Part shown: positions 1 through 64,000 of the stretch, in pieces
How positions within the stretch are numbered: the first letter of the stretch is position 1
Layout of the letters: every line of letters begins with the position of its first letter
Source: Lentimicrobium saccharophilum
Lineage (GTDB): Bacteria; Bacteroidota; Bacteroidia; Bacteroidales; Lentimicrobiaceae
NCBI RefSeq assembly: GCF_001192835.1
Contig: NZ_DF968182.1
Coordinates: 1,366,968-1,430,967, forward strand
DNA: 64,000 nt
Reading direction: 5' to 3'
Notes under the pieces: model-generated
What the model was told of the DNA's origin: nothing
Database searches by the model: none
What the model saw: only the letters and a program-made list of their open reading frames with translations
Made by a program: the position numbers and the translations under genes

Positions 1-693
1 TCGATTACCCTGATGGCGTCTATCCATTTTGCCTGTGCTGAAGCCTATAAAGAGCGAATCATCCAGATCAGGGGAGATAAGAACCTTGTTTTCAACACCG
101 GGGCACTCAGCATCGACCTGCTGAAATCCTGTGAATTGATGAAACAGGAAGAATTCATGGAACGCTTCGGTGTGGATCTTAATCAGCCAACAATCTTGTC
201 AACCCTGCATCCTGAGACTGTTTCATACGAAAGAAATATCGTGCTGGCCGAAACTTTTGCGGAAGCTTTGCTGCACCTCCCCGGTTTTCAGCTGGTCATC
301 ACCATGCCGAATGCCGACACCTTCGGAAAGGTAATCCGGGAAAAACTGCAACAACTAAAACAACTCAGAAAGGGGGTACACCTTTTCGAGAACCTGGGAT
401 CCATTGGATATCTAAGTTGCATGAAGTACTCCAAAATGCTGATTGGGAATACATCCAGCGGATTTTATGATGCCTCCTACTTCCCGAAGTGGGTCATCAA
501 CCTGGGTAACAGGCAAAAAGGAAGGATCAGAACCCCAAACATCATCGACCTTGAATTTAACCCCGTTTCCATTGCAGAAACCGCACGAAAGATCGCCGGC
601 CTCCCTGTCCCGGAGTTCGAGCCGGTTTACGGCAAAGGAGATGCTGCGGCAAAAATGATCAAAATACTTAAAAATGAGTTTACCACACATTGA
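1..693 (+). CDS. legG: UDP/GDP-sugar 2-epimerase (hydrolysing), LegG/NeuC type, 3' part
   Basis: The gene enters from the left edge: codons 1-4 (S-I-T-L) are in frame with the first ATG at 13, so that ATG is internal. The visible 230 residues are the C-terminal Rossmann domain of the UDP-GlcNAc 2-epimerase family (GT-B fold), with the family's HFA..EAYKERIIQ region, STLHPET and GNTSSGFYDA motifs. The hydrolysing branch makes N-acetylmannosamine-type sugars for sialic or legionaminic acids. The next two genes are CBS-nucleotidyltransferase and CMP-sugar synthetase, the same order as in the Campylobacter legionaminic-acid locus (neuC2-ptmE-ptmB). This favours a LegG role on a GDP-linked diacetyl-bacillosamine precursor over NeuC. 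Overlaps the next gene by 20 nt. Confidence 0.82.
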   Translation, partial: SITLMASIHFACAEAYKERIIQIRGDKNLVFNTGALSIDLLKSCELMKQEEFMERFGVDLNQPTILSTLHPETVSYERNIVLAETFAEALLHLPGFQLVITMPNADTFGKVIREKLQQLKQLRKGVHLFENLGSIGYLSCMKYSKMLIGNTSSGFYDASYFPKWVINLGNRQKGRIRTPNIIDLEFNPVSIAETARKIAGLPVPEFEPVYGKGDAAAKMIKILKNEFTTH

Positions 694-1729
694 GAAACAC
701 ACGATTAACGAGCACCTTCCGCTCAGGCAGGCGTTGGGCAAACTGAATGAAGTCCCTGACAACCTGACGATCTTCATTCTGAATGATCAGCATCAGCTGG
801 TCGGCACCCTGACTGACGGGGACGTGCGCCGGGGCCTTTTGAAAGAATTTTCCCTTGACGATGAAGTCAGGAATTTCATGAATACAGGTTTCCGTTCACT
901 GAAACAGCATGAGTTTACGCTCAATCAGATAAAAGATCTCAGGGAGAAAAGGATAAAGATGGTGCCGCTGGTCGATGAAAATAACCACATCATCAGACTG
1001 GCCGATCTGACGAAACTCAGATCCATATTGCCCTGCGATGTATTGCTGATGGCAGGCGGACGGGGTGAACGCCTGAGACCGCTTACCGATGCCACACCCA
1101 AGCCTTTGCTGATGGTTGGTGAAAAACCCATCCTGGAGCACAACATCGACCACCTTATCAGTTTTGGAATGACGAGGATCAATATTTCAATTAATTACCT
1201 TGGCAAGCAGATCATGGAATATTTTGGCGATGGATCATCGAAAGGAATTGAGATCAATTACCTGGAAGAAAAAAGGCCTCTTGGTACGCTGGGCGCCTTA
1301 TCCATGATCAATCATCTCGATTTTGGAAGTATTCTGGTAATGAATGCAGATGTGCTTACCAACATTGATCTGGAAGATTTTTTCAGCGAGTTTGAGGTTC
1401 AGCAGGCGGAAATGGCTGTTGCTTCAATTCCCTATAAGGTCAACATGCCGTTTGCAGTGCTTGAAACCGAACAAAACAGGGTCCTGTCTTTCCGCGAAAA
1501 ACCCCAGTACACTTATTACACCAACGCAGGTATTTACCTTATCAGAAATAAGCTGGCCAGACGTATTCCGCTTGAAAGCACCTTTCACGCCACTGATCTG
1601 ATGGATAACCTACTCGGCAACAACGAAAAAATCATACAGTATCCCATACATGGTTTCTGGATGGACCTGGGAAGAAAAGAGGATCTGGAAAAAGCCAGGG
1701 AAGAAATCAAACACATACGATTTTCATGA
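674..1729 (+). CDS. ptmE: CBS-domain sugar-1-phosphate nucleotidyltransferase (PtmE-like)
   Basis: 351 residues. Residues about 1-115 form a tandem CBS pair (LVGTLTDGDVRRGL; MVPLVDENNHIIRLAD). Residues 122-347 are an NTP_transferase domain with the GxGxRL signature LLMAGGRGERLRPL at about 124-137, then TPKPLL. PtmE of Campylobacter (Cj1329) has this architecture and makes GDP-glucosamine, the entry step to CMP-legionaminic acid. The substrate here is inferred from synteny, and a mannose- or glucose-1-phosphate enzyme remains possible. Translational coupling is likely at both ends: 20 nt overlap upstream, and ATGA overlap (4 nt) with the CMP-sugar synthetase. Confidence 0.85.
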   Translation: MSLPHIEKHTINEHLPLRQALGKLNEVPDNLTIFILNDQHQLVGTLTDGDVRRGLLKEFSLDDEVRNFMNTGFRSLKQHEFTLNQIKDLREKRIKMVPLVDENNHIIRLADLTKLRSILPCDVLLMAGGRGERLRPLTDATPKPLLMVGEKPILEHNIDHLISFGMTRINISINYLGKQIMEYFGDGSSKGIEINYLEEKRPLGTLGALSMINHLDFGSILVMNADVLTNIDLEDFFSEFEVQQAEMAVASIPYKVNMPFAVLETEQNRVLSFREKPQYTYYTNAGIYLIRNKLARRIPLESTFHATDLMDNLLGNNEKIIQYPIHGFWMDLGRKEDLEKAREEIKHIRFS

Positions 1730-2421
1730 AAACCTTAATTATCATCCCGGCAAGGGGAGGATCAAAAGGGATTCCCGGGAAGAACATCCGTCCGTTCGCA
1801 GGCAAACCACTGATACTTCATACACTGGAGCTGGCCCGTCAATTCGGGGCGGATAAAGATATCTGCATAACAACCGACAGCCCTGAGATCGCAGCATTGG
1901 TTGATTCAGCCGGTTATAAAGTACCGTTCTTACGTCCGGAAACACTCGCCACTGATCAGTCAGGCATGTATGAGGTGCTGCTCCACGCGCTGAAACACTA
2001 TCAGGAATCCGGATCCGATTATGAAAGCATACTCCTCCTTCAGCCAACCTCACCTTTCCGGCTTCCGGAACACATCGAAACTGCTTTTGCGCTGTTCACC
2101 CCATCAGCCGACATGGTGGTTTCAGTAAAAGAATCAAAAGCCAACCCTTATTTTGTCCTCTTTGAGGAGAACAGCGAAGGCTATCTGGAGAAATCAAAGC
2201 AGGGTAATTTTATCCGTAGGCAGGACTGTCCGCCCGTTTGGGAATACAATGGCGCTATTTATGTAATTAACATTCAGTCACTTCAGCAATCCCCCATGCA
2301 TGTATTTAAAAAAGTGATCAAATTTGTAATGGATGAATTGCATTCCGTTGATCTGGATACGCCACTTGACTGGGATTATGCGGAGTTTCTCAATGAAAAA
2401 TATCATCTCCTGCCGCTCTGA
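1726..2421 (+). CDS. legF: CMP-nonulosonate (legionaminate/sialate) cytidylyltransferase
   Basis: 231 residues of the acylneuraminate cytidylyltransferase family. The N-terminus IIIPARGGSKGIPGKNI is the CTP-binding signature, and LLLQPTSPFR is the second family motif. It activates a nine-carbon sugar acid with CTP before glycosyl transfer. With the two preceding genes the product is most likely CMP-legionaminic acid, although CMP-Neu5Ac or pseudaminic acid cannot be excluded from sequence alone. The 3' end overlaps the oppositely oriented glycosyltransferase-like gene by 32 nt, so the two transcripts converge tail to tail. Confidence 0.88.
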   Translation: MKTLIIIPARGGSKGIPGKNIRPFAGKPLILHTLELARQFGADKDICITTDSPEIAALVDSAGYKVPFLRPETLATDQSGMYEVLLHALKHYQESGSDYESILLLQPTSPFRLPEHIETAFALFTPSADMVVSVKESKANPYFVLFEENSEGYLEKSKQGNFIRRQDCPPVWEYNGAIYVINIQSLQQSPMHVFKKVIKFVMDELHSVDLDTPLDWDYAEFLNEKYHLLPL

Positions 2422-4240
2422 TGGCTGAAAGAGTGCGCTGAGTGGCAGCCCCGTCGATGGCGAAAGCATACCGGTTAATAAACTCGCGGTACTTTTCCGG
2501 ATCAGGCTTCATTCTTCCCCGAAGTATTTCATCTGAAATGATCTTTAAGCGCCCGGCATCCTTCACCTGCCAGGCTACCCCTTCGGCATGGTAACCCAGA
2601 AGATCATCACCGTGATGATCCAGTATGATCAATGGTTTACCGAAATACACTGCTTCTCCGCCAACCGTGGAATAACAGGTAATCAGCAGGTCACAGGCAG
2701 CAACGAGTTCGTACAGATCAACATCATAAAGAATGCTTACCTGATTAAGACCGGCTTTCCGGGCAATTTCGCTGTAATAGCCCACCGATTCCCGCTCCGC
2801 CGGATGCAGTTTAACCACAAGCTCAACTTCTTCCAGGTCGCGGAATGCAGAAAAAACGTCATAGGCAGCCTGCCATCGCAGGGATTTGTCAGGCATTGGC
2901 TGAGATGCGAATACCGCCAGATGGGATCGGGTAGTGAATTTAACCCTGAATTCACCAGACCTTTCCAGAAGCTTGGTTATCAGATCCGTACGCATCTGAC
3001 CAGTGATAACAACAGCGTCCTGACTGAAATTGCCCCGTGTAACCAGCACATTCTTCCAATGACTGCCCCATACCAGTGTTAAATCAGCCATGATCCTGTT
3101 TTTCCTGTCCGTATTCGTGTACAGATAAGCTGGCTGGGCATCCCCGATATTGCCGTGCTGTATCCCGATAATTCTGCTTCCGTATGCCCTGGCAGCATCC
3201 AGGATACAGCGTGTTGCCGGACTGTTTTCGTCGATGGATGAAACTGTTACAAAATGATGAGTTTTGAAATACCGGTGGTAAGCAAGGTGTTTGGTGATAA
3301 AGAAAGCGTTGGTGCGGCTAAGCTCCAGAAAGGATTCATATATCAGCCTCTCCTCAACTGACATCTCCGAAAGTTCAATAGTTTTCAATGCCCTTCCCAG
3401 CAAATCCATCAACTGCTTTCGTCTGACATGGAGCCGGGGTGAAAGCAACCCCCTGAACAGGACATATTCGCCATACAGCGTTCTGTTTCCCCTGCCCTGC
3501 CCGCTAAAATATTCCTTTTGCAGACGAAAATGTGCGCTTCCGCTGGTCTTGGGAGGCTCAACTTCCGAAAGGATCAGAAATTCATCATCAGAAAGATCAA
3601 ATAACGGAGAAAGGATGTAGTTATCCAGCTTTGGCTGCATGGTAAGCAGGTGTCTGCAATATTGCCTGAAGGCACGGTCAATTAACAGGTGCTTTCGGCC
3701 TTTTGAACCAACAGGCCGTAAGAATCCGATCAGAACCCTCAGGACAAAAAAGACTGCATAATTTATCAGTGCTTTGTAATTCTTCTTCTGTTTCACACCT
3801 TCATTACGCGCCCTGATGACTATACCGGGTGACAGGCAACCATGAAGCTTTAAGGGCGGAAAGTTGCAATAAGCAAATACGGTCCCCTCTGCCTGGCTGA
3901 AATGTTTCAATACCTTCCGGATCCGGAAAACCGGCTGGAGCCGAAAATATATCCTGAAACGTTGATAATGCCACAGCGGCAAACCACCCAAATTAAGCAA
4001 TTCACTTACGCTTGCCTCGCCGGCATACCTGTCGCCAAATTCCAGGATACCGGATAAAAGCTCGCGGTCAGCGTCGCGGATAAGTTGTCCCGGTATCGGT
4101 AAAACTTTAAAACCCGGAAATTTTTCAGGTTCAATGAGCCCGGGCAGGAAAAAAATACGACATGAATCAGGGATATGAAGCTTCCTGATTTCTTCAATTT
4201 CATCCAACCCCGGTTTTCGGAATATCAGGATCGTTTCCAT
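2390..4240 (-). CDS. Putative GT-B glycosyltransferase of the surface-glycan locus
   Basis: 616 residues, no signal peptide. I do not recognise the exact family. The C-terminal half (about 330-600) has the look of a GT-B nucleotide-sugar-binding domain: GIQHGNIG, LVWGSHWK, VVKLHP, CDLLITCYSTVGGEAVYF and KPLIILDHHG, a layout shared with capsule and CDP-glycerol or sialyl-type transferases. The N-terminal half is anonymous. Its position, tail to tail with the CMP-nonulosonate synthetase and upstream of nothing but the locus end, suggests it transfers the CMP-activated sugar, but this is inference. Its start overlaps the end of the flippase gene by 16 nt, so the two form one minus-strand operon. 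Confidence 0.6.
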   Translation of the reverse strand: METILIFRKPGLDEIEEIRKLHIPDSCRIFFLPGLIEPEKFPGFKVLPIPGQLIRDADRELLSGILEFGDRYAGEASVSELLNLGGLPLWHYQRFRIYFRLQPVFRIRKVLKHFSQAEGTVFAYCNFPPLKLHGCLSPGIVIRARNEGVKQKKNYKALINYAVFFVLRVLIGFLRPVGSKGRKHLLIDRAFRQYCRHLLTMQPKLDNYILSPLFDLSDDEFLILSEVEPPKTSGSAHFRLQKEYFSGQGRGNRTLYGEYVLFRGLLSPRLHVRRKQLMDLLGRALKTIELSEMSVEERLIYESFLELSRTNAFFITKHLAYHRYFKTHHFVTVSSIDENSPATRCILDAARAYGSRIIGIQHGNIGDAQPAYLYTNTDRKNRIMADLTLVWGSHWKNVLVTRGNFSQDAVVITGQMRTDLITKLLERSGEFRVKFTTRSHLAVFASQPMPDKSLRWQAAYDVFSAFRDLEEVELVVKLHPAERESVGYYSEIARKAGLNQVSILYDVDLYELVAACDLLITCYSTVGGEAVYFGKPLIILDHHGDDLLGYHAEGVAWQVKDAGRLKIISDEILRGRMKPDPEKYREFINRYAFAIDGAATQRTLSAIRAAGDDIFH

Positions 4241-5679
4241 CTTTTCCGGATAAAAATATTCAATTCGTTACGGTAAAGGTAGATCAAACCCGACGATGCC
4301 AGCATGGTAATCAGCACAGCCGTGATAAACGGATCAAACCCGGCATTGACCCTTACAATTTCTGCAACCACAGTAAAAAGTATGATTATCAGGGGGAACA
4401 ACACAGTTTTCCGCAAACTCCATTTGATATCCACAATCCGCTTTTGATAATAAAAAATCCCTGAGACCATCACCAGATCGGAAATCAGGCCGGCAGCGAT
4501 GGCCCCGAAGTAAGAGAATTGCGGGATAAGCAGATAATTCAGCAACAGGTTGATAACCATTGCGCCTGAATTCAGATAAAGAAAGATTTTTGTCTTTTTC
4601 AGATAATAAGCCGGGTAAGAAAAGACAATAAACTGGGTCCGGAGTAAGCTTCGCATAAAAACGAGTGAAACCAGTCCGTATGCCTGCCTTACATCTGTTT
4701 CATAGAAAAGATGCAGGTACAGCATGGTGGGCAGGATGGCAAATACCACGATGATCATACTCTGCATCAGCAATATATTGGAAAGCTGACGGATTTCATC
4801 CTGCTTTTCGGAAATTCCTTCCTTCATCACCCTGAACACTTCAGGCTGGTTGGCGCCCTGCAGTCCCTGTAAAACAATGGCAATACCTGCCGCAAAATTC
4901 ACAGCCGTATTATAAATCCCCAGGTCAACGGGAAAGCGTTCAAGCATAAACCGGTCGGCATATGTAAGCGCCCATACAATTACACTGTACTGCGTAAGCG
5001 GGAAAGCAAACCTGTTTATCTCCTTCATCAGGGCCCTGTCGGCGCGGAATCCCGATTTGCTGTAAATATATATCAGCACAGCCAATGCAACCAGACCGGT
5101 ACCAATGGCGCTGCCGGTGATATAACCGATAAAAGACATTTCAAAAAAGAAAAGCCCGGCCAACTGAAAGCCGGTGCGGAAAACGCCCAGGCCCATGCTT
5201 ACCAGGACGAAGGAAAGGATCTTCTTTTCATTCCTGAATAAAGCAGCAGCAGTTATATTGACAGCCCTTCCTACCCCGGTAACGATACATGCAAAACCAT
5301 ATTTTGAGAAATCCTGCAACTGAGGCTGATGAAACAGTTGTCCGATGTAGTCCCTGAAGATCCAGGCAAGAGCGAATAATATAAGTCCCCGGAACAGGAT
5401 TGACGAGAAGACACCGGAAACCAGACGATGATAACCCGGAGAATCCGGCTCTACATCATAGTAAAACCTGGAAATGGCGTTTCCCATCGAGAAAAGGGAA
5501 ACGGCAAATATCAGCGAGGTAAAAAGCTCTGTGATAGCCAATTGAGAGAAGTCCACAGCGCCAAGCATGTCACTCCCTTCATATACAGGCTGTATAATAA
5601 CCTGAAGTACAGGCGCAAACGCGGCAACTGCCGTGTAGATAAATGAAAGTTTCAGGTGCTCCTTTACGTCAACACTCAT
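4225..5679 (-). CDS. Polysaccharide flippase, MOP/Wzx-like
   Basis: 484 residues, about 12-14 predicted membrane segments, with the MATE-like N-terminal (SRFYYD, GVFSS) and C-terminal polysaccharide-synthesis domains of Wzx-type exporters. It would flip undecaprenyl-linked repeat units across the inner membrane. The open frame extends to a TTG at 5703, but ATG 5679 is preferred because a TATCTTTG promoter box lies at 5701-5708, which puts the transcription start downstream of 5703. Forms an operon with the following glycosyltransferase-like gene. Confidence 0.85.
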   Translation of the reverse strand: MSVDVKEHLKLSFIYTAVAAFAPVLQVIIQPVYEGSDMLGAVDFSQLAITELFTSLIFAVSLFSMGNAISRFYYDVEPDSPGYHRLVSGVFSSILFRGLILFALAWIFRDYIGQLFHQPQLQDFSKYGFACIVTGVGRAVNITAAALFRNEKKILSFVLVSMGLGVFRTGFQLAGLFFFEMSFIGYITGSAIGTGLVALAVLIYIYSKSGFRADRALMKEINRFAFPLTQYSVIVWALTYADRFMLERFPVDLGIYNTAVNFAAGIAIVLQGLQGANQPEVFRVMKEGISEKQDEIRQLSNILLMQSMIIVVFAILPTMLYLHLFYETDVRQAYGLVSLVFMRSLLRTQFIVFSYPAYYLKKTKIFLYLNSGAMVINLLLNYLLIPQFSYFGAIAAGLISDLVMVSGIFYYQKRIVDIKWSLRKTVLFPLIIILFTVVAEIVRVNAGFDPFITAVLITMLASSGLIYLYRNELNIFIRKRWKRS

Positions 5680-5700
5680 TACCCGTTTGTACTGGAAAGG

Positions 5701-5708
5701 CAAAGATA
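5701..5708 (-). promoter_or_regulatory. Promoter -7 box TATCTTTG for the flippase operon
   Basis: Minus-strand TATCTTTG matches the Bacteroidota TAnnTTTG -7 element exactly. A TTTG lies 17 nt further upstream, shorter than the usual 19-21. The predicted start at about 5694 gives a short leader to ATG 5679. Confidence 0.5.
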
Positions 5709-5744
5709 AGAGGAATAAAAGAAATCAAAGAAATTTGTATCCTG

Positions 5745-6112
5745 TTATAGTTTTCTGTGCAAAGTAACCGATCCGTAAACAATTTCAGGAGTAAACTGCC
5801 CAGGATCATTGCAGCAGTCAAACTGAACACATACATAATAAACGCCCTGAGGACACTTTTTTCCTTTAAATGTACCATCCCAGCTTTCATGCAAGTCATT
5901 GGTTGAAAAAAGCACGGCGCCTAAACGATTTATAAAGCAGTACCAACAGAGAAATAAAAAGGAATCCTGAGGTGTTCATCTATTGATGGCAAGTAAAATT
6001 GAATAATTCCATCCGGCAACGACAGTGGCTTAAACACATCATTCTGAAAAAGCAAATAACCAAAAAGGCGCTCATTGCAATTAACAGCAATATTGAGTGA
6101 AACCCCGTGCAT
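5745..6112 (-). pseudogene. Decayed T9SS type B sorting domain (CHU_C, gliding-motility C-terminal)
   Basis: Not visible as one open frame. On the minus strand, one frame (about 6112 to 5933) holds an NDVFKPL segment typical of the start of CHU_C domains. A second frame (about 5975 to 5745) then reads INRLGAVLFSTND, SWDGTFKGK and PQGVYYV and ends VTLHRKL-stop at 5745, the classic end of the domain. Joining them needs a frame change near 5935-5945, and no signal peptide or start exists. It is therefore a remnant of the 3' end of a larger secreted protein, lying between a T9SS type A gene and the flippase. A sequencing frameshift in a genuine short gene is the alternative, but the missing upstream part argues for decay. 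Confidence 0.7.
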
Positions 6113-6225
6113 TTCTTTATACCAAAGTCTGGTAATGAAAAAACACTTAAATTCCACCGGAAAACTTCACAAAAAATCTTTAAACATTTTTTGCTTCAAT
6201 GCCTTTTCACAAAAAATAACCTGAC

Positions 6226-7182
6226 TCATTGTCTGATGAACTTTCTTGATGAAATTAAATCACCGAATGGGTTTCTTATCCTGAGTAAATATGATCCTGG
6301 AGCAAGCCGGGTCAGGTCGATAACAAAATTACCCGGCCCGGCGGTCGAAGAAAGACAAATCCTGCCACCGGTATCCTGTATTGTATAATGAACTACGCCA
6401 TTAAAGGCATCATTTAATGAAACATTCAACACATCTCCGGCCGGATTTGGAAAAACAACCGTTTCAGTATTATTTTTAACGGTGATTTCCGAATCGACAG
6501 GTACATATTCCGGACAATTAACTGCAGAAAAAACCAGGTTGCCCTCATTACTCATCACTCCTTTCCAGCATTGTCCATCCGGTGATTTCATGATTATACC
6601 CCTGTTAATATCTTCAAGATAAATATCCCCATCTGCAATCTGAAGTCTGGCAGCAGGATCTCCGGTTCCTAATCCCAAAAATCCGTTTTCAGCAAGCCTC
6701 ATTCGCTCGGAACTTACCGTTTCATAACGGTCTGTAGTATTGAAAACGATGTACGACGGATAACTTCCATAATCAAGTCCCCTGCCTGCGTAAAACAAAA
6801 TACTCGAATTAAATCTGAACTCGTTGTTGTAAAACATGGATGAAACGATTCCTGTCAACCGGTCACCTGTGACAACATCCTGAGGAAAATCAACCGTTCC
6901 GCGCGACCGCCTGCCATTAATCAGGCTTCCTACATAATGAATATCGCTTGCAGAAAACCCGTCATAGGTCGCATAATGATTATTCCTTATACTCATGATC
7001 CCATACTGAGGATATGACACAACCTCGTCAGTAACCAGCGTAAACTTTGAACCAGGGAAAGCAGTTCCGATCCCGAGATTCCCGTTATACTGATAAATAT
7101 TGGTTGAAATCGAGTCCGTCTGAGCGAAGGACAGCGCATTCAGCGCGAGTAAAACACAGGTAATACAATTACTTAATCTCAT
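6226..7182 (-). CDS. Secreted T9SS type A protein with tail-fibre-like repeats
   Basis: 318 residues. Signal peptide about 1-20 (ends LSFAQ). The middle contains GNLGIGTAFPGSKFTL and GFLGLGTGDPAARLQIADGDIY, the GIGT-type repeats found in Bacteroidota surface and tail-fibre-like proteins. Residues about 240-318 form a type A sorting domain: VVFPNPAGDVLNVS, a PGSYLLRI motif, and a basic end SSRKFIRQ. The protein is expected to cross the outer membrane through the T9SS and be anchored or released. Function unknown; an adhesin or structural role is a guess. Confidence 0.75.
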   Translation of the reverse strand: MRLSNCITCVLLALNALSFAQTDSISTNIYQYNGNLGIGTAFPGSKFTLVTDEVVSYPQYGIMSIRNNHYATYDGFSASDIHYVGSLINGRRSRGTVDFPQDVVTGDRLTGIVSSMFYNNEFRFNSSILFYAGRGLDYGSYPSYIVFNTTDRYETVSSERMRLAENGFLGLGTGDPAARLQIADGDIYLEDINRGIIMKSPDGQCWKGVMSNEGNLVFSAVNCPEYVPVDSEITVKNNTETVVFPNPAGDVLNVSLNDAFNGVVHYTIQDTGGRICLSSTAGPGNFVIDLTRLAPGSYLLRIRNPFGDLISSRKFIRQ

Positions 7183-7308
7183 CGCTTTAATAATTTAATG
7201 TTATTACTTACCGGATTATTTAAAATGTTCTTTAACAGGCACTTTGCGTTATTATCGATTTTTTTTAAAATCAAGCTCAAACAAGACTAACATTCATCCT
7301 ATGACCGG

Positions 7309-8271
7309 TTACAATGATTTTTTGTTCTTTCCGGCCACCGAAATACTTGCATTCAACTCAAAGCCAAGCAATATGATGATTGCATTAAAATATATCCAAA
7401 GCATAAAAATGATCAAAGTTCCGATCGAGCCGTAAAGGGTATTGTATTTTGCGAAATTATTCACATAATAGTTAAAACCGACAGAAGCAGCAATAAAAAG
7501 CAGGGTGGTAATGGTGGAGCCTGCGGAAATAAACCGGAACCTTAGTTTCCGGCTGGGGGCAAAATAAAAAAGAAACGAAAAGGCAAAAAAGAGCAGGGCA
7601 AGTGTGATAATCCATTTCCCTGCCGATAGCATGAAAATCCCAACCTTATCGGTAAGCAGGCCATGCGATTCAAGCCATTTCAGCACCATCGGACCGAATG
7701 TAATCAGAGCAATGGCGATGATGACAAGGACCGACAACAGGAATACCAGACCGATGGCAACCAGCCGCTGGCGCATGGCCGAACGTGTTTCTATGGAATG
7801 GTAAGTCTGATTGAAAGCCTCCATCAGGCTGGTTACGCTGTTGGTGGAGAAGTACATGGCCATCAGGAAACCTATGGAGAGCACTCCTCCCTGCGGCCGT
7901 TTCACAATATCAAAAATGGTGTCTTCAACGGTTGCCCATACCTTTTCAGGGATAAATTCGCTGAGCAGGCTCAAAAGGCTGTCCTGGAAATTGTCAATGG
8001 GAATGTATGGAATCAGTGAGAAAAAAAACAGTAAGGCCGGAAAAATTGCAAGAAAGAAATTAAACGAAAGTGCAGCCGCCCGGTTGGTAATGGCTCCCTT
8101 CTGTATGCCCTTTACAAAAAACTCTGCAACATAATAAAGTGGAACTCCGTCAAATCCGGGTAATACCAGGCGCTTGGACCAGATCAGCAGCTTCCTGACC
8201 TGCCGGCTGCGCAACACCCTGTTGTAGACACTCAGAGAATAACCGGTGATGCGTTCGGCTAGTTTTTTCAT
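7309..8271 (-). CDS. YihY/BrkB-family inner-membrane protein
   Basis: 320 residues, about six transmembrane segments, with the BrkB/YihY signatures AAALSFNFFLAIFPALLFF and TLYGSIGTLIIFMLWIYF. The family was once misnamed RNase BN and its molecular role is still unclear; one branch is linked to serum resistance. It starts 10 nt after the nadC stop codon, so it is the distal gene of a DUF4783-nadC-brkB operon. Confidence 0.85.
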   Translation of the reverse strand: MKKLAERITGYSLSVYNRVLRSRQVRKLLIWSKRLVLPGFDGVPLYYVAEFFVKGIQKGAITNRAAALSFNFFLAIFPALLFFFSLIPYIPIDNFQDSLLSLLSEFIPEKVWATVEDTIFDIVKRPQGGVLSIGFLMAMYFSTNSVTSLMEAFNQTYHSIETRSAMRQRLVAIGLVFLLSVLVIIAIALITFGPMVLKWLESHGLLTDKVGIFMLSAGKWIITLALLFFAFSFLFYFAPSRKLRFRFISAGSTITTLLFIAASVGFNYYVNNFAKYNTLYGSIGTLIIFMLWIYFNAIIILLGFELNASISVAGKNKKSL

Positions 8272-8280
8272 ACCGGCTCT

Positions 8281-9117
8281 TTAACAGGCCTTCAGGCTCA
8301 GGTCAAGGCTCTTTATCTGATGCGTAAGCGCTCCCACAGAAACAAAATCTACCCCGGTTTCGGCATGTTGCCTGATGGTTTCCAGGGTAATCCCTCCGGA
8401 AGCCTCTGTTTCATATTTTCCTGCGATCATTTCAACCGCTTTCCTGAGGTTTTCGGGGCTGAAATTATCCAGCATAATCCGGTTGACCCCGCCCGTATCA
8501 AGAACCTGTCTCAATTCATCAAAGTTTCTCACCTCGACCTCGATCTGCAGGTCTCTACCGTTTTTCTCCAGGTATTTTTTTGCTGCATGAATGGCTTTGG
8601 CAATACCGCCGGCAAAATCCACATGATTGTCTTTGATCATAATCATATCATACAAGCCGAACCGGTGATTGTGCCCGCCTCCGTGCTTCACGGCCATTTT
8701 CTCGATTGCACGCATCAGGGGGGTGGTTTTGCGGGTATCAAGTACACGTGTGTTAAGCCCCTCCAGTTGCCTGACATATTGTGATGTTGTGGTGGCAATC
8801 CCGCTCATACGCTGCATAAAATTCAGCACCAGCCGCTCAGCCTTAAGAATGGATGCAGAGGGCCCTTCAACAGTAAAAGCGATATCACCGGGCTGAATGG
8901 CATCACCATCCTTCATGAGAGGATGCATGACGATACGCGGATCCACCAGTAAAAAAACCCGGGCGGCAATATCCATACCCGATAGTATGCCCTCCTGTTT
9001 TACCAGCAACTTAGCCTTGCCGGTAGCATCTTCAGGAATTGTCGATAATGAAGTATGGTCGCCATCACCTACATCTTCGATCAGGGCATTGGCAATAATC
9101 TCATCAATGGTCAGCAT
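8281..9117 (-). CDS. nadC: Nicotinate-nucleotide pyrophosphorylase (carboxylating)
   Basis: 278 residues. Converts quinolinate and PRPP to nicotinate mononucleotide, the convergence step of de novo NAD synthesis. Motifs: EDVGDGDHTS near the N-terminus, NFMQRMSGIATTT, DTRKTTP, KHGGGHNHRFGL and KDNH, all lining the quinolinate/PRPP site. The open frame extends upstream to a TTG at 9159, inside the previous gene. ATG 9117 gives the usual family length and N-terminus and leaves a 25-nt gap. Confidence 0.94.
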   Translation of the reverse strand: MLTIDEIIANALIEDVGDGDHTSLSTIPEDATGKAKLLVKQEGILSGMDIAARVFLLVDPRIVMHPLMKDGDAIQPGDIAFTVEGPSASILKAERLVLNFMQRMSGIATTTSQYVRQLEGLNTRVLDTRKTTPLMRAIEKMAVKHGGGHNHRFGLYDMIMIKDNHVDFAGGIAKAIHAAKKYLEKNGRDLQIEVEVRNFDELRQVLDTGGVNRIMLDNFSPENLRKAVEMIAGKYETEASGGITLETIRQHAETGVDFVSVGALTHQIKSLDLSLKAC

Positions 9118-9142
9118 CGGATTCAACAGGGATCTTTCTTGG

Positions 9143-9550
9143 TTATTCTTCGTTTTCAAACTTCAGCTGATGAATGGCGGGTTTTCCGTTCACCGTTTTA
9201 ATCAGGTAATAGGCTCTGAATACGGCGTTTCCGGATTTATACATGCCGATAGCATACTGAGAGCCGTCTTTTGACTGACCCTGATGGCTTTGCGTGTAAG
9301 AGGCAGGCGGATACTTTGTGAAAAAATTCCGCATGATAATTTCTGATTGCGCTTTACTGAATGTCCCTTCGGTGCCCGGCACACTCAGATCGATGGTTGC
9401 ATTGAAATGATTGCTCAGCTCCCTGGCATTGGCCGTACGAATGGATGCAGCCACTTTGGCAATCACATCCTGAGCCGGTACTAAAGCCGGAAGAAGCAAC
9501 ATTAAAATGCTGCATATTAATGTTATACGAATTTTTCCAATTAATTCCAT
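9143..9550 (-). CDS. DUF4783 secreted protein
   Basis: 135 residues; signal peptide about 1-26 ending VPAQD. The rest matches the DUF4783 pattern (NARELSNHFNATIDL, GTFSKAQSEIIMRNFF, YPPASYTQSHQG, IHQLKFE), an NTF2-like fold found in Bacteroidota. Its role is unknown; it is commonly encoded just before nadC, as here. The frame is open to 9640, but a complete promoter at 9628-9658 places the transcript start near 9621. AAAGGG directly precedes ATG 9550, so that start is chosen. Confidence 0.82.
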   Translation of the reverse strand: MELIGKIRITLICSILMLLLPALVPAQDVIAKVAASIRTANARELSNHFNATIDLSVPGTEGTFSKAQSEIIMRNFFTKYPPASYTQSHQGQSKDGSQYAIGMYKSGNAVFRAYYLIKTVNGKPAIHQLKFENEE

Positions 9551-9627
9551 CCCTTTAAATTTTAAGACAGCAGCAGTTAAAATAACCCGGTTGCCATTCA
9601 ATTTATAAAATTTATCAAAAACCGAAC

Positions 9628-9658
9628 CAAATGTAAACATAAATCCGGCGAAAACAAA
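9628..9658 (-). promoter_or_regulatory. Promoter of the DUF4783-nadC-brkB operon
   Basis: On the minus strand: TTTG (9658-9655), 19-nt spacer, TACATTTG (9635-9628). Both boxes and the spacing match the Bacteroidota primary sigma factor consensus. This decides the start of the DUF4783 gene. Confidence 0.7.
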
Positions 9659-9962
9659 TTGTTTACGCGCCCCTGTAATTCGGAATCTTTCAGGACACTT
9701 GTGAATACAGGGATTAATGTTTTCAAAATCCAGACCAAAACCAGTCCGGTTATGATGGAAAAAGGTGTTGATAAATTACAAATTGATTACAAAAGACTGA
9801 TTTACTGTTTATTAAAATTCCGGGCTCTTTCAGGACTGAGACGCCGGAATTATTTTTTGAGATTGCAGCACAATCAATACCAGCAAATCATGGCAGGTAC
9901 CGTTGCTGAAAAAGGATGAATGCCATTGAAATTTCAGATTCAGTAAAATAATTGAAAAAGGC

Positions 9963-9970
9963 TATTTTTG
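9963..9970 (+). promoter_or_regulatory. Promoter -7 box TATTTTTG before rlmH
   Basis: Exact TAnnTTTG match. The predicted start near 9977 leaves only about 8 nt before ATG 9985 and rules out the upstream TTG at 9952. The rest of the gap 9551-9984 shows no convincing gene. Confidence 0.5.
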
Positions 9971-9984
9971 CAATAAATTCAACG

Positions 9985-10458
9985 ATGCGCATCACCCTGC
10001 TTCAGACCGGAAAAACCGATGCTTCCTGGTTAACTACAGGAACCGGGGAATACACCGGAAGGCTGTCTCATTACATACGGTTTGATGTGATTGATATTAT
10101 ACCGCCAAAGAATTTCAGGCAACTGAATCCGCAACAACTGAAAGATGCTGAAGGTAAGCTGATGTTGAGGCATTTTGCCGGTGCCGACCAGATTGTTCTG
10201 CTGGATGAAAAGGGCAAATCCTATTCATCTGAAGATTTTGCAGCATGGATTCAGAAAATTATGAATGCAGGCACCCGCCACCTGATGTTTGTGATCGGGG
10301 GGGCCTATGGTTTCTCAGACGAAGTTTATGCGGCTGCAGACGCCCTGGTCTCCTTATCATCCATGACATTTTCTCACCAGATGGTACGTCTGTTTTTCAC
10401 GGAACAGCTGTACCGGGCTTTCACCATACTGAAAAACGAGCCATACCACAACTCCTGA
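9985..10458 (+). CDS. rlmH: 23S rRNA (pseudouridine-1915-N3)-methyltransferase
   Basis: 157 residues, the exact family length. SPOUT-class enzyme that methylates pseudouridine 1915 in helix 69 of 23S rRNA using SAM. Typical signatures: LLDEKGKSYSSEDFA, FVIGGAYGFSDEVY (the knot loop) and the C-terminal LSLSSMTFSHQMVRLFFTEQLYRA-type segment with EPYH near the end. Followed after 21 nt by rdgB on the same strand. Confidence 0.95.
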   Translation: MRITLLQTGKTDASWLTTGTGEYTGRLSHYIRFDVIDIIPPKNFRQLNPQQLKDAEGKLMLRHFAGADQIVLLDEKGKSYSSEDFAAWIQKIMNAGTRHLMFVIGGAYGFSDEVYAAADALVSLSSMTFSHQMVRLFFTEQLYRAFTILKNEPYHNS

Positions 10459-10479
10459 AATAATCCTTATCCCCGAAGC

Positions 10480-11052
10480 ATGAAATCACTGGTCTTTGCT
10501 ACCAACAACCGCCATAAACTTGAAGAGGTCAGTTCCATCCTCAGCGGCAAATATCATCTTGTAACCCTGAACGGCATCAACTGCCATGAAGATATCCCCG
10601 AAACCAGCGATACCATTGAAGGCAATGCCCTGATGAAAGCCAGATACGTGGTAGAACAATACGGTTACGATTGCTTTGCGGACGATACCGGGCTTGAGGT
10701 GGAAGCGCTCGACGGCCGGCCGGGAGTGTTCTCGGCCCGTTACGCAGGCGAAGGGTGCAGTTATGACGATAATGTCACCAAATTGCTGCACGAGTTAAAC
10801 GGACAAACCAACCGGAAAGCCCGCTTTAAAACGGTTATTGCGCTGATCATGGGAGGAAAAGTGCATTTGTTTGAAGGAGTGATCAACGGAAATATCATTC
10901 ATGAAAGAAGGGGCACTTCCGGATTCGGCTATGATCCTGTTTTTATCCCTCACGGATACGATCAAACCTTTGCGGAAATGCCCCCTGAACTGAAGAATAC
11001 GATCAGCCACCGGGCTTTGGCAGTAAATAAGCTGGCAGAATTTCTTAAATAA
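10480..11052 (+). CDS. rdgB: XTP/dITP diphosphatase (RdgB/HAM1)
   Basis: 190 residues. Hydrolyses non-canonical purine triphosphates (ITP, dITP, XTP) to keep them out of nucleic acids. Motifs: [12 protein letters not shown] at the N-terminus, [37 protein letters not shown], and the C-terminal GFGYDPVF and [10 protein letters not shown]. Converges with the GreA/Rnk-family gene after a 19-nt gap. Confidence 0.95.
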
Positions 11053-11071
11053 TAAACACCGCCGGCAACCC

Positions 11072-11482
11072 TTATAATTCCATATCACCTGAAGCTTCAG
11101 GCTGATAAATAATTTCCGATATCCTCAACTCGGCCTCTCCTGTTGGAACTTTCCATTTAACGGTATCCCCCTTGCGATATCCGAGCAGGGCCGTTGCAAC
11201 AGGCGCGAATACAGAAATTTTCTGCTGCCTGGAGTCTGCTTCATGCGGGTAAACGATCTGTATCTGCATGGATTTGTCACTGTTCAGGTAATCGAGTTTT
11301 ACGATAGAATGCATGGTAACTACATCCGGAGGCATTTTTTCGGGTGGCAGTATTTTGGCCCTGTCGAGTTCGGCCTGCAGGGGATTCAGATTGATGGGAG
11401 CATTGATGCCGCCGCTTCTTGCTTTGGCAATATGGCCGCGCAGACGCGCCATGTCAAGTGAACTGATGATGATTTCCTTCAT
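11072..11482 (-). CDS. GreA/GreB-family transcription factor, Rnk-like
   Basis: 136 residues. The C-terminal half is the GreA/GreB FKBP-like domain (SIVKLDYLNSD, IQIVYPHEAD, ISVFAPVATALLGYRKGDTVKWKVP). The N-terminus is short (about 45 residues), as in Rnk, rather than the long coiled coil of GreA, so transcript-cleavage activity is doubtful and an RNA-polymerase-binding or modulating role is likelier. The frame opens at a TTG (11491), but ATG 11482 is the natural start. The 5' leader (11483-11606) contains a short peptide ORF and a terminator, listed separately, suggesting attenuation of this gene. Confidence 0.85.
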   Translation of the reverse strand: MKEIIISSLDMARLRGHIAKARSGGINAPINLNPLQAELDRAKILPPEKMPPDVVTMHSIVKLDYLNSDKSMQIQIVYPHEADSRQQKISVFAPVATALLGYRKGDTVKWKVPTGEAELRISEIIYQPEASGDMEL

Positions 11483-11498
11483 GATTATCAAATGTTTT

Positions 11499-11527
11499 GA
11501 AAAAGAAAAAGCCGGGAGAGACCCGGC
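11499..11527 (-). terminator. Leader terminator/attenuator of the GreA/Rnk-family gene
   Basis: Minus strand: stem GCCGGG / CCCGGC (11527-11522 and 11516-11511) with a 5-nt loop, extended by two more pairs, then TTTTTCTTTTTC. It ends 17 nt before the ATG of the downstream gene. The segment at 11553-11545 can pair (8 of 9) with 11523-11515, which includes the loop and part of both arms, a possible antiterminator. Confidence 0.65.
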
Positions 11528-11552
11528 CTGTATAAATAGGGTAAGGTCTTTC

Positions 11553-11594
11553 CTAGTCGGTGGGTGTAAAATAAGAATGCAAGATGATCTGCAT
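11553..11594 (-). CDS. 13-residue leader peptide MQIILHSYFTPTD
   Basis: An ATG about 12 nt after the predicted transcription start opens a 13-codon frame ending in TAG. The last base of the TAG begins the antiterminator segment (GGAAAGACC), so a ribosome finishing the peptide would mask it and let the terminator form, while a stalled ribosome would not. No ribosome-binding site is obvious, as is common in this phylum. A regulatory role is inferred from the arrangement only. Confidence 0.45.
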   Translation of the reverse strand: MQIILHSYFTPTD

Positions 11595-11612
11595 ACCGGA
11601 AAATGTTTGCGT

Positions 11613-11643
11613 CAAAGATAGTAATAATCAGTGAACCAGGCAA
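11613..11643 (-). promoter_or_regulatory. Promoter of the GreA/Rnk-family leader
   Basis: Minus strand TTG (11643-11641), 20-nt spacer, TATCTTTG (11620-11613). A full consensus match. Predicted transcript start near 11606, giving a leader of about 124 nt. Confidence 0.7.
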
Positions 11644-11895
11644 TACAAGACAATACTTTTGACGTTTCAGTTATAAACCACTTTGTCTCCCGCGAGCCTC
11701 AATCCTATCGTTAAATAATTGACCATTAGCTATTTAAGATAAATCCAAAATATATAACAGATACGGCAAGTTGCTAATGCAAGCAGTCCATTCGCCGGAG
11801 GCAGAAGTTAAATATTTCCGATACCACTGGAAATCCTGAAATTTCAGGATAATAAACCAGGCAGCAAGCTGAAAATCCGGGTCATGTTATAAAAC

Positions 11896-11930
11896 ACAAG
11901 GGTGGACCCGTTACTGCAGTCCACCCTTGT
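11896..11930 (-). terminator. Terminator of the PQQ-repeat protein gene
   Basis: A perfect 12-bp stem (ACAAGGGTGGAC / GTCCACCCTTGT) with an 11-nt loop, followed on the minus strand by GTTTTATAAC. It lies 20 nt after the stop codon at 11951. The region 11644-11895 shows nothing else recognisable. Confidence 0.75.
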
Positions 11931-11950
11931 ATTATTGTATGCCTGATCAA

Positions 11951-13606
11951 TTACTTACCGGTTCGCACTTTGCTGACCGTTTTATTCTCATATACATAAA
12001 CATATTCACCTTCGGTTGTGAGCGAAGTGGTTGCTCCCTTGCGTGCCTTAAACTCAAGGTACTTACATGTATTCAGATCAAATGCGGCAATATCGGCACC
12101 TTCGGTCTTCATAATCACAATGTTGTCGAACCGGTCTTCGAGCAGGGATGTTTTATATTTTCCGTTTGCCACCAGGTCGCCATTGCTCATTTTGAAGGTT
12201 GACACTCCTTTTTCGCCGATTACGGCCACCATATCTTTATACGGGAAAATCATCTGGGCGTTGCCGACACCGCCTTTAGCCACAGGAACCTCGTACAACT
12301 CCTTGCCGGTATTGATATCCATTGAATACAAAGCTTTTCCGCTTGAAACGATCACATTGCCGCCTGCTTCTATCATGTTGGTGATGCCTTTGCGGAACCG
12401 CTCGGAATCCCACACCAGCGAACCGTCGCTGGTGTTGAATGCCTGAACCCCGTTGGGTTTAACATTGGGATACCAGATCTTCCATTCTTCATAAACCGAA
12501 ACAGAGCCATCGGCGTTCTGTGTCCTCCGGTAAATATAAGCCTGAGCTTCAACATTTCCGCCAATCTGAAGTACTATTTTATCTCCCATGATATACATAT
12601 TCGGAATTGCCCGCGCTTCTTTAATTTCAGGAGAGGTCCACAACAGTTTACCTGAGTTGGCGTCATACTTCTTAATATATTGACTCCTCCGGTTCGACAT
12701 ATCCAGCACATAAAGGTCATCGCCAACCCTCACCGGATCAGCCACCGCACCATAAACGCCAAATTTTTTGGCATTTGCCGGCCGTTTGCCCAATCCGTCA
12801 GGGGTGTAATCGAATGCCGCAGACCATAAGCTGGCACCGGTTTTCAAGTCATACACCTGATAACCGTTCATCATAAGCATTACTTTATCCCCGTCAATAA
12901 AAAGATCATATAAAAACTCACGGGATATTACCTTTCGCTCAGCCCTTCCAATATAAGTATTCTCCCAAATGATATCACCATTCCGGATATTGATTTTCGC
13001 TATCTGATTTTTAAATCCCGTGAACAGGGCGCCCAGTGAGCTCGGCACAAAGTTGACCATTACCATATATCCGTCAGTCGTAATGGCATACTTGCCCACC
13101 ACACCTTTGAACTTTGTGGTCGACCACCGCTCCTCTCCTGTCCTTGCCCGGATAAATACAAGTTCCTTCTTGAGAGAAATTGCAAAGCTTTGTTCCTCCG
13201 GAATGTACACTACATTCTCTTCATCAACATCCTGGTATTTATCTGTTGACCACAGAAAATTACCACTTTCCATCTCTACAACAGCCAGCACATCTTTTCC
13301 CATTTTACGGTCAAAAAGAAAGATGACATCAGACTCCCAGAAAGGGATAAGGTCATCAATTTTGCTCAGTTTCGGGGCAAGTTCTTTGAATTTTTTATTC
13401 CATTTAGGTTTCCCGGTTTTGTTGTCAAAAACTGTAATCTCCTTGTCGGAGGCAGCATAGCTGAAACCACGCTCCTCGGTTCCGGTACCTGTATGAACAA
13501 TCTTGTGATCCATGCGCGATTCCCATACCAGCGGCATGTCGTCCTGGGCTTTTGCCGAAATTAATCCTGCATATAAAGCAATCGGTAACAGAAAGTGTTT
13601 TTTCAT
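11951..13606 (-). CDS. Secreted PQQ-repeat beta-propeller protein
   Basis: 551 residues; signal peptide about 1-20 (ISAKAQ). Successive PQQ-like/YVTN-type blades: ITVFDNKTGKPKWNKKF, ESGNFLWSTDKY, ARTGEERWSTTKF, RNGDIIWENTY, LKTGASLWSAAF, SGKLLWTSPEI, TSDGSLVWDSERF and DINTGKELYEVPV. These build an eight-bladed-like propeller. No catalytic residues of PQQ dehydrogenases are seen, so a periplasmic or outer-membrane scaffold role, as in BamB-like proteins, is possible but unproved. Probably co-transcribed with the 120-residue secreted protein upstream (23-nt gap). Confidence 0.78.
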   Translation of the reverse strand: MKKHFLLPIALYAGLISAKAQDDMPLVWESRMDHKIVHTGTGTEERGFSYAASDKEITVFDNKTGKPKWNKKFKELAPKLSKIDDLIPFWESDVIFLFDRKMGKDVLAVVEMESGNFLWSTDKYQDVDEENVVYIPEEQSFAISLKKELVFIRARTGEERWSTTKFKGVVGKYAITTDGYMVMVNFVPSSLGALFTGFKNQIAKINIRNGDIIWENTYIGRAERKVISREFLYDLFIDGDKVMLMMNGYQVYDLKTGASLWSAAFDYTPDGLGKRPANAKKFGVYGAVADPVRVGDDLYVLDMSNRRSQYIKKYDANSGKLLWTSPEIKEARAIPNMYIMGDKIVLQIGGNVEAQAYIYRRTQNADGSVSVYEEWKIWYPNVKPNGVQAFNTSDGSLVWDSERFRKGITNMIEAGGNVIVSSGKALYSMDINTGKELYEVPVAKGGVGNAQMIFPYKDMVAVIGEKGVSTFKMSNGDLVANGKYKTSLLEDRFDNIVIMKTEGADIAAFDLNTCKYLEFKARKGATTSLTTEGEYVYVYENKTVSKVRTGK

Positions 13607-13629
13607 AAAACTGAAGTGTTTGGTGTTGA

Positions 13630-13992
13630 TTAAAACTTGAATGTATACTGGAATTTATAGCTTTTTCCTTTGGGTACCCTGAATCCGAACCGGTAACGTT
13701 TTACAATGTCTTTCAGGCGGTTTTGCATGGCAATGTGGTTTGCACCTTCGTTCACCACAAATACAGTTGCCACTTCACCCTTTTCGCGCAGGGTTATATC
13801 AAATACATATGTTCCGCTGAGGTTACTTTCACTGATTTCCCTGAAAAAAGCCGATCCGGGTGCTGATGAGACAGAATCTAGTTCTGCAATGGCTTTTCCG
13901 ATGATTTCATCCTTTATCTGGTAAAAGGGCTTTTTCTGCCCCGAGGCATAGAGTACCGGCAACAAAAGGCACAAAACAAGCAGTCTTTTCAT
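13630..13992 (-). CDS. Small secreted protein, TonB-C-like end
   Basis: 120 residues; signal peptide about 1-18 (VLYASGQ). The C-terminal part (GTYVFDITLREKGEVATVFVV ... FRVPKGKSYKFQYTFKF) resembles the beta-strand pattern of TonB C-terminal or energy-transducer domains, but no proline-rich linker or membrane anchor is present. Function unknown. Directly upstream of the PQQ-repeat gene and likely in the same transcript. Confidence 0.6.
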   Translation of the reverse strand: MKRLLVLCLLLPVLYASGQKKPFYQIKDEIIGKAIAELDSVSSAPGSAFFREISESNLSGTYVFDITLREKGEVATVFVVNEGANHIAMQNRLKDIVKRYRFGFRVPKGKSYKFQYTFKF

Positions 13993-14094
13993 GAATATTC
14001 AGATTATTGTTAAAAAAACAAGACTTAAATTGGCAGGTTCATCAATCTGACAGTGTTGTATTTCATCATTTAGTTCCTGTATCTATAATTCCAG

Positions 14095-14243
14095 TTAATC
14101 CTGAGGAATGTTCCACAGCAGCAACTGATTGCCGAAAGTCGCCAGAATGGCCTTGTCTCCCGGCAGGAACTCAAAGAAGACCCTTCCATCGGATGGAAAG
14201 TCCAGCTTACTTATTCCTTCCAACACCCTAGAGCCCATTTCAA
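14095..14243 (-). pseudogene. 3' fragment of the IS-interrupted beta-propeller gene
   Basis: After the IS, the minus strand resumes in the same frame as the 5' part: 47 codons, reading for example FFEFLPGDKAILATFG and LLLWNIPQD, ending in TAA at 14095-14097. This completes the last blade of the propeller. It cannot be translated as part of the protein because the IS separates it from the start. 14240-14243 is the target duplication copy. Confidence 0.88.
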
Positions 14244-15812
14244 ACCGTAACTTTTCAACAATACGTAATATTTATTAACAAAAGGCCTGATTTGCTTGAC
14301 ATTTCAGGTTTTTTAGTGTTACTTTGATATTACGTAAATACGTTACATTATGGTTTTACATCCAGAGTGGGCAACCCGCCACAAACGTAAAGGAACTGAG
14401 CTTAGACTGCTCAACGGTCATTACTACCTCTATGAGGTTAGCAGTAAATGGAACCCGGAGAAAAAGAGACCCCAAAAGATTACTGGAAAACTCCTGGGAA
14501 AGATTACTGAGGAAGACGGTTTTGTTATGTCCGATAAAGACCGGCTTCGAACAAAAGAACCCATGATTTCTCACCTCTCGGTTAAGGAATATGGAGTTAC
14601 TCATTTTATTACAGAGATATTGGAGCAATATCCAAAACTTCTGCAAAAACACTTCCCCTTACATTGGCAAACGATCATGGCTCTTGCCTATGGCCGGATA
14701 CTTCACCAGGCGCCATTAAAAAACATGGCATTTCATTTTCAACACAGCTTTTTATCCGAGCTATATACAGATACAACTCTGTCAGCCAAAGAACTTGGAT
14801 GGGTTTTGCGTGAACTTGGCAATAGCCGAAGCGATATTGTGGCGTTTTTCAGAGAATTTAGCAAAGCCAACGACTGTATTCTGTTTGATGGCACCGACAT
14901 TAATTCGTGCTCGGAAAAGATTGGCATAAATAAGAATGGAAAGAGCAAAAAAGGGACTTACGACAAACTTATCAACCTGATGTTTGTCTTCTCAGTTGGA
15001 CAGCAGTTGCCAATATATTACCGGATCACACCAGGAAACATAAAAGATGTGAAGTCCTTCAAACTCTGCCTGAAGGAGAGTGGGGTAAAAGATGCCGTGA
15101 TAATTGCTGATAAAGGGTTTTATTCCGAGAACAACGTTAATCAGTTGTATGGCGAAGGGCTAAAATTTATAATCCCCCTCAAACGTGATAGTTTGCGGAT
15201 TGATTATTCAAAGATCAAGCAGACAGATAAACAGATTTTTGACAACTATTTCAAATTCGAAGACAGGTTTATCTGGCATTACACCATTCAATCAGGGCAA
15301 TTCAATACAGTTGTTTATTTGGATCCGGAGTTGAAAACGAGAGAAGAACGTGATTTTCTTGACCGCATAGAAACATGCCCTAAAAAATTTACCATTGAGA
15401 AATTCCATCAAAAACAACACACTTTTGGTACCATCTCCTTACTGAACAACCTGGAGAAAACCCCTAAAGAAATTTATGAAGACTATAAGAGCCGCGACCA
15501 AATCGAACTGATGATAGATACGTTGAAAAATGTTGTCGAAGCAGATAGAAGTTATATGCAGGACGAGCAAGCCCTTGAAGGCTGGATGTTTATCAACTAC
15601 ATCAGTTTGCACTGGTACTACAAGTTATTCCACCTGCTCATCAAGAACAATCTCAACAAAGTGTATTCCCCGGCTGACTTTCTGAAAATACTAACCGAAG
15701 TGCGCAAAGTAAAAATCAACGAATCGTGGCATAATGCCGAGATCACACGGAAAACCGCTGACCTGATCGGAAAAATTGGTGTGCATATTACGTAACTAAG
15801 AAAAGTTACGGT
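14244..15812 (+). mobile_element. Complete IS4-superfamily insertion sequence, 1569 bp
   Basis: Terminal inverted repeats of 28 bp: 14244-14271 and 15785-15812, sharing ACCGTAACTTTTC, five variable bases, then TACGTAATAT. Flanked by a direct repeat TCAA (14240-14243 and 15813-15816). Removing the element and one TCAA restores an intact reading frame, which fixes the borders to the base. One transposase gene fills it. Additional TACGTA boxes at 14331-14336 and a TACGTT at 14339-14344 lie before the transposase start and may be binding sites. Confidence 0.92.
14350..15795 (+). CDS. IS4-superfamily DDE transposase (IS1634-like)
   Basis: 481 residues. Catalytic triad visible: D180 in LFDGTDINSC, D254 in VIIADKGFY and E386 in the IS4 hallmark Y-(2)-R-(3)-E-(6)-K (Y379, R382, E386, K393). 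The frame is intact, so the element may still be mobile. Its stop codon lies inside the right inverted repeat. The nearest named group from the N-terminal layout seems to be IS1634, but the 4-bp target duplication is shorter than usual for that group, so the subgroup is uncertain. Confidence 0.9.
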   Translation: MVLHPEWATRHKRKGTELRLLNGHYYLYEVSSKWNPEKKRPQKITGKLLGKITEEDGFVMSDKDRLRTKEPMISHLSVKEYGVTHFITEILEQYPKLLQKHFPLHWQTIMALAYGRILHQAPLKNMAFHFQHSFLSELYTDTTLSAKELGWVLRELGNSRSDIVAFFREFSKANDCILFDGTDINSCSEKIGINKNGKSKKGTYDKLINLMFVFSVGQQLPIYYRITPGNIKDVKSFKLCLKESGVKDAVIIADKGFYSENNVNQLYGEGLKFIIPLKRDSLRIDYSKIKQTDKQIFDNYFKFEDRFIWHYTIQSGQFNTVVYLDPELKTREERDFLDRIETCPKKFTIEKFHQKQHTFGTISLLNNLEKTPKEIYEDYKSRDQIELMIDTLKNVVEADRSYMQDEQALEGWMFINYISLHWYYKLFHLLIKNNLNKVYSPADFLKILTEVRKVKINESWHNAEITRKTADLIGKIGVHIT

Positions 15813-16822
15813 TCAAACCTGTGCAACACCTGTCCGGTTACGGCATCATCGATGCGGAGTTCAGGAAATTTGCCCCAGCTTACCACGCCCATGTATTTCC
15901 CTTCATGACTTTTGCGAAAAGCCGGTTCATAATTCGAATTGGACGGGAAAACTGTACGGGTACTTTTAAAATTCACAGCATCGATCACACTGATAAAATT
16001 TTGCCGGCCGCTGGCAGCTGTGGCTGCTTTGGTATACGGAATACTCAGGCAATAAAGTTCCCTCCCGTCGGCCGACCACTCCAGCCGGTATACATTATCA
16101 TAATATTCATTTACAGTAGCGACAAACGTGAAATCGGAAGCATTGTACACAGAAATAAGTTGCTTGAATTTAAGATTAAATTTCAGCGCTTTAGGGTTCT
16201 TCCTGAACTGGGGGTCGTTTTTAAGATATGCTTCCGCCGGCCGGTGCGACACAGCTATATATCTCCCATCAGGACTGATTTCCAAGCTATTGGTTGCATC
16301 CTTAATGGTTCTCCTTTCCACAATTCTTCCCGTGCTGAGCTCATAAAATTCCAGAACATCATTGGCGAGGGCAACCGCAAGTCGTTCATCAGGTGTGATC
16401 TTTACATCATGATATTTCTCAAGCCGCAATACCCGTTCACCGCTTGCAGCGTCAATCACCTCAAAATTCACCTCACGGTCACGATTCGGTGAGAAATCCA
16501 GATAATATAACTGCTGAAGCAAAAGATACCTGCCATTTGAAGACCAGTTCACCCTGGCTCCGGCATACCAGTTACCTACATCAAACTGCCTGATTATCGA
16601 GCGATTGCGAAAGTCATAAATATACAACGGAAACCCTTGTGTACATGCAATGGCCAGCAACCGCTGATCAGGCGACATGGCCAGGCCCGAATGAATGAAC
16701 CGGTTATCCGAAACTTTGAACTTTTCGTAATCCGCGTTGATATGCTGGGCTGACGCTTCAGCCAAAGCTATGGCCAATAGCAAAAACAGTCCGGTACGTA
16801 TGTAGGGTAAAGTATATCGCAT
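15806..16822 (-). pseudogene. WD40-like secreted beta-propeller protein, 5' part, truncated by the IS
   Basis: 338 codons as it stands: signal peptide about 1-27 (ends EASAQ), then propeller blades (LAMSPDQRLLAIACTQG, VNWSSNGRYLLLQQ, KITPDERLAVALAND, LEISPDGRYIAVSHR, LEWSADGRELYCLS). The last genuine codon is GAA at the IS junction; the final proline and stop come from the IS. The intact gene would have had 384 codons. The true start is ATG 16822 rather than TTG 16846, because a TAACTTTG box at 16853-16860 predicts a transcript start near 16846. Loss of the last blade strand probably destabilises the protein. Confidence 0.85.
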
Positions 16823-17063
16823 AAATTGACTTAATTCAACGGCCAATTATAACAAAGTTAAATGCTTTGAGTTTCTTCCGGCATTACGATCGTTCTGGGT
16901 TTAATTAGCCCAATAATAAGTTATGAAGGTAATGCAGCCGGAAGGTCGTAAAACACACAAATACATACATTTGATTTACAGAGTTTTAATAAAATTATTG
17001 CGGGTCCGTAATGATTAAATTCGGATTGAAGTTTTCGGTTTGAAGAAAAACAGTACAAAAAAA

Positions 17064-17103
17064 ATCCGTAGTGTTCGGTAATAAAATACCTAACAATACG
17101 GAT
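17064..17103 (-). terminator. Terminator of the TonB-dependent receptor gene
   Basis: A 40-nt hairpin: outer arms ATCCGTA / TACGGAT and inner arms GTTcGGTA / TACCtAAC with one mismatch, followed on the minus strand by eight Ts. It ends the receptor transcript about 60 nt after its stop codon. The remaining gap up to the propeller gene holds only that gene's promoter. Confidence 0.65.
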
Positions 17104-17163
17104 ATGAAGGTTACAAAGGGCAGGATCAGTGGACTCTCCCTGCAGGCTGTAATCTGAAATTGC

Positions 17164-19581
17164 TTAAAATGAAGCCCGCAAAGCTATGATAAAATTGCGT
17201 CCCGGGGCACTGATCCCTGAAGCAAACGGACGATAAAGCTGATCGGTGATATTCTCCACTCCAGCATTCAGGGTAAAATTCCTGTTAATATACCAGGCTG
17301 CCTTGAAATTCAGGGTAGCCCAGGCGGGAACATAAGGATTGCCATTCCCGTCTTTTGCATAGGGTGTAGCATCGGTCCTTTCTGACAGCGGAAGATCTTC
17401 GTAATCCAGGCCGGCATTATATTCGGCATAAAGATCGAAGCGAAGTTTCGGCAGCTCCCAGGTAAGGTGCGTACTGCCAAAAAATGGCACCGCGTGTCGC
17501 AGCGGATAGTATTTCAGGCTGTCCTCGCTCTGTTCCTCGCCATTCTGCCAGTTAAAAGCCGTACTCAGTCCGAAGCCCCGGCCCAGGTTAGCCTTAAATC
17601 CGCCCTGAAGGCCGAATACCCTGGCACTCGTGATATTCTGTATGGCCTGCACCCGGCTCAGTTCACCATCATAAACAATACTGTCGCGACCGTTGTAGCT
17701 GAAATCGCGGCGGGCAAGCGCATCGGTCAGCAGTGTATAATAAAGGCTCAGGTCAGCTTTCAGAAAGTCGCCCATTGTAAAAGCGAAGCCACCTTCGGCG
17801 TTCCATGCATACTCAGGTTTCAGGTTGACATTCGGGACAACCACCGACCCCGGCTCTGAATCGAATACTTTTCCCAGGTCATCGATATTCGGCGACCGGA
17901 AACCTGAAGAAAAATTGGTATACAGCTTCCAGTTGTTCTGCGGGCTCCAGGTTATACCCAAACCTCCGTTCAGCGCACCGTTGCCAAGTGATGCTTCGGT
18001 AAACGGGAAAGGAAACATACTGGTGTCAAACGCAGCCTCCATCGCCACATAGCTGTAGCGAAAACCGGCATTCACGGTGGTTTTCTGATTCAGCTGAAGG
18101 CGTGCCGTAGTATAGAGTGCGTATGACTGCCAGGTGGAGCCGTCAGGATACCTTGTATTCACAGAGCTTACCTCTCCGGTTTCGATATGCTTCCGGTTTG
18201 CTTCAGAACCTACCTTGTTATAGACGGCTTCTCCTCCGTAAAACAAGGCAAGTTTTTCGCTCAGCCTTTTGTCCAGATCCAGATTCAGTGAAAACGCGTT
18301 CACTTCTTCATACTGATTGCGCAGCCGCTTATTGTTCATTTTACGGTCATGCCGGCTCTCCTTATAAAGCTGATGCGCTGCAACAATCCGGAATTGATCA
18401 AAAATGCCATCATCGCTTCTGAGCCTGGCAGACAGCCGGTTCATCATCCATTGCTGCGGCCCGTAATACCACTGGGCATTTACCAGACTGCCATCGTCAT
18501 CGGCGAGATAAAGCCGGTCATAACGGGGAGCATCGGACGTCCCTGAGTAATAGAGTGTATAGTCCAGCTCCGAGCCGGCATACGGCTTGAATGCAATCTT
18601 CTGAAGCAGGCTGTACTGACTGTAACCTGAATAAACCTGTTTCTGCGGATCATCATTCTCAACAGTAATATCCTGGCCATTCTCCGTTTTCTGGTAAACC
18701 GGCCGCAAAAAATAGGAATTTCCGTTTGATCCTGCTTTCAGGTCATCAAAATCTGACCATGTCGCACTGGTTACAAAAGCCCATTTTTTCAGCCCGGCCG
18801 AAAAGTCAAAATGTCCTGTTTTCTCCAGGTTTGCCGATGAAAATCGTGCGAAAGCATTGCCCTTTATCGTGGATTTGCCGTTTTGCGAAAAAACAGGTGA
18901 AAGGGTATGAAAATCCATTACCCCGCCAATGGCATCACTACCATACATTACTGCCCCGGGACCAAAAAGAATTTCATTACTCTCCACGGCAGCCGCATCA
19001 ATGGAAATGACATTCTGAAGATTACCTGTTCTGAAAATCGCGTTATTCATCCTGACGCCGTCAACCACCAGCATAACCCGGTTGGTTGCAAACCCCCGTA
19101 AAATCGGTGATCCCCCTGCCAGCTGGCTTTTCTGAATGTATGCATAACCACCGACACTGAGCAGATCGGCAGCCGTTTGCGGATTGGCAAATGCGATCTG
19201 CTGCATGCCGATTTTTTCGACACGCTGCGGAATCTCTCTTTCGTTCTGCTCCCAGCGGTTGGCCGAAATGACAACTTCATCCAGGGTAATGCGTGAAACA
19301 GCCAGATCGATAAAGAAATTCAATTTTTCAGCGTCGGCGTATGAGAGCATACGGGTCTGATAGCCAATATGCCTGAAGACTATTTCTGGAGCCCCCCTGA
19401 AGCCTGAAAAATCCACCTGCCCCCTGCTGTTGGTCGTTGCCATAACCGCCGGATTTTCCGATATAATGGCAACATTGGCCAGCGGCTGCCCGGTAGTGCG
19501 ATCCGCAACTGTCAGCTTTTGAGCCGTCAGGCCTGCCGACATAAATAAACAGGCCACGGCAATAAAGTATTTTATTGACAT
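17164..19581 (-). CDS. TonB-dependent outer-membrane receptor (heme/metal-type)
   Basis: 805 residues. Signal peptide 1-20 (GLTAQ); CarboxypepD_reg-like domain about 22-105; TonB plug about 115-230 with QKSQLAGGSPILRGFATNRV and GPGAVMYGSDAIGGVM; then a 22-strand barrel ending in the aromatic residue F. The plug and the barrel segment (YRPFASGISAPGRNF) resemble the hemoglobin/transferrin/lactoferrin receptor family, so heme, iron or another metal chelate is a plausible substrate, though not certain. The only likely partner is the small anchored protein encoded upstream (90-nt gap). Confidence 0.88.
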   Translation of the reverse strand: MSIKYFIAVACLFMSAGLTAQKLTVADRTTGQPLANVAIISENPAVMATTNSRGQVDFSGFRGAPEIVFRHIGYQTRMLSYADAEKLNFFIDLAVSRITLDEVVISANRWEQNEREIPQRVEKIGMQQIAFANPQTAADLLSVGGYAYIQKSQLAGGSPILRGFATNRVMLVVDGVRMNNAIFRTGNLQNVISIDAAAVESNEILFGPGAVMYGSDAIGGVMDFHTLSPVFSQNGKSTIKGNAFARFSSANLEKTGHFDFSAGLKKWAFVTSATWSDFDDLKAGSNGNSYFLRPVYQKTENGQDITVENDDPQKQVYSGYSQYSLLQKIAFKPYAGSELDYTLYYSGTSDAPRYDRLYLADDDGSLVNAQWYYGPQQWMMNRLSARLRSDDGIFDQFRIVAAHQLYKESRHDRKMNNKRLRNQYEEVNAFSLNLDLDKRLSEKLALFYGGEAVYNKVGSEANRKHIETGEVSSVNTRYPDGSTWQSYALYTTARLQLNQKTTVNAGFRYSYVAMEAAFDTSMFPFPFTEASLGNGALNGGLGITWSPQNNWKLYTNFSSGFRSPNIDDLGKVFDSEPGSVVVPNVNLKPEYAWNAEGGFAFTMGDFLKADLSLYYTLLTDALARRDFSYNGRDSIVYDGELSRVQAIQNITSARVFGLQGGFKANLGRGFGLSTAFNWQNGEEQSEDSLKYYPLRHAVPFFGSTHLTWELPKLRFDLYAEYNAGLDYEDLPLSERTDATPYAKDGNGNPYVPAWATLNFKAAWYINRNFTLNAGVENITDQLYRPFASGISAPGRNFIIALRASF

Positions 19582-19671
19582 TTATAATAGGATTGAGAAT
19601 TAACAATAAATGCAATACATCAGAGGCAAAAAAATGCTTCTGATAAATATGCTGTTTTAAAAATTCATTAA

Positions 19672-20199
19672 TTATACAACTTGCGGAGGAGGCGCATCAA
19701 TAAAAATACCCGGTTGCTTATAAAAAAGTATAAAAATGGCGTCCAGTATCAGAAAACCGGAATCGGGCCGTATATTTTCAGCATCAGGAGGGGTAAACAA
19801 ACCTCCCATCAGTAAAGAATAGAAATGGATGGCTTTGGTGTGTGCCGGATGCCTTGCCGCCTGGCTCTTTGTCATACGGTCGAGGTTGGCAAACAAAAGG
19901 GTTTCCTGACGGTCTGTAACACAGTGCAGCAATGTTGCACCATCGGGGGCCCGCTCCGATCTTACCACATCATACATCACCCCTCTGTAACGAAATTCGC
20001 GCGAATGAATCCAGTAAAAATCTTCAGCGTTTTCAGCCGTATGCCGGATAATCGACAGCTCTCCATCAGGAACACCCGCCTTGATCATCATCTTGATCTC
20101 TTTACGGATTTTATCCTGCTGCAGCCTGAAAAGAAAATAATAAGCCGTGCCATTGAGGCTCAGCGACAGAAGCAGCAATATGGGAATAATTCTTTTCAA
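19672..20199 (-). CDS. Membrane-anchored protein upstream of the TonB receptor
   Basis: About 175 residues; family not recognised. One N-terminal membrane anchor (IIPILLLLSLSLNGTAYYFLF) followed by a soluble domain with HTAENAEDFYWIHSREFRYRGVMYDVV and a proline-rich end APPPQVV. No lipobox or enzyme motif. Start uncertain: the frame opens at GTG 20247, but a TAAATTTG box at 20221-20228 favours the TTG at 20199 (MKRIIPI...). Likely co-transcribed with the receptor and so possibly linked to metal or heme handling; this is inference from position. Confidence 0.6.
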   Translation of the reverse strand: MKRIIPILLLLSLSLNGTAYYFLFRLQQDKIRKEIKMMIKAGVPDGELSIIRHTAENAEDFYWIHSREFRYRGVMYDVVRSERAPDGATLLHCVTDRQETLLFANLDRMTKSQAARHPAHTKAIHFYSLLMGGLFTPPDAENIRPDSGFLILDAIFILFYKQPGIFIDAPPPQVV

Positions 20200-20338
20200 C
20201 TGACCGAAGTTCGTAACCGGCAAATTTAAAGATAAACATCGGATCACCTCACCGTTTATCCGAAAAACGCTTTCTGATGACTTCTGCTCTTATGTATAAA
20301 TGATTCTTCAGGATTCAGGTTTTGTAATATGATTTACC

Positions 20339-20890
20339 CTAAAAACCAACATTCAGGAGAATATTTCTTCTCCTTGCAACCAGGTCGGTAAGCTCTATTA
20401 CCATATCCCCGTTTACTTTTCTGGCCATGGGGAGGATATACTGCTCAGTCTGATCCAGGTATGACAGTATTTTAGCTGGTTCATGAGAATCGCGGTGCAA
20501 ATCGGTAAGATTGCTAATCCGGTCGGCACATTTCAGGATCAATGCGTTGCGGGATCCATTCTCCAGCACCCTTGCAAGATATCCGGCTTTGGTCTCATAC
20601 GGCTGGCGGGTTACCTCAAGCACGAGTTCCACCACCTGAGGACCATCATGATCAATATTTCGGATCTCGTCCAGTTCGGTTTCAGGCAGCTCCTCAAACA
20701 AATCGTGCAGCAATGAAGCTTTAAGCAGGACAGGGTCATGTACAAGATGATAGTCGAGCAGAATCCCCAGCGTTGCAAAGGAATGCCTGAACTGGTTGCC
20801 GCCCACCTTCCGGCTGACACCGACAAGGGCGGTAGCCTTCAGAATGTAAGGCGCCAGCACCAGATTCTTCAGTAACTCCAGATCGTTCAT
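20339..20890 (-). CDS. HD-domain phosphohydrolase, SpoT/MESH1-like
   Basis: 183 residues. Metal-binding residues of an HD hydrolase are present: H36 (RHSFATL), H62-D63 (ASLLHDLFEELPE) and D123 (KCADRISNL). The layout matches the small (p)ppGpp hydrolase or SpoT N-terminal class, which removes pyrophosphate from (p)ppGpp. There is no synthetase domain, so it would act only as a hydrolase. Substrate not provable from sequence. Separated by 59 nt from the upstream RluA-family gene on the same strand. Confidence 0.78.
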   Translation of the reverse strand: MNDLELLKNLVLAPYILKATALVGVSRKVGGNQFRHSFATLGILLDYHLVHDPVLLKASLLHDLFEELPETELDEIRNIDHDGPQVVELVLEVTRQPYETKAGYLARVLENGSRNALILKCADRISNLTDLHRDSHEPAKILSYLDQTEQYILPMARKVNGDMVIELTDLVARRRNILLNVGF

Positions 20891-20949
20891 TCTTGAAGTT
20901 TACGATATCTATTTCCGGTAAACGGTAAGCGGGTAAAAATGTTTCAATC

Positions 20950-22029
20950 TTACTCAATCTGTTGCTCTCCCCGGCCGGCAAGATAGCGTTCCCAGCGGTC
21001 AAGCACTGCGCGCATATCAGCAGGCAACGCCGAGTCAAAAAACATCTCTTTCCCGGTAACCGGATGGTTAAATCCAAGCGATTTTGCATGAAGCGCCTGT
21101 CGTGGACAGATATGAAAGCAGTTTTCCACGAACTTTCTGTATGATCCGGAGGTCGTGCCCTTCAGTATCTGGTTACCACCATAACGTTCATCTCCGAAAA
21201 GCGGATGGCCAAGGTATTTCAAATGGGCGCGGATCTGGTGCGTTCTGCCGGTTTCGAGACGGCATTCGATCAGGCTCACATAATCGAAACTTCGGAGCAC
21301 CCTGTAATGGGTGACTGCGTGTTTGCCATGACTGCCGTCCGGAAAAACGGCCATAATCAGCCGGTTGTTCAGATTACGGCCTACATGACCTGTAATTGTC
21401 CCTTCGGGTTCCCTGGGCGTGCCCCATACAATTGCCTGGTAGGTCCGGCGAATGGTGTGATCGAAAAAATTCCGGGCAAGGCGGGTCTGGGCCTCTTCAG
21501 TTTTAGCAACCAGAATAATCCCTGAAGTATCCTTATCGATGCGGTGAACCAGTAAAGGCATTGCATCGGTCTGTGCGCCGGGCCGGCTGCGCATATGCCA
21601 GACCAGGGCATTCAGCATGGTTCCTTCGAAGTTGGCGTAACCGGGATGAACAACCATTCCGGCATCCTTATTGATCACCAGCAGATGTTCATCTTCATAT
21701 ACAATATTCAGGGGGATCTCTTCGGGAAGCACTTCAGTATCCCTGGGCGGATGAGCCATCACCACGGAGATGACATCCAATGGCTTAACCCTGTAATTCT
21801 GCCTGACGGGCTCACCGTTCACCAGGATATTTCCGGCTTTGGCTGCCTGCTGAATCTTGTTCCTGGAAGCATTTTCGATGCGGATCATCAGGAATTTGTC
21901 AATCCGCAACAAACCCTGACCTTTATCAGCTATGATGCGGTGATGTTCATAGAGTTCGTTCTCTACATTCTCGTCATCCGCAAATTCAGGAGAGTCATGT
22001 TCTTCAAAAAAATCTTCGGCTTCCGGCAT
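20950..22029 (-). CDS. RluA-family 23S rRNA pseudouridine synthase (RluD-like)
   Basis: 359 residues. S4 RNA-binding domain about 40-110 (RIDKFLMIRIENASRNKIQQAAKAG) followed by the pseudouridine synthase domain with the catalytic-Asp motif HRIDKDTSG and the later GRTHQIRAHLKYLGHPLFGDERYGG signature. By length and S4 domain it is closest to RluD, which modifies helix 69 positions 1911/1915/1917, the same region RlmH methylates. The acidic N-terminal extension (EDFFEEHDSPEFADDENVENE) is common in this phylum. ATG 22029 preferred over the TTG at 22038. Confidence 0.92.
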   Translation of the reverse strand: MPEAEDFFEEHDSPEFADDENVENELYEHHRIIADKGQGLLRIDKFLMIRIENASRNKIQQAAKAGNILVNGEPVRQNYRVKPLDVISVVMAHPPRDTEVLPEEIPLNIVYEDEHLLVINKDAGMVVHPGYANFEGTMLNALVWHMRSRPGAQTDAMPLLVHRIDKDTSGIILVAKTEEAQTRLARNFFDHTIRRTYQAIVWGTPREPEGTITGHVGRNLNNRLIMAVFPDGSHGKHAVTHYRVLRSFDYVSLIECRLETGRTHQIRAHLKYLGHPLFGDERYGGNQILKGTTSGSYRKFVENCFHICPRQALHAKSLGFNHPVTGKEMFFDSALPADMRAVLDRWERYLAGRGEQQIE

Positions 22030-22041
22030 CGGGTACAAGCT

Positions 22042-24045
22042 TTACCGGTTGATGATCAGTTTACCCCGGCCGATTACCTGATGGTCATCGCTGATCAGCT
22101 GCAGCAGATAGAAGCCCGGAGGAAGCATCGATAAATCCGGCTCACGGGAGAAGGCTTGCTGACTGATCATTCTGCCGTCAGTTCCTGTTACTGTGAGCGT
22201 CAGACCATTGGACCTGACTTCATCGGGCAATTCAATGACTATTCTGCCATCCGCAGAAGGATTTGGGTAAATAATCAATTTTTCCGCTTGCTTTGTTTCC
22301 GGGATTCCGACAACTTTCAATTTTCCCAGCACCGGCCTGATCATCAGGGCTCCTGCATAGAGGCTTTGTCCCCAGCCTCCGAAGGTGCGGTAAAAGGTAT
22401 TCGCCGAAGCATCGTTATTCCAATCGTAACCGAGGTTCAGGTTATCTGAGGTTGTCTGTTCCCATCCCACATAGAAGATCAGGTTAGGAAAGCGGCCCGG
22501 CTCTATTTTGATGATACTGTCAAGTTTATAGGTATAAAACTGGTTCAGGCTGTCTTCGTATGCCGGTTCATATCCGAAACGCGAATATATCAGCTCCCCG
22601 GGCTCACCGAAATAGTCGTTCCAGACATTGAGATAGAAACTTTTCACATTACCGCCGGTAAGGGTCTGGTTGAAATACATCTGCACAGCGAGCAGCGAAT
22701 CGGCCCTGTTGAGCCTGAATTTATAAGCCAGCTGGGCGCCTGCGGGCGTCAATCCATAGCCCGCTTCTGCAGTGCCGTCATCATAAGAGAGGAAATTTGC
22801 AAAAACCTGAACATTCCTGATGGTGTCATTCTGCCTCCGGCCCAGGTTGGCCTCGGTATTCACAATATGCGTGGTTGTATAAGTAACCTTCTCCTGAGTG
22901 CCGATCGGGAATACAAAATTTACCGGCGGACGTGCAAACGGCTGATGGGTAACATAACCCGAGGTAATGAACGGTGGGACAAAGAAATTTCCGGCTGTGT
23001 AATAATGAAAAGGCTCCTGATAATCACGGGAAACCTCATAGCGGTAAGATGCATTATAATCAATGCCGTCGAGGTTGGTGATCCTGATGTTCAGGCTGTC
23101 GCTCATTTCATTTACGAAATTGGCGCGGTATTGGTTGTAGGGCATGCCAGTATAATTCCGGAGCATATTCGGTGCTTTGGCTGCAAAGGCTACATCGCGA
23201 TGCAGCGTATCGTAAATACCCCGGCCTATATTCAGATAGACATAATCGATGTTCCACTGATCACCGTTGCTTTGCCAATCAGGCAAGATACCACTGGCCA
23301 GACTAGCATAGTTTCGAAACCGAAAACGGAAATCACCGGTATAAAACCTGGCGCTGTCAAGAACAGGAACCATTACCTGACGAAACCACAGGCTGTCGCT
23401 GGCATAAAAAGTGTTAAGCGATTGTCCGGATGTACTCCAGACCTTGCGCCATCCTTCCAGCATAACCGTATCCATCACAGTTGTATCAATCCCGTTGATG
23501 GTAGTATCCACCGGAAAAATGATGGTCTGGGTCTCTCCGGGGGCAAGAAATTCCAGCACCAGTGAATCATTTCTGGCAGGAGCATTGCCCCTGCCCTGCG
23601 GCTGATAATAGAAGCTGAAGTATACAGAATCAGCCCGGGTGATTTTGCGTTTAACCGGTGAAAAAACCGAATCGAGGCGTATGGGCTGTGATGTTAAAAA
23701 ATCGGCCATAAACGGATAAGGGCTCGCATTGCTGTATAGCCTGCCAAGATGATCAATGGCGTCGAGGGTGGCAACTCCGACAGTTGGCGGGAACATGGCA
23801 TAATCGTCACTGATAAAGGCATCTGAATCTGACCACAGTTCCGGATCCGGCAAAACAGACCTTCCGCTGAAATCATCAAAAAAGGGGAGCAATAAGGGAG
23901 TAACAACTGTACGCCCGGCATCACGGTCAACAGATTCCATTTTTACCCTGGAATTGATCTGCAATCCGGTAATCACTTCCTGTGAATAAGAAGATAAGGG
24001 AATCAGCAAAATAATCAAAAGCCGTATAATCGTTCGGTTTACCAT
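22042..24045 (-). CDS. Large secreted T9SS type A protein
   Basis: 667 residues; signal peptide about 1-21 (SSYSQ). No catalytic domain recognised; a long beta-rich middle contains LPFFDDFSG, a motif of Bacteroidota T9SS cargo, and DNLNLGYDWNNDASANTF. The C-terminal 80 residues are a type A sorting domain (LIIYPNPSADGRIVIELP, LPPGFYLLQL, GRGKLIINR). It lies between the PASTA gene (45 nt) and the RluA gene (12 nt) and so probably shares their transcript. Confidence 0.8.
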   Translation of the reverse strand: MVNRTIIRLLIILLIPLSSYSQEVITGLQINSRVKMESVDRDAGRTVVTPLLLPFFDDFSGRSVLPDPELWSDSDAFISDDYAMFPPTVGVATLDAIDHLGRLYSNASPYPFMADFLTSQPIRLDSVFSPVKRKITRADSVYFSFYYQPQGRGNAPARNDSLVLEFLAPGETQTIIFPVDTTINGIDTTVMDTVMLEGWRKVWSTSGQSLNTFYASDSLWFRQVMVPVLDSARFYTGDFRFRFRNYASLASGILPDWQSNGDQWNIDYVYLNIGRGIYDTLHRDVAFAAKAPNMLRNYTGMPYNQYRANFVNEMSDSLNIRITNLDGIDYNASYRYEVSRDYQEPFHYYTAGNFFVPPFITSGYVTHQPFARPPVNFVFPIGTQEKVTYTTTHIVNTEANLGRRQNDTIRNVQVFANFLSYDDGTAEAGYGLTPAGAQLAYKFRLNRADSLLAVQMYFNQTLTGGNVKSFYLNVWNDYFGEPGELIYSRFGYEPAYEDSLNQFYTYKLDSIIKIEPGRFPNLIFYVGWEQTTSDNLNLGYDWNNDASANTFYRTFGGWGQSLYAGALMIRPVLGKLKVVGIPETKQAEKLIIYPNPSADGRIVIELPDEVRSNGLTLTVTGTDGRMISQQAFSREPDLSMLPPGFYLLQLISDDHQVIGRGKLIINR

Positions 24046-24090
24046 ACCAGAAATATTATATTTTGCATGCCAGCGCCGTTTATATAAATG

Positions 24091-24924
24091 TTAAAAGATT
24101 GAATCATTGACCACCTCCAGCGTGTCGGCACCCATAGTCTGAAGGTAAGCATCAAAATCGAACTTATCCGGGTCCCTGAATACAAGACTTACTGTTTGCC
24201 CGGCGTTCAGCAAAAGCCCCCTTACATAGGAAGGCGTCTGGGTATAAACCCTGGCGGTTTCCGGATCTGCATTGTCTTCAAAAACCTCCTCCCCCGGACC
24301 CAGGTATTTGTTCTTCAGCAGTTGTAAAGCTTCCTGTCTGGTCTTCCCGATCAGGAACGGCACCTGAAAACGGGTACCTCCAACGCTCTGCCCCACCCTT
24401 AACTCAATCACCGACCCCTTGAGTATCTCAAATCCGGGATCAATGGTACTTCCCCGGTAATATTGCCCGAGCACTGCATTGGCGGCGATATCGGGAACAT
24501 AACTGATATTACCCAGCTTCAGGCCGTAAGTTTCGAGTGTGGCTGTCGCCTGACGAAGTGAGAGGTCGACAAGGTCGGGCATACTCACCTTTTCGGGCAT
24601 CACGGCAACAGTAGTCAGGTAAATCTTGCGGTGGCGCTTGACGTTTGAGCCTGGCAACGGATCCTGAATAATCACCGATCCTTTTGGCATTTTAGAATCG
24701 AATACCGAATCGACAATGATTACTTCAAAGTCAGAGATGGTTTCCAGCTGGCTGATCTGGTCAGGCGTTAAGCCGACAAGCGAAGGCACTGCTATGGACT
24801 CCCCGTGATGGGTATACCATTTCAGCGCCCACAATACCAGGCTTACAATCAAAATTGTCAGTACCACCGATAAGATGAAATGCCTGACAAAAACACGGGT
24901 CTGAATAAATTCAAAAAAGTTCAT
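24091..24924 (-). CDS. PASTA-domain membrane protein
   Basis: 277 residues. One membrane segment at about 17-38, then three PASTA domains (each beginning VPSLVGLTPDQ, MPDLVDLSLRQATA, VPFLIGKTRQEAL). PASTA domains bind muropeptides or unlinked peptidoglycan. Here no kinase or transpeptidase domain is attached. Divergent from ddl, so a cell-wall sensing or scaffolding function is plausible. Promoter box TATCTTTG at 25023-25030 on the minus strand. Confidence 0.88.
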   Translation of the reverse strand: MNFFEFIQTRVFVRHFILSVVLTILIVSLVLWALKWYTHHGESIAVPSLVGLTPDQISQLETISDFEVIIVDSVFDSKMPKGSVIIQDPLPGSNVKRHRKIYLTTVAVMPEKVSMPDLVDLSLRQATATLETYGLKLGNISYVPDIAANAVLGQYYRGSTIDPGFEILKGSVIELRVGQSVGGTRFQVPFLIGKTRQEALQLLKNKYLGPGEEVFEDNADPETARVYTQTPSYVRGLLLNAGQTVSLVFRDPDKFDFDAYLQTMGADTLEVVNDSIF

Positions 24925-25277
24925 GCATGCAAACTTATTCCGGAAGACAGATCGCCATCAGCCATATAAAAACCCGGACAGGATAATAAACTACCGCACA
25001 AACAAATTATTGCACGTCACTGCAAAGATATAAATAATTGAGAGGCCTGAAAAACGACGGATTTTTAAAGATTGCCACACTGTCAAAATATTTCTCTTTC
25101 CGCAACAGGTCCTGCCTTTCTCATGAACCACTCAACTGAGTGCCAGAACGCCGGTGCAGTTCTTCTTCATTTCTCTTTGGGATAAAGCATCGCAGGTAAG
25201 GATAATTTTATTTACCGGTCGCATGCACAAACTCCATTGTTTTTAAATTTGCAATGCTTCAATCCAAAAGGTCCAAG
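24925..25277. promoter_or_regulatory. Divergent intergenic region PASTA gene / ddl
   Basis: 353 nt between two divergent cell-wall genes. Contains a minus-strand TATCTTTG at 25023-25030 and a plus-strand TAAATTTG at 25244-25251; neither has a good -33 box. No gene or RNA structure recognised. Confidence 0.45.
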
Positions 25278-26279
25278 ATGAAGAAAAACATCGCGCTGCT
25301 TACCGGCGGCTATTCACAGGAATATGAGATTTCCGTTAAAAGCGGCAAAGTAATTGAACAGCACATCGATAAGGGCCTGTTCAGGATATTCCCATTGATT
25401 ATCGGAAAAGAACAATGGATATTCAGGGATTCAGCCGGATCTGAATTCCCGGTAAATCTGAACGATTTTACAATTCAACTGCCGGAAGAAAAAGTAAAGT
25501 TTGATGCTGCCTTCATCGGTATACACGGTACACCGGGAGAAGATGGCAAGCTGCAGGGTTACCTCGACATGATCGGCATACCCTACAACACTTGTGGCCG
25601 TGCCACTTCCGCATTGACTTTCAATAAATTTTTCTGTAATGAATTTGTGGGAAGGGCCGGCGTGAATGTTGCCAACACCGTTTACCTGCACAAACGCGAT
25701 ACGTCTGACCCGGACGCTATCCTCAGCATCACCGGTCTCCCTTGCTTTGTAAAGCCCAACAGCAACGGATCGAGCGTTGGCATTTCAAAGGTTCATTCCC
25801 GCGAAGAGCTGCTTCCGGCCATTCAGCTTGCCTTTGAATCGGATGAAGAAGTGCTGGTTCAGGAATTTATTCCCGGAGTGGAAATCACCTGCGGAATCTA
25901 TGAAAAGAACGGCAAACCTGTTGTACTTCCGCTCACTGAAATCATCAGCCATAAAGAATTCTTCGACTTTGAAGCCAAGTACAGCGGATATTCAGATGAA
26001 ATCACTCCGGCGCGTCTGAGTGATGAACTGGCTGAAGAATGCCGTCACATTTCACTGATGCTTTACCGCCGGCTCAACTGCCGGGGTGTCGTACGCTTCG
26101 ATTACATCCTTACCCCTGATGAAATTCCAGGCAAAAGGCAGTTCTATTTCCTTGAGGTGAATACCATACCCGGCCTTTCCGAAGCCAGCATCGTTCCTCA
26201 ACAGGCTGCCCACATGGGAATCAGTCTTAACCGGCTGTTTACCGATCTGCTTACGGAAACCCTGGAAAGATACCGGTAA
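25278..26279 (+). CDS. ddl: D-alanine--D-alanine ligase
   Basis: 333 residues, ATP-grasp enzyme joining two D-alanines for peptidoglycan stem peptides. Motifs: LLTGGYSQEYEIS at the N-terminus, IHGTPGEDGKLQGYLD, FVKPNSNGSSVGISKV, EFIPGVEITCG, and the C-terminal RFDYILTPDE ... FLEVNTIPGLSEASIVPQQA. Start at ATG 25278 rather than 25254, since the TAAATTTG promoter box at 25244-25251 predicts a start near 25258. Confidence 0.96.
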   Translation: MKKNIALLTGGYSQEYEISVKSGKVIEQHIDKGLFRIFPLIIGKEQWIFRDSAGSEFPVNLNDFTIQLPEEKVKFDAAFIGIHGTPGEDGKLQGYLDMIGIPYNTCGRATSALTFNKFFCNEFVGRAGVNVANTVYLHKRDTSDPDAILSITGLPCFVKPNSNGSSVGISKVHSREELLPAIQLAFESDEEVLVQEFIPGVEITCGIYEKNGKPVVLPLTEIISHKEFFDFEAKYSGYSDEITPARLSDELAEECRHISLMLYRRLNCRGVVRFDYILTPDEIPGKRQFYFLEVNTIPGLSEASIVPQQAAHMGISLNRLFTDLLTETLERYR

Positions 26280-26595
26280 TTGCACTGTGGCAACAGGCAC
26301 AATATCCTGATCAACGGTTTGATTTTCAAAGACTACAATAATTCCGGTTAAAATCAGGAAGGTTATGTCAGTTTTTATATTGCCAGCCATCATTGTAAGG
26401 TTCCGCAACGATTTTCGTATATACATGTATTACAATACTTTACCCTAGACAGAGATATCGGCTACGAATGATCCGGCATCTGAAAATGTAAAATTCCGGT
26501 ATTGCCTTCCTGCAATTCACCCTTCAGATTCAACACTTCGCCCTGCCCGCCTGTCGGTTGACACGAAATGCATTTCAGCTCGCGGGGGCCTGAAT
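26280..26595. other. Gap after ddl
   Basis: About 315 nt with no convincing gene on either strand and no hairpin followed by a T-tract. The following small gene has its own promoter box. Confidence 0.4.
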
Positions 26596-26603
26596 TACCT
26601 TTG
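26596..26603 (+). promoter_or_regulatory. Promoter -7 box TACCTTTG
   Basis: Exact TAnnTTTG match, 48 nt before the ATG of the small secreted protein. The -33 region reads TTTC rather than TTTG. Confidence 0.45.
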
Positions 26604-26650
26604 CTTCATCAACAGGAAAACACGATTCAGAAACATTAAAACCCAAAGCC

Positions 26651-26983
26651 ATGAAAACTTTCATCTTCGCAACCGCAATCGCAATGATGCTGTCAATCAG
26701 CTTACAGGCATCAACCGGAGGAAAAACCGGAACCATGAAAGCAAAGGTCCATATTTTCCAGACCAACACCGAAAGTGTCGATGTCTACGTAGCCAAAATC
26801 CCGGGACAACTGGTAAAGGTCACGATATGCAGCGCATCAGGAACTCCGCTGATGAAGACACGCATTAAAAAACAGGGCAGCCGCTATCTGCGCTATCACC
26901 TGAACGGGCTTCCCGCAGGATCCTATGATGTTCTGGTTGAGCAGAACGGGGAAGTGATTTCCGAAATGAAGATCCAAAAATAA
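26651..26983 (+). CDS. Small secreted beta-sandwich protein (DUF3244-like)
   Basis: 110 residues: signal peptide about 1-20 (ISLQAS), then a single domain with VKVTICSASGTPLMKTRIKK, YHLNGLPAGSYDVLVEQ and the end ISEMKIQK. The pattern is that of the DUF3244 / T9SS sorting-domain beta-sandwich, but it makes up the whole mature protein, with no passenger. Function unknown. Closed by a terminator at 27047-27072. Confidence 0.65.
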   Translation: MKTFIFATAIAMMLSISLQASTGGKTGTMKAKVHIFQTNTESVDVYVAKIPGQLVKVTICSASGTPLMKTRIKKQGSRYLRYHLNGLPAGSYDVLVEQNGEVISEMKIQK

Positions 26984-27046
26984 TCCACGCCCGCTAAAGC
27001 ATGGAATGGATGACCTCTGCACCAGCACTTACGGATCAAACGCATT

Positions 27047-27072
27047 ATGCCGGAGAATTTTCCGGCATTTTT
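27047..27072 (+). terminator. Intrinsic terminator after the small secreted protein
   Basis: Perfect 8-bp stem ATGCCGGA / TCCGGCAT with a 6-nt loop, then TTTT. It sits inside the open frame upstream of the kinase gene, so that extension is not coding. Confidence 0.75.
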
Positions 27073-27148
27073 CCAATGCAGTTGTCTGGTGAAAGACTTT
27101 CAGGCGATAAGGCGATGGAAGGCAGTTATGGCATTGATTTCATTTTAC

Positions 27149-27156
27149 TACCTTTG
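27149..27156 (+). promoter_or_regulatory. Promoter -7 box TACCTTTG of the LytS/LytTR operon
   Basis: Exact TAnnTTTG match; predicted start near 27163, leaving a leader of about 15 nt before ATG 27178. Together with the terminator at 27047-27072 it fixes the start of the kinase gene. Confidence 0.55.
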
Positions 27157-27177
27157 AAGCAATCAAATCCCAGGCGG

Positions 27178-28215
27178 ATGACCGGAGAAATTTTAAAAAA
27201 ACCACTTCTCAGAGTATCTCTATTCGTTCTCCTGAGCATACCTCTCCGCCTGATGCTCGATCTGTCATTCGGAATGATTTATCGTTTTTACGAAGTGATC
27301 AGGCCATGGCAGGAATACCTCGGCGCCGCACTGCTGACGGTTGCCATTCCGGAATTGGTGTTTTTACTGAAACACAGAATTAACAGGCATATCCCGTGGG
27401 AAAAAAGCCCTACGCGACGGCTGGCACTTGAATGCCTGATCATCGGCTTTACCGGACTTGTTGCCATTGTTTCCCTGCGCATCATTGTAAACTTGCTTTT
27501 GCTGAAACCAGCCTTTATCAAATTCTCCGACGAGGCCTTCACGGCAATCTATTATCTCTTCTTCCTGGTTCTGCTGCCGGCATTTCTCGAATTCGCCGTA
27601 TTCCTGCTTAACCGCTGGAGAATCGGATTGGCCGAGGTTGAACGGTTCAGAAAAGAGAATGCCGAGTTCCGGTTTGAAGCCCTCAGGGCCCAGATTAATC
27701 CGCATTTTCTGTTCAACAGCCTGAACACCCTTTCATCACTGATCTATGAGGACCGCGAAAAAGCAGCTCACTTTATCAGGCACCTGTCAGATGTGTACCG
27801 TTATGTGCTCGAAAACAGAAACCGTGAAACCATCACGCTGGGAGAAGAACTCACCTTTATCAAAGCCTTTGTTTACCTTTATCAGCTCAGGTTCGACAAC
27901 AAACTGATCATTTCCCTGAAGATAGAGGATGCGCTGATGCATCGGCTGATTGCCCCCATGACCCTGCAATTACTGATTGAAAATGCCGTTAAACACAATA
28001 TTGTTTCGGCCAAAAGACCTTTAAACATTGATATTTTCGCAGAAAACAACCTTTATCTGAACGTCCGCAATAACCTCCAGAAGAAACAGGCTGATGAAGC
28101 CTCAACAGCCATGGGCCTGAAGAATATCGTGAGCAGGTACGGATTTCTTACCCCTCATCCCGTTGAAATCAATGAATCAGATACTGAGTTTATTGTAAAA
28201 GTCCCGTTAATCTGA
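27178..28215 (+). CDS. LytS-type sensor histidine kinase
   Basis: 345 residues from ATG 27178. Four membrane segments in about 1-155, then a His_kinase domain (PF06580) with the phospho-acceptor H176 in RAQINPHFLFNSLNTLSSL and an HATPase segment with LQLLIENAVKHN. The G-box is shortened (TAMGLKNIVSRYGFL). The extended frame to 27001 was rejected because a terminator and a promoter lie in it. Followed after 5 nt by its LytTR response regulator. Confidence 0.92.
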   Translation: MTGEILKKPLLRVSLFVLLSIPLRLMLDLSFGMIYRFYEVIRPWQEYLGAALLTVAIPELVFLLKHRINRHIPWEKSPTRRLALECLIIGFTGLVAIVSLRIIVNLLLLKPAFIKFSDEAFTAIYYLFFLVLLPAFLEFAVFLLNRWRIGLAEVERFRKENAEFRFEALRAQINPHFLFNSLNTLSSLIYEDREKAAHFIRHLSDVYRYVLENRNRETITLGEELTFIKAFVYLYQLRFDNKLIISLKIEDALMHRLIAPMTLQLLIENAVKHNIVSAKRPLNIDIFAENNLYLNVRNNLQKKQADEASTAMGLKNIVSRYGFLTPHPVEINESDTEFIVKVPLI

Positions 28216-28220
28216 ACGTT

Positions 28221-28991
28221 ATGAAAGTGCTGATTGTTGAAGACGAACCATTTGCCCAGCAGGAACTGAAAAGGTTGCTGTCGGGAACCGGCCGCGACAT
28301 CAGTATAACCGGCTGCACCGATTCAATTGAAGACACCCTGGAGTGGCTCAGGAACAACAACCTGCCCGACCTCATTTTCCTCGACATACAGTTGTCGGAT
28401 GGATTGAGTTTCGAGATATTCAAACAGGAGAAAATCCTTTGTCCGGTAATATTTACCACAGCCTATGATGAATACTCCATCCAGGCTTTTAAGGTAAACA
28501 GCATCGACTATCTGCTTAAACCAATCAAACCGGAAGAACTTAAGGCAGCCCTCGACAAGCTGGATGCAGTCAGAAAGTCCTATAATCCGGAGAATCCTTT
28601 GCCATTCGACCTCGCCCGGCTTGAGCAATTGCTCAGCCCGGCTTCAAAGGAATATAAATCAAGGTTTATCGCACGCCTCGGCGATCAGATCAAACACATC
28701 GGTATTGAAGATGTTGCATGGTTTTATGCCGAGGACAATGTGGTATTTCTGATCACAAAAAGCAACAACCGGTTTATCATAGATTACACCCTTGATCAGG
28801 CAATCAGACTGCTTGATCCCGGCCGGTTTTTCCGGCTGAACCGCAGTTTTATCGCCCAAATCGACAGTATAGGCAAGGTGAGCCGGTATTTCAACGGAAG
28901 GCTGGTGATTGAAATGAAGCCCGCCGCCCCTGAACCTGTTTATATCAGCAGGGCAAGGGCACAGGAATTTATCAGCTGGCTCGACCGCTAA
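28221..28991 (+). CDS. LytTR-family response regulator
   Basis: 256 residues. Receiver domain 1-120 with acidic E7/D8, phospho-acceptor D55 (LIFLDIQLSDG) and K in LLKPIKP. LytTR DNA-binding domain about 150-250 (FIARLGDQIKHIGIEDVAWFYAEDN, RSFIAQIDSI). Pairs with the upstream LytS kinase. The gene after it (12-nt gap) is a glycan-binding-like lipoprotein that is probably in the same transcript. Confidence 0.94.
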   Translation: MKVLIVEDEPFAQQELKRLLSGTGRDISITGCTDSIEDTLEWLRNNNLPDLIFLDIQLSDGLSFEIFKQEKILCPVIFTTAYDEYSIQAFKVNSIDYLLKPIKPEELKAALDKLDAVRKSYNPENPLPFDLARLEQLLSPASKEYKSRFIARLGDQIKHIGIEDVAWFYAEDNVVFLITKSNNRFIIDYTLDQAIRLLDPGRFFRLNRSFIAQIDSIGKVSRYFNGRLVIEMKPAAPEPVYISRARAQEFISWLDR

Positions 28992-29003
28992 TAAAGAAGA
29001 ACA

Positions 29004-30023
29004 ATGAGAATAACCAGAAAATACTCAACCATAATCAGGATGGCAATGATCGGATTTCACGTCATCCTGTTTACTTCCTGTTATCGTCAGGAAATTGTGC
29101 TGGACCGTTTGCCGGCCAATACCCCTTCCGGGGCGGAAATTTATGTTGCCGGTAATTTCAACAACTGGGATCCCGGCGACCAGCGGTTCAGGATGGAAAG
29201 GAGAGCCAACGGTATTTATTCCATTACACTTCCCCGGGGAGTCGGTAAGCTGGAGTACAAATTCACCCGTGGTGACTGGACCACCGCTGAAAAGAACGAA
29301 TGCGGCTACGACACCCCAAACCGCAGCCTGCGGTATGGTGAGCATAAAACGGTTCTGAATACGGTTTACTGCTGGGGAGACACAGAGCCAATGAATTGCA
29401 TTCAGAAAACATTGGTGATTAGCGAATTACCTGAAAACACACCCGATGCCCCCGTAATTTATCTGGCTTCCACCTTCAATGGCTGGAATCCGGGAGATTT
29501 TGAGTTTATCATGCAAAAAAACGACCAGGGGCAATATTACATCACCCTTGACAAACAGGCCGAATGCATGGACTATAAATTCACGCTCGGCAACTGGGAA
29601 TCCGTTGAAACAAACCCCTCGGGCAACGACATCTCCAACCGCCGTCTTTGTTTTGATAATCAGGATACTACGTATGTTGCCATCAAAGCCTGGCGCAGCA
29701 CCCGGGTAAAAACCATCAGAAAAGTCACCCTGGTAATCAGCAGTCTGCCCAAAGAAACACTTCCCGGAGACCCCGTTTATGCTGCAGGCAGTTTCAACAA
29801 CTGGAACCCCGGCAATAAATGGCACGCCTTTAAAACCGATGATTCAGGCAGGCGTTATCTTACCCTCGCATCTGAAGATGAAAGCATTACCTTTAAAATC
29901 ACCCGGGGAAACTGGAGAAGTGTTGAAACCACCCTTTCCGGGAAAGATATCGCTGACCGCAGTTTCATTATGGGTCATGGTGATACGCTTTATCTGAAGG
30001 TCGACCGTTGGAAAGACAGATAA
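29004..30023 (+). CDS. Lipoprotein with three CBM20/48-like glycan-binding repeats
   Basis: 339 residues. Lipoprotein signal ending LFTSC at about 22-26. Three tandem repeats of about 100 residues (30-120, 130-228, 235-335), each with the strand/turn NFNNWDPGD, TFNGWNPGD or SFNNWNPGN followed by YKFTRGDW, YKFTLGNW or FKITRGNW. These match the starch/glycogen-binding E-set fold (CBM20, CBM48, AMPK-beta). No catalytic domain. Encoded 12 nt after a LytS/LytTR pair, so it may supply an extracytoplasmic glycan signal; that link is inference. Confidence 0.75.
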   Translation: MRITRKYSTIIRMAMIGFHVILFTSCYRQEIVLDRLPANTPSGAEIYVAGNFNNWDPGDQRFRMERRANGIYSITLPRGVGKLEYKFTRGDWTTAEKNECGYDTPNRSLRYGEHKTVLNTVYCWGDTEPMNCIQKTLVISELPENTPDAPVIYLASTFNGWNPGDFEFIMQKNDQGQYYITLDKQAECMDYKFTLGNWESVETNPSGNDISNRRLCFDNQDTTYVAIKAWRSTRVKTIRKVTLVISSLPKETLPGDPVYAAGSFNNWNPGNKWHAFKTDDSGRRYLTLASEDESITFKITRGNWRSVETTLSGKDIADRSFIMGHGDTLYLKVDRWKDR

Positions 30024-30340
30024 TCCGGCGGCCGTCAATCAACGGCATTCAGTGATTTCCATATTTTGCGTGAAACCCTTACAGGTTATTCAACTCACTT
30101 CTTTTCCATTAAAACCTTGAAAAACGGCCCATCTGTTGATACCTCTGAGCGCTGTTGAGGCTGTCTCCGGAAGGTCTGTGTCATTTACCATCTCCAAACC
30201 CTGTAATTATTTTTACGGTTGATCCTGACAAAAACGCTGTTCACCGGAAGGAATAGCCTGTTCATCGACAAAAGATTTCAGATCATGATTGAAGCTGATA
30301 TTTTTGTTATGAAGTTCAATATACCTGTAATGTAATTAAG
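30024..30340. other. Gap before the DUF116 gene
   Basis: 317 nt with no recognisable gene. A TATTTTTG box at 30299-30306, with TTTC 20 nt upstream, is a candidate promoter for the downstream gene, leaving a leader of about 28 nt. Confidence 0.4.
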
Positions 30341-31558
30341 ATGTTGACCGACAATCCTTACGCTCTTTACAGCGATCATGAAAATCCGGACCAGTACTAT
30401 ACCGATCTGGAGGCATTCGCCGAAAAAACCATCATTAAGCTTTCGGAGTACCTTGGCAGGGTGACCGAAGAATTCATGAGTCATAATGCGCTGACCAGTC
30501 TGAACGTGCCCGCTTCGCGCGAAGAATATCTGTTTGAAGCCCTGCTGATCGGCTCCTTCTGGAATATCTATGGTGGCTATGCCAGTGCAACCCACGATTC
30601 GACCCTTGACATAATGAAACAGCTTGCCGGACTGCGCCGGGTAAAGGGGATTACAGTCATAACCGCCGATAAAACAAGAGGCTTGCTGGGCATAAAACTG
30701 ATGAAGAGTCCTGAACACCGCGATGATTTTCTGATTCCCGGAGTTAACGGATTCGAAAAGCTGATTCAATGGATGGAAGCCACTGGTGAATTCCAGCGTG
30801 AAGCACTCCGTTTCAGGGATTGGCTGGCCTTTTTTAAACATGAGGACGAAACCTACACATTTATATCCATTTGCCTGATGAAAAATGCGGCAAAGCGTTT
30901 CAGCGCTGAAAGCGAATCGGCAATGGGCATTTACACCAGAGGCGTAAGCAGTTTCAACAAGCAATTTCATGAAAAATACCAGCTTCGCGAAGATGCCATC
31001 TCTGTGCTCAGGGACAGATCGGAATACCATCTGGGAATGCTGGGCGCATATATAATCAATAAGGCAACAAGAAATGAATTTCTCAAAACAAAAGAAAAGG
31101 TGTTGCTGGTTCCGGGCTGCCTGAAAAGTTGCCCGCAATCCGGGTGCAAATCAATAAAGGATGAGAAAGGAGAAATTTGCACTGGCTGCAATGCGTGTTG
31201 CAGGATAAATCAACTGAGGCAGCTTGGCGAAAAACACAAATTTGACCTGCTTATTCTCAGTCACTCTTCCGACTTATCGGCCTGGGCCGCCCGCCCCGGC
31301 GAAGAACAGCAAGTTGGTGTAGTGGGCGTCGCCTGCCTTACCACTCTATTAGCCGGCGGTTTTGAACTCAAAAAGCACGGCATTGCAGCGCAATGCATCG
31401 CGCTCGATCACTCCGGCTGCAGTCACTGGAAGGATAATCCTCAAAGCACCAGTGTGAACATCAATGAAATACTTCGCCGAATCATTGAAAATAAACCACC
31501 TTCCGGCATCGTGAACGAAAACAAAGGGACAAGGGCCGGGAATCCCGTTGCTGCATGA
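30341..31558 (+). CDS. DUF116-domain protein with cysteine-rich cluster
   Basis: 405 residues, cytoplasmic. The C-terminal part (about 255-390) is DUF116: VLLVPGCLKSCPQSGCKS, EICTGCNACC, VVGVACLTTLLAGGFELKKHGI and LDHSGCSHW. Conserved cysteines (CxxxCxxxxC, CxxCxxCC) suggest an iron-sulfur or zinc site. The N-terminal 250 residues are helical and unrecognised. Function of the family is unknown. ATGA overlap or a 23-nt gap links it to the following FAD oxidoreductase, implying a shared pathway. Confidence 0.78.
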   Translation: MLTDNPYALYSDHENPDQYYTDLEAFAEKTIIKLSEYLGRVTEEFMSHNALTSLNVPASREEYLFEALLIGSFWNIYGGYASATHDSTLDIMKQLAGLRRVKGITVITADKTRGLLGIKLMKSPEHRDDFLIPGVNGFEKLIQWMEATGEFQREALRFRDWLAFFKHEDETYTFISICLMKNAAKRFSAESESAMGIYTRGVSSFNKQFHEKYQLREDAISVLRDRSEYHLGMLGAYIINKATRNEFLKTKEKVLLVPGCLKSCPQSGCKSIKDEKGEICTGCNACCRINQLRQLGEKHKFDLLILSHSSDLSAWAARPGEEQQVGVVGVACLTTLLAGGFELKKHGIAAQCIALDHSGCSHWKDNPQSTSVNINEILRRIIENKPPSGIVNENKGTRAGNPVAA

Positions 31559-31581
31559 TCAGAAACCACAAAAACCAAAAT

Positions 31582-33102
31582 ATGGCAAAAAAAGTAATCA
31601 TCATAGGTGCGGGGATCAGCGGAATGTCTGCCGGTTGTTACCTGCAGATGAACGGTTTCGAAACCGAGATCTTTGAACTCCACAACCAGCCCGGCGGCCT
31701 TTGTACCAGTTGGGACAGGAAAGGATATCATATTGACGGCTGCATCCACTGGCTGGTCGGATCACGTCCGGGTTCCGGATTCTACGACGCATGGAATGAA
31801 CTGATCGATATGGAGAAACTTGAAATTTATGACCATGAGGTCTTTTTCCGCTTCGAAGATGGCAAAGGGAACTATATAAATTTCTACAACAATATTGACA
31901 AGCTTGAAACCGAACTGCTGGAAAAAGCTCCGGAGGACAAGGCGGTGATCAGTGATTATATCGGTGCAGCGCGAAAGTTCAGCAAACTGAAGATGCCATT
32001 GGGAAAACCACGTGAACTTTATACGCTTGCCGATGGATTAAGCGCACTGGTTCATTTTGGTCCCTATTTGCCCCTGCTGAATAAATGGTCAAAAGTTTCC
32101 ATAGCATCTTTTGCCGGAAGATGTAAAAACCCCTTGCTTAAAAAGACATTAGGGAATCTCTTTGTACCGGAAATGAGCGTTGTGTTCGTAATGATAACTA
32201 CAGCCTGGATGCATAACAAGATTGCAGGATACCCGGTAGGCGGGTCTTTGCATTTTTCGCGCCTTATAGAGAAAAAGTACCATGAGCTGGGTGGTAAGAT
32301 TCACTACAACAGCCGGATCAGAAAAATTCTTACAAGGAAAAGTGACGGAAAAAAACTGGCTCACGGAGTGATGAATGAAAGCGCTGAAACCTTCAATGCA
32401 GATTATGTAATCTCTGCTGCCGACGGGTACAATACGCTTTTCGAAATGCTGGAAGGTCAATTTACTGACCCAAATACCAGGAAGTTCTATGAGAAGGAAC
32501 TTACATTTCCTTCTTATTTTCAGCTTTCCCTGGGCATTAACCGGGTATTGGAAACCGAAGCGTCAAGCCTGATCTTCCCGCTGAGCGCCCCCGTTGAACT
32601 GGAGCCGGGAAACATCATCAGAGATATTTCCTTAAGGGTACACAGTTTCGATCCCACCCTTGCCCCTGCCGGGAAAACTCTGCTTACAGCAATGATCACT
32701 TCAAACGGTGAAGCTTACTGGAGTGATTTGCGGATGAACGACTTCAGAAAATACAAAGCGGAGAAAGAACGCATAACCCGTGAATTGACCGAGGCCATGG
32801 AAGTGAGGCTTGGCCCACTGGCGCTGCATCTTGAGATGAGCGACCTGTCAACGCCGGCCACCGTAGTCAGGTACACCAATAACTGGAAAGGAAGCTTCGA
32901 AGGTTGGATTATGACACCCAGGCTGGGATTATTCAGGCAGTTGCCAATGACCTTACCGGGACTGGAAAAATTCTATATGGCCGGTCAATGGACAGCACCG
33001 GGAGGCGGACTCCCTACCGCGCTGATGTGCGGAAGAGGCGTTGCGCAACTGATATGCCGCAAAAGCGGACAGAAATTCACGAACAGACCGGTCAGCGTTT
33101 AA
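31582..33102 (+). CDS. FAD-dependent oxidoreductase, phytoene desaturase/retinol saturase-like
   Basis: 506 residues. N-terminal dinucleotide-binding motif VIIIGAGISGMSAGCYLQMNG, then ELHNQPGGLCTSW, and a C-terminal FAD-contacting segment FYMAGQWTAPGGGLPTALMCGRGVAQ. This is the CrtI/RetSat-like amine-oxidase superfamily, acting on unsaturated hydrocarbon or isoprenoid chains. No other carotenoid genes are in the window, so the substrate is open. ATG 31555 (overlapping the DUF116 stop) is an alternative start. Its end overlaps the convergent protease gene by 11 nt. Confidence 0.82.
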   Translation: MAKKVIIIGAGISGMSAGCYLQMNGFETEIFELHNQPGGLCTSWDRKGYHIDGCIHWLVGSRPGSGFYDAWNELIDMEKLEIYDHEVFFRFEDGKGNYINFYNNIDKLETELLEKAPEDKAVISDYIGAARKFSKLKMPLGKPRELYTLADGLSALVHFGPYLPLLNKWSKVSIASFAGRCKNPLLKKTLGNLFVPEMSVVFVMITTAWMHNKIAGYPVGGSLHFSRLIEKKYHELGGKIHYNSRIRKILTRKSDGKKLAHGVMNESAETFNADYVISAADGYNTLFEMLEGQFTDPNTRKFYEKELTFPSYFQLSLGINRVLETEASSLIFPLSAPVELEPGNIIRDISLRVHSFDPTLAPAGKTLLTAMITSNGEAYWSDLRMNDFRKYKAEKERITRELTEAMEVRLGPLALHLEMSDLSTPATVVRYTNNWKGSFEGWIMTPRLGLFRQLPMTLPGLEKFYMAGQWTAPGGGLPTALMCGRGVAQLICRKSGQKFTNRPVSV

Positions 33103-34993
33103 TTTTGAGTAGTTTTCGTGAATAAACATCTGCCAGGCTCCTGACTTCAACCAGGTACGTACCTGCCGGCCAGCGTGAACAATCGACACTGATAAATTTC
33201 CGGTTGATTGATGTGTTTACTTTTTGAAACAGCAGCTGGCCCTGAGCATTATATACACGGATTTCAGCCGGATCAGTTGAATACCTGCCCAGCAGAATAT
33301 GGAATTCATCCAGGGCCGGATTCGGAAAAACTTCAGGCACCACCCGGATGTATTTTTCCCTGATGAGGCTGTCGGCGCCAAACGCGTTGGTCACCGAAAG
33401 CTTGACGTTAAAAAGGCCTAAAGTATTATACCTGATTTCGCCCGGGTCGGCAGATGTGGATAAAGCAGGTTCACCACCCTCAAATTCCCACACCCAGCTT
33501 ATGGGATTGCCCATCGACAAATCCGAAAACTTTAAGAGAGATCCTACTGCAATCACCGTAGTATCGGCAAGAAACCTGGCAATTACCTGTTTTTCATTAT
33601 AGGATCCATTGATGGAATTCAACCCGCTGTTAACGGGATCGAGCCATGGCTTCAATCTTACACTGTCAGCACTGCCGTTTGAAAGCCAGGAAAATGACAT
33701 TTTCCCGTAATAATCCGGCCCGCTGAGGTTATAGCATCCTGATTCTCCTCCGGTAAGCTGACCAATCACGCAGCCTTTGTTGTCGAAAAGCGGAGAACCC
33801 GAGGACCCGCCTTCGGTGGTACCATGCCCGTTGGCAGTAGCATTCCAGATTACCTTATAATGAGTTCCGGGATTAGTGCCCCACTGGCTGTTAGTAAGCG
33901 GATTGAGGTAGGTTGATATCTTTTTTACATCCCCTGACGGATGGTGAATACTGACTCCTGAGGGGCTGAGGCTTCCGGTAATATCCCATCCTGCATAGAA
34001 AGGCTCATAGGCCGGCGGAATACTTTCGTTCAACAACACCAGATAAAAATCACTGCCGTTGTTATCCAGCGGAGAACTGCTGGCGATTTTACGCGCCCCC
34101 AGCAGGGACTTGTTTGCTTCTACAGATGCATTTTCGCAATCAACAGTCTCATACCTGAAATAAAATAACCATTTTGAAACATCTTCAGCTGACGCATAGC
34201 TTCCGCCCGGACTTTTGGCACAATGGTCGGCAGTCAGCACATAGGGAAAATAATCAGCTGCAGTGTTATTCATTATGGTGCCGGTACACCAGTATGCAAC
34301 AAATCCGTTTTTAATCTGTATCCTGACAACACTTCTGATCTGATCGCGCCATTCATCGCCTTCGCTGCAAGCGGTATTTACCTGACAACTGCCGGAGCGG
34401 TCCTCCATTCCCGGACGGTCTCCGGGGAAAATCATCGGACGGTAAACAAATAGAATTTCTTCAATGGTGAAATCAGAATTACCCACCATCCCGGCAGGTT
34501 CAAGAAACTCAATAATGATGCAATCGCCCTTTACCACTTCGGTGGCAAAAAAACCGTCGTGCCGGTTATTACCGGATGTAAATGCCCCGATCACGTGGCT
34601 TCCGTCTTCGGAATAAACGAAAAGAGTGGCTCCCGGTGCAAGATGGAAATTCCTGAAATACAAACCCAGTCCGGCAGCTGATGCTGACTGAAGTTTCAAT
34701 CGCCATAGCCTGTCGCCGTTGTCCAGCCTGATCCAGTTACCGGCATTCCGCATTGTAAGGTCAACAGGAATACTCACTCCCATGCGCTCAGGCGTAAATG
34801 GCTCCCTGTTTTCATCTTCCCGCAACAGCTCCATGACATCCGGACCATTCACCCTCAATACCGGTAATTCGGTATGATTCTTCAATTCCTTCAGCCCGGC
34901 AGGAATCCCGCCAGCACTCTGCTGAGCGGAGGTAAAGAATGAAATGTGGATGAACCCCAGGAAAAATATCAGGAAGCAAATGCTTTTTTTCAT
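33092..34993 (-). CDS. Secreted trypsin-like (lysyl-endopeptidase type) protease with PKD and T9SS domains
   Basis: 633 residues. Signal peptide about 1-24. Catalytic triad visible: His in YVLTADHCAK, Asp in NNGSDFYLVLL, Ser in EGGSSGSPLFDNKG, an arrangement like the Achromobacter lysyl endopeptidase family. A PKD domain follows (GSLLKFSDLSMGNPISWVWEF) and the last 80 residues form a type A sorting domain (VFPNPALDEFHILLG, WPAGTYLVEV, SRKLLKIKR). Predicted extracellular or cell-surface protease. The upstream TTG at 35017 is rejected in favour of ATG 34993, which begins a clean signal peptide. Confidence 0.88.
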   Translation of the reverse strand: MKKSICFLIFFLGFIHISFFTSAQQSAGGIPAGLKELKNHTELPVLRVNGPDVMELLREDENREPFTPERMGVSIPVDLTMRNAGNWIRLDNGDRLWRLKLQSASAAGLGLYFRNFHLAPGATLFVYSEDGSHVIGAFTSGNNRHDGFFATEVVKGDCIIIEFLEPAGMVGNSDFTIEEILFVYRPMIFPGDRPGMEDRSGSCQVNTACSEGDEWRDQIRSVVRIQIKNGFVAYWCTGTIMNNTAADYFPYVLTADHCAKSPGGSYASAEDVSKWLFYFRYETVDCENASVEANKSLLGARKIASSSPLDNNGSDFYLVLLNESIPPAYEPFYAGWDITGSLSPSGVSIHHPSGDVKKISTYLNPLTNSQWGTNPGTHYKVIWNATANGHGTTEGGSSGSPLFDNKGCVIGQLTGGESGCYNLSGPDYYGKMSFSWLSNGSADSVRLKPWLDPVNSGLNSINGSYNEKQVIARFLADTTVIAVGSLLKFSDLSMGNPISWVWEFEGGEPALSTSADPGEIRYNTLGLFNVKLSVTNAFGADSLIREKYIRVVPEVFPNPALDEFHILLGRYSTDPAEIRVYNAQGQLLFQKVNTSINRKFISVDCSRWPAGTYLVEVRSLADVYSRKLLKIKR

Positions 34994-35254
34994 ACAGATG
35001 GCAAATGGTAGCACCAATTTTTACGATACGAAAATAAACATTATTGTCTTTGCCATGAATACCATATAAAGAAGTCATCGGAATTCAAATTCAGAAACGC
35101 AGTAACTTCAGTTATATCCGGGCATATAACGTAAAAATAATCGGCCAGACATGAAAAAAAACAAATTCTGATATTACAAAAGCAGGAATCCAAGATTAAA
35201 TTAATGTAAAACTACCACACTGCCTGCTGAAATACTACTCAAGAACATCGCTGT

Positions 35255-36604
35255 ATGAGGATTATCCAGAATAAAATTACCCTGCTTATTGTCATCACCA
35301 CCCTTGTCAGTGCCATACTGGTTACAGGAATTATCGTACAAACCCGGGTAGCACACCGCATTGTTTCCGAAACCCAGGCCGTGAGCGAGTCAAACGCTTT
35401 GCGGCTCACATTCGAAGTTAATGCCCGCCAGCACGATAAACTGCTTAAAAACCTGGCCGGAACGGATGGATTGTCACCAAGAGTTTTGCTGGCAAACAAC
35501 GATCCGGAGCAATTCAGGCAGCTTTTTGAAACCTATCCCATTTCTTTTATTGTAGTAACGGATTCAGCACTTATCCCCATTGCCACTTTCCCGAAGGCCA
35601 GTGCAGGGATACTCAGGGCACTCCCAACAGACCCCGAAGCATTCCGAAAATTCCGCAGCGACGGCCTGATCACCAGATATCACGAATGGATCAACGACAC
35701 CCTTACCCGTATCGCTGTGATTGATATACCATGGTATCCGGGCATAAGCGGTGATCCGGCAAGCGGATTACTCTTCGCCGGGTTCCCGGTATCAGCGGAT
35801 GAATTGTCATATCAGATTCAGGGCAATGCCAAACTGATGAGGGAACCTTTGGCCCTTCCGCTTACACAAACCATCAGCGAAGGTAAAGTGATTACACAAC
35901 TTCCCTTGTTTGGATGGAGAAATATCCCGGTTGCTTCGCTCTGGCTTGAAAAACCATCAGAAATCCTGAATTCATTGAATGATTACCGGAAATATTTCAT
36001 CTGGTTCCTCGTCATCTGTGCTACAGTATTTGTCCTTTTCATCACGGTTTATCTCAAACGCTATTACATGTGGCCACTCAGGATGTTTACCCTGGCCATA
36101 AAATTCAATGACCCCGGGTACCTGAAAATGGTAAGATACAGAGACAAGGACCTGGCAAGCCTGCAGCAGATGGTAATGAATGTATTCAGCCACGAGCGGC
36201 TTCTGAATGATATGATCCGGCGGAGAAATTCCGAGAACCTGAATGCTTTTCATGCAGCCATTTTATCACAGATCAGTGACGCTGTTTATGCCACCGACCA
36301 CAAAGGCATCATCACTTACTGGAACAAGGCTGCCGAGACTATATATGCCGTAAATGAGCAGGATGCCATCGGAAAGATCGCCGATGAGCTGATCAGAAGC
36401 CGCTGGGATGACCCACACGATGAAGCGCGTCAGCAAGAGCTTTTTTACACTGACGGTTTTATGAAAGGCAGCATCAGTCAGGAACTGCCTAACGGAACCT
36501 GTATAAGGGTAGATGCCGGCATTACCAGACTCCTCGATTGCAACGGGAATCTGCTGGGCCAACTTTATGTAGCCCGGCAAACAGAAGCCAGGCCTGTAAT
36601 TTAG
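35255..36604 (+). CDS. Orphan membrane sensor: periplasmic domain plus cytoplasmic PAS, no output domain
   Basis: 449 residues. Two membrane helices (about 8-28 and 246-266) bracket a periplasmic sensor of about 215 residues. A HAMP-like stretch of about 60 residues and a short coiled coil lead into a single PAS domain at about 335-445 (AILSQISDAVYATDHKGIITYWNKAAETIY). The protein then stops; no kinase, GGDEF, EAL or methyl-accepting domain follows in any frame before msrA. Such a layout normally belongs to a histidine kinase, so this is either a truncated kinase or a sensor that signals through a partner. Confidence 0.8.
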   Translation: MRIIQNKITLLIVITTLVSAILVTGIIVQTRVAHRIVSETQAVSESNALRLTFEVNARQHDKLLKNLAGTDGLSPRVLLANNDPEQFRQLFETYPISFIVVTDSALIPIATFPKASAGILRALPTDPEAFRKFRSDGLITRYHEWINDTLTRIAVIDIPWYPGISGDPASGLLFAGFPVSADELSYQIQGNAKLMREPLALPLTQTISEGKVITQLPLFGWRNIPVASLWLEKPSEILNSLNDYRKYFIWFLVICATVFVLFITVYLKRYYMWPLRMFTLAIKFNDPGYLKMVRYRDKDLASLQQMVMNVFSHERLLNDMIRRRNSENLNAFHAAILSQISDAVYATDHKGIITYWNKAAETIYAVNEQDAIGKIADELIRSRWDDPHDEARQQELFYTDGFMKGSISQELPNGTCIRVDAGITRLLDCNGNLLGQLYVARQTEARPVI

Positions 36605-36836
36605 CCATGCCGAAACGCTCCGGAAAACAATCCCCGAAACACTTACCTGAAAAATAATGCGCTGAGCACGCTGTTATTTGCTAGATTACAGCCACCAGTC
36701 ACTGCATTCATCCCGGCAAACTAAATCCTTTGAAACCAGCTGGTATTTGAATGAAAGCCCGGGGGATAACAACTCTTTCCCAGCTATCTCAACAGGCCGG
36801 CATTGAACATGCACGTTGAAAATTTGTTTATCCGGC

Positions 36837-37487
36837 ATGAACATCACAAGACTCTCAATCCTTCTGTTTTCGTTTAACAGTTTATTATTAACATCCTGCC
36901 ATGCAGCGACTTATGATATACCGGAAAAAGAGATGATGACCCAGCCCGAGAAAACTGAAACCGCAACCTTTGGCTCAGGTTGCTTCTGGTGCAGCGAAGC
37001 CATTTTTCAACTGCTCAAAGGTGTAATCAAGGTAGAGCCGGGATACTCCGGAGGCGCCCGCGCCAATCCGACCTACGAGCAGGTATCTTCAGGAGCTACC
37101 GGGCATGCCGAAGTGATTCAGGTTAGCTATAACCCTGATATTATTTCATTTGAAGAGTTACTTGAAGTTTTCTGGTCAACCCACGACCCTACCACACTCA
37201 ACCGCCAGGGGGCCGATGTCGGCACCCAGTACCGTTCGGTGATCTTCTATCACAATGAGCAGCAGCGTCAGCTGGCTGAAACCTATAAGGCCAGACTCGA
37301 CAGCAGCGGCGCGTGGACAAATCCGATAGTAACGGAAATCAGTCCCTTTAAGGCTTTCTACCCGGCAGAGTCCTACCATCATGACTATTATAACAGGAAC
37401 AGCCAGGCTCCCTACTGCACGTACGTGATCGTCCCGAAACTGGATAAATTCAGAAAGGTATTTAAGGATAAGGTCAGGAAACCCTGA
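36837..37487 (+). CDS. msrA: Lipoprotein peptide-methionine (S)-S-oxide reductase
   Basis: 216 residues. Lipoprotein signal ending LLTSC (C21), so the enzyme should sit in the cell envelope. The MsrA domain has its catalytic GCFWC (C49, C52), then GYSGG, EVIQVSYNP, HDPTTLNRQGADVGTQYRS and SYHHDYY. It reduces S-methionine sulfoxide in oxidised proteins. No MsrB partner is adjacent. ATG 36837 chosen over TTG 36816 because it begins the signal peptide. Confidence 0.93.
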   Translation: MNITRLSILLFSFNSLLLTSCHAATYDIPEKEMMTQPEKTETATFGSGCFWCSEAIFQLLKGVIKVEPGYSGGARANPTYEQVSSGATGHAEVIQVSYNPDIISFEELLEVFWSTHDPTTLNRQGADVGTQYRSVIFYHNEQQRQLAETYKARLDSSGAWTNPIVTEISPFKAFYPAESYHHDYYNRNSQAPYCTYVIVPKLDKFRKVFKDKVRKP

Positions 37488-37529
37488 GCAGAGAAATCCC
37501 GGGCTAAAACTCTCAACGGCAGGAAGAAA

Positions 37530-38279
37530 TCATCCCAGTTTCAGCAGCTTCTGGGCCACAAGCACATACCATGAAAGGGTAAGCAAACCGCCGAGGATTC
37601 CCAGCACCAATGCGCCGCTGTAGAAAAAGGGAATAAATGAGGCCCATGCGCTGTAGATCAGCATGCAGATAAATCCCACAAAACCGGCCCATCCCGTGAT
37701 GGCGCTGAAGCGGCGGTTCATCATAATTACCGATGACATAAGGATTCCTGCAATATTGATAAAGAAGAACCCCATAAATGATCCGCTTGTAAAATCTTCG
37801 CTGCCCGCCAGAATGGCCTCCCCTGCCGCCGAGAGCAGTGAGCGCTGATAGTCAGTGGTTGCCAGGGTATATTTTGTGGCCAGCGTTTGCATGGGGAAAG
37901 CCGGATTCCGGGCAATATAGATTGCGGCACCCGTCAAAAACAGCATAAGCGCAAACAGGGCGATTGGCTTGCTCAACCTTCTGTGTGCGGCATAAAGCGC
38001 ATAAAAAACCGGGATTCCCAACACAAGGGTGAATATGTTCAGAAGCCCCAACCCCCGCAACGCCAGCAAAGAATCGCGCTGAAACAAACCAATCCAATCC
38101 TTGACGGAACCTTCTCCCGGATCAGGAGTTACCCCTCCCGGTAAAAAAGTAATCAGAATGTCCATTATTCCGAACGGCAGTATGGCCAAAGCCGCAATTG
38201 CACCTGTGCGGTATATCCCTCTCCAGTTGGAGGGGTTGATTGACAGTTCATTGTCATTATTCATGAGTGTATCTGCCAT
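37530..38279 (-). CDS. Polytopic membrane protein, DUF4386-like
   Basis: 249 residues with about six membrane segments; no catalytic motif seen. Weakly resembles DUF4386 proteins (paired helices, polar N-terminus). Function unknown. Divergent from the ABM-domain gene with a 375-nt gap and convergent with msrA. Confidence 0.6.
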   Translation of the reverse strand: MADTLMNNDNELSINPSNWRGIYRTGAIAALAILPFGIMDILITFLPGGVTPDPGEGSVKDWIGLFQRDSLLALRGLGLLNIFTLVLGIPVFYALYAAHRRLSKPIALFALMLFLTGAAIYIARNPAFPMQTLATKYTLATTDYQRSLLSAAGEAILAGSEDFTSGSFMGFFFINIAGILMSSVIMMNRRFSAITGWAGFVGFICMLIYSAWASFIPFFYSGALVLGILGGLLTLSWYVLVAQKLLKLG

Positions 38280-38654
38280 AATATTCGCTTTCTTAAATTA
38301 AATTGAAAATAAGCAACAAGCACTACCAGAAAAAGTGCAGGGAACAAAAGTAATCAGCTAATTGGCAAAATCCAATTAATGAGCATGATTAAAAAAACAT
38401 TTAATGCTGTATCAGGTATTTTTGATCCTCAAAATTGATTACAACGGGGAATTAAGCATAAAAAACACATATTAAAATCATTTTCCAAAACTACTTGTTA
38501 TAATAAATCTGCCGGCCGAAATCTCCCGGCCTGCCGATGTGAACTATTGCATTTACCCGAAAAGCTGCGTTATTTACCTTCTGTTCAATCAGTTCAATTT
38601 TATTGAACTACAAATTAACCCTGATTTTCCAGTTGTCAATCAAATAAGCGAACT
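38280..38654. promoter_or_regulatory. Divergent gap with a palindrome
   Basis: AT-rich 375 nt. Contains a perfect inverted repeat AGTTCAAT-TTT-ATTGAACT at 38591-38609, preceded by another TTCAAT copy (38584-38589). Lies 45 nt before the ABM gene and could be an operator. No gene found. Confidence 0.4.
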
Positions 38655-39062
38655 ATGAAAACCTCAGCACCCGTATTTATTGCCGTTCTTTCTTTTTTCC
38701 TGAATTTCACTTTTCAGGGTCATTCACAGGATGTCACCAGCAAATCAAGTGACCAGCATCTGGTTGTGCTTGTAAAATACAAGACTCAACCATTGAAAAG
38801 CAAAGAAGCAGTTGCCGGTTTGACAAAGCTGATAGAGGCGGTAAAAACTGAGCCCAACTTTGTGAGCATCACCATACTGACGGATAAAAATGACCCTTCA
38901 GTAATCATGCTTTACGAAGAGTGGAGCAATGAGGCATACTACTACGGTGATCACATGAAGACGACCCATCTGCAGGATTTTATAATTGCATCACGAGCTT
39001 ACCTGATTGGTCCGCCTGAAATTACCGGGTGGAAGATTGAGAAGAAATTTGCTGCAGAATAA
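38655..39062 (+). CDS. Secreted antibiotic-biosynthesis-monooxygenase (ABM) domain protein
   Basis: 135 residues; signal peptide about 1-25 (FQGHSQ). The remainder is one ABM ferredoxin-like domain (VVLVKYKTQPLKSKEAV, MLYEEWSNEAYYYGDHMKTTHLQDFI), the YgiN-like quinol monooxygenase fold. Export of such a domain is unusual, as most relatives are cytoplasmic. Substrate unknown. Confidence 0.72.
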   Translation: MKTSAPVFIAVLSFFLNFTFQGHSQDVTSKSSDQHLVVLVKYKTQPLKSKEAVAGLTKLIEAVKTEPNFVSITILTDKNDPSVIMLYEEWSNEAYYYGDHMKTTHLQDFIIASRAYLIGPPEITGWKIEKKFAAE

Positions 39063-39119
39063 CTCCCATAATCCGGAAATTATCTTCCCGGTCCAGTCCT
39101 GCAGAATTCAAGCATTTAA

Positions 39120-40622
39120 CTAGCTATCGCGCTGCGTTTCCTTCAGAATCACATCGTGTGCGCCACCTTCTATAATACTGGTGGAAGAAACCATCGTGAT
39201 TTTAGCTACCTGCTTCAATTCCTGAATCGATAAGGCTCCGCAGCTGCACATGGTGGATTTGATTTTTCCCAGGGTTATATCCAGGTTATCTTTGAGCTTT
39301 CCGGCGTAAGGCACATAGCTGTCCACGCCTTCTTCAAATTTCAATGAAGCATTGCCACCCATATCGTACCGCTGCCAGTTTCTGGCACGGTTAGAGCCTT
39401 CGCCCCAGTATTCTTTCACATAGTTACCGCCAACCATCAGTTTCTTGGTCGGGCTCTCATCGAAACGGGCAAAATAGCGGCCCATCATCAGAAAATCGGC
39501 GCCCATGGCCAAAGCCAGCACCATATGGTAATCCTGCACTATCCCTCCGTCGGAACAGATGGGAATGTATTCACCGGTTCGCGCATAATAGGCATCGCGG
39601 GCTTTGGCAACTTCTATCAGGGCGGTGGCTTGCCCCCTGCCTATCCCCTTCTGTTCGCGCGTAATGCAGATGGATCCTCCGCCAATCCCGACCTTGATAA
39701 AGTCGGCACCCGCTTCAGCCAGATAATTAAATCCGTCGGCATCCACTACATTGCCGGCCCCGATCTTCACGTCAGGACCGTAGTTTTCCTTTACAAAACC
39801 AATGGTTTCCTTCTGATACTCCGAAAATCCATCGGAGGAATCAATACACAACACATCCACACCCGCTTCAACAAGCCTGGGGATACGTGCTGCGTAATCA
39901 CGGGTGTTGATGCCTGCACCTACCAGCAGCCGTTTGTGGGTATCGAGTAGTTCGTTCGGATTGTTCTTGTGATTGTCGTAGTCTTTTCTGAACACAAAAT
40001 ATTTCATGCACTGGTTTTCATCAATCACCGGAAGGGTATTGATTTTATTGTCCCAGATAATGTCATTGGCTTCTTCAAGACTGATACCGTGCTTTCCGGT
40101 GATCAGCTTCTCAAAAGGCGTCATAAAGTCCCTCACCTTCTTATCCTGGCTGTCCTTTCCGGGACGGTAATCCCTGCTGGTGACCATGCCCAGCAACCTG
40201 CCGTCCGCTTTGCCGTTATGGGTTACGGCAATGGTCGAGAACCCCGTTCTTTCCTTCAGTTCAAGTACATCTGCAAGGGTATGTTCAGGAGTCAGGTTGG
40301 CATCACTTACTACGAAACCCGCCTTAAATTTCTTCACCTTTCTGACCATTTCAGCCTGCTCTTCAATTGGCTGGGAGCCAAAAATAAACGACAGACCCCC
40401 GTTCCGGGCCAGTGCAATGGCCATATTTGAATCCGAAACAGACTGCATAATGGCCGAAACCAGCGGAACATTCAGGCTGATATCCGGCCGTTCCCCTTTT
40501 CTGAACTTCACCAGGGGTGTTTTCAGGCTGATTGCACCGGGCGTGCATTCCTTCGTGGTGAGTCCCGGTATCAGCAGGTACTCATTGAAAGTCCTTGAAA
40601 TATCGTTGATAATCTGTGCCAT
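39120..40622 (-). CDS. guaB: IMP dehydrogenase
   Basis: 500 residues. Oxidises IMP to XMP with NAD+, the committed step of GMP synthesis. TIM barrel with a CBS pair inserted at about 105-215. The active-site loop reads [21 protein letters not shown] with the catalytic Cys, followed by [13 protein letters not shown] and the flap region [15 protein letters not shown]. The loop differs from the more usual GPGSICTTR form, indicating a divergent IMPDH subclass. Candidate promoter box TAGCTTTG at 40643-40650. Confidence 0.92.
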
Positions 40623-40780
40623 AATAGTGATCTAAGGAACTGCAAAGCTAAAGAAAAAGCTGTCAGATACGGGCAGACACAGGCACTTTCACCAAAGAAA
40701 TATACCGGATCTGCTTATTCAGGCGCTGGCTGGCACGGGACCGGACCTGCCAGTGAAACCAATGAAACATACGGAAACAA

Positions 40781-40799
40781 AAAACCCGCTGAAGCGGGC
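40781..40799 (-). terminator. Terminator after tRNA-Leu
   Basis: Minus strand: GCCCGC-TTCA-GCGGG then TTTTTTGTTT. It closes the tRNA transcript about 62 nt after the tRNA end. The rest of 40623-40860 shows no gene. Confidence 0.7.
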
Positions 40800-40860
40800 T
40801 GATTGAGATTTTGATTGTTGCAATTATTAACTAATTGATAATCAATACAAATTTGCTTTG

Positions 40861-40942
40861 TGCGGATGAAGGGACTCGAACCCCCACGCCTCTCGGCACC
40901 AGATCCTAAGTCTGGCGCGGCTACCAATTACGCCACATCCGC
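40861..40942 (-). tRNA. tRNA-Leu, anticodon TAG
   Basis: 82 nt. Acceptor arms GCGGATG / CATCCGC with discriminator A; anticodon stem CCAGA/TCTGG with loop CTTAGGA (anticodon TAG, 40908-40906); long variable arm typical of tRNA-Leu; T-arm GGGGGTTCGAGTCCC. CCA is not encoded. Reads CUA and probably other CUN codons. Confidence 0.95.
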
Positions 40943-40951
40943 AAGCGGGGG

Positions 40952-40981
40952 CAAAGATACAACTTTTTGCATTGACATCAA
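40952..40981 (-). promoter_or_regulatory. Promoter of tRNA-Leu
   Basis: Minus strand TTG (40981-40979), 19-nt spacer, TATCTTTG (40959-40952). Ten nt from the mature 5' end, so transcription begins almost at the tRNA itself. Confidence 0.75.
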
Positions 40982-41025
40982 TAATGCGTTTTAAAACAGA
41001 TCAACCACGCCGGGTTATAAATCAG

Positions 41026-41919
41026 CTAATCCTTCAGAATATGACTGTAAATGCCTTCCGGAAAGAAATAACAGGAAAACCAGCCGGCAACCGGCATCCA
41101 TAAAGCGTTGTAATTTCCTTCACCTTCCTCGTAAACGTATTTCCGGATGTAAGTATCGTCCCCTGCAGTATATTTTTTGGTTATCGTCAGGTTTTGCCGG
41201 TCATAAATATATTCCTCCACGGCATTTACCGCACCGGCATTGCCATTGATCACTTCGTAGCCTGATATTTTTACCAAACCGGCACCGGAATACTCAAGTT
41301 TGGCTTTAGCCATCAGATTGCCATTTGCATGAACCATTGAAAACTGCGCCGGAAAACCATCCTCATAGCCGATTTCTTCAGTAACATATAAGGTTGAATC
41401 AGACAGGAGGACCTGCATTGAAACCAACTTTTCACCGGAGTAGCTATATATGAGGCGGTTTCTTAATTCAGGCGGTGAATTGTGCGAAATCCGTTCGATT
41501 ACATCACACTGTTTCAGGAGGGAGCCATTCCAGATAAAGTACCGGAAACTGTGCGCGAAACCATCGGTCCGGAATACATAATCCCGGATCTTACCATGAA
41601 GCATGGTCATGATTTCGTCATTGCTTACGGGTATCCATTCATTTTCATGTAAACTGTAATAACGCCTGGCAACAGTATCCTCAGAATAGCTGATGAGACA
41701 TTTCTCTGTCATTTCATCACCATAGTATGTATAAATGCCCGTTATACGGTTGTCATCATATTCGATTTCGGAGCGGAAATCCAGGGCTTCGCCATGAATA
41801 ACGGTTTTCAGCCTCAGCCCTTCACCGAACTTCTTCATGGGCTCCGGATCTTCTTTATTACATGAGGTAGATAACAAAAGGATAAACAGGGATAAAAAGA
41901 GGGAGAGGGATAACCGCAT
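41026..41919 (-). CDS. Lipoprotein with YD-like strand repeats
   Basis: 297 residues; lipoprotein signal ending LLSTSC (about 20). The body has repeated strand motifs (IEYDDNRITGIYTYYGDE, RLIYSYSGEKLVSMQV, AKLEYSGAGLVKIS, EEYIYDRQNLTITKKY) of the DUF4595/RHS-like type seen in many Bacteroidota lipoproteins. Function unknown. A TACATTTG box at 41948-41955 is its probable promoter. Confidence 0.65.
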   Translation of the reverse strand: MRLSLSLFLSLFILLLSTSCNKEDPEPMKKFGEGLRLKTVIHGEALDFRSEIEYDDNRITGIYTYYGDEMTEKCLISYSEDTVARRYYSLHENEWIPVSNDEIMTMLHGKIRDYVFRTDGFAHSFRYFIWNGSLLKQCDVIERISHNSPPELRNRLIYSYSGEKLVSMQVLLSDSTLYVTEEIGYEDGFPAQFSMVHANGNLMAKAKLEYSGAGLVKISGYEVINGNAGAVNAVEEYIYDRQNLTITKKYTAGDDTYIRKYVYEEGEGNYNALWMPVAGWFSCYFFPEGIYSHILKD

Positions 41920-42208
41920 ATATTATATGGCTTTATGAAATAATAAACAAATGTAAATGAATTAACCGTCTTACAATGAAAAAGAACATCAATTGCCCTT
42001 AATATTTCCTTATCAGCCGGGCCTCTCAGGGCATGGCTGCAACTATTATTTTTATAGCATCACAAAACCTGGCATCCTGATATTCAGACCGGGTGAATGC
42101 ATCATAACTTCAGCAACATTATAGATTCTGCTTTAAAATGTATAGACTGCCGGCCTGACTGCTCAACCTTTTCGCAAAAATCCTGTTTAATTTTACAAAC
42201 AACAGCTT

Positions 42209-43609
42209 ATGCATAAACACAATAAATCCAACCTGATCATAATATCGGTGATTGCATTGCTTTCCATGGCCTGCACCAAAGAATCGGAAAGTCAGTTGTA
42301 TATTGGTTCCACCGCTGTAGATACCACCACTGTGCTTTCCGGCATTGACACCCCCTGGGAACTGCTATACGGACCTGACGGTTATCTCTGGTTTACTGAA
42401 CGATCAGGCAAAGTCAGCAGGTTCAATCCGCTTACAGGTGAAAGTACTGTTATTCTCACCATCCAGGATGTGCTGGAATATGGCGAGGCCGGGCTTCTGG
42501 GCATGGTGCTCCACCCTGAATTTGAAGGACAACCATGGGTATACCTGGTCTACAACTATGCTTCAGGTGAATTTGTGAAGGAACGGCTGGTGCGTTATGT
42601 ATGGAATGGCAGCACACTCACCGACGGAATCACCCTGATCAACAACATACCGGCTAATTCCTACCACAACGGCTCGCGGCTGGTATTCGGCCCTGACGGC
42701 AAGCTGTACATGTCGACGGGTGATGCCGGATTCACATCAAATTCCCAGAATCCCAACTCTCTGGCGGGAAAGATCCTGAGAATCAACCCTGACGGCAGCA
42801 TACCCGCCGACAATCCCGTGGCCGGAAGCTATATCTGGGCCTCGGGCTTACGCAACACACAGGGACTGGTCTTTTCGCCGGAAGGACTGCTTTACGGATC
42901 GGAACACGGCCCGAATAACGATGATGAGTTCAACCTGCTTGAAGAAGGCCGGAATTACGGCTGGCCGGCAGTGGCAGGCTTCTGCGATCTGCCCGCAGAA
43001 ATCACATTTTGTCAGGAAAATAACGTAAGAGAGCCGCTTTATGCCTGGACGCCCACCCTTGCCGTTGCCGGCATTGATTATTACAATCATCCTGCCATCC
43101 CGCAATGGCAACACTCCATACTAATGACCTCGCTCAAGGCTTCAAAACTGGTAAGCCTGAAACTCAGCACCGACGGCCTGTCGGTGGTGAGCGCCGAGAA
43201 CTGGTTCGATGGTTATTGGGGTCGCCTCAGGGATGTGTGTGTCAGTCCAGACGGAAAAATCTACCTCGCTGTAAGTAACCGCGACGGCAGGGGCTCGCCA
43301 CGGCCCGGCGATGACCGGATTATAGAAATCAGGGTCGTTTCTCCCACCAGCGACAACGTTGCAAACATTGAAGACAGCCGGCTTAAAGTCATCCCGAATC
43401 CCATCAACGGAACAGGCCAGGTTAAATGGAAAGGATTAAAATCTGCCGGGGAATACTTTATCCTTAATACAGCAGGAGCCATTATAGCCTCCGGAAAGGC
43501 TGCCGCACCGTCATTCAGCATTTCAACAGTTCACTTCATACCCGGTTATTATATTCTGAGAATCAACTCGGAAAACCAAACGGTTTCAACACCTTTTCTG
43601 GTGATGTAA
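42209..43609 (+). CDS. PQQ-dependent sugar dehydrogenase-like protein with T9SS domain
   Basis: 466 residues. Lipoprotein-type signal ending LLSMAC (about 22). Residues 40-375 form the six-bladed soluble glucose/aldose dehydrogenase (Asd/GDH-B) propeller: GIDTPWELLYGPDG, LLGMVLHPEF, YHNGSRLVFGPDGKLYMSTGD, ASGLRNTQGLVFSPEG, SEHGPNNDDEFN. The tail is a type A sorting domain (RLKVIPNPINGTG, FIPGYYILRI). It would oxidise sugars outside the inner membrane with PQQ. A lipobox plus a T9SS domain on one protein is unusual. Confidence 0.83.
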   Translation: MHKHNKSNLIIISVIALLSMACTKESESQLYIGSTAVDTTTVLSGIDTPWELLYGPDGYLWFTERSGKVSRFNPLTGESTVILTIQDVLEYGEAGLLGMVLHPEFEGQPWVYLVYNYASGEFVKERLVRYVWNGSTLTDGITLINNIPANSYHNGSRLVFGPDGKLYMSTGDAGFTSNSQNPNSLAGKILRINPDGSIPADNPVAGSYIWASGLRNTQGLVFSPEGLLYGSEHGPNNDDEFNLLEEGRNYGWPAVAGFCDLPAEITFCQENNVREPLYAWTPTLAVAGIDYYNHPAIPQWQHSILMTSLKASKLVSLKLSTDGLSVVSAENWFDGYWGRLRDVCVSPDGKIYLAVSNRDGRGSPRPGDDRIIEIRVVSPTSDNVANIEDSRLKVIPNPINGTGQVKWKGLKSAGEYFILNTAGAIIASGKAAAPSFSISTVHFIPGYYILRINSENQTVSTPFLVM

Positions 43610-43719
43610 AAAAGTGTATCCCGGAGCCTGATCAAATGTCATTGAAGACACCAAAGCTGCGGGAAACACAAAACACTGAAACAAAAATAATTTCAGTACG
43701 ATTAACGGAAGCAGAATTC

Positions 43720-44217
43720 TCAGAGCGCTTTCAATGCAGATTCATAATCAGGCTCCTGAGCGATCTCCGGAACCTGCTCGGTATACCTGACGATGCCGTT
43801 TTCATCGAGTACAACCACTGCCCTTGAATGAAGTCCGGAGAAAGGCCCTTCAGCAATGGTAAGTCCGTAATCCTTTCCAAAATTGCCTTCACGGAAATCA
43901 GATGCAGTCACCACCTTTTCGATGCCCTCCGCAACACAAAACCGCTTGTGTGCAAAAGGAAGGTCTTTTGAAACGCATACCACAACAGTATTCTCAAGTC
44001 TCGCGGCAGCGGCGTTGAACTGTCTTACGGATGCTGCGCAAACACCCGTATCAAGACTTGGAAAGATGTTAAGCACAACCTTTTTACCTTTAAAATCAGA
44101 AGAAGTTACTTTACCCAAATCGGCACCGGTAAGTTCAAAAGCGGGTGCCTTTGTTCCGACAGCCGGAAGATTGCCAATAGTTGAAACGGGATTACCGCCC
44201 AGTGTAATAGAAGCCAT
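43720..44217 (-). CDS. tpx: Thiol peroxidase
   Basis: 165 residues, the family's usual size. Atypical 2-Cys peroxiredoxin reducing hydroperoxides with thioredoxin. Peroxidatic C60 in SLDTGVCAASVRQFN and resolving C94 in LPFAHKRFC fit the E. coli positions 61 and 95. The frame opens upstream at 44259, but ATG 44217 gives the canonical N-terminus (ITLGGNPV). Confidence 0.94.
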   Translation of the reverse strand: MASITLGGNPVSTIGNLPAVGTKAPAFELTGADLGKVTSSDFKGKKVVLNIFPSLDTGVCAASVRQFNAAAARLENTVVVCVSKDLPFAHKRFCVAEGIEKVVTASDFREGNFGKDYGLTIAEGPFSGLHSRAVVVLDENGIVRYTEQVPEIAQEPDYESALKAL

Positions 44218-44326
44218 AAATATATTTTTTTTGTTAAACGTTTCTTGTCGGACAATCAAACAATCCTGATGGGAAGTGGTTCACCCCCGGCATAAAAAAA
44301 CAATTGAATGCAGCATAAAATAAAGG

Positions 44327-44806
44327 CTATTGCGTTGGCTGACCCTGGAGCCAGGTATCGATGGCCTGCTGAGGCACGCCCATAGCCTCGCTGATCTGCC
44401 GTGCATCCATTCCTGACCCGGAAAGTCGCCGGGCAGTGCATCCGAGCGGCTCCCCGACTTCGATAATATGACCGTCCGGATCATAAAAGCGCATAACCTG
44501 CTGCCTCCACGGCTGCTCACGGATATCATGAATGAAGCGGACACCGCTCCCGGTTAAAGCATCTCTTAATGCAGCTATTTCAACGCTTTCGAAGTAAAGT
44601 TCGGCATTATTGCTGTTGAAAATGATATCATTCTGCCCCGTCAGGGATGCATAATGTGACATCAGGTGGATGGCAAAACCTCCCCTGAATGAAATATTCT
44701 CTCCGAAATCATGCTCAACTTCCTGCCCGAGCATGTTTTCGTAGAACTTCCGCGAAACATCCATATCACGCACCACAAACAGCGGGCAAATAAATTTTAC
44801 TTTCAT
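44327..44806 (-). CDS. VOC-family (glyoxalase/bleomycin-resistance) protein
   Basis: 159 residues. One VOC module at about 3-118: FVVRDMDVSRKFYENMLGQEVEHD, then RFYDPDGHIIEVGE with the metal-ligand-like E. The tail of about 35 residues (DARQISEAMGVPQQAIDTWL) looks like a short helix-turn segment. Substrate unknown. Its ATG lies 2 nt after the stop of the GH3 fusion gene, so they are co-transcribed. Confidence 0.82.
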   Translation of the reverse strand: MKVKFICPLFVVRDMDVSRKFYENMLGQEVEHDFGENISFRGGFAIHLMSHYASLTGQNDIIFNSNNAELYFESVEIAALRDALTGSGVRFIHDIREQPWRQQVMRFYDPDGHIIEVGEPLGCTARRLSGSGMDARQISEAMGVPQQAIDTWLQGQPTQ

Positions 44807-44808
44807 GG

Positions 44809-47730
44809 TCAATCAGTAATTGCCTGGTAAATTACTTCATGAATCCGGGTACGTATGTTAAGCCGGCTTATTTTGTTGTTTCCAGCATCCGGAAACACCC
44901 TGTTGCTCAGGAAAACATATACAAGGTCCTGATCAGGATCTGCCCAGGCATACGTCCCTGTAAAACCGCTGTGGCCAAAACTTCGCGGAGAAGCTGATGC
45001 GCAGGCTGGCGAAGGATCCCCTTTGATAAGGGCGGGCTTATCAAATCCTGCGCCTCTCCGGTTCTTATCAATTACAAACTGCACCCCGGTAAAATCTCTG
45101 ATGACTTCCGCTTCCAGAAGGGTATCACCTCCATAATATCCATTACGCAACAACATCTGCATGATGATGGCTACATCCAGGGCATCAGAAAAAAGACCGG
45201 CATGGCCGGCAACGCCCCCCAGAAGGGCTGCCGTCTGATCATGAACGTCGCCATGAATCAGCTGCTTCCTGAAAACCATATCCAGTTCCGTGGGTGCAAT
45301 CCGGCTGATGCTGAACCGGTTGCGCGGATGAAAGCCCATGGTGCGCAGACCCAGTTTACGGTAAAACTGCCTTTGAACGTAACTGCTGAACGGCTGCTGT
45401 GTGATTTCCTCAAAAGCTTTACCCAATAAAATAAATCCAAGATCGCTGTATTTAAATTCCGTTTTCGGCAGCAACGGACTCCGGATTATTGAATCAACGA
45501 TTACGGCGGGATAATCGTCGCGCAGATAAAGCGCATCGGCTACCCTGTGTGTATATTCAATACTGAAGTGCCGGCCAAACAGTTCAGATTTTAATGAATC
45601 CTGTTCCATCACAGATTTCCAGAAAGGAATAAATGGCTGAAGTTTTGCCTGATGCGCAAGTATCTCTCTGATAATCAATTGATTCTTATCAGAATGCCTT
45701 AATTCAGGATAATAGCGGCTTAGCCTGCGGTCGGGATCTAGCAGTCCGTCACCGGTAAGTTTCATGGTAGTCAGGGTGGTTGCCAGAATTTTGGTCAGTG
45801 ATGCCAGATCGTAAAGGTCATCGTTACGCAGAGGGATATCAGAGTCATAAACCTGACTGCCAAAAGCCTTACGGTAGATAACCCTGCCCTTGCGAATGAT
45901 CACCACCTGTGCACCGGGGAATGCATTATCGCGGATACTTTCCGCCACTATGCTGTCGATCTCCCTGAGTTTGTCAGAAGAAACTCCTGCTGCTTCAGGC
46001 TGACTGAAAGCAACCCGTGTAATTTCCGGTTGCAGCAGACCAGAACCTGCCGGCCACATAGCAGTGGCGGCAACCGGAAGCTTTCCGGTTATGGCCGATC
46101 CACCGAAAATCGCCTGGGCAGTCAGTTCCTGCATCATGGCATTGTCCTGATAGGCAATCAGGACCGAAGCCATTTTTTCAATCTGATTAAAGGTAGCCAG
46201 GCTGTATGGGCTGGTAAAGATGTTGAGAATAATCTTTTTACATGCTGCTAATGAATCAATCAGCCATGCACCCTGCCTGCCAATTCCGAAGTTTTTCTGC
46301 GGCAGATCGCTTGTCTGTACAAATCCGGTGACCACCAGATTATATGGCTCAAGCAACTGCATAATGGAATCCCTTTCCTGTACCGAAGGATCTTTGCTCA
46401 AATTAAAATGATCAACCGGGGCATAGTCGGACAATCGGGACTGAAATGGCGTCAGGCTCAAGTCTCCGATAACCAGGCTGGCAATCCTGAAGGTATCCAG
46501 GCTTCTGAGCGGAATCATTCCGTCACGATCGCTTACCAGAGTGATGGCCGCGGCATTGGCCCCGGCAGTGGTAAGCCTGGCAAATGAAGAATTCAGATCT
46601 CCGGAAAGGTTATCCAGGTGAATCCTGTTATTTCCGGCAAGCCCTGATTCAAACTTCCATTGTAAAACCCGTCTGCATTTTTCATCAATCATTTGCTGAC
46701 TGATCAGCCCACTGTCGATGGCTTTGCGGATATTGGCCAGGGCCATGCGTGCATCCACAGGCAGCAGCAGGATGTCGTTGCCTGCATCAAGAGCCATAAC
46801 TTCAGCAAGTGCAGGATTTACAAAATCGGTAAGCCCCTTCATATCCATGCCATCGGTGATCACCATGCCCGTAAAACCCATTTTTTCACGCAGCAGCCCG
46901 GAAATCACCGGTTTTGAGAGGGATGAGATTGATCCTGCAGCAGTATCTATGGAAGGCACCCGCAAATGGGCGATCATCATACCCTTTAAACCCCTGTCGA
47001 TCAGATAGGAGAATGGGAAAAGCTCCAGGGTATCGATCACGGAGCGGGGTTTATCTATGACTGGCAGGGTATAGTGCGAATCATTGCCCGTGTCCCCGTG
47101 ACCGGGAAAATGCTTGGCCACGGCGATGAGGCCCTGATCCTGCATCCCTTTCATATACCAATAGGACTTTTCTGCAACATTCATCCTTTCTTCACCAAAA
47201 GAGCGTGCATTAATCACCGGATTCAGGGGATTGTTGTTGATATCGGCAACCGGTGCAAAATTGATATGCACACCAAGCCTTTGCAATTGCCGGGCAATTT
47301 CCGTTCCCATATCATAAATCAGGCTGTTATCGGTAATCGCCCCGAGGGTCATCTGTTTGGGAAAATTGAAAACACTGTCGAGCCGCATGCCCGGCCCCCA
47401 TTCCGCATCAAGGGCCACAAACAAAGGCGTTTTAACTGCTCTTTGCAGCCGGTTTGTCACAATGGCCTGACGCACCGGACCTCCCTGAAAAAAGCAAACC
47501 CCTCCGATATTTTTTTCACTGACGAGGGCTGTCAACTCATTGTAATATTTTTCATCCCTGTTTGAATAGGCCCTTATCATCAACAGCTGGGCAATGCGCT
47601 CATCGGGAGTAAGGCTATTCATCACCGAATCGGCCCATTGTTCTTTCATTCGCGGTTGAGCCAATGCCTGCATCGAAACAAGAAAAACCAGAGCAGGTAA
47701 TAGCAAAGTGTATTTTATTTTCCGGAGCAT
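44809..47730 (-). CDS. GH3 beta-N-acetylglucosaminidase fused to a serine hydrolase (beta-lactamase fold)
   Basis: 973 residues. Signal peptide about 1-24 (QALAQ). Residues about 30-370: GH3 catalytic domain with the NagZ-type signature KHFPGHGDTGNDSH, general acid/base His included, and VITDGMDMKG with the nucleophile Asp. Middle: GH3 C-terminal-like domain. Residues about 600-970: beta-lactamase/PBP4*-like domain with SxxK in LASLTKILATT, YSDLG and GHAGLFS. Predicted periplasmic, acting on peptidoglycan sugars and an amide or ester bond. Long N-terminal extension to 47859 rejected. Confidence 0.9.
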   Translation of the reverse strand: MLRKIKYTLLLPALVFLVSMQALAQPRMKEQWADSVMNSLTPDERIAQLLMIRAYSNRDEKYYNELTALVSEKNIGGVCFFQGGPVRQAIVTNRLQRAVKTPLFVALDAEWGPGMRLDSVFNFPKQMTLGAITDNSLIYDMGTEIARQLQRLGVHINFAPVADINNNPLNPVINARSFGEERMNVAEKSYWYMKGMQDQGLIAVAKHFPGHGDTGNDSHYTLPVIDKPRSVIDTLELFPFSYLIDRGLKGMMIAHLRVPSIDTAAGSISSLSKPVISGLLREKMGFTGMVITDGMDMKGLTDFVNPALAEVMALDAGNDILLLPVDARMALANIRKAIDSGLISQQMIDEKCRRVLQWKFESGLAGNNRIHLDNLSGDLNSSFARLTTAGANAAAITLVSDRDGMIPLRSLDTFRIASLVIGDLSLTPFQSRLSDYAPVDHFNLSKDPSVQERDSIMQLLEPYNLVVTGFVQTSDLPQKNFGIGRQGAWLIDSLAACKKIILNIFTSPYSLATFNQIEKMASVLIAYQDNAMMQELTAQAIFGGSAITGKLPVAATAMWPAGSGLLQPEITRVAFSQPEAAGVSSDKLREIDSIVAESIRDNAFPGAQVVIIRKGRVIYRKAFGSQVYDSDIPLRNDDLYDLASLTKILATTLTTMKLTGDGLLDPDRRLSRYYPELRHSDKNQLIIREILAHQAKLQPFIPFWKSVMEQDSLKSELFGRHFSIEYTHRVADALYLRDDYPAVIVDSIIRSPLLPKTEFKYSDLGFILLGKAFEEITQQPFSSYVQRQFYRKLGLRTMGFHPRNRFSISRIAPTELDMVFRKQLIHGDVHDQTAALLGGVAGHAGLFSDALDVAIIMQMLLRNGYYGGDTLLEAEVIRDFTGVQFVIDKNRRGAGFDKPALIKGDPSPACASASPRSFGHSGFTGTYAWADPDQDLVYVFLSNRVFPDAGNNKISRLNIRTRIHEVIYQAITD

Positions 47731-47793
47731 GAAACAGATCAGAATCAGGTTCGACAATATTTGGTATATGGTATAACAACGCGTTGGTAGCGT

Positions 47794-47801
47794 CAAAAAT
47801 A
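47794..47801 (-). promoter_or_regulatory. Promoter -7 box TATTTTTG of the GH3 fusion gene
   Basis: Exact TAnnTTTG, flanked by the inverted repeat AGCGT/ACGCT (47789-47793 and 47800-47804), in the 223-nt divergent gap to the VWA gene. Confidence 0.4.
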
Positions 47802-47953
47802 CGCTCTTTATGCCAAATAATTTTTCATTTTTTTTGTCCGGGGGTGTGGTTATATCCAAAAAGGGTTATTTTCGCATCAACAGAAAATATATTTGTCAGA
47901 TCAGGCAATATTTTCTGGACAGGACCCGCTTTTATCTTTTACCTGAAGCGCCG

Positions 47954-49333
47954 ATGATCAAAAAGCTTTTGCTTCTTTTACTGATTCTACCGCTTGCCCT
48001 TGAGGCGCAAAAAGCCGATAAGCCAACAAAGCCTGAACCGTTGAGCAGGATACTTTTTGTATTTGATGCATCTCAAAGCATGTATGCCCGCTGGCAGAGC
48101 GATATGAAAATCAATATTGCGAAGAAGCTGATGGGAAACCTGCTCGACAGCCTCTCGGGATTTAAAAACCTTGAACTTGCACTGAGGGTATACGGACACC
48201 AGAAGAATTATCCTCCTCCCGATTGTTACGACACAAAACTTGAAGTGCCTTTTGCCCCGGGTAATATTCCCAGTATCAAAAATAAAATTCTGGGACTGAC
48301 ACCACGGGGAACCACACCCATCGCCTATTCACTGCAGCAGGTAGTGAACGATTTTCCGCCATGCGACGATTGCCGGAATATCATTATCCTGATTACCGAC
48401 GGCATCGAGGAGTGCGGAGGCGACCCCTGTGCTGCTTCAGCCGAACTTCAGAAGCACGGGATCGCGATGAAGCCTTTTATCATAGGCATTGGCAGGGATT
48501 TCAAGGAAGCGTTCAACTGTGTAGGAACATATTTTGACGCTTCGAGTGAAACTGCTTTTCAGAAAGCGCTGAATACGGTAATCCTTCAGGCGCTCAAATC
48601 CACTACCATGCAGGTTAACCTGCTCGACAGTCATAACAAGCCGACGGAGACCAATGTAAATATGTCATTTTATGACCGCACTTCAGGAAAGCTGAAATAC
48701 AATTTCATTCACACATTGAATAACAAAGGCTTACCCGACACCCTGGTGGTGGACCCCCTGATTACCTACGACCTGGTTGTTCATACCGTCCCTCCCCTGG
48801 CCCTCGAGAACATCAGCCTGAAGCAACAAACCCACCTTACAGCCACCATCAGTGCCCCCCAGGGTTACCTTGACCTGAGGATGGGTACAAACGACCGCAT
48901 TGTTAAGAATCTGTTTGCCATCGTAAGGCAGCACGGAAAAACAAACACCATTAATGTGCAGAACTTCGGCGACACCAAAAAATACCTTTGCGGTAGTTAT
49001 GATCTGGAAATCCTGACCCTGCCCAGAATCTACATGAACGACGTAATGATACGGCAGAGCGAAACCACGACCATAGATATTCCCCTTCCCGGAATTGCCG
49101 TGATACGGAAGAGTGTTAACGGATTTGGCAGCCTGTACGTAGAACGCAATAATGTGCTTGAATGGATTTACGACCTTCGCGAACATGTACTTCAGGAAAC
49201 CCTCGTCTTGCAACCCGGTAAATACCGGGTGGTTTACCGGTCAAAGAATGCCGAAAGGGCCATGTACAGCATTGAAAATACCTTCACCATCCTGCCCGGA
49301 GGGACCAGCAATGTAAATCTATTCTCATACTGA
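47954..49333 (+). CDS. Secreted von Willebrand factor type A protein
   Basis: 459 residues; signal peptide about 1-18 (LALEAQ). VWA domain at about 30-215 with the MIDAS motif DASQS, the Thr of GTTPIAYSLQQ and the Asp of LITDGIEECGGD, so the metal site is complete. The rest is beta-rich and repeats carboxypeptidase-regulatory-like segments. It would bind a protein partner in the periplasm or at the surface; the partner is unknown. The upstream ATG 47810 is rejected because only ATG 47954 starts a signal peptide. Confidence 0.82.
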   Translation: MIKKLLLLLLILPLALEAQKADKPTKPEPLSRILFVFDASQSMYARWQSDMKINIAKKLMGNLLDSLSGFKNLELALRVYGHQKNYPPPDCYDTKLEVPFAPGNIPSIKNKILGLTPRGTTPIAYSLQQVVNDFPPCDDCRNIIILITDGIEECGGDPCAASAELQKHGIAMKPFIIGIGRDFKEAFNCVGTYFDASSETAFQKALNTVILQALKSTTMQVNLLDSHNKPTETNVNMSFYDRTSGKLKYNFIHTLNNKGLPDTLVVDPLITYDLVVHTVPPLALENISLKQQTHLTATISAPQGYLDLRMGTNDRIVKNLFAIVRQHGKTNTINVQNFGDTKKYLCGSYDLEILTLPRIYMNDVMIRQSETTTIDIPLPGIAVIRKSVNGFGSLYVERNNVLEWIYDLREHVLQETLVLQPGKYRVVYRSKNAERAMYSIENTFTILPGGTSNVNLFSY

Positions 49334-49366
49334 ACTGATTACCGTATATGAGCCTGAAGGGTGAGA

Positions 49367-50059
49367 TCACCCATTGCGGCTGATGGTCTCCAGCATAGGA
49401 ATATTCAGCAGTTCAATCAAATCCCCTTCGGTTCTGATAAGGTTATCATCTTTGAATGTTTTCATTATCCTGATGGCACTTTCCTTGGTCATTCCCGACA
49501 TATCGGCAATATCCTGGCGCGACAGGGATGTAACGAAAGGATTGGCATTGTATATCCTCTGGGAAAGGCAAAGCAGTACATCAGCAATACGGCCGGGCAT
49601 CTGCTTATGCGTTAAGCTTGAGAGCTGGTCAAACATCCTGATCGCCTGCTCACTGATTTTATTAAGAAATGAAGAAGAAAAAGAATTATTATTCTCAATG
49701 ATCTGTTGAAACACATCGGCGCTCACCAGGCAGGCCGTCGTTTCTTCGCAGGCTATTGCCGTAAAGTGATGCCGCTTGTCGGTAAAAGCCCCGGGAACAA
49801 ATATATAGTCCACAGGTTTGGCAAAACCGATGATAATCCGCTTATCACTTTCACTCTCAAGGTAGAGTTTTACCAGCCCGGAAGTGATGCAAACAAAATC
49901 ATGGCAGGGAGATCCCTGTTTAAAAAGTATCTCGCCCTGATGATATTTTATACTGACCCGGCAACTATTAACCGAGTGCAATTCATTATCCTTCAGATTC
50001 CTGAAAATATCTGACCGCTGCAAACAAAGCGTACAATTTGCTTCAACAGAATTCGCCAT
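49367..50059 (-). CDS. Crp/Fnr-family transcriptional regulator
   Basis: 230 residues. Cyclic-nucleotide-binding-like domain at about 20-140 (YHQGEILFKQGSPCHDFVCITSGLVKLYLE) and a winged helix-turn-helix at about 160-225 (TSLSRQDIADMSGMTKESAIRIMKTF). Cysteines C9, C12, C33, C52 and C57 sit in the N-terminal half; a redox or Fe-S sensing role is possible but the spacing is not that of E. coli FNR. Divergent from the cytochrome gene cluster (210-nt gap) and so its likely regulator. Confidence 0.9.
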   Translation of the reverse strand: MANSVEANCTLCLQRSDIFRNLKDNELHSVNSCRVSIKYHQGEILFKQGSPCHDFVCITSGLVKLYLESESDKRIIIGFAKPVDYIFVPGAFTDKRHHFTAIACEETTACLVSADVFQQIIENNNSFSSSFLNKISEQAIRMFDQLSSLTHKQMPGRIADVLLCLSQRIYNANPFVTSLSRQDIADMSGMTKESAIRIMKTFKDDNLIRTEGDLIELLNIPMLETISRNG

Positions 50060-50161
50060 AAATCAATTTTAAAGTGCCCAGACTCCTATTGAAAGAAGGA
50101 GAACCATTCTTCCTGAGTTTTGAATATTCCAGATCATTATATCCGATGATATAAATCAACT

Positions 50162-50255
50162 GATTGACAAATATAAACAATAGTTTGCATACAAAAATAT
50201 CACTTTTTAATCAGCAGATCATAATTACATAAGTACTTTCTTTGATTTGTCAATC
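50162..50255. repeat. Inverted repeat pair in the regulator/cytochrome gap
   Basis: GATTGACAAAT at 50162-50172 and its exact reverse complement ATTTGTCAATC at 50245-50255, 72 nt apart. The second copy contains TTGA-N4-TCAA and lies 15 nt before the first cytochrome gene. Candidate operator pair for the divergent Crp/Fnr regulator. Confidence 0.45.
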
Positions 50256-50269
50256 TAACTGATAAAATA

Positions 50270-50653
50270 ATGAAAAAAAGGTCACTGATCAACCTGTCAA
50301 TCTTACTGCTGATACCGGCATTTTCGGCCTTCATAAGCAGCTGCGAATATGAATTTGTGGAACCTGATCGCACCCCGGTAACCACCGAGGTCAGTTTCGC
50401 AACCGACATCGTACCGATCTTCAACACCAGCTGCAATTTCTCCGGCTGTCATGCTGCCGGGGCTGTTCCGCCGGATCTGTCGCCGGCCGGCGCCTATAAC
50501 AGCCTGATCCAGCTAAACCAGATAAATACCGATAATCCATCAGGCAGTTTGCTTTATACAAGCATTACAACCGGTAGCATGAAATCGTTTTCCAATGCCG
50601 ATCAGGCCAAACTTATACTGGCCTGGATACAGCAGGGAGCAAAAAATAACTAA
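50270..50653 (+). CDS. Small lipoprotein with one CX4CH heme site
   Basis: 127 residues; lipoprotein signal ending FISSC (C25). A single heme-attachment motif CNFSGCH (C55-H61), with four residues between the cysteines instead of two, resembling the planctomycete-type cytochrome domains. The context VPIFNTSC and ILAWIQQGA is typical of c-type cytochromes of that type. First gene of the cytochrome/barrel cluster; outer-membrane or periplasmic location inferred from the lipid anchor. Confidence 0.8.
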   Translation: MKKRSLINLSILLLIPAFSAFISSCEYEFVEPDRTPVTTEVSFATDIVPIFNTSCNFSGCHAAGAVPPDLSPAGAYNSLIQLNQINTDNPSGSLLYTSITTGSMKSFSNADQAKLILAWIQQGAKNN

Positions 50654-50685
50654 TCACTGATTCATCAAGCCTTCAAAAACATACC

Positions 50686-51585
50686 ATGAAAAACAGCATC
50701 AGGATATTTACGCTGGCAGCCGTCATAATCATGCAACTCTTTACGGTTGTAATGGCACAGGAAGAGGAGACAACCGAAAAGCCGAAAGAACGTCCGGCAC
50801 GCCCGGCCTTTGAAAGCGGATTGCTTTTTGACAATGCCACTACCACCCTGCAACCTTCAAAAACGCTGGAAATGATTATCCAGCACCGGTTTGGTTCCGT
50901 TGAAAACGGAATCACCGACCTCTACGGCATATGGGCTCCTTCCAACATCAGGCTTGGATTAAACTACAGCATTCTCGATAACCTGATGGTCGGCATCGGG
51001 ACAACCAAATTCAACAAGATGCAGGACATACAGATTAAATATAATGTGTTGCAGCAAACACGGTCGAACAAGATACCTGTCACTGTTTCAGTTTATGAAG
51101 TGATTGGCATCGACGGCAGTGCCGATTCGAAATTCGGGGTAAACTACAAGTTCACCAACCGTTTCTCTTATTTTACACAGGTAATTGTTTCACGTCGTTT
51201 CAATGAAAAGATTTCTTTGCAGATAGCGCCTTCCTTTACCCATTACAACTCCACCGATTCGCTGGTGGATCACGACAGGATTGCGCTCTCTTTCGCCGGC
51301 CGCTTCAAATTTTCACCGCAGAGTTCTCTGATTGTTTCGGGCGATTTCCCGCTACAAATACAAGGGATTTCAGAGATCCGCAAGGAAATCAATGATAAGC
51401 TTGACCCTCTGAATCCGAATATCTGTATCGGGCTCGAAGTCGCCACCAGTACCCATGCATTTCACGTATATCTGGGATCCTCGCAGGGCATACTGCCTCA
51501 GGAGAATATCCTTTACAACAAAAACAATTTTTTCAAAGGAAATATCATCCTGGGACTTAATGTTACCCGTCTCTGGAATTTCTGA
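50686..51585 (+). CDS. DUF5777 outer-membrane beta-barrel protein
   Basis: 299 residues; signal peptide about 1-24 (VVMAQ), then a charged linker and a barrel of about 14 strands ending in W-N-F, the aromatic C-terminus of outer-membrane proteins. Segments LEMIIQHRFGSVENG and LGLNYSILDNLMVGIG fit DUF5777. The family has no known function. Encoded 32 nt after the CX4CH lipoprotein and before the cytochromes, which suggests it is the outer-membrane sheath of the electron-transfer complex. Confidence 0.8.
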   Translation: MKNSIRIFTLAAVIIMQLFTVVMAQEEETTEKPKERPARPAFESGLLFDNATTTLQPSKTLEMIIQHRFGSVENGITDLYGIWAPSNIRLGLNYSILDNLMVGIGTTKFNKMQDIQIKYNVLQQTRSNKIPVTVSVYEVIGIDGSADSKFGVNYKFTNRFSYFTQVIVSRRFNEKISLQIAPSFTHYNSTDSLVDHDRIALSFAGRFKFSPQSSLIVSGDFPLQIQGISEIRKEINDKLDPLNPNICIGLEVATSTHAFHVYLGSSQGILPQENILYNKNNFFKGNIILGLNVTRLWNF

Positions 51586-51626
51586 CAACATCTGACACAA
51601 TAATTAATCAACTAAAAACAAAACAA

Positions 51627-52043
51627 ATGAAAAACTCCGTAAAACTCCTCACGCTTTTTGTAGCCGTAATTGCATTTGTAGCCATAAATACAGCAATGAC
51701 CCAAAAGGAAGGCGAACCCTGGGTAATCCCGGCTAAATACAAAAGCATGAAAAGTACCATTAAGGCTGGTGACCCCTCAATTAATACCGTAGGTAAAGAG
51801 CTATACAACCAGCATTGCCGCTCATGCCACGGCACCAAAGGCCTTGGCGACGGCCCCAAAGCCCGGAACCTGAAAACAAGCACCGGTGATTTTTCATCCA
51901 AAGCTTTTCAGGATCAGGCTGATGGTGAAATCTACTACCAGTCGTTTGTTGGTCGCGACGAAATGCCGAACTTCGAAAAGAAGATTGCCGACGAAGGTGA
52001 CCGCTGGGCTGTAGTTTACTACATCCGCACCATGAAAAAGTAG
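51627..52043 (+). CDS. Periplasmic monoheme cytochrome c
   Basis: 138 residues. N-terminal signal segment about 1-25 (LLTLFVAVIAFVAINTAM), then a class I cytochrome c domain with one heme site CRSCH at about 66-70 (YNQHCRSCHGTKGLGDGPKA) and a distal methionine candidate in RDEMPNF. Likely soluble electron carrier between the inner- and outer-membrane components encoded around it. Confidence 0.88.
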   Translation: MKNSVKLLTLFVAVIAFVAINTAMTQKEGEPWVIPAKYKSMKSTIKAGDPSINTVGKELYNQHCRSCHGTKGLGDGPKARNLKTSTGDFSSKAFQDQADGEIYYQSFVGRDEMPNFEKKIADEGDRWAVVYYIRTMKK

Positions 52044-52142
52044 GATTGAATCAGGAGCCTGGGATGTTCAGCATCCCGGGCTCTGTTTGGTATAAGATAA
52101 AATCACTGGAAAATTCAGGCTTGGGTATAAAGACTTTAATTT

Positions 52143-53135
52143 ATGAAACACTGGTTACGAAAAAGGCCGGCCGGATGGGTAGCACTTACAACAGGATTTA
52201 TTCCGCTGCTCTTTGCTATATTTCTTTCCTTTGGTTCAGAAAAACCAGCAGTCACGATTGATGAGGAGAGCAAGCAATGCCTTGTTTGTCATGGTTCACA
52301 CAGGTACGAACTTACCGACACCCTTACCGGGGAAACAGTGACCATGAAGATGCACTCAGAGCTTCAGATTGACCCCGTTGAGTACAGCAAAGCCACCCAT
52401 GGTGCTTTTAAATGTACCGATTGCCATTCCATCGACTATCACATACACCCTCACCCGGTGAGCACCAAGTTTGAAGTTAATTATACCTGCATGGATTGCC
52501 ATGGCGGTGACGAAACCTATGCATCATTCAATTTCGAAACCATTGAGGAAGAATATCTTAAAAGTATTCATGCTACAGAACTCGGAAATGAATTCAGTTG
52601 CTGGAGTTGTCATAATCCCCATACATACCGTCTTTCCGACAAAGAGCCCGGTCAACTGATCAACCGGGTAGCGCGTAATAATTCTGCCTGTCTTCATTGC
52701 CACGGCGATATCAACAATTATGCAGTGCTGATTGAGAAAGAGTTGCCCGACCTGATCAAAAGTCATGACTGGCTCCCGAATCAAAGTCTGCACTTCAGGA
52801 AAGTCAGGTGCATTGATTGCCATGCCTCGAATAACGATAGCATTATGGTAGCCCATCTGGTACTTCCGGCATCGGAATCAGTGAAGAACTGCGTGGAATG
52901 CCATTCAACGAATTCCATCCTGATGGGTTCCCTCTACAAACACCAGGCTGCAGAAAAAAGGAATAAACTCGGCTTTTACAACGGCTTGATCATGAACGAA
53001 GCCTATGTAATAGGAGCTAACAGGAATTATTACCTGAATATTGCCAGTGTCGTGATTTTCATCATGGTGCTGATCGGAATTGCAATACACGCAACATTAA
53101 GGTACATACACAGGCACAGGAAACATGGCAACTAA
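52143..53135 (+). CDS. Membrane-anchored seven-heme cytochrome c
   Basis: 330 residues. N-terminal membrane/signal segment about 13-30, C-terminal membrane helix about 295-318. Seven CXXCH motifs: 46-50, 91-95, 116-120, 153-157, 183-187, 223-227 and 250-254, with additional histidines (e.g. HIHPHP) suited to bis-His ligation. It overlaps the next gene, a cytochrome b, by 11 nt, so the two probably form one inner-membrane quinol-cytochrome complex. Confidence 0.9.
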   Translation: MKHWLRKRPAGWVALTTGFIPLLFAIFLSFGSEKPAVTIDEESKQCLVCHGSHRYELTDTLTGETVTMKMHSELQIDPVEYSKATHGAFKCTDCHSIDYHIHPHPVSTKFEVNYTCMDCHGGDETYASFNFETIEEEYLKSIHATELGNEFSCWSCHNPHTYRLSDKEPGQLINRVARNNSACLHCHGDINNYAVLIEKELPDLIKSHDWLPNQSLHFRKVRCIDCHASNNDSIMVAHLVLPASESVKNCVECHSTNSILMGSLYKHQAAEKRNKLGFYNGLIMNEAYVIGANRNYYLNIASVVIFIMVLIGIAIHATLRYIHRHRKHGN

Positions 53136-53811
53136 AAAAATATACCTCTACCCATTGTGGCTCAGGATATGGCATCATGTAAATGCCGTTCTGATGCTTG
53201 CGCTTATCCTCACAGGGGTCAGCATGCAGTATTCCAACCCGGATTATCCGCTTATCAGATTTGATATTGCTGTCAGTGTGCATAACATCTCCGGGATTTT
53301 GCTCACCCTTTCATATTTCTACTTTTTCCTGGGTGTTTTATTTACTTCCATTGGCCGGCATTATGTAATGAAGCAGGGGTTTTTTAAAGCATTTTACCAG
53401 CAGGCCAGATACTATCTTTTCGGCATATTCAGGGGCGAACCGCATCCTTTCCCTGTGAACGCCGAGCGAAAGTTCAACCCCATCCAGCAGATTACTTACA
53501 ATGTGATACAACATGCCATAACCCCGGTAACCTTTGTCACAGGCTGGGCATTGTTGTATCCGGAAACAATTATTCTGAATGTTTTCGGTTACAGTGGTAT
53601 TATGCTCACCAGCCTGTTGCATGTGGCTGCAGGATTTCTGATCTCCGTTTTTCTTATAATACATCTCTATTTTATTACAGTCGGGCATTCTGTCTCCAGT
53701 AACCTGAAGAGTATGATCACGGGATATCATGAAATCCATGAAGATGAGGAAAAAGATTCTGCTGAAAACGCGGAAAAATCATCTTCTGAAAACTTAGGAA
53801 AATCAAATTAG
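53125..53811 (+). CDS. Cytochrome b (b561/PhsC-type) membrane subunit
   Basis: 228 residues with four membrane helices. Heme-ligand histidines in WLRIWHHVNAVLML (helix 1) and in the later helices HNISGIL and LLHVAAGFLISVFLIIHLYF, as in the cytochrome b561/formate dehydrogenase gamma/thiosulfate reductase family. It would oxidise or reduce quinol and pass electrons to the overlapping seven-heme cytochrome. The C-terminus is an acidic tail (EDEEKDSAENAEKSS). Confidence 0.88.
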   Translation: MATKKIYLYPLWLRIWHHVNAVLMLALILTGVSMQYSNPDYPLIRFDIAVSVHNISGILLTLSYFYFFLGVLFTSIGRHYVMKQGFFKAFYQQARYYLFGIFRGEPHPFPVNAERKFNPIQQITYNVIQHAITPVTFVTGWALLYPETIILNVFGYSGIMLTSLLHVAAGFLISVFLIIHLYFITVGHSVSSNLKSMITGYHEIHEDEEKDSAENAEKSSSENLGKSN

Positions 53812-53862
53812 TTACACACAATCACACAAACAAACGAAAAACAAACACTAAAACTGAAGAAA

Positions 53863-54912
53863 ATGAAACGACAAATTTCCTTACTCACCTTAGCGACCAG
53901 TGCATTTTTGGTGCTGTGTTTTGTCTCGTTCAGCAGCTGTACTAAGACAGGGCCCGAGGGGCCTCCGGGGAAGGATGGCGAAGACGGGCTGAATGCAGAT
54001 GCTTCATGCGTTACATGCCATGATTTTTCTGATGACCTTTTGACCAAAGTCCATCAGTTTGCCAATTCAGCCCACGGTAGCGGAGCCAATGTAGACCGGA
54101 GCATTGAGGGTTGTGCACAATGCCATACCAGTCAGGGCTTCAGGCTCATGGTAGATAGTGGTATGATCGCAGCCGTAGCGTCACCGGCAATCATCAACTG
54201 CCGTACCTGCCATAAAATCCATGAAACATACACACCTGCTGATTATGCGCTCAGGGGCAGCGGAGCCATTGCTATGGTAATGGGTGGACCTTCCGCCGAA
54301 TATAATTATGGCACATCCAATGTTTGCGCCAATTGTCATCAGGGACGCACAGTAACTCCATACCCTGTGGCAGGCGGTGATCCAGTATCCGTCACCAATA
54401 AAAGATATGGTCCGCATTACGGCCCCCAGGCCAACATGTTTATCGGCAAAGGCGGCTATGAAATTGATGGCCCGATGCCTTATTCAAATTCACCACATAC
54501 GCTGGCAGTAACCAATGGCTGCGTAACCTGCCATATGGATGGAAACCCGGTAGGTTTACAGGCCGGAGGGCATCAGATGAATATCACCTATAACGAAACA
54601 TCCAAACTGCTTACCGGTTGTACCGTTTCAGGCTGCCATACGGATGCAGCAGTGGTTAAATCCATGTTTGACGAAAACAGGGCTGAAATAGCCGCCCTTG
54701 AACTGGAGCTTGAAACTGCGCTCAAAGATCAGGGCCTTCTGGATGCAGAAGGATATGTAGCGGTTCCGGCTACACTCACACAGGATCAGCTGGGAATTAT
54801 ACTGAACCTTAAACTGGTTCATTACGACCATAGCTATGGTGCCCATAATTACCGCTACACCAAAGCTTTGCTTGTAAATTCACTCGCTGCTTTAGCCAAA
54901 TCAAGCGTTTAA
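53863..54912 (+). CDS. Six-heme lipoprotein cytochrome with collagen-like linker
   Basis: 349 residues. Lipoprotein signal ending FSSC (C26), then a short collagen-like Gly-X-Y linker GPEGPPGKDGEDG (30-42). Six heme sites: five CXXCH at 49-53, 84-88, 113-117, 155-159 and 220-224, plus one CX4CH (CTVSGCH, 253-259). A lipid anchor after a flexible spacer and six hemes fit an outer-membrane, possibly surface-exposed, terminal cytochrome. Last gene of the cluster. Confidence 0.88.
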   Translation: MKRQISLLTLATSAFLVLCFVSFSSCTKTGPEGPPGKDGEDGLNADASCVTCHDFSDDLLTKVHQFANSAHGSGANVDRSIEGCAQCHTSQGFRLMVDSGMIAAVASPAIINCRTCHKIHETYTPADYALRGSGAIAMVMGGPSAEYNYGTSNVCANCHQGRTVTPYPVAGGDPVSVTNKRYGPHYGPQANMFIGKGGYEIDGPMPYSNSPHTLAVTNGCVTCHMDGNPVGLQAGGHQMNITYNETSKLLTGCTVSGCHTDAAVVKSMFDENRAEIAALELELETALKDQGLLDAEGYVAVPATLTQDQLGIILNLKLVHYDHSYGAHNYRYTKALLVNSLAALAKSSV

Positions 54913-54932
54913 CAGGAATTAAGATTTTCAGT

Positions 54933-54970
54933 AAAATCCCGCTGTGCCTTTGCATGGCGGGATTTTTTTT
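54933..54970 (+). terminator. Terminator of the cytochrome operon
   Basis: Perfect 10-bp stem AAAATCCCGC / GCGGGATTTT (54933-54942, 54957-54966) followed by a T-run. 20 nt after the stop codon. Confidence 0.9.
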
Positions 54971-55059
54971 GCTTGCGTGCGGGTATTAGTAATATATTGT
55001 TTGACCAGCAAGATCAATGCTTCTGTCTGCGGACATCAGAAAAAGCCTTTAAATCAAAA

Positions 55060-55085
55060 AAAAAAGACCCTGGTTTCCCGGGGCC
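55060..55085 (-). terminator. Terminator of rho
   Basis: Minus strand: GGCCCCGG, loop, CCAGGGTC (one mismatch and one G-U pair), then a run of ten Ts. Lies 23 nt after the rho stop codon. Confidence 0.7.
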
Positions 55086-55108
55086 TTCCATGTTCATCTT
55101 AATCTGTC

Positions 55109-56989
55109 TTACCCATTCATCGAAATAAGGAATTCTTCATTGGTTTGGGTGTATTTCATTTTATCCTTCAGGAATTCCATGGCTTCCAGCGGATTCATGT
55201 CGGCCAGGTGGTTGCGGAGGATCCAGATGCGTTGCAACGTTTCCTTATCAAGCAGCAGGTCCTCTCGACGGGTGCTTGAAGCTACGATGTCGATGGCAGG
55301 GTAGATGCGTTTGTTAGAAAGTTTGCGGTCGAGCTGAAGCTCCATATTACCGGTGCCTTTGAATTCCTCAAAGATCACTTCATCCATTTTGGATCCGGTA
55401 TCGATAAGGGCAGTAGCAATGATGGTGAGGGAACCACCGTTTTCGATCTGACGTGCAGCACCAAAGAAACGTTTGGGTTTTTGCAGCGCGTTGGCTTCCA
55501 CACCTCCGGATAGTACCTTACCCGATGCGGGAGAGACCGTATTATAAGCCCTGGCCAATCTGGTGATAGAATCAAGTAGTATCACCACATCGTGACCACA
55601 TTCGGTCATCCGTTTGGCTTTCTCAAGCACAATATTGGCAATCTTCACATGACGGTCGGCCGGCTCATCAAAGGTTGAAGCGATCACCTCGGCATTCACA
55701 CTGCGGGCCATGTCGGTAACTTCCTCCGGACGCTCATCAATCAGCAGTACGATCAGGTATGCCTCGGGATGGTTGGCGGCAATGGCGTTGGCAATTTCTT
55801 TGAGCAGCACCGTTTTACCGGTTTTGGGCTGCGCCACGATCAGTCCGCGCTGACCTTTGCCAATGGGTGCAAAAAGATCGATCACCCTCACCGACAGACT
55901 TGCGCCCGGATGACCGGTGATCTTGAATTTCTTTTCAGGGAAGAGCGGGGTCAGGTAATCAAAAGGAATTCTGTCGCGCACTTCATCCGGGGTACGGCCG
56001 TTGATCAGCTCAACTTTAATAAGCGGGAAGTATTTCTCCCCGTCTTTGGGCGGCCGTATGGTTCCCCTCACGGTGTCGCCGGTTTTCAATCCGAACAACT
56101 TGATCTGTGATTGCGAAACGTAAACATCGTCGGGTGAGTTCAGATAGTTGTAGTCAGAAGAGCGCAGAAAGCCATAGCCGTCGGGCATAATTTCGAGCAC
56201 ACCGTCTGAGGAGATAAAACCGTCGAATTCCCATACATATTCCTCGCGCCTGCGTTCCGGGAAACGCTGCTGGCGCGGATTAAAATCACGTCCGTAACGG
56301 TCTCCGTTTGGCCGTGCAGGTTCAACATCGGGCATCCTCTCAACGGGAGGTGGCGGAGGAGGCAGTATCACCCGTTCTTCAACGGTGCTTTCGGCCACCG
56401 GCAACGGAGCCTCAACCTCAGTGACCTCAGGAGTAAATGTTGTTTCAGGTTCTTCCTCTTCAATTATGGGAGCATTACTCAGCAACAGTGCTTCTTCGTC
56501 GATGTGATCAGATTTCGATTCTGAAACCTGAACCGGCTTGTCTTTGGGTGCATCAGCCTGACGCTTGGGTCTCCCGCGCTTACGCTTTCCGGTATCCTCG
56601 TTCCTGGCAGGCTGCTGATCCGGTTTACGGGGTCCGGGCTGGGCGACAGAAGAACCTTTAACGGTAGTTGCCTCAGGAGTTTCTGATGGTGTCTGGGGGG
56701 CTGTCACTGACGGATCAGAGGAGGCAACAGGCGCCTGTTGCGGCTTCTGAGGCTGCGGCTTACCTTTGACAAAGCGTTCGTTGGGGATGCGTTGCCGTTT
56801 GTGTTTGTTCTCACGTGCTTCCTTTTCCTTCTCAAGCATCTCTTTTGAAGGATTCAGCGCCTGAAAATCAAGTATCTGATAAACCAGATCCTGCTTACTT
56901 AATGAATTAAAGCGGGGAACATTCAGATTCCCGGCAATAACTTTCAGCTCATCAATAGATTTGCTGTTAAGCTCAATAATATCGTACAT
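55109..56989 (-). CDS. rho: Transcription termination factor Rho with long insertion
   Basis: 626 residues, about 200 more than E. coli Rho. Rho_N at 1-48; disordered insert about 50-250 with basic and acidic tracts, [10 protein letters not shown] and [14 protein letters not shown]; cold-shock-like RNA-binding domain ([20 protein letters not shown]); RecA-type motor with Walker A in [13 protein letters not shown], Walker [17 protein letters not shown] and the Q/R-loop region [13 protein letters not shown]-dependent RNA translocase that ends transcription. The insert is typical of Bacteroidota and may aid RNA loading or condensation. Candidate promoter box TATATTTG at 57143-57150. Confidence 0.97.
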
Positions 56990-57142
56990 AAATAAAAATG
57001 ATTGTGTTGTGATCGTGAATTTGACCGGAAGATTAAAGATTAATAAGCGAAACCGCGCCCCGGAATGATCCGACTACCCTGCCTAACCTAAAGAAGTAAT
57101 GAGAGAATAAATGAGAGCGGGATTGAATTGTTTTTGAAGATG

Positions 57143-57150
57143 CAAATATA
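57143..57150 (-). promoter_or_regulatory. Promoter -7 box TATATTTG of rho
   Basis: Exact TAnnTTTG match, giving a leader of about 147 nt in which Rho autoregulation could act. No -33 box at the right distance. The remaining gap 56990-57352 shows nothing else. Confidence 0.4.
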
Positions 57151-57352
57151 AACTAATTTATTCACTTCAGCATCTTTCCGAAAATTTTTAGAATGAAATC
57201 AACTGACCAATACCGGCCAGCCTGTTTCCCGGTCTCCTTATCTTCTTTATGCCCGACTTTACCCGTATATAAAATTTGCCCGGTTTTTCTCACCAGCACG
57301 CATAAAATCAATAAAAGAAGTTTAAACGCTTAGAATAAATTTATCCTGCTTC

Positions 57353-57385
57353 TTTGAATAATCTCAAAAATATCCAGTAGGTTTG
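57353..57385 (+). promoter_or_regulatory. Promoter of gcvT
   Basis: TTTG (57353-57356), 21-nt spacer, TAGGTTTG (57378-57385). A full consensus match; predicted start near 57392, leader about 20 nt. No glycine riboswitch is seen. Confidence 0.7.
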
Positions 57386-57411
57386 CACAAAAATTTCAAT
57401 ATAATAAAAAT

Positions 57412-58500
57412 ATGAAACACACTGCATTTACCAGTTTTCATGAGGCAATGGGGGCCAAAATGGTTCCGTTTGCCGGTTTTTATATGCCCGTTCAGTACGA
57501 AGGACTGAATGCGGAACACGAAACAGTAAGAAAAGGCGTTGGTGTTTTTGATGTGTCGCACATGGGCGAGTTTTGGGTAAAAGGCCCCAAAGCCCTTGAA
57601 TTTGTGCAGTGGGTTACTTCAAACGATGCCTCAAAACTCAGCGACGGAAAGGTACAATACAGCTGTTTCCCGAACGACAAAGGCGGAATTGTGGATGACC
57701 TGCTTGTTTACCGCATAAATGCCGAAACCTATTTACTGGTTGTTAACGCCGCCAATATCGACAAGGACTGGGCCTGGTGCAACAGCCAGAATAAAATGGG
57801 AGCTACCCTTTACAATGCTTCCGGTGAAATCTCGCAGCTGGCAATTCAGGGACCTCTCGCACTGAAAGCCATGCAGAAGCTCACCGATACACCTATTCTT
57901 GACATGGAGTATTATACCTTTAAAAAGGTAACTTTTGCCGGAATTAAAGACGTGATCCTCTCCACTACCGGATACACCGGTGCGGGTGGTTGCGAAATCT
58001 ACTTTGCCAATGAAGATGCTCCGAAAATCTGGGAAGCAGTTTTCGCGGCAGGTGCTGAATTCGGTATTAAACCCATCGGCCTCGGCGCCCGCGATACCCT
58101 CCGCCTCGAAATGGGATTCTGCCTCTACGGCAACGACATCAACGATACCACCTCCCCTATTGAAGCCGGGCTTGGATGGATCACAAAATTCACCGACGAA
58201 AAGGATTTCATTAACAAAGCCGCCCTGCTGAAACAGAAAACTGAAGGCGTTACCCGCAAACTGGCCGGATTTGAGATGATTGACAAGGGAATTCCCCGTC
58301 AGCACTATCCCATTCTGGATGCTGAAGGCAATACCATCGGTGAGGTTACCTCAGGCACTCAGGCTCCATCGCTCAAAGTAGCCATTGGAATGGGTTATGT
58401 GCCTGCGGCATTTGCCAAAGCCGATACTGAAATTTTTATCAGTATCCGCGATAAGTCACTGAAAGCTAAAGTAGTGAAGCTGCCCTTCTATAAAGGTTAA
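57412..58500 (+). CDS. gcvT: Glycine cleavage system T protein (aminomethyltransferase)
   Basis: 362 residues. Transfers the methylene unit from H-protein-bound aminomethyl to tetrahydrofolate. Motifs: [63 protein letters not shown] and [18 protein letters not shown], then the C-terminal barrel ([13 protein letters not shown]). No gcvH or gcvP is nearby, so the system's genes are scattered. Ends in a strong terminator. Confidence 0.96.
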
Positions 58501-58514
58501 CTGAAACAAACCTG

Positions 58515-58552
58515 AAAGACCCGCAAACCTTTCCGGTATGCGGGTCTTTTTC
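58515..58552 (+). terminator. Terminator of gcvT
   Basis: Perfect 11-bp stem AAAGACCCGCA / TGCGGGTCTTT (58515-58525, 58539-58549) followed by Ts. The in-frame ATG at 58538 upstream of comB lies in this hairpin, which argues against its use as a start. Confidence 0.9.
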
Positions 58553-58570
58553 ATTCAATCACCTGCAACC

Positions 58571-59299
58571 ATGGTCAGAAACCTGGAAGTAAGCTTAAGC
58601 CCTGCACTTTACCCGCACAGAAACATGAGCGGAAAGCATATCACCGTGGTGATTGACATCCTGCGGTTTACCACATCGCTGATCGCTGCATTCGAAAATG
58701 GTGTTTCCGCAGTAATTCCGGTCGCATCGCTGAGCGAAGCAGAAAATCTCAGTAAACAGGGATATCCTGTTGCCGCAGAACGCGACGGTTTACAGCTGCC
58801 TTTTGCTGATTTCGGAAACTCAGCCGCTGACTTCAACACCGATGCAGTCCGGGGTAAAACACTGGTTTACTCCACCACCAACGGCACCGGGGCAATGACC
58901 ATGGCTGCCGGAAACGGACCGGTAGCCGCCGCCGCATTTGCCAACCTGCCGGCAATTTCGGATTGGCTTTACACCCGCAACGAAAATGTGGTCATCCTTT
59001 GCTCGGGATGGAAAAATCTGTTCAGCGCCGAAGATGCACTCTGCGCCGGTGCGCTGACCGGGATGCTCCTGAATTTGGGGACATGGACTTTAAACGGAGA
59101 TGAAGCAGGCCTTGCAATTAATCTCTGGAATCTGCACAAAGACAATCTTAAAGAGGCCCTTACCAGTACCAGTCACTACCGGAGACTGATCGGACTGGGT
59201 GTCGATCCACTCCCCGACTATACAGTGAGAACCGGAATATCCGATGTAATCCCGGTTTACACCGGAGGTATTATTAAAAATATCAATGAACGGAATTAA
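58571..59299 (+). CDS. comB: 2-phosphosulfolactate phosphatase (ComB family)
   Basis: 242 residues. Motifs of the ComB fold: VVIDILRFTTSLIAAFENG, GYPVAAERDGLQLPF, FGNSAADF, VYSTTNGTGAM and LCSGWKNLFSAEDALCAGAL. In archaea the enzyme makes sulfolactate for coenzyme M. In bacteria without that pathway the true substrate is often unknown and may be a sulfonate metabolite. No other sulfonate gene is nearby. Starts at ATG 58571, after the gcvT terminator. Confidence 0.9.
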   Translation: MVRNLEVSLSPALYPHRNMSGKHITVVIDILRFTTSLIAAFENGVSAVIPVASLSEAENLSKQGYPVAAERDGLQLPFADFGNSAADFNTDAVRGKTLVYSTTNGTGAMTMAAGNGPVAAAAFANLPAISDWLYTRNENVVILCSGWKNLFSAEDALCAGALTGMLLNLGTWTLNGDEAGLAINLWNLHKDNLKEALTSTSHYRRLIGLGVDPLPDYTVRTGISDVIPVYTGGIIKNINERN

Positions 59300-59321
59300 C
59301 CATTTCAACAAAACCCTGTTT

Positions 59322-61379
59322 ATGAAAAAGCTTGTTTTACTAACCACCATTGCCATGAGCCTTGTTTTAGCGGCCTGTAACCAGGGCCCCAAAGAGGAGA
59401 CCCCACAGCAGGATTTCAGATTCCTGCTGGAACAATTCGCCGACCTGAAAATCATGCGTTACCAGGTTCCCGGATTTGATGAACTCACACCCAAACAGAA
59501 AGAACTGGTTTATTATCTCAGCCAGGCAGCCATTGCCGGCCGCGACATTTTGTTTGATCAGAACTACAAATACAACCTGGCCATCCGGCGTACCCTCGAA
59601 AACATTGTGGAGCACTACCCCGGCGATCGCGAAAGCGACGATTTCAGGAATTTTATGGTTTATACCAAACGGGTATGGTTCAGCAACGGCATCCATCACC
59701 ATTACTCCAAAGACAAATTTTTTCCGGAAGTCAGCCCTGAATATTTCACATCGCTGATCCGTGAAACTTCCCAGGGCAGGTTCCCCCTGCGTGAAGGGCA
59801 GGATATGGAAAACTTCATTGCCGAAATCGTCCCGGTAATCTTCGATCCGTCCATCGCTCCCAAAGCCGTGAGTCAGGAAGCCGGCAAAGACCTGCTGCTG
59901 AATTCAGCCTGTAATTTTTACGAGGGCGTTACCGAAAAGGAGGCCGAGGCTTATTATGCAGGGCTGAAAAACAATGCAGTGAAAAACGGGGCCGACACCC
60001 TGGTTTCGTTCGGCCTGAACAGCAAACTGGTAAAGAAAAACGGCGTAATTACCGAAGAGGTTTACAAAATGGGCGGCCTGTACAGCGAGGCCATTCAGCA
60101 GATCGTTTACTGGCTTGAAAAAGCCGCTGAAGTTGCAGAAAATGAACACCAGCGGGCGGTAATCGAATCGCTGGTGAAATATTACGAAACCGGCGACCTT
60201 GGCATCTGGGACGAATATAATGTGCTGTGGGTAAAGAATCTGGATTCGCATATTGATTTTGTAAACGGATTTATCGAAAATTACGGCGACCCTATGGGCC
60301 TGAAAGCCACCTGGGAAAGTGTGGTAAATTTCAAAGACGTAAAAGCCACACAGCGGGCTGAGACCATCAGCGCCAATGCGCAATGGTTTGAAGATCACTC
60401 TCCGGTGGAGCCGAGATTCAAAAAAGCCGAAGTAAAGGGTGTTTCAGCCAAAGTAATCACCGCTGCGCAACTGGGCGGCGACTGCTATCCCTCCACCCCC
60501 ATTGGCATCAATTTGCCGAATGCCGACTGGATCAGGAAGGAACACGGCTCGAAATCGGTGACCATTGAAAACATAACCTATGCTTATGATCAGGCTGCCA
60601 TCGGCAACGGAATGATTGAGGAATTTGCAGCTTCAGCCGAAGAAATTGAACTTTCAAAAAATTACGGCAGCCTCGCCTCAAATCTGCATACCGATCTGCA
60701 CGAGTGCCTTGGCCATGGTTCGGGTCAGTTGCTGCCCGGCACCCGCGGCGATGAACTGAAAAACTACGGTTCTCCCCTTGAAGAAGCCCGCGCCGACCTT
60801 TTCGCACTTTATTACATTGCCGATCCCAAACTGATGGAACTTGGGCTATACGACAATGAAGGCGTTTACAAAGCCGAATACAACAGCTACATCCGCAACG
60901 GCATGCTTACCCAGCTTACCCGCATAGAGCCCGGAAAGACCATTGAACAGGCACATATGCGTTGCCGCCAACTGATAGCCGCCTGGAGCTATGACCTTGG
61001 TAAGGACAAAAATGTAATTGAGAAATTTGAACGCGACGGTAAAACTTACGTGAAAGTAAATGATTATCAGGCGCTCAGAGAGACTTTCGGAAGAATGCTT
61101 GCCGAAATTCAAAGAATCAAATCGGAAGGAGATTATGCTGCCGGCCGTGAACTGATTGAAAAATATGCCGTGCAGGTTGACCAGCAACTGCACAGCGAAA
61201 TTCTCGGACGATTCGCTAAACTAAATCTAGCACCATACGGCGGCTTTATCAATCCGGTTTTTGTGCCGGTTACCAAAGACGGAAAAATCATAGATGTGAA
61301 GGTGGAGTACCCCGAAGATTATACCGAACAGATGATGGATTATTCAAAAAACCATTCTTTTCTGCCTACCTACAATTAA
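59322..61379 (+). CDS. Dipeptidyl-peptidase III-family (M49) lipoprotein
   Basis: 685 residues. Lipoprotein signal ending LVLAAC (C19). Zinc site: HECLGH at 460-465 and the second ligand in EEARAD at 487-492, the shortened hexapeptide form seen in bacterial DPP III relatives. It would remove dipeptides from peptide N-termini in the cell envelope. ATG 59322 begins the lipoprotein signal; ATG 59286 lies inside comB and is rejected. 22 nt after comB, so both may share a transcript. Confidence 0.93.
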   Translation: MKKLVLLTTIAMSLVLAACNQGPKEETPQQDFRFLLEQFADLKIMRYQVPGFDELTPKQKELVYYLSQAAIAGRDILFDQNYKYNLAIRRTLENIVEHYPGDRESDDFRNFMVYTKRVWFSNGIHHHYSKDKFFPEVSPEYFTSLIRETSQGRFPLREGQDMENFIAEIVPVIFDPSIAPKAVSQEAGKDLLLNSACNFYEGVTEKEAEAYYAGLKNNAVKNGADTLVSFGLNSKLVKKNGVITEEVYKMGGLYSEAIQQIVYWLEKAAEVAENEHQRAVIESLVKYYETGDLGIWDEYNVLWVKNLDSHIDFVNGFIENYGDPMGLKATWESVVNFKDVKATQRAETISANAQWFEDHSPVEPRFKKAEVKGVSAKVITAAQLGGDCYPSTPIGINLPNADWIRKEHGSKSVTIENITYAYDQAAIGNGMIEEFAASAEEIELSKNYGSLASNLHTDLHECLGHGSGQLLPGTRGDELKNYGSPLEEARADLFALYYIADPKLMELGLYDNEGVYKAEYNSYIRNGMLTQLTRIEPGKTIEQAHMRCRQLIAAWSYDLGKDKNVIEKFERDGKTYVKVNDYQALRETFGRMLAEIQRIKSEGDYAAGRELIEKYAVQVDQQLHSEILGRFAKLNLAPYGGFINPVFVPVTKDGKIIDVKVEYPEDYTEQMMDYSKNHSFLPTYN

Positions 61380-61412
61380 GCAGGCAGCATCTTACCGCAT
61401 CGGAAGATACAG

Positions 61413-61452
61413 TGACCCGGCAAGCCCACCCCGACTTGCCGGGTCATTTTTT
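61413..61452 (+). terminator. Terminator of the DPP III gene
   Basis: Perfect 12-bp stem TGACCCGGCAAG / CTTGCCGGGTCA (61413-61424, 61435-61446) followed by a T-run. Confidence 0.9.
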
Positions 61453-61615
61453 ATCTGATTGCAGATTGCTTAGAAATGCCGGAACAGGCCTGCCGGAAGA
61501 CCGGGCAAACTGACAATACAGTTGCCATCATCCGGTTTTAGGACAATTCATCAAGGCTTTTCATAGGAATTATCAAACCTTCAGAATCATCCCGTGTATA
61601 ATGCCCCGCATTATG

Positions 61616-61623
61616 TATTTTTG
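61616..61623 (+). promoter_or_regulatory. Promoter -7 box TATTTTTG of the porin gene
   Basis: Exact TAnnTTTG match; predicted start near 61630, 17 nt before ATG 61647. No clear -33 box. Confidence 0.45.
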
Positions 61624-61646
61624 CCAGGTTTTCCAACTCCACAATA

Positions 61647-62846
61647 ATGATAAAACGACTTTTATTCCTTGCCGCATTATCACTTCTCAGTTTTTCATGC
61701 CTTGTCGCGCAGACCGAAGTGGATGAACGTGCCATGATCTCATTCCGCAAAGGATTGGGATTCAACGCCCCTGACAGCACTTTCGGAGTTAATCTGCGGT
61801 TAAGGATGCAGAACCGGGTAGCGATGAACTTTAATGAAGACCTGAAACTTGAGGATATTGAAGCCAGGGTCAGCCGGCTAAGGTTGCGTTTCGACGGATA
61901 CATCCTCGGGCCGAAACTGACTTACTACCTTCAGCTTTCCTTTTCGAGGGGCGATCAGGACTGGGACAACACCCATGTACCGAACCTTGTACGTGACGCT
62001 ATGGTTTATTATCATTTCAATCCGAAATTCTACCTGGGTTTCGGGCAGGGAAAGCTTCCGGGAAACCGGCAACGGATAATTTCGAGCGGGCAGCAACAGT
62101 TTTTTGACCGTTCAAATGTAAATGCCAATTTTACCCTCGATCGTGACTTTGGGCTGTTCGCCTATTACAGCGACAAACTGGGAGGCATACATTACAACCT
62201 GAAAGGTGCAGTGTCAACCGGTGACGGCAGGAATCAGCTGAGAACCGACAATGGCCTGATGTATACCGGAAGAATAGAATTACTTCCCCTTGGCCGCTTT
62301 AAAAAGGATGGCGATTTCTCGGAAGGAGACCTGGAATTTGAAAATACCCCAAAAATCGGATTAGCAGCCGGCTATGCCCTGAATCAGAAGGCCAGACGTA
62401 CCCGCGGGACCACAGGAAGCGACCTCTATGAGAACAGGAACCTGCAATCCCTTTTCGCGGATATCATCATGAAATACCAGGGGTGGGCACTCTATTCGGA
62501 ATTCATCAGCAGAAAGACGGATAACTCCGCATTTACCTATAATCCCGCCGATTCATCTATGTCGGTTCATGTAGTCGCCGGACATGGAATCAATACACAA
62601 CTAAGCTATTGTTTTCCCAATTACTGGGAAATCGCTGCCCGCTATTCAGTGGTTAATCCGGATCATGAAATCCGCGATATTGCCAGACGGGACAGTTACT
62701 ATATTCTGGGGGTCAATAAATACGTACGAAAGCACCTGACGAAATTCCAGGGGTTCGTTGGGTACCGCAACCAACAGTCACACCTTAACATGACTGCGGA
62801 CAAAAACAACCTGTTGCTGGTCTTCCAGGTGGAGCTGGGTATCTGA
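61647..62846 (+). CDS. Phosphate-selective porin O/P family protein
   Basis: 399 residues; signal peptide about 1-21 (SCLVAQ), then a 16-strand barrel. Typical segments: FGVNLRLRMQNRVAMNF, RLRLRFDGYILGPKLTYYLQLSF, YLGFGQGKLPGNRQR and FTLDRDFGLFAYY. The C-terminus ends VFQVELGI. Family members conduct anions such as phosphate or arsenate, which is of interest given the arsenite permease downstream, but selectivity cannot be read from sequence. Confidence 0.9.
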   Translation: MIKRLLFLAALSLLSFSCLVAQTEVDERAMISFRKGLGFNAPDSTFGVNLRLRMQNRVAMNFNEDLKLEDIEARVSRLRLRFDGYILGPKLTYYLQLSFSRGDQDWDNTHVPNLVRDAMVYYHFNPKFYLGFGQGKLPGNRQRIISSGQQQFFDRSNVNANFTLDRDFGLFAYYSDKLGGIHYNLKGAVSTGDGRNQLRTDNGLMYTGRIELLPLGRFKKDGDFSEGDLEFENTPKIGLAAGYALNQKARRTRGTTGSDLYENRNLQSLFADIIMKYQGWALYSEFISRKTDNSAFTYNPADSSMSVHVVAGHGINTQLSYCFPNYWEIAARYSVVNPDHEIRDIARRDSYYILGVNKYVRKHLTKFQGFVGYRNQQSHLNMTADKNNLLLVFQVELGI

Positions 62847-63069
62847 CAGAAAGCGGCAGGGAATCTGACCTCCAAGGAAAACCGGAATGCTTTTATTGGT
62901 GAGGAAATTATATTTTCCTGCCGGATCCAACCAGGTAATAATCACCTGAAATGCGAAAAGAAACGATGTGAAGCAGGATAGCCTCCGGGTATCTGATTAT
63001 CAGGATTCAGAATCAGGAATTTCAGCCTGATTTTGCAGGCCCGTGAAAAATGCCGGGGAAGGCCTGGAC

Positions 63070-63498
63070 TCAGTGACCGCAGGAGCAACCGCCGCAACCA
63101 CCCATGCCGTCTTCCTCATCAAAACCGGTTCCGCAACTCCCGCTGCTACAATCGCCGGTGCCACAACCACCGTTGACGTTATACTTTACCGGAAAACCAT
63201 CCTGAAACCAGGCCTGCACACCGCCGGCAATGTAGCCTACATTTTCAAATCCCTGATGGTGCAGAAGATTTGCAGCCTTGAAGCCAGTGGCTTCATCAAA
63301 TCCTCCGGCGATATAGTAAGGCTCTCTCTCCATCCACTGCAGCTTCTCAAGCAATTGAAGCAGGGTTACCTGGGTGGATTCCACCCCATCGTAAGCCACC
63401 ACACTGAATCCCTCTTCGTCAATGATATCAATAAAAACAGCGCCTTCGGACATCTTCTGGTAAGCCTCGGCCGGCTGAAGTTTGAGTATTTCGGACAT
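63070..63498 (-). CDS. Rhodanese-like protein without catalytic Cys, with cysteine-rich tail
   Basis: 142 residues. Rhodanese-like domain about 1-108 (GAVFIDIIDEEGF, GFKAANLLHHQGFENVGYIAGGVQAWFQDGFPV), but the active-site loop reads YYIAGGFDEATG, with no cysteine, so sulfur transfer is unlikely. Tail about 110-142 is rich in Cys and Gly (GGCGTGDCSSGSCGTG, then GGCGGCSCGH). Encoded 46 nt after the Acr3 arsenite permease on the same strand, so a metalloid-binding or chaperone role is plausible. Start ATG 63498. Confidence 0.78.
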   Translation of the reverse strand: MSEILKLQPAEAYQKMSEGAVFIDIIDEEGFSVVAYDGVESTQVTLLQLLEKLQWMEREPYYIAGGFDEATGFKAANLLHHQGFENVGYIAGGVQAWFQDGFPVKYNVNGGCGTGDCSSGSCGTGFDEEDGMGGCGGCSCGH

Positions 63499-63544
63499 AA
63501 TTGAAATTTTAAACGGCAAAGTTACATATATTCATCTTAAGATA

Positions 63545-64000
63545 TCACCATCGCATTTTTCTTTTAAACCGGAGCGCTGCACCCACCAGCGCGATCATCA
63601 CCGGCACTTCAACCAGCGGGCCGATTACCGCCGCGAATGCCTCTCCGGAGTTAATACCGAATACCGCGATGGCCACCGCAATCGCCAACTCAAAGTTATT
63701 GCTGGCTGCGGTAAACGACAGGGTAGCTGACTGCTCATAATTAGCCCCGACTTTCCTGCTCATGAAAAATGAAACAAAGAACATCACCACAAAGTAAACC
63801 AGCAAAGGAACGGCAATCAGCACTACATCAAACGGGATTTTAACTATGTATTCGCCTTTGAGCGAAAACATTACCACTATGGTAAACAGCAGGGCAATCA
63901 GGGTGAGGGGGCTTATCTTCGGAATAAAAACCCGGTGATACCACTCTTTATTCTTTAAGCGGATCAGGATAAACCGTGTAAGAAACCCGGCGATAAACGG
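63545..64000 (-). CDS. acr3: Arsenite efflux permease Acr3, C-terminal part
   Basis: The frame is open to the right edge (64000), so the gene is cut by the window and its start lies outside. Visible 151 residues contain about four membrane segments of the ACR3 family: [34 protein letters not shown] and [20 protein letters not shown], the last carrying the family's conserved GPLVEVP signature. It exports arsenite driven by the proton motive force. The window does not show the rest of an ars operon. Confidence 0.9.

Follow-up and report, generated by a model that had tools for sequence, protein, structure and literature searches.

A candidate extracellular electron-transfer chain with a DUF5777 barrel and a collagen-stalked six-heme lipoprotein in Lentimicrobium saccharophilum

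Could a cluster of heme proteins around an outer-membrane barrel of the DUF5777 family carry electrons out of the cell, and if so, by what architecture? This question is raised by a locus in a 64,000-nucleotide stretch of the Lentimicrobium saccharophilum genome (the window), which we analysed computationally. The literature on bioelectrochemical reactors also mentions the genus. The first-pass annotation had described six consecutive genes, a divergent Crp/Fnr regulator and a closing terminator, and ORF and motif inspection recovered every gene at its place, with the six genes co-oriented and the terminator in the form of a terminator-like hairpin:

49367–50059, minus strand: Crp/Fnr-family regulator (PF00027, E=2.4e-17; PF13545, E=1.2e-13), divergent from the operon
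50270–50653, plus strand: monoheme c-type lipoprotein, CX4CH motif CNFSGCH at residue 55, lipid Cys25
50686–51585, plus strand: DUF5777 outer-membrane beta barrel (PF19089, E=1.8e-72), 12 strands predicted
51627–52043, plus strand: soluble monoheme cytochrome c (PF00034, E=3.4e-11)
52054–52084, plus strand: strong intercistronic hairpin, 14-pair stem
52143–53135, plus strand: membrane-anchored heptaheme cytochrome c of CbcA-like make-up, seven CXXCH, two hydrophobic segments
53125–53811, plus strand: cytochrome b, predicted diheme quinol oxidase subunit, PhsC/CbcB-like (PF01292, E=5.5e-22)
53863–54912, plus strand: six-heme lipoprotein of the OcwA/NrfA superfamily, five CXXCH and one CX4CH, lipid Cys26
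54933–54966, plus strand: terminator-like hairpin with a 15-pair stem, followed by a T run

Since the number of terminator-like sites in the whole scan (8) equals the expectation (8.0), the case for the closing hairpin rests on its stem strength and position. The gap holding the intercistronic hairpin, which divides the outer-membrane part of the operon from the quinone module, folds at −30.3 kcal/mol (z −2.80 versus shuffles), and the corresponding gap contains a strong hairpin, counted there without shuffle control, in 11 of the 13 loci L088–L100.

The genes for the monoheme lipoprotein, barrel, heptaheme cytochrome, cytochrome b and six-heme lipoprotein are present in all 13 loci fetched from Lentimicrobium relatives, and because every one of these holds it, the gene set cannot be ascribed to chance. 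Gene order is kept in 12 of them, including one without the central monoheme gene (L041) and seven with a longer six-heme protein of about 445 aa, while in the remaining locus (L036), which stops short of the regulator, the heptaheme gene is preceded by two six-heme and two monoheme genes. We additionally surveyed 80 named loci, the best 80 of 494 ranked by similarity to the query, so that the counts describe the DUF5777-B genes and not a random sample. A DUF ORF was recovered in 78 of them (L125 and L156 were left out), some being cut by contig ends and all ORFs being called by a simple longest-ORF rule. A monoheme lipoprotein lies within two genes of DUF5777-B in 76 of these 78 loci, a monoheme cytochrome c is found in 62, a six-heme lipoprotein in 57 (none was recognised in 21) and a homologue of the Crp/Fnr regulator within seven genes in 41. 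At least one quinone module is present in 68 and absent from 10, and the modules are swappable, with heptaheme plus cytochrome b in 39 loci, 4Fe-4S plus NrfD in 37, both in 8 and an ImcH-like protein in 13. Labels such as ‘EB_dh’ and ‘mono’ denote BLAST matches (E 1e-5) to few reference proteins; for EB_dh, the count of 7 is probably an underestimate, since PF09459, checked in four loci, was met in L073, L078 and L084 and fell just under the cut-off in L143. Loci titled Flavobacteriaceae, Cyclobacteriaceae and Chitinophaga also contain DUF5777-B, and cultured Bacteroidota carrying the locus include Muriicola jejuensis, Robiginitalea sediminis and Carboxylicivirga marina. Many members of the three titled groups are aerobes, in which metal respiration is not expected, and this counts against electron export. 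A reading of the downstream genes in Flavobacteriaceae as a nos operon was discarded, the 408-aa protein of L152 being a glutamyl-tRNA reductase (PF05201).

The quinone module of the window agrees with the first-pass annotation, which had described a heptaheme cytochrome with two membrane segments and an overlapping cytochrome b; the hydrophobic segments span residues 13–31 and 297–315, and the overlap amounts to 11 bases. Seven motif histidines, seven further histidines and His316 in the second segment are invariant in 41 of 41 heptaheme sequences, as are His17, 53, 166, 180 and 202 in 39 of 39 cytochromes b. The best PDB relative of the heptaheme protein is 28pb, a cytochrome c (E=1.2e-6); the cytochrome b matches PRK15006, a thiosulfate reductase cytochrome b, at E=1e-41 but below the cut-off of that model, and no Cbc model in NCBIfam matched the window proteins. 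A b-type cytochrome gene adjoining a multiheme c gene, as found here, is the arrangement of CbcBA-type modules (GSU0593/GSU0594 in Geobacter). The 499-aa protein of L045, the sole ImcH-like member analysed, has three hydrophobic segments, a PF03264 match (E=3.3e-10) and six CXXCH plus one CX3CH motif, in agreement with the description of ImcH in part of PMC6295460 as a seven-heme, NapC/NirT-like protein with three transmembrane segments and an atypical CX3CH; a protein of this kind is absent from the window.

Membership of the barrel in DUF5777 is clear (244 bits versus a cut-off of 23.1) and is its only Pfam match, and a sequence search of the PDB returned no DUF5777 relatives. The AlphaFold2 model (pLDDT 86.8, pTM 0.78) predicts an integral outer-membrane beta barrel, as required of porin-cytochrome conduits, with 12 strands, and its Foldseek matches are outer-membrane channels with moderate TM-scores, led by OmpG, 4rl8, FapF and NanC, with OmpC and FadL lower. 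Judged from this predicted strand number, the barrel would not be wide enough to take up a multiheme cytochrome, and the set contains only monohemes and the membrane-anchored heptaheme protein in place of an MtrA-type soluble multiheme periplasmic cytochrome. The earlier suggestion of a multiheme partner inside the barrel is thus not supported, whereas its remark that the family is not known for electron conduits holds, as DUF5777 is not mentioned in the literature searched. In a wider sample of 40 DUF5777 loci, hand-picked from the listed top matches and spread over families (n=39, as no DUF ORF was recovered in L065), a small heme-lipoprotein relative lies within three genes in 33, YceI is nearby in 27 and both are found in 22. 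The expectation that DUF5777 genes have cytochrome neighbours is therefore borne out for these small lipoproteins but not for quinone modules, which are present in 6 and absent from 33. Since most sampled genes lie outside quinone-linked loci, the basic function of the family may be something else. The quinone-linked genes fall into a single clade, the best-scoring of all splits in a tree (MAFFT, gap-trimmed, FastTree) of 137 entries, 124 of them distinct, the duplicates arising because the genus loci were fetched twice.

The heme motif of the lipoprotein encoded 5′ of DUF5777 occupies one alignment column in 78 genes from 76 loci, as CXXCH in 43 and CX4CH in 35, and six-heme homologues likewise carry either six CXXCH (33 of 59) or five plus one CX4CH (26 of 59). 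This interchange makes the CX4CH motifs credible heme sites. The lipid cysteine is invariant in both lipoproteins. Among 27 relatives of the monoheme lipoprotein three match PSCyt1 and four match CBB3, the window member matching neither; it scores 43.7 bits against NF047812 (LIC11213 lipoprotein; cut-off 100), and among solved proteins FoxE matches it best (E=2.4e-6). The motif residue His68 and Met113 of the soluble monoheme cytochrome c are conserved in 74 of 74 sequences, and the protein is predicted to be a periplasmic shuttle with a His/Met heme.

For the six-heme lipoprotein, sequence and fold agree on the OcwA/NrfA multiheme superfamily, which also includes nitrite, hydroxylamine and sulfite enzymes. 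PDB profile matches comprise 6i5b (OcwA, E=6e-15), 6qvm (8e-15), NrfA (5e-12) and octaheme nitrite reductase (7e-8), and the best Foldseek match is again OcwA (E=3e-5, TMq 0.52). The closest solved proteins are thus two cytochromes of the cell surface, OcwA and the S-layer cytochrome of Carboxydothermus. An MtrC-type identity was rejected, the PF22113 match being weak and both searches giving OcwA/NrfA. A collagen-like Gly-X-Y stalk follows lipid Cys26 and is present in 59 of 59 homologues; among the literature matches listed, such a stalk on a multiheme cytochrome looks unreported. Six motif histidines and exactly six others are invariant in 60 of 60 sequences, which suggests a pure electron wire, and with the 7+7 pattern of the 41 heptaheme proteins, this candidate second histidine for each heme predicts no open catalytic heme. 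Of 392 genomes of the phylum, 17 contain the protein at high-scoring places, 22 in all: three with DUF5777, nine with a fused monoheme protein, presumed to be a barrel, and a Rieske protein, eight with a presumed barrel and 12–14-heme and 7–9-heme cytochromes, and two alone. The fused protein was also tried as a DUF5777 homologue and not retained (hhalign probability 2.6%, with only four sequences on one side).

We propose, with a probability of about 0.6, that the locus encodes an extracellular electron-transfer chain reaching the outer surface. From the make-up of the quinone module, the cytochrome b and heptaheme pair would oxidise menaquinol at the inner membrane, and electrons would cross the periplasm on the soluble His/Met monoheme cytochrome and reach the monoheme lipoprotein, acting as a unit with the 12-stranded barrel. 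The six-heme lipoprotein, which its stalk would keep at a distance from the membrane and which is presumably exposed at the surface, would hand them to an outside acceptor, for instance ferric iron or humics, an electrode or a partner cell. The crossing itself would require the narrow barrel and single heme to admit a small mediator, or to serve as anchor or exporter; bridging of the membrane by one heme through tunnelling is unlikely. Of the conduit proposed in the first-pass annotation, the route from quinol to the outer membrane is retained as a well-supported inference, backed by the swappable quinone oxidoreductases, the surface-reductase-like six-heme lipoprotein and the conserved second histidines, and the porin-cytochrome architecture with a multiheme-filled barrel is given up.

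The barrel could instead help to assemble or export the heme lipoproteins, with electrons crossing elsewhere. The proximity of small heme lipoproteins, both in the DUF5777-B loci and in the wider family, and the secretion pore FapF among the structural matches would fit this role, but other genomes have in the corresponding position a fused monoheme protein, presumed to be a barrel, and this speaks for heme and barrel working as one unit. We consider the alternative unlikely. Somewhat less credible still is a periplasmic respiratory or detoxifying reductase, in which the barrel is a solute porin admitting a small, soluble compound of nitrogen or sulfur, to be reduced by the six-heme lipoprotein. 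The superfamily matches to NrfA and octaheme nitrite reductase, the resemblance of the barrel to small-solute channels, whose size a 12-strand pore would suit, and the slow nitrite reduction by OcwA itself described in part of PMC6703420 speak for it. Against it stand the candidate distal histidines, the absence of the CXXCK motif of the NrfA catalytic heme from 59 of 59 homologues, the surface cytochromes as the two best relatives, the stalk, and the presence of the six-heme protein in porin-cytochrome-like clusters of other phylum members.

Electrons might also flow inwards, with reduced iron, sulfur or a partner cell as outside donor, the quinone pool as recipient and the modules acting as quinone reductases, as the FoxE match of the monoheme lipoprotein might suggest. 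Lentimicrobium is a strict fermenter and would need an electron sink, not a donor. The available text of PMC6295460 places CbcL/MtrH/MtoC-type modules in iron reducers and oxidisers alike, and that of PMC8406198 describes the monoheme barrel Cyc2 as an iron oxidase; ImcH-type modules, found in 13 of the 78 loci, are so far tied only to quinol oxidation in the former. Taken together, we regard inward flow as very improbable.

Returning to the export chain, a more far-reaching and still tentative extension is a minimal conduit class throughout the Bacteroidota, in which a 12-strand DUF5777 barrel and a separate monoheme lipoprotein replace the multiheme-filled barrel and, supplied by swappable quinone modules, feed a collagen-stalked six-heme surface cytochrome. 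The exchangeable module would then offer one exit to anaerobes (cytochrome b/heptaheme) and to Flavobacteriaceae-like lineages (4Fe-4S/NrfD). If true, lineages spread over the phylum, including Lentimicrobium, would gain a testable export route, and how electrons pass the membrane by way of 12 strands and one heme would become a sharp biophysical question.

Such a design would differ from textbook electron conduits. Porin-cytochrome conduits are defined, in the portion of PMC6148476 available, by an outer-membrane barrel, an outer-membrane redox lipoprotein and a multiheme periplasmic cytochrome held in the barrel. The MtrCAB, OmcB and Ext (Geobacter) conduits share with the window a barrel gene adjoining heme lipoproteins and cytochromes, as well as an inner-membrane quinol oxidase (predicted in the window) as electron source, whereas the window has a 12-strand DUF5777 barrel, a monoheme lipoprotein and no adjacent soluble multiheme filler; excerpts of PMC8406198 give 26 strands for MtrB and 16 for Cyc2. 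With Cyc2 the window core shares one heme per barrel, and we read lipoprotein and barrel as a two-piece, Cyc2-like unit, although Cyc2 is a fusion and an iron oxidase, while the window has separate genes, 12 predicted strands, a stalked six-heme lipoprotein and a quinol oxidase. OcwA of Thermincola and the undecaheme S-layer cytochrome of Carboxydothermus contain nine or eleven hemes; the six-heme protein differs in being a stalked lipoprotein of a Gram-negative host with no predicted open heme. The quinone modules resemble Geobacter CbcBA/CbcL by make-up, as a cytochrome b with a multiheme c partner, and in relatives ImcH, as a three-helix NapC/NirT cytochrome (six CXXCH and CX3CH) or a cytochrome b/ImcH-like fusion, but unlike these are linked to DUF5777. 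An uncharacterised Bacteroidetes_1 cluster from an anode (PMC8258643) was likewise proposed for electron export with a barrel and multiheme cytochromes; compared by description only, its six multiheme cytochromes and one barrel place it closer to the porin-cytochrome-like clusters holding the six-heme protein than to the window operon. Surveys for electron-exporting microbes depend on barrels already known. The screen in PMC7399161, as far as its text was available, used MtrB, OmbB, ExtB/ExtE and ExtI models and required at least 14 membrane strands, criteria that a DUF5777 barrel of 12 strands would presumably escape.

In this analysis, we examined the six-gene operon and the divergent Crp/Fnr gene at 49367–54970, all found where the first-pass annotation had placed them, and take electron transfer to the outer surface, at a probability of roughly 0.6, as its best reading. 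The conduit idea of the first-pass annotation holds in its general direction but not in its plug: DUF5777 most likely has the monoheme lipoprotein as its heme partner, and the six-heme lipoprotein is likely the terminal surface cytochrome. The term DUF5777 was not found in the literature searched, and a targeted search of titles and abstract openings returned no description of this gene set. The 4.5 Mb genome has Lentimicrobium (Bacteroidales) metagenome-assembled genomes as its nearest named relatives, and its window DUF5777 protein shares 98% identity with the Bacteroidales bacterium UBA5833 counterpart and 95% with the one from Lentimicrobium sp. ACE_NR_BACT3. A DUF5777 match occurs in 17 of the 19 family genomes, this one included. 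From 13 others with a whole or near-whole match we took the window-type locus, and lipoprotein, barrel, heptaheme protein, cytochrome b and six-heme lipoprotein were present in all 13, with the window's gene order in 12 (L036 is rearranged). We additionally observed one RNA feature inside the operon:

52054–52084: strong hairpin in the gap that separates the monoheme c gene from the heptaheme gene (gap folding z −2.80)

Hairpins below −20 kcal/mol lie in 11 of the 13 corresponding gaps of L088–L100, identical in sequence to the window's in L088 and L089 and apparently unrelated elsewhere. The hairpin may be a partial terminator or an RNA-processing site, setting unequal levels of the operon halves. 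Elsewhere in the same genome (C1:1576921), a second, different DUF5777 lies downstream of two heme lipoproteins and upstream of a rhomboid protein, PF01694 (L031:5673-8481 = C1:1575672-1578480).

In the six-heme lipoprotein, the lipid cysteine is followed by a Gly-X-Y repeat of at least four consecutive triplets in 59/59 homologues; such runs occur in 11 of 1214 other ORFs of the same loci, and five triplets in none of them. Its profile matched 6i5b (E = 6e-15), 6qvm (8e-15), NrfA (5e-12) and octaheme nitrite reductase (7e-8), and Foldseek with its AlphaFold2 model (pLDDT 82.1) ranked OcwA on top (E = 3e-5, TMq 0.52), followed by the undecaheme Carboxydothermus S-layer cytochrome (E = 3.6e-3) and then NrfA chains. 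6I5B is OcwA, described as a cell-surface terminal reductase with weak nitrite reduction that also reacts with hydroxylamine (PMC6703420), and 6qvm is, judging from its PDB title, OmhA, a Carboxydothermus surface cytochrome (PMC7829351). Six motif histidines and exactly six others are invariant in 60 sequences of the six-heme family, with no CXXCK among 59; the heptaheme protein has 7 + 7 histidines invariant across 41 sequences, and a further one in its second membrane segment is likewise invariant. These invariant histidines predict bis-His hemes in both proteins, which would act as wires rather than offer a substrate-binding site.

Among 392 phylum genomes, the six-heme family had 22 places above 200 bits, spread over 17 genomes; a further 53 genomes, of 70 with a hit in all, gave only about 180 bits or less, mostly in much longer ORFs, and were set aside. 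Three places are in loci with DUF5777, nine in loci with a fused monoheme protein, eight in a presumed-barrel cytochrome cluster, and two stand alone. The fused protein (394–431 aa) has one CXXCH after the signal peptide and is followed by a Rieske protein, assigned by PF00355 in L171, L172, L175 and L176 and by BLAST relatives at L177, L179 and L187; the former four loci also encode monoheme c, a 13-heme protein related to the heptaheme one, and cytochrome b, which in three of them is fused to an ImcH-like part. Four of four fused proteins tested gave no Pfam match, and homology to DUF5777 was not detectable; from its sequence, the protein is presumed to be a barrel. It takes the position of the monoheme lipoprotein and DUF5777, suggesting that these two function as one heme-barrel unit. 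In the eight clusters, a 423–458-aa presumed barrel (no Pfam match, 3/3 tested) accompanies a 12–14-heme cytochrome and a 7–9-heme lipoprotein.

AlphaFold2 predicted DUF5777, from 41 sequences, as a 12-stranded barrel (pLDDT 86.8, pTM 0.78), for which Foldseek listed OmpG, a COG4313 channel, FapF and NanC first, at query TM-scores of about 0.4–0.5, with OmpC, FadL and other larger barrels lower down. With a backbone radius that textbook geometry puts near 11 Å for 12 strands, this predicted barrel would be far too narrow for MtrA-like cytochromes, which speaks against a multiheme plug. It would also be narrower than Cyc2, where a single heme would plug only the periplasmic mouth of 16 predicted strands (PMC8406198), and its monoheme lipoprotein is a separate protein. 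For the crossing step, a mediator could pass through the pore, DUF5777 could serve in anchoring or export, or the geometry could be an unforeseen one. In the window's monoheme lipoprotein, the axial methionine is expected in GSMKSF; by eye, an N-x-HP type motif replaces it in the Flavobacteriaceae loci L138, L149, L152 and L163, possibly switching both ligand and potential.

In the neighbourhoods sampled from the phylum, DUF5777 mostly co-occurred with small heme lipoproteins but seldom with quinone modules. PF19089 is present in 162 of 392 sampled genomes, and among 40 hand-picked neighbourhoods (ORF recovered in 39) a small heme-lipoprotein relative lay within three genes in 33, the other six having no heme-motif ORF within that distance; a quinone module was found at only 6/39. 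Heme-motif ORFs made up 53/233 near DUF5777 versus 8/273 far from it (Fisher p = 2e-12), and YceI was near in 27/39. In a tree of 137 entries (124 distinct), biased towards the window type by the 80 loci that a search with it had supplied, all 89 quinone-linked entries and 13 others formed one clade (support 1.0); YceI was nearby in 25 of the 35 entries outside. The common form of DUF5777, which falls outside the electron-linked clade (L048–L087), is often accompanied by YceI as well as by one or two small heme lipoproteins, implying a redox or lipid-linked outer-membrane function.

In named genomes, we kept the best 80 of 494 DUF5777 relatives and recovered the DUF ORF in 78, of which 76 had a monoheme lipoprotein within two genes, 62 monoheme c, 57 the six-heme lipoprotein, 7 a recognised EB_dh-like lipoprotein, 16 neither of these last two, and 41 a Crp/Fnr homologue. 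A quinone module was present in 68 and absent from 10 (heptaheme plus cytochrome b in 39, 4Fe-4S plus NrfD in 37, both in 8, ImcH-like in 13). The heptaheme module was found in 0/25 of the 80 loci titled Flavobacteriaceae, Cyclobacteriaceae, Chryseolinea, Flammeovirgaceae, Chitinophaga or Sphingobacteriaceae, as counted from locus titles with some genera assigned to Flavobacteriaceae by us. The outer-membrane part is thus kept and the inner-membrane module exchanged. EB_dh-domain lipoproteins with CX3CH precede the monoheme lipoprotein and DUF5777 in L073, L077, L078, L083 and L084 (PF09459 checked in L073, L078 and L084), only L073 also having the six-heme lipoprotein. In L117:13213-20904, a cytochrome c assembly/ResB protein (PF01578, PF05140), an EB_dh-like lipoprotein (so labelled by BLAST) and also a 19-heme cytochrome adjoin the operon. 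The NrfD-type loci L132 and L144 are preceded not by Crp/Fnr but by a periplasmic protein of phosphonate-binding type (PF12974 in L132) and, identified by eye, by a sensor kinase with a response regulator, hinting at a sensed substrate; L124 and L129 resemble these two loci by gene lengths only.

CbcBA comprises seven hemes, and the window's cytochrome b and heptaheme pair resembles it in make-up. cbcBA is described as putatively an inner-membrane cytochrome of c and b type (PMC6148476), on which extracellular respiration depends at certain potentials (PMC12133095). ImcH is reported to have three helices and seven hemes, along with a NapC/NirT-like part and an unusual CX3CH motif (PMC6295460). 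A 499-aa protein adjoining the operon in four genomes of Lentimicrobium (L039, L041, L042, L045) agrees with this description on each point, as tested for the L045 member. Two further clusters are reported in PMC8258643: one of Zoogloea, with MtrB and a decaheme, a b-type and a seven-heme cytochrome, and an uncharacterised one of Bacteroidetes on an anode, in which a single barrel accompanies six multiheme cytochromes.
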